Shown: positions 1 to 28,924 of the stretch, piece by piece
Layout of the letters: each line of letters opens with the position of its first letter
Position numbering within the stretch: position 1 is the stretch's first letter
Virus record (IMG/VR): IMGVR_UViG_3300013103_000813
Span: 1 to 28,924 of that record
From: a virus
DNA length: 28,924 nt
Direction: 5' to 3' (one strand)
Notes under the pieces: generated by a model
What the model was told of the DNA's origin: nothing
Databases searched by the model: none
The model's input: only the letters and a program-made list of their open reading frames with translations
Translations under genes and position numbers: made by a program

Positions 1-1
1 A

Positions 2-727
2 AACTCAATATACAGACAAATTGATATTGGCTTGCCAAAAACTGAAGCACTTAAAGATATTTTACAATCGAAAAATCAAGATCTAGATATTGAAATTATA
101 ACAGAAAAATTTCTTGAGCAGAAATCAGAAATTCCAGATAGTGATTTAATCTTAGACTGTAGAGATATAACATATGATCGAGGAACTAAAATTGATGCTC
201 GTATGTTTATTTCGTCTAGATATTTAATAGTTGATTGTCGTAAAAATGTTAATTACTCAAAACAAGTAGTTGGAAAATATATAGTCGAATTAAGCAAAGA
301 TGATTTAAGATATGCTGCTTCAATTGTATCAATGGCAATTCATAGTGGAACATTTAAGTCTTTGTTAAAAAACAAATCAGTGCAAAAATATGAACTAGAT
401 TATGTAAAGCATATTGACAATTACGAATGTGATATTGTATATGAAAATTTAGTTGGAGAAAATAAATTTATTAATCTTCCAGACAAAATTGTTCCTATAA
501 TTGACATGAACAAATCAAAAGATATAAATGTCTTTTTAGGAAGTAAAGTGTTACCAATCACTGAAAGATTGATTCCAAAGAATACATTACAGAACAGCGG
601 AGATTTAATTTCAAATTTAATATCTGTCGCTACAAGCGAATGTGATTTTAACCATTTTATTATCTCATTATTTCAAGAAAACAACCAAGTTTTTATTGAA
701 TTAATACCAGAAACGGGAGCAGCTTAA
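2..727 (+). CDS. ThiF/E1-like adenylyltransferase, C-terminal part (cut by left edge)
   Basis: The frame is open to the left edge, so the start is missing; a TTG at 32 is inside the fold and is not a credible start. The first visible residues read IYRQIDIGLPKTEALKDIL, matching the NLxRQ...diGkpKa segment of ThiF/MoeB/E1 enzymes, which adenylate the C-terminus of a ubiquitin-like or sulfur-carrier protein. A second match is LILDCRD near 149-166, aligning with the ThiF segment LDCTDN that holds the catalytic aspartate. The ATP-binding GxGxxG part lies outside the window. No CxxC zinc pair is seen downstream. The last 70 residues (521-724) look like a separate small alpha/beta domain ending in GAA. 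The stop overlaps the next start (TAATG), so the two are translationally coupled. Family membership is fairly secure; the substrate is unknown. Confidence 0.6.
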   Translation, partial: NSIYRQIDIGLPKTEALKDILQSKNQDLDIEIITEKFLEQKSEIPDSDLILDCRDITYDRGTKIDARMFISSRYLIVDCRKNVNYSKQVVGKYIVELSKDDLRYAASIVSMAIHSGTFKSLLKNKSVQKYELDYVKHIDNYECDIVYENLVGENKFINLPDKIVPIIDMNKSKDINVFLGSKVLPITERLIPKNTLQNSGDLISNLISVATSECDFNHFIISLFQENNQVFIELIPETGAA

Positions 728-1065
728 TGTTAGTAAAAAATACATTTGTTCCCGGTGTTTTTGTCCCATATAAATTAATTTTTAAAAATGAACTTTACAA
801 TATTATAGATTTAGAAAAAAAATTTATAATTAGAGGATATACGATCCAGACTGTAGATAAACAAATTGATATGGTTTTTATAAAGAATTCACATCCAAAT
901 GCAAATCCAAAGACTGGTGAATTTTGTATCCCCAACTCATTAAGAGAACATACTATTTGTACAAGTAGTAAAAATATCTTAGAATTGATATTATGTTGCT
1001 TTAATTTAGATGATTGTTATTTTACTCCTTGGGACGAAATAAAATATAAAAGACAAGAGGTGTAA
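727..1065 (+). CDS. E2-like (ubiquitin-conjugating fold) small protein
   Basis: A 112-residue protein whose ATG overlaps the stop of the E1-like gene. Its centre has H56-P57-N58, G64 and C67 (SHPNANPKTGEFCIPNSL), which fits the E2 signature HPN-x(4-5)-G-x-[IV]-C-L with one extra residue; C67 would be the thioester cysteine. It is followed by NILELILCCF, where E2 proteins have the helix after the active site, and by a PW near the end. The strands expected before HPN are visible (PYKLIF, IDMVFIKN). At 112 residues it is shorter than eukaryotic E2 (about 150) but within reach of prokaryotic E2-like families. Adjacency to an E1-like enzyme supports the reading. The match is by motif only; an inactive RWD-like relative is possible, although the cysteine is present. 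Confidence 0.5.
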   Translation: MLVKNTFVPGVFVPYKLIFKNELYNIIDLEKKFIIRGYTIQTVDKQIDMVFIKNSHPNANPKTGEFCIPNSLREHTICTSSKNILELILCCFNLDDCYFTPWDEIKYKRQEV

Positions 1066-1067
1066 AA

Positions 1068-1280
1068 ATGTCAGAAAAAAAAAGAAATGCCGGTGAGGAA
1101 AAACTAAAACATCGAGTTTCAGAAGCTATAGATGAAATCACTGAGGTAACAAAACAAGCTCTCGAAAAAGTATTTGCAGGAATGGTCGAGAGAACATCTG
1201 AAGTTTGCTCTGATATAATTAATAAGAAACGAGATAAAATTAAAAGTAAAATTGAAGGTATAAACAATGGAGAAGAATAA
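1068..1280 (+). CDS. Small charged helical protein, probable coiled coil
   Basis: A 70-residue protein starting two bases after the E2-like gene, with the ribosome site AGAGGTG at 1055-1061. It is dominated by K, E, I and V, and its middle part (about residues 14-65) has heptad-like spacing of hydrophobic residues, so a single long helix or coiled coil is likely. No recognised domain, cysteine cluster or membrane segment is present. It overlaps the next gene by 14 bases and belongs to the operon that leads into RNA polymerase beta-prime. Function is not recognised; an accessory role in the polymerase or in the E1/E2 module is possible from position only. Confidence 0.6.
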   Translation: MSEKKRNAGEEKLKHRVSEAIDEITEVTKQALEKVFAGMVERTSEVCSDIINKKRDKIKSKIEGINNGEE

Positions 1281-1473
1281 TCCAACTCTTTCAATTGAAG
1301 AAATATTAGATCAAAAAATTGAAGAAAAAATCAAACATTTGACTAAAGAGGATGTCCAATTTATAGTAAATGAATTAATCCCAAAGTTTGATGAGTTAAT
1401 TGCAGAAAGAGTGAAAACTCATTTTTATGAACTGGGCAAATTCCTCACAGAAAAATTTGATCCAGGAGCGTAG
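1267..1473 (+). CDS. Small acidic helical protein upstream of RNA polymerase beta-prime
   Basis: A 68-residue helical protein starting inside the end of the previous gene (ATG at 1267, reached by the GAAGG at 1254-1258) and ending TAG two bases before the beta-prime start. The sequence is mostly amphipathic helix. It ends FDPGA. Its size and position invite comparison with the RNA polymerase omega subunit, but the omega hallmarks (an ARVT-like start and a conserved NRFEL-type segment) are absent, so that call is not made. No function is recognised. Confidence 0.6.
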   Translation: MEKNNPTLSIEEILDQKIEEKIKHLTKEDVQFIVNELIPKFDELIAERVKTHFYELGKFLTEKFDPGA

Positions 1474-1475
1474 GT

Positions 1476-4181
1476 ATGCCAAAAATATTAGATTATAATT
1501 CATTTTGTGAAAACTTAGACGAAGTGACGTCTCTAAAAATATTTGGTAAAAAGAAGTTCCATCCAGAGGGACTATTTTCTGAGCAAATATTCGGTCCAAT
1601 AAAAAATTATACTTGCCAATGTGGAACCTATTATGGAATTTCACGAACAGGCGAACAATGTAAATTATGTAAAGTTGATATTGTAAACAGTAATATACGA
1701 AGAAAAAGATTCGCAAAAATTACAATACCAATTAAAGTTGTAAATCCATTATTTTATGACCTTTTGGTAGATCTTGGTGGAAAGGATTTAAAGAAAGCTA
1801 TTGATACACTTATGCGAAATGAGAAAAGTATTTTATATAAATCTCAAGATGATTATATAGTTACTGTTAATCAGAATACTCCAATTCCAGAAGGTTGTCA
1901 AGTTTGGGAACGAGCTGGTGCGATCTATGAGTTAATACTTGGAGTTGCAACAGTTGCAGTTAAGGGTGGTTCTGTTGAATGGAAATATATATTAGAAACT
2001 CTTGACAATTTATTAATTGACCAAATAATTGTTTTACCTCCTGACTTGAGACCAACATCAAAAAGTTCAGGAAAAAATAAGCAATTAATGGACAGAATAA
2101 ATAGATATTATATTCAAATTCTTACAAGGAAAGAAGCTATGAAAGAGATAATTATAAATATCTATAAAGATAAGGATTTGTATTATACCTATTTTAAACA
2201 ACTCCAAAAAGATGTAAATGAATTATATACAAGGATATTAGAAAAGATAGCAAAGAAAGAAGGTCTGATAAGAGGAAATATTCTTGGAAAAAGAATTGAC
2301 TTTTCAGGTCGCGCTGTTATTACACCAGATCCTACTCTTAAGTTAGACGAGTGTAAATTACCATATCTAATGGTCCTTGAAATATTCAAATTACCAATAG
2401 CAAAGAGATTGTTAGAACTTGGCAAGTTTAAGCCATTAAACCAGGCAATTGATTTTGTAGATAAATGTATTGACAATCAAGTTCCTGTTTTATATGGAAT
2501 TTGTAACGATATAATTACTGGAAAATATTGCGTATTAAATAGACAACCTTCTCTTCATAAATTAAGTATGCTTGGTTTTAAAATTAAAATAACATTAGAT
2601 CAAGTTATTAAAATACACCCTCTTTCTTGTCCTCCATTCAATGCTGATTTTGATGGGGATCAAATGGCGGTTTATATACCAATTACTGAAGAATGTGAAA
2701 AAGAGATTGAAGAAAAGATATCAATTAAAGAAAATTTAAATAGTCCTGCAAACGAATCTCTTACAACCATACCAACTCAAGATATTGTCTTAGGAATATA
2801 CTATTTAACATCATCTGAATTTAAAAATACAGAAAAAGTCACATATAAAAATCAGAAAATCACTTGGGGTCAAGCAGTATTTAATAAACAATTACCAAAA
2901 GATTATCCAGTTATATCAGATGTTGTTAATAAAAAATTATTACTTCAAATATTAAATGATATTAAAAATAGATATACGACAGATGAAGCAATTAAAGTTC
3001 TTGATAATATAAAACGTATTGGTTTTAAATATGCAACATTGTTTGGTTGTACAATGTCATTAAAAGATTGCTATATTGAAGAATCAAAAGAACTTAAGAA
3101 AGATATTTACTCTCCTAAAAGTACAAGGGAGCAATTAGTTGCTTCATCAGATCAGTCACTAATTGAAAAAATAAGAAATAGTTTTAAATACTCACATATG
3201 ATTGAATCTGGTGCTAGAGGTAGTTGGGACCAGGTAAAACAGTTAATTTTAACACGAGGTTTTATTTCAAATTTTGATGGTGAGATTTTACCTTACCCAA
3301 TTAAAAACTCATTGATTGACGGGCTAAACCAAGAAGAGTTTTTCTTTTCAACATATGGATGCCGTAAAGGTTTATTGGATGTTGCTTTAAATACTGGAAC
3401 GTCTGGCTACCTTTCAAGAAAATTAATTTTTACATGCGCAAATTTGCAAATTGATTCAGAACTAGAAGATTGTGGCACTAAAGATCTTCTTGAAGTAAGT
3501 GTAAGCAGTAAACGAAAAGCAAGAATGTTAATTAATAGATATTATTCTGAGAATAATTCTCTACATAAAATTACAAGTGAAAATTATAAAAGTCTTATTG
3601 GTAAACATATTGAAATAAGAAGTCCAGTTCTTTGCAAGAGTCCAAAAATTTGCCATAAATGTTATGGTGATTTATACAAAAACTTAAATAGTCGATTCAT
3701 TGGGATTATTGCTGCTCAAACTCTTGGTGAAAGAGGTACACAATTAGTATTAAGAACTTTTCATACTTCAGGGTCAGCAATTATAAAAGGTGAAGAAACC
3801 CAAGATGAATCAATGAAACAAAAAGATATTATTGGCGATCTCGCCTCAGTTTCAAAGTTACTGCATAAATTTAGAGGAAAGACATATACTGATATAATTG
3901 AAGAATTATTTGATGTATATGATAAAGATATATATCACGTTCATTTTGAATGTGTAGTTTCACAGTTAATGTGGAAATTCCATACTAAATGGAGATTGCT
4001 AGAAAACAGAGATCAAGTTTCGCCAGATTATTTCTCAGTCCAAAGCGTCCCAAACAACGAAAGTTGGATTTTAGCTATGGCATTTTCAAACCCCAAGAGA
4101 GCAATTTTACAGGGAATCTTATATGAGAGTAGATACTCAGGAATCATTGATAAGATTCTGAAAGGTGAAAAAATAAACTAG
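1476..4181 (+). CDS. rpoC: Phage-encoded DNA-directed RNA polymerase beta-prime subunit
   Basis: A 901-residue catalytic subunit in one reading frame. The N-terminal zinc site is present (C47, C49, C62, C65), followed by IRRKRFAKITIP. The active-site loop NADFDGDQM at residues 389-397 has all three magnesium-binding aspartates (D391, D393, D395). The bridge-helix segment ESGARGSWDQVKQL and the STYGCRKGLLDVALNT segment follow. The second zinc site is complete: C666 (in DCGTKD), C720, C726, C729 (in CHKCYGD). The trigger-loop segment AAQTLGERGTQLVLRTFHTS starts at 746. It is about 500 residues shorter than E. coli beta-prime; most of the part after the trigger loop is missing, though a SWILAMAF segment matching the conserved bacterial C-terminal region remains. 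Catalytic competence is predicted. No alpha, omega or sigma gene is seen nearby, so assembly must differ from the bacterial enzyme or use host parts. Confidence 0.97.
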   Translation: MPKILDYNSFCENLDEVTSLKIFGKKKFHPEGLFSEQIFGPIKNYTCQCGTYYGISRTGEQCKLCKVDIVNSNIRRKRFAKITIPIKVVNPLFYDLLVDLGGKDLKKAIDTLMRNEKSILYKSQDDYIVTVNQNTPIPEGCQVWERAGAIYELILGVATVAVKGGSVEWKYILETLDNLLIDQIIVLPPDLRPTSKSSGKNKQLMDRINRYYIQILTRKEAMKEIIINIYKDKDLYYTYFKQLQKDVNELYTRILEKIAKKEGLIRGNILGKRIDFSGRAVITPDPTLKLDECKLPYLMVLEIFKLPIAKRLLELGKFKPLNQAIDFVDKCIDNQVPVLYGICNDIITGKYCVLNRQPSLHKLSMLGFKIKITLDQVIKIHPLSCPPFNADFDGDQMAVYIPITEECEKEIEEKISIKENLNSPANESLTTIPTQDIVLGIYYLTSSEFKNTEKVTYKNQKITWGQAVFNKQLPKDYPVISDVVNKKLLLQILNDIKNRYTTDEAIKVLDNIKRIGFKYATLFGCTMSLKDCYIEESKELKKDIYSPKSTREQLVASSDQSLIEKIRNSFKYSHMIESGARGSWDQVKQLILTRGFISNFDGEILPYPIKNSLIDGLNQEEFFFSTYGCRKGLLDVALNTGTSGYLSRKLIFTCANLQIDSELEDCGTKDLLEVSVSSKRKARMLINRYYSENNSLHKITSENYKSLIGKHIEIRSPVLCKSPKICHKCYGDLYKNLNSRFIGIIAAQTLGERGTQLVLRTFHTSGSAIIKGEETQDESMKQKDIIGDLASVSKLLHKFRGKTYTDIIEELFDVYDKDIYHVHFECVVSQLMWKFHTKWRLLENRDQVSPDYFSVQSVPNNESWILAMAFSNPKRAILQGILYESRYSGIIDKILKGEKIN

Positions 4182-4190
4182 GGTATTATT

Positions 4191-4361
4191 ATGAGAGATC
4201 CAAAACGTATTGACGAAACTTTAGATGTGATTCGGGGAATCTGGAAATGAAGTCCAGATCTCCGACTCACTCAATTAATTATGAATGCTGTGTATCCAAC
4301 CAAAGATCCATTCTATATTGAGGATAAAGATTTGGTGAAAAGGCTTAAAAGATTTCAGTAA
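4191..4361 (+). pseudogene. Conserved small MRDPKRI...PDLRL protein interrupted by in-frame TGA
   Basis: Reading from ATG 4191 gives MRDPKRIDETLDVIRGIWK, then TGA at 4248-4250, then in the same frame SPDLRLTQLIMNA and DPFYIEDKDLVKRLKRF to TAA at 4359-4361. Both halves match one conserved small-protein pattern as I know it (RDP.RI...L..IW...PDLRL.QLI.N....DPFYIED), about 55 residues and similar to proteins labelled DUF1040/YihD-like in bacteria and phages. Only a nonsense codon separates them; there is no frameshift. The rest of the window uses TGA as a true stop (for example at 7585, 8680, 11047 and 12425). It may be a degraded gene, a site of stop readthrough or a base error. It sits between the two polymerase subunits and has no strong ribosome site. 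Confidence 0.6.
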
Positions 4362-4378
4362 AAAATTAAAAAATATTT

Positions 4379-4384
4379 AGGAGG
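4379..4384 (+). promoter_or_regulatory. Strong ribosome binding site that selects a TTG start for beta
   Basis: AGGAGG lies 10 bases before TTG 4395. No ATG lies at a usable distance in frame, and the protein from this TTG continues without a gap into recognisable beta sequence, so TTG is taken as the start. Confidence 0.75.
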
Positions 4385-4394
4385 AATTAATAAC

Positions 4395-7385
4395 TTGAAT
4401 ATAATTAATCCTACATTTAAAATTCAAGATGAAGATTTTAATATCTTCACAATAAGGAAAAAAGATTATGAACAGATTTTACCTTTAGTTGAAGAAATAG
4501 TTAAGCCAGTAGAGGAAATTGGATTTGAAATTATTGAAGTAAATTTAAAAGACTCTCGTTTTTCATCAAGAGAGTTATCAAAGACAATTAAACAAACTTT
4601 GGTTATTAAATTAAGGAAAGGGAATTCAAATATCGACTTGAGCATTTTTATTCCAAAGTTGATAGATGATAATTATGTTGTAATAAATGGGAGAAAAAAA
4701 ATTCCATTATTTCAACTATTTGATATACCTATCGTAACCAGAGGTGAGAGTATAAAAATTAGAACAAATGTAGCTACAGTAATGGTTTATAAAGATCGAG
4801 AAGAACCAGCTATAAAAGTAAGTTTTCTTGGTAAAAAAGTTCCACTGTCTCTGATCTTATGCGCATATTACAGCATAGAAGATGTTAAGAAATTGTTTGA
4901 TATTGATCTTCCTATTGATGAAAATTCCGAAGATTTATATGAGTTATTAAGGAAGGATATAAAATTTCATCTTGATGAGTCTGAAGGCTATACACAAGAC
5001 GATTTTATCATTGAGCTTGGTAGAACCTACTCCAAATATAATGCCAAATCAAAGGGTGAAGATATTTTATATGCAATTGATTTGATTCCAAAGGTTGATC
5101 TTTTAACCACTAAATTCTTTCATACTGATTCTTTATTAAATGAAATTATATATGCAATCAAAACAGTAAATATTGATGACACATTATTTACAAATAAAAG
5201 AGTTAGATGTTTTGAATATATGATATTATCAAAGATTTCAAAGATCATATTTGATTTATGTTTTGCTAACAGAACAGCCAGACAACCAAAATTTAATATT
5301 AACTCAACTCAAATATTATCAGAATGTAATGTATCAGAAATAGTCCAGTTCAATTTCTCTATTAATCCTGTTGAAGAGTTGACAAAATTATCACGAATTA
5401 GTTTATTAGGACCTGGAGGTTTCAAAAGAGAAAATATTCCAAAACATTTAAGAGATATTTGTCCAACAATGTTTGGAAGAATTTGTCCAGTGGATACTCC
5501 AGATAGAGATAACTGTGGAGTATTACAAAATCTAGTACCAAATGTTAACTTAAGTGATGATTTAAGATTTACTAATGAAATCTGTGATAAACAGCCAATC
5601 TCAATACCTGTTTCACTAACTCCATTTTTAAAGCATGACGATCAAACCAGATTACAGATGGCTTCATCTCAAATGAGACAATCAATAATGCTGAAAGATT
5701 TTGATCCACCGTTAATAGGTTCTGGTTGTGAAAATTTATATACAGACTTTACCCAGTTTGTTAAAAGAGCAAAACATTCTGGTAAAGTGGTGTATATTGA
5801 TGACGATTATATTATCGTAATGTATGATAATGGTAAACCAGACATTTTTGATATTTCATATCGAAAAATTTATGTTGAGCATTTAGACTTTATGAATCTA
5901 TATGTTAAAACGGGAGATAAATTTAAATCTGGAGATATTTTAGCAGAAAGTAATTTCTGTAAAAATGGTCATATCAACATTGGAAAAAATCTTTTAGTAG
6001 GTGTTATGGTTTATTACGGAAATAATTATGAGGATGGTGTCGTTATTTCTGATAGATTAGTAAACAAAGATATATTTACATCTGTGCATTACAGAGATTT
6101 GTCATTTATGCTATCTCCAGATAAAGTTCTTTTATCTTTAGATGAAAAAGTGTATAAACCATTACCAAATAACTTAGAAACAATTAAAGCAGGGAACCCT
6201 TATGCAATCATTAAAAAATTGACTTCAAAAGAATTGTACTCACCATTTTCTGAAGATGTTGTTCTCGAAGCGAAAAAGAGTTTCATTATATCTGAAGTAA
6301 ATTTATATGCAAATGACTGGAATACTGAGATTCCAGAGTTTCGAGATTGGGTAAAGGAGCGTTTAGATAAACAAAGAGATAAACAAAAATATTTACAAAA
6401 AGTAGTGATAGATATTTTTGGTAAAGATGAAGGAACAAAGGTCATTCAAGAAAGAAGTATGGATAAATTTTCAGTTGATAAAAAATATAAACTGAAACGT
6501 GAAAAAATAAACGGAATCTTTGTTAAAATGTATGGAGTTCATTTTAGAAGGATAAGAGTTGGAGATAAAATTGCTAATAGGCATGGTAATAAAGGAGTAA
6601 TTTCACAGATTGTTCCACACGAAAAAATGCCACAATTAGAAGATGGAAGACATTTAGATATTTGTATCAACCCATTAGGAATAATTTCTAGAATGAATAT
6701 TGGTCAGCTCTATGAAATGCATCTATCAATGTCTATACAAGATCTAAAAAATAATATAGTTATAATGTTAAGTGAAAATAAACCACAAGATGAAATTAAA
6801 AAATATTTACTTGATTATATTAACATCATTGACAAGACAATTGATAACTGGTATTATAAACAATTCGTTGAGCAAATTCCTGAAGTAATAACTGAAGATT
6901 TTATAAAAGATCTTACTATAATACAACCCCCGTTCGAATCTTGTAGGTTAGATGAGGTTAAGAAAGCTCTTGAGTACACCAATACAAAATTTGAGCAAAA
7001 AATTTATGATCCTCTATCAGAAACTCATCTTGTAAACAAAATTGCTACAGGATTTATTTATTTTTTCAGAATGGTTCATATTGCAGAAGAAAAATTAGCT
7101 GCTAGAGGTATTGGTGCATATGCTAGACGAACATTACAGCCGCTTGGTGGAAGAAAGAATAAAGGCGGTCAAAGATGTGGAGAAATGGAAACTGCATGTT
7201 TAATCGGTCATGATGCACCACATAATTTATTTGAGTTTCTAACTACAAAATCAGATTGTATTGATTTGAAAAATAATTATATTAGAAATCTTATTGAACC
7301 AATGTTCAGTGATGAATTATGCGATATAGTTCCAGAATCAGTTAAGTTATTAAAATCATATCTAACTGTAATAGGAGTTGATTAA
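4395..7385 (+). CDS. rpoB: Phage-encoded DNA-directed RNA polymerase beta subunit
   Basis: A 996-residue subunit from a TTG start. Conserved blocks in order: the rifampicin-cluster region and GPGGFKRENIPKHLRD (G339 onward), then TMFGRICPVDTPDRDNCG; YEDGVVIS around E546-D547; the active-site block GDKIANRHGNKGVIS from G723, with NPLGIISRMNIGQ after it; and a C-terminal block with GAYARRTLQPLGG, GGQRCGEMET and a FLTTKSD segment that contacts beta-prime in bacterial enzymes. It is shorter than E. coli beta (1342) or Bacillus beta (about 1190), with the reduction mainly in the N-terminal lobes. D516 and H526 of the rifampicin pocket are replaced by F321 and K331. It pairs with the beta-prime gene upstream. 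Unlike phiKZ-type phages, where these subunits are split over several genes, both chains are single frames here. Confidence 0.97.
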   Translation: MNIINPTFKIQDEDFNIFTIRKKDYEQILPLVEEIVKPVEEIGFEIIEVNLKDSRFSSRELSKTIKQTLVIKLRKGNSNIDLSIFIPKLIDDNYVVINGRKKIPLFQLFDIPIVTRGESIKIRTNVATVMVYKDREEPAIKVSFLGKKVPLSLILCAYYSIEDVKKLFDIDLPIDENSEDLYELLRKDIKFHLDESEGYTQDDFIIELGRTYSKYNAKSKGEDILYAIDLIPKVDLLTTKFFHTDSLLNEIIYAIKTVNIDDTLFTNKRVRCFEYMILSKISKIIFDLCFANRTARQPKFNINSTQILSECNVSEIVQFNFSINPVEELTKLSRISLLGPGGFKRENIPKHLRDICPTMFGRICPVDTPDRDNCGVLQNLVPNVNLSDDLRFTNEICDKQPISIPVSLTPFLKHDDQTRLQMASSQMRQSIMLKDFDPPLIGSGCENLYTDFTQFVKRAKHSGKVVYIDDDYIIVMYDNGKPDIFDISYRKIYVEHLDFMNLYVKTGDKFKSGDILAESNFCKNGHINIGKNLLVGVMVYYGNNYEDGVVISDRLVNKDIFTSVHYRDLSFMLSPDKVLLSLDEKVYKPLPNNLETIKAGNPYAIIKKLTSKELYSPFSEDVVLEAKKSFIISEVNLYANDWNTEIPEFRDWVKERLDKQRDKQKYLQKVVIDIFGKDEGTKVIQERSMDKFSVDKKYKLKREKINGIFVKMYGVHFRRIRVGDKIANRHGNKGVISQIVPHEKMPQLEDGRHLDICINPLGIISRMNIGQLYEMHLSMSIQDLKNNIVIMLSENKPQDEIKKYLLDYINIIDKTIDNWYYKQFVEQIPEVITEDFIKDLTIIQPPFESCRLDEVKKALEYTNTKFEQKIYDPLSETHLVNKIATGFIYFFRMVHIAEEKLAARGIGAYARRTLQPLGGRKNKGGQRCGEMETACLIGHDAPHNLFEFLTTKSDCIDLKNNYIRNLIEPMFSDELCDIVPESVKLLKSYLTVIGVD

Positions 7386-7585
7386 TGGCTTATAAGCAAT
7401 ATATAACGTGGGAGTCTTTTACTGCTGATACAAGCACTTCCAATTGTCTATTTCGATATGATCCTAGTCCTTTATTAGAAACAAGGTTAAAAAGAAAATT
7501 AGGTCTTGATAAAAATGAGAAGAAAGAAAAAATTAGTCAAAATATAGAACTAGTTCTTTTTAATATAAAGGATTTGGTAGTATGA
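7385..7585 (+). CDS. Small hypothetical protein
   Basis: A 66-residue protein whose ATG overlaps the beta stop codon (TAATG). The N-terminal half has several aromatic residues and one cysteine; the C-terminal half is lysine-rich with a short helical tail. No family is recognised. It overlaps the following gene by four bases (ATGA), so it lies in the same translational chain as beta and the zinc-ribbon protein. Confidence 0.55.
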   Translation: MAYKQYITWESFTADTSTSNCLFRYDPSPLLETRLKRKLGLDKNEKKEKISQNIELVLFNIKDLVV

Positions 7586-7818
7586 AGAAAAGATTTTGTC
7601 CAGTATGTGGAGGTGAAATATTATTTCATTATGAAACTCCCACTAAGGTATTTCGTATCGAAAATGGAACATTGTTCAGAGAAGATAATGTTCTATATGA
7701 TATTCCTGAATTAAAACCATATTGTTCAAATGATAAAACACATGTATTAGATAAAGATCTAGACTTTTGGCAATGGGTTGATTCAGTAGAAATGTTTTTT
7801 AAAGATAAAGGCTTATAA
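7582..7818 (+). CDS. Small zinc-ribbon protein
   Basis: A 78-residue protein opening with MKKRFCPVCGGEI. The knuckle C6-x2-C9 is clear; the other two ligands are probably C48 and H54 (YCSNDKTH), giving a treble-clef or ribbon-like zinc site. The C-terminal part (DKDLDFWQWVDSVEMFF) is likely an amphipathic helix. It starts within the stop of the previous gene. A nucleic-acid-binding or polymerase-associated role is plausible from the fold and from its place just after RNA polymerase beta, but nothing in the sequence proves it. Confidence 0.6.
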   Translation: MKKRFCPVCGGEILFHYETPTKVFRIENGTLFREDNVLYDIPELKPYCSNDKTHVLDKDLDFWQWVDSVEMFFKDKGL

Positions 7819-7837
7819 TTTATAGGGGGAAATATAA

Positions 7838-8680
7838 ATGGATTGTTTACCAGATATACAATGTTCTCATCCAGAGGTAAATATACCTATACAACAAGTT
7901 GGTGTTGAGAATATAGAAGTACCTTTTAAACTCGAGTTTAGAAGTGGAGGTTTCTGCCAGATGAATGCTAATGTATCAATAAGAACAGATCTTGATCAAG
8001 ATACAAAGGGAATTTCAATGTCTAGACTCTTATTAACTTTAAAGCCATATTTAGATTTACCTCTTAAACAAAAATTAATTAAATTAATATTAGAAGATTT
8101 ACGAAACAATATTGGTAGTACAAATAGTTTTATGAAATTTAGTTTTCGTATGCCAATAATTAGAAAGTCAATTTTGTCAGACCATCAATTTCCAATATAC
8201 TATAAATGTCGGTTCGAAGGTCAATTGAAAAATGGAGATTTTAGTTTTTTTCAAGGAGTTGTAGTTCAATATGCATCATATTGTCCATGTTCCGCAGAAC
8301 TCTGTCAACATTTAAGGGAAAATGATTCAGTCGGTTTTCCACATAACCAAAGATCGTTTGCTGACGTTTTAGTACAAGTGAAACAACCAAACTATGTCTG
8401 GCTTGAAGATATTATTGATTCCATTGAATCTGCAATTAAAACATTACCATATCCTATAATCAAAAGAGTTGATGAGCAAGAAATTGCAAGAGTAGCAGCA
8501 GAAAATCCTTTGTTTGTTGAAGATGCAATCCGATTAATTTCATATCAACTAAATAATATGGGAACATTATATGATTGGATAGTTAAATGTAGTCATGAAG
8601 AATCAATCCATACATCTGAAGCAATTGCTATAAATTGGAAAGGTGTACCAGGTGGTTTTAGTGAAAGGAGATTTTTATGA
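7838..8680 (+). CDS. folE2: GTP cyclohydrolase IB (FolE2/MptA family)
   Basis: A 280-residue protein with a GGGGGA ribosome site before ATG 7838. Family hallmarks are all present: LPDIQ near the start, VGVENIEVPF, KGISMSRL (58-64), YCPCSAEL with the catalytic-region cysteines C149 and C151, PHNQRS (168-173), IIKRVDEQE (207-215), ENPLFVEDAIR (222-232) and EESIH (254-258). The enzyme converts GTP to 7,8-dihydroneopterin triphosphate, the first step of folate and of 7-deazaguanine (preQ0) synthesis. The CPCS-to-HNQRS loop has about eight extra residues relative to usual FolE2. QueD, QueE and QueC are not in the window. In phages a GTP cyclohydrolase most often feeds deazaguanine modification of DNA or RNA; folate supply is the alternative. 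It overlaps the next gene by four bases. Confidence 0.92.
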   Translation: MDCLPDIQCSHPEVNIPIQQVGVENIEVPFKLEFRSGGFCQMNANVSIRTDLDQDTKGISMSRLLLTLKPYLDLPLKQKLIKLILEDLRNNIGSTNSFMKFSFRMPIIRKSILSDHQFPIYYKCRFEGQLKNGDFSFFQGVVVQYASYCPCSAELCQHLRENDSVGFPHNQRSFADVLVQVKQPNYVWLEDIIDSIESAIKTLPYPIIKRVDEQEIARVAAENPLFVEDAIRLISYQLNNMGTLYDWIVKCSHEESIHTSEAIAINWKGVPGGFSERRFL

Positions 8681-9378
8681 TTCAAGTTACAATAAGTTAT
8701 AATGTAACTGAAGAAACTTACCAAAAATTAGATAATTTACAAACTGATATCCAATTGGCTTTATATGATTATGATTTATATAAAAATAAGAAAGATAAAA
8801 TTCTATCAAAATTAGAAGATAATCCAAAAATTAGAATTGTGCATTTGCCTTTACAAACTCTAAAAATTCCAGTCACTGAAATTGACAAGTTAATAAATGA
8901 TATTTTTATAAGAACTGGTTGTGTCAATTTTGTTGTGCACCCAAATAGAGGCATCGAAAAATTTCTAAGATATTTTCAAAAAAAGTCTCCGCAAATAATC
9001 TGTGTTGAAACATTTGCATGGCGTAGAAAAAAAGCTTTAAGAACTCCTCTCGAAATAATTGATGTATGTAGATGGTATAATTCTACCTACATGACAATAG
9101 ATACTTGCCATATTGAAGATATTTGGTTTGATCATAAAATTATGTCTTATCTACTAAAATATACAAAAGTTATTCATCTATCAAATAGAGCAAAAGGATT
9201 CGGTTCTCATATTCCATTTAATCATCCACATGGAGAATTGAAGTTAGTAAGTTTTGTAAGAGAATTAAAATTTAAATATAAATGGAGTGGATATATTGTA
9301 TTGGAATATATGGCTGAATATCAAGATAAATTATTAAAAAATTATAATTATGTTAAGAGGCTTTTAGAGATCGAATAA
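8677..9378 (+). CDS. Xylose isomerase/endonuclease IV-like TIM-barrel protein
   Basis: A 233-residue protein translationally coupled to FolE2 (ATGA). The order of likely metal ligands is that of the endonuclease IV/xylose isomerase-like barrel: H56, H88 (FVVHPN), E111 (CVETFAW), D142 and H145 (TIDTCH), H167 (VIHLSN), H183/H185 (HPHGE) and E210 (IVLEY). These residues normally bind two or three divalent metals in sugar phosphate isomerases/epimerases and AP endonucleases. It is smaller than endonuclease IV (about 280-300), so an isomerase/epimerase-like or nucleotide-modifying role is as likely as DNA repair. Coupling to FolE2 suggests a shared pathway, but that is inference. Confidence 0.7.
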   Translation: MIQVTISYNVTEETYQKLDNLQTDIQLALYDYDLYKNKKDKILSKLEDNPKIRIVHLPLQTLKIPVTEIDKLINDIFIRTGCVNFVVHPNRGIEKFLRYFQKKSPQIICVETFAWRRKKALRTPLEIIDVCRWYNSTYMTIDTCHIEDIWFDHKIMSYLLKYTKVIHLSNRAKGFGSHIPFNHPHGELKLVSFVRELKFKYKWSGYIVLEYMAEYQDKLLKNYNYVKRLLEIE

Positions 9379-9932
9379 TGAAAATATTACCTTGGGAACA
9401 AGTTGAATATGAAGATTGTATTACCTCTAATTCATATATACATGATAGTGTAACAGAAACGAACAGACAATTCCAACATATCTCAGATAATGAAAGTTTA
9501 AAATATAGAAAAGGAGATATTGTTAAAATATTAAGTGGACTATATCAAGATTGTTCTTGGAAAGGTTGGTTTCTAACTCCAACCGATTATCAAGATTTTT
9601 TGAAGACCTTTAAAAATAGGGACAAAAAAATTCCATTATATGCAGCAAATCAATATGGTATGGTCGTTGGAAGATACCGAATAGTTAAGAGAAAATATTG
9701 TGGTATATTCTATGACTATGGTACACTTTTAATGACTCTAACTGGAACTAAAATAGGTCGGATAAAGAAATATTTTTCAAGATATCCATTTTATCTAGTT
9801 AGTAATTATCCACATAACCAAATACCTTTTGATACAGATATCAAAGATATTCTACTTATGAATCCTGGTAACTCAAATGATTCTAGAAATAAATATGTAT
9901 ATACCATATTTAAAAAAATAACTGAGGAGTAA
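9378..9932 (+). CDS. Hypothetical protein, possible SH3-like barrel
   Basis: A 184-residue protein whose start overlaps the previous stop (TAATG). It is rich in tyrosine and lysine. The segment KYRKGDIVKILSG (about residues 42-54) looks like the opening strand of an SH3/KOW-like barrel, followed by GMVVGRYRIVKRKYCGIFYDYG, which is also strand-rich. No catalytic motif, signal peptide or membrane segment is seen. It is not recognised; its place in the FolE2 operon is the only functional hint. Confidence 0.55.
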   Translation: MKILPWEQVEYEDCITSNSYIHDSVTETNRQFQHISDNESLKYRKGDIVKILSGLYQDCSWKGWFLTPTDYQDFLKTFKNRDKKIPLYAANQYGMVVGRYRIVKRKYCGIFYDYGTLLMTLTGTKIGRIKKYFSRYPFYLVSNYPHNQIPFDTDIKDILLMNPGNSNDSRNKYVYTIFKKITEE

Positions 9933-9934
9933 AT

Positions 9935-10285
9935 ATGGATATTAAACGAATAATAAATATTTATCAGAAAGAACGAGAATATGAACACAGCGTATTTGGT
10001 GACTACGCAGACGACAAGTCTTTAAGTTTTCCCAGTTTTTTGCTTTTTCTTGAGCAATATATAGAGAAAGCAAAAAAAGCATACACAGAAAAATGGGAAA
10101 CCGAATTACCGCCTTGGTTATTAAGTTGTGCGGAATTTGAAAATCACGGAGTAGCCCCAGTAAAAGCATATGAAGAAATCATTAAAGTTTTAGCATTAGC
10201 AGGTGCAGCTCTGGAAACGTATGCATTATTAGATCCAAGTGAGTGGAGAGCAAATGCAGAAAAAGATGCTCTCAAATGGAAATAA
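9935..10285 (+). CDS. Conserved-looking helical phage protein
   Basis: A 116-residue, mostly helical protein starting three bases after the previous gene, with a GAGGAG ribosome site. It has the pattern EREYEHSVFGDYADD at the front and LPPWLLSCAEFE and AYEEIIKVLALAGAALETY towards the end. This style of small acidic helical protein is common in large phages, and some are MazG-like nucleotide pyrophosphohydrolases, but the MazG metal-binding ExxE...ExxD arrangement is not clearly present. Function is left open. Confidence 0.6.
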   Translation: MDIKRIINIYQKEREYEHSVFGDYADDKSLSFPSFLLFLEQYIEKAKKAYTEKWETELPPWLLSCAEFENHGVAPVKAYEEIIKVLALAGAALETYALLDPSEWRANAEKDALKWK

Positions 10286-10306
10286 AAATCAAAGGAGTAG
10301 TTAACT

Positions 10307-11047
10307 ATGAACGAAAATCTATCTCAAATGGTAAAAGATAGCAAAATACTAAGCGAGGATGATGTTATTTTTTCTGAAAGTAATTTAGATCTTCCTATTG
10401 AAGAAGAAGTAGAGAAGGTAGTAGAAAAAAATATAATTAATATTGTTCCATTATTTGAGTGGTTCAATGTAAACTCCGATAAATTTGAAAATATCAATGA
10501 AGTTCAAATGTCAATCAGAGGAGTTGATTCTCGAAAGACATTGATTATGGCTGTAAAAACCAATAGCGGAGCTAAAGATGAAGAAGGTAATGATGAACGT
10601 GTTTTAAGGCTCTTCGATGATGCACATATCAGACCAGTTCTAAATTTACCCGCTTTAGATATGCAAGTATATAGCAATAAGAATTTCAAGATTCTTTATG
10701 AATATAATGGAGTCTTTATTAAATGTTATGGAGTGAGAACAGGTCTGATTGTTTCTTTTTGTAATGAGATTGATGGAAAGATAATTCCATATTCAGTTTC
10801 AAGAATAAGAAAGAAAGACACTGAATTAGAAGTTCCAATTTTCGACAAAGAAATTGTAGTTCAAAAATTAAAAGAAAATGCTGATGTGGAGGTTTTACAA
10901 TTACTTTATAAACAAAGTGCAAAAGTTATTGACCAATTTAGTACAAATGAAAGTGTGGTTGATTGGTTGCTCTCTAAGCAAAGTGAGGTTACAGACATTA
11001 GTCATCATCTTCAGATTGATAATGTAATTATTGATATGCTAAAGTGA
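10307..11047 (+). CDS. Hypothetical protein with acidic N-terminus
   Basis: A 246-residue protein with a good AAAGGAG site before ATG 10307. The first 45 residues are acidic and probably disordered (LPIEEEVEKVVEKN). The middle (about 50-175) is predicted alpha/beta with alternating strands (KTLIMAVKTNS, FKILYEYNGVFIKCYG, GLIVSFCNEI). The last 60 residues are helical. No known motif is recognised. It ends TGA seven bases before the polymerase-like gene, so it may act with it. Confidence 0.6.
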   Translation: MNENLSQMVKDSKILSEDDVIFSESNLDLPIEEEVEKVVEKNIINIVPLFEWFNVNSDKFENINEVQMSIRGVDSRKTLIMAVKTNSGAKDEEGNDERVLRLFDDAHIRPVLNLPALDMQVYSNKNFKILYEYNGVFIKCYGVRTGLIVSFCNEIDGKIIPYSVSRIRKKDTELEVPIFDKEIVVQKLKENADVEVLQLLYKQSAKVIDQFSTNESVVDWLLSKQSEVTDISHHLQIDNVIIDMLK

Positions 11048-11054
11048 ACCTAAC

Positions 11055-11825
11055 ATGGGACTGATATTACTCATCGGTCCCACTCAAAATATTATGAAAA
11101 TAAATGAAAATTGTAAATTAGTTTTAAGAGATTTATATCTTTACGATATTGAAGCATGTCACTACACTATAATGGGGAAGCTTTCTCTTGACTTAAATCA
11201 TATTGATCGAGAAGATAAAACAAAAAGAAATATTCAAATTGGTCAAATGATGAGAAAAAATCCACGCCTAACCTCTCTACTAAGAAGCACAACTCGCTCA
11301 GTAATTAATGAATTTATATCTATAAACAAGATAGAAAAAAATGATATTATATTAAGACAATATGATGGTATTATAATCTCAAAAATATTACGAATTACAG
11401 ATACACATCATATTCCATTAAATATTCGTAAACATTTTCAGATATTTATTTCATCAGTTGATCGAAGAAAATATATCGCATTAGATAGTAAACAAAATGT
11501 GATTATTAAAGGTATTCCATTAAGATATAAAAGAATAGACGAAATTTATAAAAGGATATGTAATATAAATTTTGTTAGAAAAGAATCAATTTTTAGAAAT
11601 CTTCAAAAGATAAAAGATTCAATAATTAATTCAAAAGATCCAAAATTGTTTGCCATTCCATTAAAGAATGGTAAATTTAGTATTTTTTTAAAAGAATATG
11701 GCCAAATTGAAGTTTCTAGTTCTATTCTAAAAATAATGGATACTGATGATATTGATAAGGTGAGATATTTCAAACATTATATTGAGCCTTTCACAAAAAG
11801 TATTGTAATAGAATTTGTGAGGTAG
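11055..11825 (+). CDS. Miniature protein with family B DNA polymerase palm-like motifs
   Basis: A 256-residue protein. LYLYDIEACHYTIM (residues 27-40, D31) resembles motif A of family B polymerases (DfaSLYPSII). A segment NPRLTSLLRSTTRSVINEFI (69-88) resembles the helix after motif B. IILRQYDGIII (98-108, D104) occupies the place of motif C (YgDTDS) and keeps one acidic residue. VDRRKYIALDS (135-145) followed by KGIPLRYKR (152-160) matches the KKrY...KGiE.vRR region at the palm/thumb border. The exonuclease domain and most of the fingers are absent, and classical polymerases are two to four times longer. The order and spacing fit a reduced or degenerate palm domain. This is motif matching by eye; no polymerase activity should be assumed. 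A methyltransferase-like gene follows three bases later. Confidence 0.4.
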   Translation: MGLILLIGPTQNIMKINENCKLVLRDLYLYDIEACHYTIMGKLSLDLNHIDREDKTKRNIQIGQMMRKNPRLTSLLRSTTRSVINEFISINKIEKNDIILRQYDGIIISKILRITDTHHIPLNIRKHFQIFISSVDRRKYIALDSKQNVIIKGIPLRYKRIDEIYKRICNINFVRKESIFRNLQKIKDSIINSKDPKLFAIPLKNGKFSIFLKEYGQIEVSSSILKIMDTDDIDKVRYFKHYIEPFTKSIVIEFVR

Positions 11826-11828
11826 AAA

Positions 11829-12425
11829 ATGAAAATTCTAAATATTGCAGCAGGAAAACAAACTCCTTTAGGTCTGGATATATTCCTTCCACCTGACTCG
11901 CCAAAAGATATCCTAAATATGGATACTTGTTATTTTCTAGATAACCATAATGTTGAGGATATAGAAACAACTTTTAAAGGTGAAGATTATCATAGAGAAA
12001 CATACTTCAACTATGACGTATTTGAATTTATGGAACGAACTACAGTTCTTTTTGATCATGTAGTTATATATAGATATCTAGAACATATATCATTTACTCA
12101 AATAAATTATTTTATATATTTAATTTCAACTATCCTTAAAAAAGGATGTTTGGTAGATATTATAGTTCCTGATTACAAAATACTTGGTCAAATGCTCATG
12201 GATGATAACCCTCATAGGCAAGATTTTGAAGCATTTAATATTCTACTTACAACTGAACTTTTAAATGAACCATCTTGTCCTCACGCCTCTATATGGACTC
12301 CAGATAGAGCAAAATATTTCTGGGAACTTGAGGGTAGATTTAAAGTTAGACAACGTGATATTTTTACACCTTATAATTTTGATGGTAGAAATATTTATTT
12401 AAGATTTTTAGCGAGGAGAGTATGA
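11829..12425 (+). CDS. SAM-dependent methyltransferase-like protein
   Basis: A 198-residue protein. MKILNIAAGKQTPLGLDIF at the start looks like strand 1, motif I (usually GxGxG, here reduced to AAGK) and strand 2 of a class I Rossmann methyltransferase. Further on are DHVVIYRYLEHIS, typical of the strand 4 region, and ILKKGCLVDIIVPDYKIL, the strand 5 region. Such proteins occur widely in phages next to structural or nucleotide genes. The weakened motif I leaves open whether it binds S-adenosylmethionine. It is the last gene of the operon before the structured gap at 12426. Confidence 0.6.
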   Translation: MKILNIAAGKQTPLGLDIFLPPDSPKDILNMDTCYFLDNHNVEDIETTFKGEDYHRETYFNYDVFEFMERTTVLFDHVVIYRYLEHISFTQINYFIYLISTILKKGCLVDIIVPDYKILGQMLMDDNPHRQDFEAFNILLTTELLNEPSCPHASIWTPDRAKYFWELEGRFKVRQRDIFTPYNFDGRNIYLRFLARRV

Positions 12426-12442
12426 CTGCTCTGGACAGCTAA
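12422..12442 (+). other. Six-codon leader reading frame (MTALDS)
   Basis: ATG 12422 overlaps the TGA stop of the methyltransferase-like gene and is preceded by GAGGAG. The frame is only six codons, ends TAA, and runs directly into the hairpin-rich leader. It could be a leader peptide, a termination-reinitiation by-product, or chance. Confidence 0.25.
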
Positions 12443-12658
12443 AGCTATCAGCTTCGTTCTGCTAGTTTTCTAGGTCCTAGCATGGGCTAAAGCCATGGGT
12501 CAACTTATAATTAGACTTAGAGAGGTATTTTCAAAGTTTTAAAAAGTAGATGGTGGCATTTACATTATTAAGAAATATTATCAGAAAGTAAACAACCTCG
12601 GCCACAAGGTTACGAGGTTTTCCCGCGTCAAACTTATAAAAAACTCTTTTAGAAGAAG
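12426..12658 (+). other. Structured intergenic leader
   Basis: This gap of 233 bases is richer in G+C than its surroundings. It holds several inverted repeats: two copies of GCTAAAGC forming small stems (near 12438 and 12486), GCTAG/CTAGC arms around 12461-12481, a CATGG/CCATG stem, and the stronger hairpin at 12594. A TATAAT box is at 12506-12511 with no good -35 partner. No tRNA or known riboswitch was recognised. It precedes a monocistronic gene with an excellent ribosome site, so it may be its 5-prime leader or the processed 3-prime end of the upstream operon. Confidence 0.45.
12594..12619 (+). terminator. Hairpin, possible terminator of the upstream operon
   Basis: Arms AACCTCG (12594-12600) and CGAGGTT (12613-12619) pair perfectly; inside them GCC pairs with GGT around an ACAA loop with a two-base bulge. 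It is followed by only a short T run before CCCGCG, so termination may be weak; a regulatory hairpin in the leader is the alternative. Confidence 0.4.
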
Positions 12659-12665
12659 GTGGTGA
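12656..12665 (+). promoter_or_regulatory. Near-perfect ribosome binding site deciding a TTG start
   Basis: AAGGTGGTGA differs from the ideal AAGGAGGTGA by one base and ends five bases before TTG 12671. The in-frame GTGs at 12659 and 12662 lie inside this site and cannot be its start, so TTG 12671 is preferred. Confidence 0.7.
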
Positions 12666-12670
12666 TTTTA

Positions 12671-13606
12671 TTGAGAAACTCATTCAATCAACGAGCGAAT
12701 GATATGGGTTTAACATCAGACGAAAATAAAGGTCTTTATAGTTATTCTGATAGATATAGCGAAGTCGTTTATAGACAATTGATAACTTTACCTTCTGAAG
12801 CATATGCGACCAGTAATGAAGATTCAGTTCACGAAACAGATGGTCAACAAGTTCCATTAATGGCAATCTACACAAGATCACTAACTGCAGTTGGATATAC
12901 CTATTGTGGTTATGTTTCAGATATTTATCAATTTATTGGAAACGATGTTTTAAATCAACAAATTAGAAATGCTATTCAGGAAGTTGGTCTACCGATCATA
13001 ACTGAAAATACAAATATGGATTTTCTACTAACTCAAATGAGAAATGAAATAGTAATTCAAAGTAGTCAAAACTGCGCAAATGTTGGTGATATTCTTCCAG
13101 TAATGATAGTTAATAATAGTTATAACGGAAGAAGAGCTGCTACAGTTGCTTTTGGTATATCAGTTCAGCATGAAAACGATCGGTTAGTGTTTGCATTTAA
13201 CTTAGGTGAAATGAAACAAATTCATATAGCAAATTCTAATACACAAATGTCTTCAGTAATAACATCATATATTCAAGTGTTTTCAAATGATATTACAGAT
13301 ATGATTACATCAAGTTTTCAAAGTCAGTTAACTCAAGACCAGTTTCTTTCTACCTTAGATGTAATTGAAAACATTGGTAAAAGAAGAAGAGAAGAAATAT
13401 CAAAATTCCTTGCAGAAATGAATCCTTCAGAAGAAGGCGAAGATGTTGCGTTACCATCTGCTTGGCAGATGTTTTTAGCAATTGTAAGATATAGTAGCTT
13501 TGAACCAAATCTAAATATGAAGAGACTATTAGAAAATGCTGCAGAAAGTGTTCTAGTTATTCCAACAAGGATGCAAGAAGTCTTAAATAGACTTCAGTCG
13601 TCATAA
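12671..13606 (+). CDS. Monocistronic phage protein, weakly DUF932-like
   Basis: A 311-residue protein from TTG 12671. The segment VGDILPVMIVNNSYNGRRAATVAFGISV recalls the v.NSydG.....v..g..R core of DUF932 phage/plasmid proteins, but the match is limited. Other visible parts are a serine/glutamine-rich middle and a helical C-terminus (MKRLLENAAESVLVI). No catalytic motif or membrane segment is seen. The gene stands alone between a structured leader and a strong terminator, with the best ribosome site in the window, so it is probably made in quantity; a virion or host-takeover role would fit. Confidence 0.6.
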   Translation: MRNSFNQRANDMGLTSDENKGLYSYSDRYSEVVYRQLITLPSEAYATSNEDSVHETDGQQVPLMAIYTRSLTAVGYTYCGYVSDIYQFIGNDVLNQQIRNAIQEVGLPIITENTNMDFLLTQMRNEIVIQSSQNCANVGDILPVMIVNNSYNGRRAATVAFGISVQHENDRLVFAFNLGEMKQIHIANSNTQMSSVITSYIQVFSNDITDMITSSFQSQLTQDQFLSTLDVIENIGKRRREEISKFLAEMNPSEEGEDVALPSAWQMFLAIVRYSSFEPNLNMKRLLENAAESVLVIPTRMQEVLNRLQSS

Positions 13607-13620
13607 TCTTCTTTTTATAA

Positions 13621-13657
13621 GGGGAGAGCAACTCGCTTTCCCCCAACCAATTTTTTT
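13621..13657 (+). terminator. Strong intrinsic terminator
   Basis: GGGGAGAGC (13621-13629) pairs with GCTTTCCCC (13635-13643) around a five-base loop, with one G-U pair. TTTTTTT follows at 13651-13657 and a second eight-T run shortly after. It closes the single-gene unit 12671-13606. Confidence 0.85.
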
Positions 13658-13670
13658 ACTATTTTTTTTG

Positions 13671-13683
13671 GAACAAAATTATA
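13671..13683 (+). promoter_or_regulatory. Candidate phage promoter element (GAACAAAA..ATAAA), copy 1
   Basis: GAACAAAATTATA ends 16 bases before ATG 13700. A similar GAACAAAAAATAAA stands directly before the terminase gene (15176-15189). Each follows a terminator or long gap, where a new transcript must begin. The AACA core is what the PBS2/AR9-type viral RNA polymerase reads upstream of its start sites. The genome is so A-rich that chance is a serious alternative. Confidence 0.25.
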
Positions 13684-13699
13684 AAAAAAGGATATTAGT

Positions 13700-14983
13700 A
13701 TGCCAGAAAAAGAAGGATTTTATAAACAACGAAGACTATATGAATTAGTAGTAAAAATAAAAGGTTTAGACTATACAAATGAGTTAGTTTCTCTAGAACT
13801 TGTTTCATCCTTATCAACTGCATATCCAATAGTAAATTTGGTATTCTCGATTGATCCAAATGATGTATTGGCAGAATCAATATTTGGAGGAGAACCAATA
13901 AAAGTTTCAATTATCTTATACAGAGAAAGTTCTTTTCCAGGTCCAAAAGTAGATCTAGAATTAATGTATCTTAAATCTGATTTTCTCTTAACTGAAAAAT
14001 CAGACATGACTGAAGCAGGACCACAAGTTATAAAAGATAGAACTCCTTTGATAATAACAACAGTGGTTAGAAAACCTTATAAAATTATGACTAGTTTAGT
14101 TAATGACGTTTTTATTGGAACGAATTTAAGAAGTATAATAACATCGTTAGCATCAGATGTAGGTGCTACACTAAAAATGGATTCAGATAATGAGAACAAA
14201 ACTTCTATTGATCAAGTTTGTATCCCTCCTACTACATTCTATAAAGTTATAAAAGAATATAATAGAACAGATCCAGATATGTTTGACGGTTTCCTTGACC
14301 AAAGGTTTGGTTTATTTGAAGGTACGCCAGGAGTATTTTGTCAATATGACGGAACTGTTTATATAAAAAATTTAACATCAAAGCTTCAAAAAAATCAAAC
14401 TTTTACTGTATATCAATTAGCTTCTGGTATTAAAGATAAAAAATTAAAACAATTATTCAAAGACTCGTTAAAAGGAGATACGTTTTATACCTACGATTTA
14501 GTCACAACAGACTATTCTGGTAATGCAAAATTTGGAGTTTTAGCTACGGATATCAATCATCTTGTAAGACCAAATAAAAGTATATCAGCTACTATTGCTC
14601 AAGATTTAGAAGATGTAGCAAAACAATATTCACTATTTTATAGCAAAAAAAATACAAGTCTTTATATTAATAAATCAACATATAGAAAAAAATATTATAA
14701 CGAAGACACTGGTTATGACACAGAAACAACTCTTTTTAGATCTAGATTTGGAAGATTATTATCAGACTTATCAAGTGTGTCTCTTAATCTAGAAAGAAAT
14801 TTACCAATTTTAAATCTTATTAATGTTGGTGAGTGTGTAAAATTTAAACCACAAACTTTAGAGTATAATGATTTAGAAGGGAAATATATACTATGGAGTT
14901 CCCACTTAAATTTCTCAAGAACAGCTGCTATTTGGGAAACTACAGCTACAATTAATCTTGCTAGAACCAACAAAAAGAATTAG
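13700..14983 (+). CDS. Putative baseplate hub protein (gp27/gpD-like)
   Basis: A 427-residue strand-rich protein. The N-terminal part (YELVVKIKGLDYTNELVSLELVSS) resembles the first beta-barrel of gp27/gpD/VgrG-type hub proteins. The centre contains helical TSLVNDVFIGTNLRSIITSLASDVG, common in these hubs, and the C-terminus ends with LINVGECVKFKPQTLEYNDLEGKYIL and IWETTATINLART, as in hub proteins whose last barrel binds the tail tube. No lysozyme domain is fused. The gene follows a strong terminator and ends in another hairpin, so it is a separate unit. The call rests on overall pattern and phage context rather than a diagnostic motif. Confidence 0.5.
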   Translation: MPEKEGFYKQRRLYELVVKIKGLDYTNELVSLELVSSLSTAYPIVNLVFSIDPNDVLAESIFGGEPIKVSIILYRESSFPGPKVDLELMYLKSDFLLTEKSDMTEAGPQVIKDRTPLIITTVVRKPYKIMTSLVNDVFIGTNLRSIITSLASDVGATLKMDSDNENKTSIDQVCIPPTTFYKVIKEYNRTDPDMFDGFLDQRFGLFEGTPGVFCQYDGTVYIKNLTSKLQKNQTFTVYQLASGIKDKKLKQLFKDSLKGDTFYTYDLVTTDYSGNAKFGVLATDINHLVRPNKSISATIAQDLEDVAKQYSLFYSKKNTSLYINKSTYRKKYYNEDTGYDTETTLFRSRFGRLLSDLSSVSLNLERNLPILNLINVGECVKFKPQTLEYNDLEGKYILWSSHLNFSRTAAIWETTATINLARTNKKN

Positions 14984-14999
14984 GGGGAATTACCCCTAA
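14980..14999. terminator. Bidirectional terminator hairpin
   Basis: TTAGGGG (14980-14986) and CCCCTAA (14993-14999) pair perfectly around a six-base loop; the first arm overlaps the stop of the hub-like gene. On the plus strand a TTTTCTTT run follows at 15005-15012. On the minus strand the hairpin is followed by TTCTTTTTGTT. It therefore fits termination of both the hub gene and the minus-strand microprotein transcript. Confidence 0.6.
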
Positions 15000-15020
15000 C
15001 CCAGTTTTCTTTATAGCCAC

Positions 15021-15089
15021 TTATAACGACAGCAAGACTAAATAATAAAAAAATAAACTAATAATTAACCAAATTAAATAATACTTCAT
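15021..15089 (-). CDS. Putative 22-residue hydrophobic membrane microprotein
   Basis: On the minus strand ATG 15089 is preceded by AAGGAGG (15102-15096) at a six-base spacing, among the best ribosome sites in the window. The reading frame begins MKYYLIWLII and ends TAA at 15023-15021; every residue but K2, S11 and S21 is hydrophobic or aromatic, so it could form one membrane span. A sigma70-like promoter lies upstream (15169-15141) and a T-tailed hairpin downstream (14999-14980), making a complete small transcription unit divergent from the terminase gene. Peptides of this kind include type I toxin-like, holin-like and regulatory membrane peptides. T-rich DNA yields hydrophobic codons by chance, so the support comes from the signals, not the composition. 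Confidence 0.5.
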   Translation of the reverse strand: MKYYLIWLIISLFFYYLVLLSL

Positions 15090-15140
15090 AAATATCCTCC
15101 TTCTATAAAAATTAAAAAAATTAACATCTTTTCATTTATT

Positions 15141-15169
15141 AATATATATAGTAATTAGAACTCTTCCAA
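15141..15169 (-). promoter_or_regulatory. Sigma70-like promoter for the minus-strand microprotein
   Basis: Read on the minus strand, TTGGAA (15169-15164, four of six to TTGACA) is followed after 17 bases by TATATT (15146-15141, five of six to TATAAT). Transcription would start near 15134, giving a leader of about 45 bases to ATG 15089. The region is A+T-rich, so chance boxes are common. Confidence 0.4.
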
Positions 15170-15175
15170 TATTTA

Positions 15176-15189
15176 GAACAAAAAATAAA
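15176..15189 (+). promoter_or_regulatory. Candidate phage promoter element (GAACAAAAAATAAA), copy 2
   Basis: This matches the element at 13671 in sequence and in closeness to the start (24 bases from its first base to ATG 15200). It would begin the terminase-to-tube-cap operon and a transcript with a very short leader. Confidence 0.25.
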
Positions 15190-15199
15190 GGAGTATAGT

Positions 15200-16843
15200 A
15201 TGGGAAATCTACAGAATTTAGCTGATGAATATATTACCGAGTTTCTTCATTGTAAAACTGACTTTAACTATTTCTGTGGAAAGTACATCCTTATTGAAAT
15301 ACCAGGAAAAGATGTTCATTTACAAGCATATTCAAAACAGGTTGAATTAATTAATCTAATTGAAGAAAAAAGATATGTTCTTGTTCTGAAAAGCAGGCAG
15401 ATTGGTATCTCAACAATCATACAAGCATATGCTGCTTGGTTAACTGTATTTTTTAGCAATGTCGTTATTGGTATTATTTCAAAAGATGGAAAAGAAGCAA
15501 CTGATTTTGCAAGAGCTGTCCGTGGTATGGTTGAAAAACTACCAAACTGGATGAAACCTCCAAAAGGATTATTAGGAAAAGGATTTGCAAAAAGAACTGA
15601 GCAATCTTTTATTTTAACAAATGGATCAAAAGTTTTTGCTTCACCAGTTAACCCAATTGCACCTGAAAAAACTCTTCGTGGTAAAGCAATTACATTTTTG
15701 GTTATTGATGAGGCAGCGTTTGTTCAATATATTGATACTGCTTGGACGTCTCTGGTTCCAGCTTTATCAACAAATCAAATGCATGCTAAAAAAGCAGGTG
15801 TTCCATATGGAACTGTAGTTCTATCCACACCGAATAAAACAGTTGGTGTTGGAGAATGGTATTTTAAACGATATTCTAGAGCCGTCTCAAGAGATGATAT
15901 ATTTGAACCTTTTGTCATTCATTGGTCAATGATTCCAGAATTAGCAAATGATCCAGATTGGTATAAAACACAATGTAAGTTATTTGATAATAACCAACGA
16001 AAAATTGCTCAAGAGTTAGAATTAAAATTCTTACCAGCAGAAGGTTCATTCTTCGAACCTGAGACAGTCGAAAAAGTACAAGATGCAGTTCAAAAACCAT
16101 TAGAAAAATTAAAATTATTTAATGGAGAAGTCTGGAAATTTGCTAATCCAATCTCTGGGAGATATTATATAAGTGGAGTAGATACCGCACCAGAACATGG
16201 AGAAGATAAGTCTGCTATTACTGTATGGGATTATGAAACAATGGAACAAGTAGCAGAGTACCAAGGGAAATGTAAAGTTTTGGATTTCGTTAAAGTTGTA
16301 AAAGTAATAGCAGCACAATATCCTGGTTTATTAGTTATAGAATCAAACTCATATGGAAATCAAGTTGTAGAGCAATTAAATAGTAGTGAATTATCATATA
16401 TGATCTATAAAGAAAAACGAGGTAAACAAACAGTATTGCCAGGTCTTGCCACTACGCCAAAAACTAGACCATTAATGATTGACGCATTATATTCATATAT
16501 TACAGAATTTCCTGAGTCTGTCAAATCTGAAAGACTTGCTTTAGAAATAGCTGGTTTAGTTACAAAACCAAGTGGTAAAGTTGAAGGTGATACTTCTTGT
16601 TACGATGACTTAGTCCTTGCCACCTCAGTAGTAATGTATGTACGAAAATATGATCCACCATTGTTAATTGGTTCTCAAGAACATACACAAATTTCAATGG
16701 ATATAAACGAAATTATAGAAGGTAATATTCCGGGCGTTCTTGATAAATCAAACGAAGGGATAATGAAACACGTAAAAGAAAATATAAATGATATGCAAGG
16801 GTTTGTCGATGTACTTAATATTTACGACCATCAGAGAGGTTAA
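15200..16843 (+). CDS. terL: Terminase large subunit
   Basis: A 547-residue DNA packaging motor. The ATPase has a deviant Walker A, LKSRQIGIST at 63-72: it matches T4 gp17 SRQxGKTT but lacks the usual lysine before the S/T and carries K64 at the front instead, as in lambda gpA-type terminases. Walker B is LVIDEAAF with D170-E171, and VVLSTPNKT follows as the coupling motif. The C-terminal RNase H-like nuclease has D328 (GVDTAPEHGEDKSAI), E381 (VIESNSYGN) and D469-D470 (CYDDLVLA). Length is normal for the T4-like family (about 500-610). It opens an operon of packaging and tail genes with a good GGAG site before ATG; a terminase small subunit is not seen next to it. Confidence 0.95.
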   Translation: MGNLQNLADEYITEFLHCKTDFNYFCGKYILIEIPGKDVHLQAYSKQVELINLIEEKRYVLVLKSRQIGISTIIQAYAAWLTVFFSNVVIGIISKDGKEATDFARAVRGMVEKLPNWMKPPKGLLGKGFAKRTEQSFILTNGSKVFASPVNPIAPEKTLRGKAITFLVIDEAAFVQYIDTAWTSLVPALSTNQMHAKKAGVPYGTVVLSTPNKTVGVGEWYFKRYSRAVSRDDIFEPFVIHWSMIPELANDPDWYKTQCKLFDNNQRKIAQELELKFLPAEGSFFEPETVEKVQDAVQKPLEKLKLFNGEVWKFANPISGRYYISGVDTAPEHGEDKSAITVWDYETMEQVAEYQGKCKVLDFVKVVKVIAAQYPGLLVIESNSYGNQVVEQLNSSELSYMIYKEKRGKQTVLPGLATTPKTRPLMIDALYSYITEFPESVKSERLALEIAGLVTKPSGKVEGDTSCYDDLVLATSVVMYVRKYDPPLLIGSQEHTQISMDINEIIEGNIPGVLDKSNEGIMKHVKENINDMQGFVDVLNIYDHQRG

Positions 16844-16845
16844 AA

Positions 16846-17757
16846 ATGTCTAACCAATTAAAAGAATTATTTGCTGCACCAAAAGGTAATCTAAAAATAG
16901 TTTCAACAGTGGATGGGAATCCTCTTTATTCTTCTGAAGATTTAAAACGTAGATATATCATAGCTATGACAAAATCAGGAAGAATTAGACCTATCTTTAA
17001 AAAAGTTAAAGAATTAGTTAAGCAAAATAAGATAATACCAGCATATACTACAAAATCTTTTTTTAAATCAATAGTTAAAAAACAACCTCTAAACTTAAAG
17101 GGTATTGCTGGTTATTGGAGCTGGGAACAACATATTGTGTATTTACTTGTTGAAGAGACAGCAAATATTTTTTCATTTACTTCAAACGATGCTCTTGCAA
17201 TTCTAACAATACACGAGCTAGTTCATGCTTGTTATACATTAAGAAAAACATTGTTTCTAAAATTATTTAATGATGATTTTAAGAAGTTTTACTCTTTTTA
17301 TTTCTCTAAAGTTTTTAGCATTAATGAAAAAGATATAAAAGGAAATAATATAAATGAAATAGTTAATTTTCTCTCTAGAGTTGAAAGTAAAGGAAAATGT
17401 ATGGATAATAAAACTCTAAAAAAATATTACGATCTAATTGGGAAATCATTTATGGACATTTCTTCTTTATCAACTGAAGAATTTGATAAAATGAGAAATG
17501 AACTAATAATTAGTATAAAATTAATACAACGACTTTCAGCTTTTGGGCAAGGACATCAAGTATCAAGAGTTATCTTAACTTTTAAGCATATTTATGCTCC
17601 TCTATATACTACCTATAAGCACATTTTTTCAATTGATCCACTTAAAAATAGAGACCTCTGTTATCAAGAATTATTTACACCCAGTGAAATAATATCAATT
17701 ACAGCTATATCGAGATTACCAAACCCAAAAATTTGTAGAATAATCAACACTTTGTAA
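16846..17757 (+). CDS. Putative HExxH zinc metallopeptidase between terminase and tape measure
   Basis: A 303-residue protein starting three bases after the terminase. The segment LAILTIHELVHACY has H123-E124-L-V-H127, the zincin motif in which the histidines bind zinc and the glutamate activates water; it sits on a helix of the right hydrophobic character. The third ligand is not certain. The strand IVYLLVEE (97-104) before it would be the edge strand of the fold. The rest is helical and lysine-rich, with no signal peptide. In this position it may act on virion proteins during assembly or be carried in the particle; it could also be structural with a chance motif. No close family is recognised. 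Confidence 0.5.
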   Translation: MSNQLKELFAAPKGNLKIVSTVDGNPLYSSEDLKRRYIIAMTKSGRIRPIFKKVKELVKQNKIIPAYTTKSFFKSIVKKQPLNLKGIAGYWSWEQHIVYLLVEETANIFSFTSNDALAILTIHELVHACYTLRKTLFLKLFNDDFKKFYSFYFSKVFSINEKDIKGNNINEIVNFLSRVESKGKCMDNKTLKKYYDLIGKSFMDISSLSTEEFDKMRNELIISIKLIQRLSAFGQGHQVSRVILTFKHIYAPLYTTYKHIFSIDPLKNRDLCYQELFTPSEIISITAISRLPNPKICRIINTL

Positions 17758-17770
17758 GGAGATATAATAA

Positions 17771-20700
17771 ATGCCAGATGATGAAAAACTTAAACCTGCC
17801 ACTGATATTTTAAAAGAAGGCGCAATCAACATGGCCAGTGATAGAGCCCGTCGTATAAATAGTCTCCATAAATCTATTGAAGATATAACAAAAGAGCAAA
17901 ATCAAAAAAGATTACAAGTATCTACTGAAGTTAGTGCGTTAACAAGAGAACAGCAAAAGTTAATGCAACAGTTAGAACTAGAACGAAGTAAGATAACTAG
18001 TGATACTGCTAATGCATACTCAACAGTAATTAAAGGTTTAGGTGATACAATTAAACAGTTATCTGTTGGTGTTACAAGGATAACCACTGATACAGCCAAA
18101 ATGACATCTGGTGCTATAAGGCAATATGGTAAAGCTATTAGTGAAGATATTAGTATTAACAAAACAAATACAATTGCTATGGCTCTTTCTAGAGCTACTC
18201 CTTTATTCGGCTATTTCGCTGCTAAGTTTATGGAAACTGATGTTTTTAGCGAAGCAGCAAGAAAGATTAAAGATAAAATTGGTGGGGCAGTTTCTTCAGG
18301 GTTATCAAGAGCAGGAGAATCAATAGCTGGAATATTCAGAAAAGGAAAAGGTGAGGAAGAGGCACGAGCAAGAGAAGATCTTGGAGCTATTTCTGCTAGT
18401 GTAAAAGATTTAGAAGCTGAATTAAAACGAGAAGCCCCAAAACTTCAAGTTGGTGGATATGTAAGAGAAGGTGGTTTAGTACAAGTACATGCTGCTGAAG
18501 TTATTACTCCAATTGATAAACTTCTTAAACAAATAGATGAAACTAAAAGTAGAGATTTAGCGAAAGCTCTAAAAACAAACCTTCAAGTAATGGGTCAAAC
18601 TCTAAATAGATTAGAAACTGTTGTTATTGAAAGAGATGAAACTAGAAAAAATATAATTTCTACATTCATTGATGAGTTTAGACGTGCTAGAGATCCACGC
18701 ACAGAATCTTGGCGAGACAGAGTATTAAAAGCGTTAGTAGAATTAAAAGTTGCTATGGTAGGTACGACTTCTCAGTTAAGACTATCTTGGCAACGAACAT
18801 TAGTTCAACATCCTTCATTTAGAGCAATATTGATGTTCTCACAGACAATGGGAACGTTATTCACAGCTCCATGGAAAATGCTTTTTGGTATTAGAGGTGG
18901 TTATTTAACTGATATTAGAAGAGCTACAAGAACTAATAATGTATATATGAAGATAGTTAATCTTCTATCTATTATATACTCTACTATGATGCCAAAATTA
19001 GATGATATATCCGTTTATACAAAAGCAGCAGCTGAAGCAGCAGTAGGAAGAGAAATAAAACCAGGAACTAAAACAACATTTACGTGGTTTGATAAAATTC
19101 GTGAAACTTTAACATCTAGAAAACTTGGCACACCAGCTGAAAGAGGTTTTGATGCATTTGTAGACAAATTAGGTTTAGACAGAAGAGCTCTCAAAGAAGC
19201 TGGAATTGAAAGTTTATCTGATTTATTTAGACCAGGTTTAATGATACGTAGAATGGGCGTGTCAAAAGAAAATATTGGTGAAATGCTTGGATTAGAAAAA
19301 GGCAAAGGAATTTTTTCATCCATCATTGACAATTTAAAAAGTTTAGTTAAACTTAAAGAAAAACAAGAAGCGAGGGAAGGTCCTCATTCGCCTAGTATGG
19401 CAGAAAATATTGCATCAACTGCAAAAACTACATATGAAAGTTTTAAAACAAGAATAAAAACAGAGAAAATTAAAATAAGTTTGTTAGGAGGAATCAAGAA
19501 AAAAGCTAAAGAACAGCTTGATAAGCTAAAAGGACTTGGTGACAAACTTAAAAAAATAGGAAAGAAATTATTAGGATGGATTCCTGTTGTTGTTGGTTTT
19601 ATAAGTAAAATTTTGGGTGGTGGTCTTAGAGGTCTGGGAAAACTTGGAGGATTAGCTTTCGGAGCTGCTGGTACTGCACTTGGAGCTGCTGGCGGTTTGT
19701 TAGGAAGAGGTGCTGGAGCTGTTGGTGGAGTTGCTATGAAAGGTGTTGGAGCTGCTGGAAGAGTTGCAGCACCGGTCTTGGGAGCAACTGCTAGAATAGC
19801 TGCTCGTGCTGCTGGAGTATTCGCTGGTATAGGAATGGCTGGTTGGGATGCTGTTAGTGCTTTCTTTCATCCAGAAGAATTTGTAAAAAGTAGATTTATT
19901 TCTGCTGTCGCTGCCTTTTTTGGTGGTAAAGAAACTGGCATAAAAGGTATGACTTCTGGTGCTATAAAAGGTTCACTCATTGGTATGATTGGGGGACCAA
20001 TGGGAGCTGCTATTGGTGGGATTATTGGGGGAATCTTGGGATTTGTAGGAGGAAAAGATTTAGCACAAAAATTTGTAGCACAATTAAAAGATCTTAAGAA
20101 AATAGGAAGTGTAATATGGAGAGTTGCTACATTTCCTCTTAGAGTTGTTTCAGAAGTAACAAAATCAATTTTTGTTATTGGAAAATTCTATGTTAAAAAA
20201 TTATATGAAAAAATTGATGCTTGGTTATCCGGACCAGGATTTATTGGAGACTTATGGAATAGGTTTAAAGAACTAGTTGGAAGTTTATATAATAAATTTG
20301 TTTTTGGACTTAATCTCATCAAAGAAAAAATTGACGCATTACTAGGTGCTGATTTCTGGAAAAGATTGGGAGAACAAATGAAGAAGGGTTTATTAGCTAT
20401 AATGTTTCCAATCTCAACTATTGTTCGCATGTGGAAATCAATTGGAGGATTTATAGATAAGAAAATCTCCGCACTTCCAATTATTGGTTCTATATATCAA
20501 AAAGCAAAATTATTAATGAAAGAAATAAGTGGTGGTACATTAGCAGAAACAATAGAAAAAACTCTAGAGGCTGAACCAAAAGGAGGAATCCCAAGACCAA
20601 TTGAAATTCCTCCTAAAGTAATGAGAAGATTAGAAGCAATACCATTAGCACCACCAACGACTGGAAAAGAAATTGCTAGTGCTCGAGCAAAAGAAAAAGC

Positions 20701-20944
20701 AACAGAAGAAAAACGCGCTGACAAAAGAATGAAAGAACAAACTGATAAATACTTAGCAAAACTAGATGAAACAAGTAAGGCACAATCAAATACAATGATT
20801 AATACCAGCAGTGCAATAATCAATTCTCAATCAGCAAATTCCTCAACTAGTATTAGTGGAGGTTCAATGGCAGATCGTTGGAGATCTGCCTTCTCATCTG
20901 GAAGTGAAGCAACAAAAGAAGTGTTGAAAGCAAATCTTACTTAA
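17771..20944 (+). CDS. Tail tape measure protein
   Basis: A 1057-residue protein. The N-terminal 150 residues are coiled coil (for example EQQKLMQQLELERSK). About residues 226-255 read VGGYVREGGLVQVHAAEVIT, the GG...G...VHAAEVI-type motif common in tape measure proteins. Residues about 600-760 are very rich in Gly, Ala and hydrophobic residues (GLGKLGGLAFGAAGTALGAA), probably the membrane-active part used in DNA entry. The C-terminal 100 residues are charged then Ser/Asn-rich. Tape measures scale near 0.15 nm per residue, so the tail would be about 160 nm. It is placed between packaging and tube-cap genes. No fused muralytic domain is visible. Confidence 0.88.
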   Translation: MPDDEKLKPATDILKEGAINMASDRARRINSLHKSIEDITKEQNQKRLQVSTEVSALTREQQKLMQQLELERSKITSDTANAYSTVIKGLGDTIKQLSVGVTRITTDTAKMTSGAIRQYGKAISEDISINKTNTIAMALSRATPLFGYFAAKFMETDVFSEAARKIKDKIGGAVSSGLSRAGESIAGIFRKGKGEEEARAREDLGAISASVKDLEAELKREAPKLQVGGYVREGGLVQVHAAEVITPIDKLLKQIDETKSRDLAKALKTNLQVMGQTLNRLETVVIERDETRKNIISTFIDEFRRARDPRTESWRDRVLKALVELKVAMVGTTSQLRLSWQRTLVQHPSFRAILMFSQTMGTLFTAPWKMLFGIRGGYLTDIRRATRTNNVYMKIVNLLSIIYSTMMPKLDDISVYTKAAAEAAVGREIKPGTKTTFTWFDKIRETLTSRKLGTPAERGFDAFVDKLGLDRRALKEAGIESLSDLFRPGLMIRRMGVSKENIGEMLGLEKGKGIFSSIIDNLKSLVKLKEKQEAREGPHSPSMAENIASTAKTTYESFKTRIKTEKIKISLLGGIKKKAKEQLDKLKGLGDKLKKIGKKLLGWIPVVVGFISKILGGGLRGLGKLGGLAFGAAGTALGAAGGLLGRGAGAVGGVAMKGVGAAGRVAAPVLGATARIAARAAGVFAGIGMAGWDAVSAFFHPEEFVKSRFISAVAAFFGGKETGIKGMTSGAIKGSLIGMIGGPMGAAIGGIIGGILGFVGGKDLAQKFVAQLKDLKKIGSVIWRVATFPLRVVSEVTKSIFVIGKFYVKKLYEKIDAWLSGPGFIGDLWNRFKELVGSLYNKFVFGLNLIKEKIDALLGADFWKRLGEQMKKGLLAIMFPISTIVRMWKSIGGFIDKKISALPIIGSIYQKAKLLMKEISGGTLAETIEKTLEAEPKGGIPRPIEIPPKVMRRLEAIPLAPPTTGKEIASARAKEKATEEKRADKRMKEQTDKYLAKLDETSKAQSNTMINTSSAIINSQSANSSTSISGGSMADRWRSAFSSGSEATKEVLKANLT

Positions 20945-20955
20945 GGAGATAAAAA

Positions 20956-22215
20956 ATGGCAGAACCTATTAAACTTACACCATTTAATGGTACATTTGGC
21001 TTACCGCCTGCAAGCTATGTAAGTAACGATATGATAGTTAATAGTATGCCAGTAATGCAAATTACTCCAGGTCAACCTAATCTAATTGTGGGACAGCAGC
21101 TATTTAAAGTAACTCCTGATTTAAATAGATATAATAAACTATTAGCTAATCACGGGTTTGCAATATCACACCCAATTAAATTGGCATTTATAGCTGATAA
21201 CTTTCCGACTGATACATTTTCAAATGAATATGGAGAGACTTTCTTACAACGATTCACAGACGTAGCATCAAGAGGTCTTGCTGAAATAGCTCAGATGACT
21301 GGTCAAACAACTGCAGTAGGAGGACTAAGAGATATAGGAACATTATTTAGTGATTTGGGGGAAGGAGTTGGCGGTATAACAGGACAAATTTTGGGTACTG
21401 CTGGACGAGGTGCTACAGGTGCTGCTACTAGTTTAGAAAATCTTCAAAATATATTAAGAACAAGCGAAACTAGAGGTAATCAATTTTTAGGAAATGCTTT
21501 ACAAACAATAAGTAAAATGGTTGGAGGTCATAGAGTTGACTTTCCACAAATATGGAGAAATAGTGGTTTTACTCCATCATACACAGCCACTATAAGATTA
21601 TATAATCCAAATCCAGGAAATCAAAAATCTACTAGATATCATATTATTGGTCCACTTGCTGTAATTTTATGTTTAGCTATGCCAAGGACAGATAATGGAA
21701 CATCATATTACTTTCCATTTTTTCATAAAATCCAATCTAAAGGAATCTATACTTTAGATCCTGCTATGATAACAAATGTTACAGTTATAAAAGGTGGAGA
21801 TCAACAACAAATTGGATTTACACAACGAATGGGTGTAGTTGATGTAAGAATTGATTTTGGTAGTTTATATAGTACAATTGTTGCAGAGGAAGAAGGAGTA
21901 ACTAAGACAAGAAGACCTACTTTGAATAATTACCTAGAATCAATGTTACAGAACGATTCTTCATTATATACAAAACGTAATAATATGAATACTAGAGCAA
22001 GACGAATTGCTGGTGTATTAACAGAAGATGAACCAGTCGTTGTTGTGTCAGAGCAACAAAGAATTTTAGAATCTAAAAGTAGAGCAGCTAGTTATAGAAA
22101 GCCCCTAACAATAACAGACGTAGTTGAAACAACCAGAGTTCCAACAAGTACCAGAGAAAAAGAAAATAATTTAATTGCAGATAGTCCGTCTGATTTTATT
22201 GACGTTAATGTATAA
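20956..22215 (+). CDS. Baseplate tail tube cap/initiator-like protein (gp48/gp54-type)
   Basis: A 419-residue protein with AAGGAG before ATG. The central part (about 200-305) reads SYTATIRLYNPNPG, then IIGPLAVILCLAMPR, SKGIYTLDPAMITNVTVIKGG and VVDVRIDFGSLYSTIV, the strand-rich tube-like fold of T4 gp48/gp54 and related proteins that cap the baseplate and start tube polymerisation. A Gly-rich stretch (about 112-155) is inserted before it, and the C-terminal 100 residues look flexible. It directly follows the tape measure gene, as expected. Its stop is one base from the stop of the convergent minus-strand gene. Confidence 0.6.
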   Translation: MAEPIKLTPFNGTFGLPPASYVSNDMIVNSMPVMQITPGQPNLIVGQQLFKVTPDLNRYNKLLANHGFAISHPIKLAFIADNFPTDTFSNEYGETFLQRFTDVASRGLAEIAQMTGQTTAVGGLRDIGTLFSDLGEGVGGITGQILGTAGRGATGAATSLENLQNILRTSETRGNQFLGNALQTISKMVGGHRVDFPQIWRNSGFTPSYTATIRLYNPNPGNQKSTRYHIIGPLAVILCLAMPRTDNGTSYYFPFFHKIQSKGIYTLDPAMITNVTVIKGGDQQQIGFTQRMGVVDVRIDFGSLYSTIVAEEEGVTKTRRPTLNNYLESMLQNDSSLYTKRNNMNTRARRIAGVLTEDEPVVVVSEQQRILESKSRAASYRKPLTITDVVETTRVPTSTREKENNLIADSPSDFIDVNV

Positions 22216-22216
22216 T

Positions 22217-23329
22217 TTAACAAACTGAATTTCTTACTATAAGGGTCAGATAATAAGCAAGGAATAGGTTAATTAAGAATTGTGTTTGTGAAGTGAGCAT
22301 ATTATACTTCTTCTCATATCTAAATTCCTCAATTAATTGAGTCAGAAGTAAATTTACTTGTTGTTTAAAATATATTTTCATTTTCGTTCTTTTCAAAGAC
22401 ATCAATTTTCTAACAAATAAATAATATTCTTTTCCACATAATGATTTTGGAGTCTTTAAATCTTGAGTAAATAATTTTAAGATTAATCTTATATTATCAG
22501 AATATTTTGTATTATTCAATTTACTAACAATTTGTGTAGCAAGAGACGAGTTAATTTTTACTAACGCTCTTGCCTCTTCTTGAGATTTTCGATCTACATA
22601 TCTATAAACAACTATTTTTTTAACAATATTATCAATTAGAACATTTACCTTTTCACCAGAAACTTGTTGATATGCATTCTCGTCATCTTCTCCAGGGAGT
22701 TCTTCAGATTGAATACCATATCCTTCTTCAGAGGCTTTATAATATGTTGCAGAAAAACTTTTAATACTTTGTGATACTCGATGACGACTCTCTTGCATAA
22801 AAGATGAGATAGCGTCTAAATCACCAGTTCTTAATCCTCTAGTCCATTTTCTAATCATCTCTTTTGCCATATAATATAGAGCATTTGCAATTGTCTTTTC
22901 TCTTGAAAATAGATGAGTTTTTGTAAGAACTTCTAAAGTATATTTGAAGGTATCATCATTACAATATTTAAAGTGTTTAAACATAAGATTCGCATACTGA
23001 CGAATAATATAAAAGATCATAAAATATTGATATGTTATTTTATCTCTTTTTCTCAGAAAGTACTCAATAAGGAAAACATAGAAATTAGATAGACGATCTG
23101 TATGTATGGAGAACTTGGCTTCTTTTCTTCCTTTCCACCTTCTTTTTACAAACTCTTTAATATCCTTATCATCTAGCCCGCACAATCTTAAAAAATCATA
23201 ATAGTATCTTTTTAATTTCGGATAAAAACATGGCTCAGCTAGTGAGGATAAATTCTGAGCTACTATTTTAGATACCAAACTTTTAATTTGACTATCTTTT
23301 ATTTTAGCTTTTTTTAGTAATTGTTCCAT
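22217..23329 (-). CDS. Helical phage protein of unknown function, last gene of the baseplate operon
   Basis: A 370-residue, largely helical, basic protein with many aromatic residues (YQYFMIFYIIRQYANLMFKHF). An acidic linker (SEELPGEDDENA, about 212-223) separates two helical parts. No catalytic motif is recognised; the hydrophobic stretches look amphipathic rather than clearly transmembrane. It starts three bases after the gp6-like gene, with AAGGTGAG as ribosome site, and is probably a virion or assembly protein by context. Confidence 0.65.
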   Translation of the reverse strand: MEQLLKKAKIKDSQIKSLVSKIVAQNLSSLAEPCFYPKLKRYYYDFLRLCGLDDKDIKEFVKRRWKGRKEAKFSIHTDRLSNFYVFLIEYFLRKRDKITYQYFMIFYIIRQYANLMFKHFKYCNDDTFKYTLEVLTKTHLFSREKTIANALYYMAKEMIRKWTRGLRTGDLDAISSFMQESRHRVSQSIKSFSATYYKASEEGYGIQSEELPGEDDENAYQQVSGEKVNVLIDNIVKKIVVYRYVDRKSQEEARALVKINSSLATQIVSKLNNTKYSDNIRLILKLFTQDLKTPKSLCGKEYYLFVRKLMSLKRTKMKIYFKQQVNLLLTQLIEEFRYEKKYNMLTSQTQFLINLFLAYYLTLIVRNSVC

Positions 23330-23332
23330 ATT

Positions 23333-25813
23333 TTATCTCACCTTAACTGTAATATCTTCTTCTCTAAAGAAAATGTACTCTGGTCCATATCTTAGTAATT
23401 GATCTTCAGTTAAATCCGTTAAGTCGAAATTAAAGAAAATACTTGTTTCAGGTTTTCTCAACCTACAATGACTGATACCATCAATACCTTGTATTACATC
23501 AATTATTTCAGATCTATAAATTGTAGCGTTTGTTCCAAACCTATCTCTAAATGCTTCAAGAAGAGTTTGTCTAACAGTATCAAGAAATGATGTTAAAGTT
23601 TGACTAAAAGTTGTTTCTCTAAATACCTCAACTTCAATTTGTAATGGCATTGTATAATTTGGTAATGGAATCCAACCTCTTTCAGAATAAATATAATTAA
23701 TTCCTTTGTTAGTAATATAAGCAATTGAGTCAGCAACAGGATCATCATAAATAAAAGTCACATTTGTCGAATCTATACATTTTATAATATTGTCTTGATA
23801 TGAGTCATCACCACAACAAGGTGCATAAATAAATCTGTCATTCAAATTACAACTTGTTGGAAGAGTTTCTACAATATCAATAATCGGTGCAATTGTAGGC
23901 TCATTTAAATTCATATTAGATAGGATACCATCTGTATTTGTAAATTTAATATTTGTAAAATCTGTTAGCATTTTATGCTCAGTCAAATCCATTGAAGAAA
24001 TAAGAGCTTGTAAAACTTCTAATTCAAAATCTTTCTTATTTATACCATCATAATATTCTTTTTCAACTACTGGAACATCAAATACTATAATAGAAGTAGT
24101 GTCGTCTTGAATATTTGATCTCATATAATTGGTTAAGTCTGATCTAAAAATCACTTTGTTTGAATACTTGCAAATATTAGTTCCGCCTGGTTCCTTTAGA
24201 ATAAACTCATAAGTTTGCTCACCAATAGGAATATCTGTATATGGATCAAAAGTATAAATAAAGTATCCACCTGTTGAATCATTTGTCATTGTAAATGAAG
24301 AACCACTTGCTTGATTTTGCATTGTACACTTAGCTGATGAAGCATCTGGTTCAATGGACTTATAATGTAACTTAAATATTCCTTGATCTCCAACATGAGA
24401 TATTTCAAGAAGATCTGCATAAATATCATAAGTAGATGTATAACTCGTTTCAAGAGCTGGAAGAAGCTCTAATTCTAACACGACATATTCATAATACCCA
24501 ACTGTATTGTTAAGATCAACAGTAATATCGAATAATGTATAATACCAATTATCTCCGATTTGAATTAACGAATTTCTATCAATTCTAGACTGACTTGGTG
24601 GAATTTCGAACACAGCATTTCTTGTTGGAACTAAATTACCAACTTCTGTTGAACAAGTTCCAAACAGAATTCCGCTGAATAATTCAATCTCATTTACTTG
24701 AAGATCTGATCTCTTTAATACTGGTAAAGAATTTTGGGCGATTGGACTAGTTGGTACAATTACATTAATATTCTTATAATCACTTTCAGTAACAAGTCTA
24801 TTTAATGCGGTTAGAGCAGCTATTGAGTTACTTCTTACTTCTTCTAAAGATTCTTCATCTGCACCACCAAAAGCTGGAGAACTATTATTTACGTTATAAG
24901 ATACAACTTGATTTATACCTGCTAAAGTTTGGACATAAATTCGGTCGCCATCCCTAATAGATCCTGCAATAACATTTCCATCAGCTCCATCGGTAACTTG
25001 AGCTGTTACAAGAACAGTAGAACCAGGCGCTGGTTGAAAACCAATTAACCCATTTCCAAAAGTTAATCTACGACCAGTATCTGTTCTTCTTGAAACATAT
25101 CCTTTATCAGTTGCACTCATCAAAAATAAACTTTGAAATTCAGTCCATGTTGTATAAGCAGCTCCTCCCGGATCTTTAATTTGAACTACTAAACCAGCAA
25201 CATCTCCATTAATTGGTATATCTAAAGTAACGAACTGGTACTCTTGAGTATCACTATCAATCTGAAACTCTTGAACAACTTCTTTAATTTGTCTTAGCGG
25301 TAACACAAAACTAAAACTATCAGTTGTATAATCAACAGGAAGATTATATCTTTTGTTGTCTTCTATAACTTGAATTGTAACAACTGCATTATTAACAACT
25401 CGTATTGAAGTAGAATAATAAGTTTTAAATTCAATTTCACCACCTGCTTTAAAAACAAAATCTTCTGGAATTGTAAAAATCGTGTCAGCATCGTCAAAAC
25501 CAAATGGTATAGTTATTATAACATTTACTTCTGCAGCAGTAGCTTCTTGTGTATTATAACCAAGGAAGGCAGATAAATTTAGGATTGATTCTGGGAGTTG
25601 TGCTTTTGTTAGAAAAAATTCTCTATATGTTGAAAGTTGATAGAATAACAAGTTACCAGTTAAAGTAGATATAGTATCAATCATAAAAGAAAGAAATGAA
25701 GATTTCGTTAAATCGACATTCTCTAATTCTAAGTACTCTTTAACTAGTGTACTTATTTGTTCTCTAATACTATCTCTCGAAAGATAGATTTGACTTGATA
25801 ATAAATCAGTCAT
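23333..25813 (-). CDS. Baseplate wedge protein, gp6/J-like
   Basis: An 826-residue protein. The baseplate_J hallmarks are clear: GRRLTFGNGLIGFQPAPGS (248-265), FGGADEESLEEVRSNS (315-330) and RLVTESDYKNI (339-349). The C-terminus has IDVIQGIDGISHCRLRKP, matching the end domain of J/gp6. T4 gp6 is about 660 residues; here an insertion of roughly 200-250 strand-rich residues (about 380-620) lies between the J core and the C-terminal part. It builds the ring of wedge arms that triggers sheath contraction, with gp25 encoded in the same operon. A TTAGGAG site precedes ATG 25813. Confidence 0.9.
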   Translation of the reverse strand: MTDLLSSQIYLSRDSIREQISTLVKEYLELENVDLTKSSFLSFMIDTISTLTGNLLFYQLSTYREFFLTKAQLPESILNLSAFLGYNTQEATAAEVNVIITIPFGFDDADTIFTIPEDFVFKAGGEIEFKTYYSTSIRVVNNAVVTIQVIEDNKRYNLPVDYTTDSFSFVLPLRQIKEVVQEFQIDSDTQEYQFVTLDIPINGDVAGLVVQIKDPGGAAYTTWTEFQSLFLMSATDKGYVSRRTDTGRRLTFGNGLIGFQPAPGSTVLVTAQVTDGADGNVIAGSIRDGDRIYVQTLAGINQVVSYNVNNSSPAFGGADEESLEEVRSNSIAALTALNRLVTESDYKNINVIVPTSPIAQNSLPVLKRSDLQVNEIELFSGILFGTCSTEVGNLVPTRNAVFEIPPSQSRIDRNSLIQIGDNWYYTLFDITVDLNNTVGYYEYVVLELELLPALETSYTSTYDIYADLLEISHVGDQGIFKLHYKSIEPDASSAKCTMQNQASGSSFTMTNDSTGGYFIYTFDPYTDIPIGEQTYEFILKEPGGTNICKYSNKVIFRSDLTNYMRSNIQDDTTSIIVFDVPVVEKEYYDGINKKDFELEVLQALISSMDLTEHKMLTDFTNIKFTNTDGILSNMNLNEPTIAPIIDIVETLPTSCNLNDRFIYAPCCGDDSYQDNIIKCIDSTNVTFIYDDPVADSIAYITNKGINYIYSERGWIPLPNYTMPLQIEVEVFRETTFSQTLTSFLDTVRQTLLEAFRDRFGTNATIYRSEIIDVIQGIDGISHCRLRKPETSIFFNFDLTDLTEDQLLRYGPEYIFFREEDITVKVR

Positions 25814-25823
25814 TATTTATCTC

Positions 25824-26495
25824 CTAACAAGTTACAGGATCTCTTGGTGAATAATAGAATCCAACTCGATCATCAAATAGACCATTTAGTATAGGTTTAA
25901 GAATTGATTCTTTATATAATAACCTGCTTATGAATTGTGCATCCTCTAATGTATGAATAGTCTTATCATACTCAACAAATGAATAAACATTTACTGTTTG
26001 ATTTTCTACTGACTGTAATGTCTCACTTTGAAATACTTGACATTTAACTTTCCAAAATCTTTTATCTGTATTTGGATGGATCTCCACTCCAGATACAATA
26101 TATAATGGATATGTGTCATTAGTAGGTCTTAGAAATTCTTGTTCTAACTTTATAATGTCATTCGGGTAAGGTTTAAAATTATATGTACTTGGAAAAACAA
26201 ATGTGGTTTCACTTTCTTTATTATAACCAGTTTCTTGACCATCAAATTGAGTTGTAATATCTTCAATAAAATAAATTGGAAGAAGTAAAATTTTATTTCG
26301 TTTTACTCCACTTAAATTTCCAACTTGTTCGTACGCACCTCCCATAATATCTTCATCTTCCCAAATTGTCTGATCAACATTTAGATTATAATATGTAACT
26401 AAAAACGCTACAGCATGTTTACTATAATATTGATATACTAAATTTTGGTACTCGTGGACATAACTATAAATACGTTCATAATTTTGTATAGTCAT
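25824..26495 (-). CDS. Probable virion/baseplate protein of unknown family
   Basis: A 223-residue strand-rich protein between the gp6-like gene and the duplicated cysteine protein. Features are a helical N-terminus (YVHEYQNLVYQYYSKHAVAF), ILLLPIYFIEDITT, PSTYNFKPYPNDIIKL, and YIVSGVEIHPNTDKRFWKVKCQVF. The last resembles the domain style of neck or tail-completion proteins that measure and attach to DNA-filled heads, but no diagnostic motif supports a name. Its operon place makes a structural role likely. Confidence 0.6.
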   Translation of the reverse strand: MTIQNYERIYSYVHEYQNLVYQYYSKHAVAFLVTYYNLNVDQTIWEDEDIMGGAYEQVGNLSGVKRNKILLLPIYFIEDITTQFDGQETGYNKESETTFVFPSTYNFKPYPNDIIKLEQEFLRPTNDTYPLYIVSGVEIHPNTDKRFWKVKCQVFQSETLQSVENQTVNVYSFVEYDKTIHTLEDAQFISRLLYKESILKPILNGLFDDRVGFYYSPRDPVTC

Positions 26496-26507
26496 TAATT
26501 ACCCTCA

Positions 26508-27653
26508 TTACTTTTTTATACTCAATCTTCTTGCTTTTTGAATAGCTGCTCTTAGTGATGACTCAAATTTTATTTTTCTTTCTACCTCTCTCTGTTTCCA
26601 ATCTCTAAGCAAAGAAAATGTTTTCTTTCTACATTTTTCTGGCTTCTTTGCTTTATGACAATCTTTAAGATTCTTTTCTAAAATCTCTACAGCATATTTA
26701 GCTGATAGATAAGAGCATTTATTATAACAAACTTCTTTTGGATATCTCTTTTGGGACAAACATTTAGTCATACAAGAAGCACTATATTTTTTTATCAAAT
26801 AATTTACTAAATCGTTGAAAAATGGAATAGGAATTATCCAGAGACCTAAGTATAAAGCCCTTCTAGCTATTCTTTCTTTCTCCGGATTTATTTTTGGAAC
26901 ATTAACTTTATATTCCTCTTCTTTTAATAGTGAGTGGTATAAATATATATGATCTCTAAATGGTAGTTTTTCTCTTAGAGTTTGATTCTCAGAAATAATT
27001 TTTAGAAAATCCTTCTTTGGAATTTGGTAATGAGCTCTCATCGCTTTAGCTCTTTGGACTGCTGCCTTAGCTGCTTCCTTTCTCTTTTGAGCTGCTACTT
27101 CTGTTTTTTCTTGATTCAATCTTACAAGAAGATCTTGAAGTCTTTTTGCCCATTTAATATATTCTTTTCTTAAAGATTTTTCGCACTTATCTGCCCGTTC
27201 AAATTGACTACATTTATTAACTTCAGATCTTAAGTCAGCAGTGATTCTTTTAGCAACTCTAATTTTACATTCTAATTTGCAAATTCTCTTTTCAATTGAA
27301 AATGGAAACTTTTTAATACATTCTCTATTACAAGTATCAGTTGCTTTTCTGAATACATATAAGATGAACATCGCAATCGGTGGACCTTTTAAAAGACCAA
27401 TCCATTTCATTCCAGCAATTGCAGCAAAACTATATTTTAGAAATTTTCCAAACTTCTTTTCAAAATCTCTAATACTTTCAGTTATAGTTAAAGCTATTAC
27501 TTCTTCATATGTTAACTCCATTACCATATTACATAATTGGAGATGTTCTTTAAACGTAAGTTTATCCTTTAAGATTTGACTATCTATAGCAATATCTAGT
27601 AAATATTCCTTTCCGGCTTCTGTTAATAATTTTTTATCTTGCTTTGTAATCAT
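26508..27653 (-). CDS. Tandemly duplicated twin-CX3C membrane-associated protein
   Basis: A 381-residue, lysine-rich protein made of two related halves. LKDKLTFKEHLQL (28-40) corresponds to LREKLPFRDHIYL (226-238). Each half then has a hydrophobic segment (about 73-101 and 267-287) and a six-cysteine block: C108, C112, C125, C129, C148, C157 in the first and C294, C298, C309, C313, C332, C341 in the second. The spacings are CX3C-X12-CX3C-X18-C-X8-C and CX3C-X10-CX3C-X18-C-X8-C. A charged coiled-coil linker (KRKEAAKAAVQRAKAMRA) joins them. The block suggests a disulfide-bonded or metal-bound helical hairpin. It lies between gp25 and the gp6 group, so a tail-tip or membrane-contact role is plausible. 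The family is not recognised. Confidence 0.7.
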   Translation of the reverse strand: MITKQDKKLLTEAGKEYLLDIAIDSQILKDKLTFKEHLQLCNMVMELTYEEVIALTITESIRDFEKKFGKFLKYSFAAIAGMKWIGLLKGPPIAMFILYVFRKATDTCNRECIKKFPFSIEKRICKLECKIRVAKRITADLRSEVNKCSQFERADKCEKSLRKEYIKWAKRLQDLLVRLNQEKTEVAAQKRKEAAKAAVQRAKAMRAHYQIPKKDFLKIISENQTLREKLPFRDHIYLYHSLLKEEEYKVNVPKINPEKERIARRALYLGLWIIPIPFFNDLVNYLIKKYSASCMTKCLSQKRYPKEVCYNKCSYLSAKYAVEILEKNLKDCHKAKKPEKCRKKTFSLLRDWKQREVERKIKFESSLRAAIQKARRLSIKK

Positions 27654-27656
27654 TTT

Positions 27657-28097
27657 TTACGTCTCCGTAACTTCTAAAAACTTAAAATACATATCTTCAT
27701 CTAAGATTATTTCTAATTGACCAGTCTCGTTTTCATATTTTACATCTATTGCAAGACTATAACCTTTACGATTTGGAAGAAGCGTAACTTCTATATTCTC
27801 AATTGTTGCTCGGTCATCATATGTTAGCAACGTATCAACCACTTCTTCTTTAATTCTCTCTAAAGTTGTATCATCAGCTGGTTCAAAAACTAATTTATAA
27901 ATATCACTTCCATACTCAGGGTCAAATTGATAACTCCTCTTTGGGGTAATTAAAATATTGTTCCACGATGACAATATTACTTGCAAATCTTCTATTCTTT
28001 TGAAATCTCCACTACTCGCTATATTCGCCTGATAGTCTGCAATCTTAGAATCTGAACCTGCTACAGCTTGGTCAAATCTACTTAAAAGATTAGTCAT
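27657..28097 (-). CDS. Baseplate wedge protein gp25/W family
   Basis: A 146-residue protein of typical length. Family blocks are ILITPKRSYQFDPEYGS (48-64, the T..GER...PeyGs motif), LVFEPAD (69-75), and TYDDRATIENIEVTLL (92-107). This wedge protein joins gp6 and gp53 in the T4 baseplate and initiates the sheath. It begins immediately after the stop of the small upstream gene, with no spacer, so the two are coupled. Confidence 0.93.
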   Translation of the reverse strand: MTNLLSRFDQAVAGSDSKIADYQANIASSGDFKRIEDLQVILSSWNNILITPKRSYQFDPEYGSDIYKLVFEPADDTTLERIKEEVVDTLLTYDDRATIENIEVTLLPNRKGYSLAIDVKYENETGQLEIILDEDMYFKFLEVTET

Positions 28098-28289
28098 TTA
28101 TTTATTTATTTCCTCTTGGATTTTTTGATTTGTCTCCTCTTGTAACTTAACCTTCCAAGACATATAATCCTGAAATCGTTTAAAAGGCATATTACAAACT
28201 TCAATATATGATTGATTGCTCATTTCCATACATGCATATATGGTTTCGTTTATTTCATTTTTATACTTGATTATATCTTCAGGCTTCAT
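28098..28289 (-). CDS. Small tail assembly protein, chaperone-like
   Basis: The ATG at 28289 overlaps the previous gene's end (stop TGA 28281-28279) by 11 bases and gives 63 residues; a longer start at 28346 would lie deep in the previous gene and add an unlikely hydrophobic leader. The segment CNMPFKRFQDYMSWKVKLQEE resembles the lPf..F..yl.WK..lEee ending of tail assembly chaperones and small hub-assembly proteins that follow the T4-baseplate-family gene in many large phages. It is mostly helical and charged. The name rests on position and this one motif. Confidence 0.5.
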   Translation of the reverse strand: MKPEDIIKYKNEINETIYACMEMSNQSYIEVCNMPFKRFQDYMSWKVKLQEETNQKIQEEINK

Positions 28290-28924
28290 ACAATGCACGA
28301 AAAAAGCTTCCCACCAAATCAATATCAAAATTATCTTCATTGCCACAAGATGAACAGTAACTTTTCATCTTTAGTTCCATACCATACTTACCAAAATTTT
28401 CTTCATATGCTTTAAATATAGCTCGTTTATCTTTAGCAGGTAAAGATAAATAAGCATCAACAATATCAATTCTATCTGAATAAACCTGAGGTTCAGTACG
28501 TTCTTCAATATCTTGCTCAAATCTATCGAGAATTAAAGTTTCAGTAATAAGCTCTAATGAAGCGCCTGGACGATTACTTAAATTTTTCACAGCTAATATC
28601 TCATCAATCAAAACAGGTTGTTTAACTACTGCCGTTACCCCTCGAGTTATTGGTAATTCAACTCGTATTTTGTTTGAAAGAATATCATCTTTTGGATAAG
28701 CTTTAAAATTAAAAGTGCTAGACGCTTGAACAGTAACTTGATACTTAGTGCTACATGCTGAGCATACGACTTCATAATTTCTAATTTCTTCATACGTTAT
28801 ATGATACAAACCATATAATAATGCATCCCTATCTTTTAAAGTAATATTCTTTAGGAATGAATCTAGAGTTGTAATCCCTTCTGGTTTTTTAATTAAGGTC
28901 TGAAATAAACAAGTATTTAAATGT
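28279..28924 (-). CDS. T4-type baseplate protein with zinc ribbon (start outside window)
   Basis: The frame is open to the right edge, so the N-terminus is missing; a TTG at 28809 is internal. Visible residues run from HLNTCLFQTLIKKPEG through ITLKDRDALLYGLYHITYEE, then CSAC in the first half and CSSCG near the C-terminus, which together form one zinc ribbon. The LKDRD...LYHITYEE...C..C order is that of the T4 bacteriophage base plate protein family (gp26/gp51-like hub assembly proteins). The middle reads FKAYPKDDILSNKIRVELPITRG. It is the first visible gene of the minus-strand baseplate operon. At least 215 residues are present, close to full length for this family. Confidence 0.75.
   Translation of the reverse strand, partial: HLNTCLFQTLIKKPEGITTLDSFLKNITLKDRDALLYGLYHITYEEIRNYEVVCSACSTKYQVTVQASSTFNFKAYPKDDILSNKIRVELPITRGVTAVVKQPVLIDEILAVKNLSNRPGASLELITETLILDRFEQDIEERTEPQVYSDRIDIVDAYLSLPAKDKRAIFKAYEENFGKYGMELKMKSYCSSCGNEDNFDIDLVGSFFRALYEA

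Follow-up and report, generated by a model that had tools for sequence, protein, structure and literature searches.

A putative ubiquitin-like conjugation operon encoded with a phage multisubunit RNA polymerase

Genes at the left edge of the window

The DNA analysed here, referred to as the window, is the virus record IMGVR_UViG_3300013103_000813 over its 28,924 nt (positions 1 to 28,924), a 28.9 kb fragment that terminase, tape measure, and baseplate genes identify as a tailed phage. A plus-strand ORF at 2..727, truncated at its 5' end where the window begins, encodes 241 aa of a ThiF-type E1-like adenylyltransferase (E1b). It includes SIYRQIDIGLPKTEAL and LILDCRD, the Cys of which (158..160, +) is C98 of the intact protein, and it matched the ThiF profile (PF00899) at profile positions 65-120 with E=9e-6. 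The ORF overlaps the next by one base in a TAATG, which couples it translationally to an ATG-initiated plus-strand ORF of 112 aa (727..1065) for an E2-like (UBC-like) protein. This protein harbors an HPN motif (H56 P57 N58; 892..900, +) and a candidate thioester cysteine, C67 (925..927, +).

Two small plus-strand ORFs follow. The first (1068..1280, 70 aa, an ORF call) lies between the E2-like gene and rpoC and has a 77-aa counterpart at the equivalent position of a related locus, L004; the second (1267..1473, 68 aa) belongs to a family found upstream of rpoC in many relatives. Downstream on the same strand are an rpoC-like gene for an RNA polymerase (RNAP) beta' subunit of 901 aa with NADFDGD (1476..4181; Pfam RNA_pol_Rpb1_2, E=1.4e-33) and an rpoB-like gene for a beta subunit of 996 aa (4395..7385; Pfam RNA_pol_Rpb2_6, E=6.8e-55). 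The same gene run also contains folE2 (GTP cyclohydrolase, E=1.7e-62), then a gene for an unassigned 233-aa protein, at window positions 7838-9378. The original prediction had described an E1-like end coupled by TAATG to an HPN/C67 protein, in one run of genes with a phage RNA polymerase, and had proposed a comparison of the first ORF with ThiF; the motifs, the coupling, the ThiF match, and the presence of rpoC and rpoB further along the strand all agree with it.

The gene run to the left of the window

The window E1 fragment, used as a query, retrieved a sister contig, IMGVR_UViG_3300033149_004993 (L002), which is 99.4% identical to the window across 10.7 kb and extends 10 kb further left. 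Its genes are, in order, an SbcC-like ATPase, a 127-aa protein, a radical SAM protein, WYL_2, a 117-aa protein, an 852-aa protein (E2D), a JAB protein with zinc ribbons, a further E1 (E1a), a ubiquitin-like protein (Ubl), E1b, the 112-aa E2 candidate, the two small ORFs, rpoC, a 62-aa ORF, rpoB, and, further on, folE2. Between the radical SAM gene and rpoC the genes are tightly packed, each overlapping the next or separated from it by at most 20 bp (20 to -8 bp inside the cassette), the one exception being 78 bp between Ubl and E1b. In the L004 locus the genes follow the same order, and protein identities are 50-80%. The upstream cassette genes of the window virus itself are inferred from the near-identical sister sequence.

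Among the PADLOC models, those for prokaryotic viperin (pVip) matched the radical SAM protein of this gene run (L002:2753-3796) with E=4e-14, which could reflect a true relationship to viperin or merely a generic radical SAM match.

An extension to the left had been expected to reveal a GxGxxG region, a ubiquitin-like gene, and a JAB protease, and the lack of an upstream Rossmann ATP-binding region would have refuted the proposal. All three lie directly upstream in L002 and in dozens of relatives, and the GxGxxG is present in the L002 E1b. The E1-E2 cassette was thereby upheld in a refined form: the window E1 is the second of two E1s, and a Prok-E2_D-type protein is present as a second candidate E2.

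The two E1 proteins

The intact E1b (286 aa, L002:9866-10726) matched ThiF with E=1.4e-15 and carries GLGTLGG. Its GxGxxG, D35, D37, K58, C98, and D100 are 94-100% conserved in 68 homologues, with C98 invariant. This residue stands at the site of the 'vlDCtDn' motif common in ThiF/MoeB proteins, which often carry Cys there, and we therefore do not claim it as catalytic. In E1a, which has UBA5 among its nearest solved relatives, all 70 sequences share GxGGxG, D, R, K, D-N-R, and a cysteine, C176 in the numbering that starts at the TTG (L002:8592). E1a and E1b accordingly fulfil the criterion for the E1/ThiF superfamily, an adenylation site with GxGxxG, D, and K. E1b also matched E1-E2 (Cap2-type) models with E=1.5e-10; this similarity, like the PADLOC matches in the Bil/CBASS context, is confined to the generic ThiF domain.

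The ubiquitin-like protein, the JAMM protease, and E2D

The Ubl of L002 is a SAP-domain/ubiquitin-like protein of 158 aa with the C-terminus ..GRKG. The best matches of the N-terminal SAP/Rho_N domain had E values of 3e-7 and 4e-12, and the C-terminal domain gave weak ThiS/TGS/MoaD-type matches in many members (best ThiS/TGS, 7e-4/9e-4). The KG is invariant in 59 sequences. About one-quarter of the Ubls have 1-9 residues beyond it (KGC, KGF, KGLA, KGVILTK, KGIIGTLLKKC), as would a ubiquitin-like precursor in need of trimming. A candidate for such trimming is the JAB protein, which fulfils the criterion for a JAMM metalloprotease: the motif E..HxH(x7)SxxD is conserved at 95-98% in 73 proteins. 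Prok-JAB was matched in all ten large phage records, six of them above the cut-off.

E2D harbors N172 and C180, invariant in 22 and 52 sequences, cultured-phage relatives included. Pfam Prok-E2_D matched the L002 protein below its cut-off (E=5e-4, 20.3 bits vs 25) and was found in 10 of 19 members of the wider E2D alignment (best, 3e-11). The Prok-E2_D-like domain was modelled at pLDDT 88; Foldseek with this domain was uninformative, with no E2 among the PDB matches listed. Profile searches against the PDB gave nothing for JAB and a chance match only for E2D.

The 112-aa HPN-type E2 candidate

No Pfam, PHROG, or NCBIfam family matched the 112-aa protein, including the Pfam UBC families UQ_con and Prok-E2; UQ_con, for its part, found nothing in the window record, nor in control genomes expected to match, so that this last search carries no weight. 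This lack of any family assignment leaves room for a coincidence, in which HPN and C67 would have no enzymatic meaning and the protein would be an unrelated RNAP accessory factor. Some support comes from L020/L091, which has the HPN at this position without a Cys at the usual spacing. Against it, H56 and C67 are conserved in 100%, P57 in 96%, and N58 in 93% of 56 distinct homologues, and due to this conservation the motif is not attributed to chance; the family averages only about 27% pairwise identity, and the gene is coupled to an E1. An HPN-like motif followed by an active-site Cys, the criterion for UBC/E2 proteins, is thus fulfilled in the family. One member (L104) has an HxN..C version.

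Structure prediction points the same way, with limited statistical force. AlphaFold2 modelled the protein at pLDDT 95.8 and pTM 0.84, and the predicted fold consists of strands, the active site, and then helices, with no helix ahead of the first strand. E2 enzymes made up 10 of the 20 top Foldseek hits in the PDB, and an E2 of Bodo saltans virus headed the viral-library list. The best PDB match was an E2 with a probability of 0.90, which was not significant (E 0.088, TM 0.45), a further point that the coincidence can claim. The family profile also matched the Pex4 E2 in HPNVNFKTGEIC, with Cys aligned on Cys (E 0.08). A structure prediction with a non-UBC fold would have overturned the original prediction; instead, the model is confident and UBC/E2 enzymes head its structural matches, although below statistical significance. 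We consider a coincidence scarcely credible and regard the 112-aa protein as the best E2 candidate in the cassette.

Conjugation or sulfur transfer

The same components could be read as a sulfur-carrier pathway, in which the E1s would convert a ThiS/MoaD-like protein into its thiocarboxylate, to be used in modifying a cofactor, a tRNA, or a nucleotide, and nothing is conjugated. E1a and E1b do match ThiF/MoeB models, the weak Ubl matches are to ThiS, TGS, and MoaD, and the gene run also includes folE2 and a radical SAM gene. The conserved set nevertheless includes two E2-type proteins, each with an invariant N and Cys, and a JAMM protease whose motif is intact; neither rhodanese nor cysteine desulfurase appeared among the Pfam matches of the scanned upstream genes of L002. 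Sulfur transfer alone is, in our judgement, quite improbable. The preference for conjugation over simple sulfur transfer, which had been argued from the E2-like partner, is supported by the two E2-type proteins and the protease, and it remains an inference.

Conservation of the cassette with the RNA polymerase

Searches of viral contigs with single proteins returned the two closest contigs only, and alignments of E1a and rpoC opened the family. The E1a-based scan resulted in 34 loci and the rpoC-based scan in 79; the E1a scan of genome contigs found no cellular relative. From 64 loci with this rpoC type and more than 7.5 kb of DNA upstream, 48 had all six cassette genes upstream of rpoC, 58 had E1b, and 54 had the 112-aa family. 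The set includes near-duplicate contigs; 42 of the complete loci differ from one another in rpoC, at a mean rpoC identity of 60%. For each of the six proteins, distances between loci are correlated with those of rpoC (Mantel test, r 0.26-0.73, p 0.001-0.008).

Five loci (L112, L114, L082, L108, and L110) had none of the six genes nearby. L112 and L114 were rejected as cassette-less phages, as these loci are the second RNAP of their contigs and the 112-aa family is elsewhere on the contig; on the contig of L114, it lies 5 bp from the first rpoC. The remaining three have an RNAP without any cassette gene and are genuine exceptions on the available DNA; therefore, the cassette is not required for polymerase function as such.

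This pattern bears on a role in counter-defence, in which host immune proteins would be tagged or stripped, for example, against CBASS Cap2 or Bil. Bacterial anti-phage immunity does employ Ubl conjugation (PMC10097602), and the E1b match to Cap2-type models is in keeping with such a role. That likeness lies only in the generic ThiF domain, however, and the gene set is nearly fixed in the RNAP clade and co-inherited with rpoC, whereas counter-defence genes are typically patchy. We think this role unlikely.

The cassette also comes apart. In the L022-L037 phages and in L085, E2D-JAB-E1a-Ubl stands alone, with neither E1b nor the 112-aa family; conversely, L096, L103, and L107 carry the pair of E1b and the 112-aa family next to rpoC, and no E1a, Ubl, or E2D was recognised in the 9.5 kb upstream. 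This suggests two separable halves: one branch would join E1a with E2D and the other E1b with the 112-aa protein, and a single Ubl common to both would be the simplest arrangement. The halves may instead be two independent pathways, one a PRTRC-like E2D-JAB-E1a-Ubl system and the other an E1b with its 112-aa E2 serving another modifier or RNAP assembly. Each half does occur alone; most loci, however, have a single Ubl gene, placed between E1a and E1b, E1b is fused to a SAP-Ubl-like segment in L104, and 48 loci keep both halves. Independent pathways are possible, if on the unlikely side, and they overlap with our preferred explanation of a single conjugation system, which leaves the pairing of E1s and E2s open.

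The L022-L037 phages and G006 form a second group of jumbo phages, with E2D-JAB-E1-Ubl (Ubl of 83 aa) but without this RNAP. JAB and ThiF are each represented by two genes in G006. A freshwater origin of the group is only a guess.

The carrier phages

Most large contigs have a Gp23-type capsid, and most have two RNAPs, with about 30-100 kb between the one linked to the cassette and the other. Second rpoC/rpoB pairs, about 30% identical to and far from the first, were seen in L072/L118, L089/L119, L081/L115, and L064/L121; in some records the second pair is split or has in-frame stops. The cassette is probably hosted by the mReC lineage of jumbo Caudovirales described by Weinheimer and Aylward in 2020 (PMC7481178). 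We make this assignment because the whole beta and beta' genes, NADFDGD, and the Gp23-type capsid family agree with that report, which likewise drew on IMG/VR contigs, some larger than 200 kb; the phages were not placed on the mReC tree. Unlike the features just named, the Ubl cassette is undescribed there, and the words ubiquitin, JAB, and ThiF are absent from the paper. A limited word search, which cannot prove absence, likewise found no description of a Ubl system in the main text of that paper, of a survey of 224 jumbo-phage genomes (PMC7824862), of a 2026 jumbo-phage review (PMC13282480), or of a review on the RNAPs of jumbo phages (PMC7598289).

Relation to known systems

The E2D-JAB-E1a-Ubl half resembles the type-6d/PRTRC operons (Iyer et al. 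2006, PMC1779556, Table 1 row 6d) and may work like them, to judge from its sequences: these operons also have a Ubl, a JAB, an E1, and a Prok-E2_D-type E2 without the classical His. JAB matched PRTRC_A with 46.9 bits (E=2.3e-12; cut-off 101.8 bits) and E1a matched PRTRC_ThiF with 34.9 bits (E=9.7e-9; cut-off 144.75 bits); E2D reached 13.8 bits with PRTRC_B, which does not meet the criterion, and the Ubl had no match to PRTRC_C. Because every PRTRC cut-off was missed, we did not file this half as PRTRC. The phage cassette further differs in its SAP-bearing Ubl, in the added E1b and separate HPN-type E2, and in its location in a phage RNAP operon.

Public records already contain Ubl modules from phages. 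The cultured phages vB_BauM_KLEB27-3 (Bacillus), D69/D181/D148 (Vibrio), and Arash (Salmonella) have PRTRC-like modules, with E2D-type, JAB, and ThiF genes in a row and Ubl repeats with KG ends, and the KLEB27-3 Ubl scores above the PRTRC_C cut-off. In contrast to the present cassette, tblastn found no match to E1b or the 112-aa family in them, and the module is not adjacent to an RNAP in the stretches examined. INPHARED gave no match for the window E1, the 112-aa protein, or the Ubl, and the lineage is not known to have a cultured member.

Some details of these records were noted separately. KLEB27-3 gp199 (L006:16931-17680) has four tandem PRTRC_C Ubl repeats with VKG ends, close upstream of the E2D-like/JAB/ThiF run. 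Vibrio phage D69 encodes a 263-aa protein with three Ub-like repeats and TGTKG ends (L005:11295-12086), near E2-like, JAB, and ThiF genes that are all annotated as hypothetical. Arash has E2-like, JAB, and ThiF genes and a 66-aa ORF with an RRTGTKG end (L007:16282-20714); its ThiF and E2-like products are annotated as 'structural protein', which may reflect virion detection.

The CBASS Cap2/Cap3 and Bil systems share the E1/E2/JAB logic, and the E1b ThiF domain matches E1-E2 models; they are, however, host defence operons, with Cap2 an E1-E2 fusion, whereas the proteins here are separate and phage-encoded. The lambda/T1 tail genes TAPI (Ub-like) and TAPK (JAB and NlpC/P60) provide another phage Ub-like protein adjoining a JAB peptidase (PMC1779556), but no E1 or E2 has been described for them and their role is in tail assembly, not transcription. 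The novelty lies in the additional E1b together with a separate HPN-type E2, in the SAP domain of the Ubl, and in the close, conserved association with an RNAP of the phage.

Proposed pathway and significance

The interpretation that we favor, with good but incomplete confidence, is that the operon encodes a complete, reversible Ubl conjugation pathway together with a phage multisubunit RNAP. Sequence comparison, without any experiment, demonstrates which components are present, that their motifs are intact, and that the gene order is conserved, whereas trimming, adenylation, thioester transfer, ligation, and removal are inferred. The JAMM protease would trim the SAP-Ubl, a putative beta-grasp protein, where needed and expose the conserved C-terminal ..KG, the C-terminal glycine of which would be adenylated by E1a and/or E1b. 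The Ubl would then form a thioester on C67 of the 112-aa HPN-type E2 in the E1b branch and/or on C180 of the 852-aa E2D in the E1a branch, be ligated onto an amine of the target, and could be taken off again by the JAMM protease. The original interpretation as an E1-E2 conjugation cassette was thus largely right, with conjugation and target both inferred.

No target has been identified. Our best guess, weakly held, falls on some protein component of the phage transcription/DNA complex, since the operon ties the cassette to one of two RNAPs and the Ubl has a SAP domain, which is of a DNA-binding type; operon position and this domain are the only basis for the guess. That mReC-type jumbo phages modify or regulate their own RNAP or DNA-bound complex by a two-E1, two-E2, SAP-Ubl conjugation is offered as speculation and remains doubtful.

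Bacterial Ubl conjugation is known in host defence operons and mobile elements. If the proposal is true, this would be a virus-encoded, transcription-coupled ubiquitin-like system in bacteria. The one Ubl, two E1s, two E2s, and one protease make a compact, testable system, and the stand-alone HPN-type E2 family bears on the evolution of the E1-E2 relay. A complete pathway, nearly fixed and wired to the RNAP, would put ubiquitin-like tagging in the core infection programme of these phages and, if the machine functions as it looks, would give a phage a new way to control proteins during infection.
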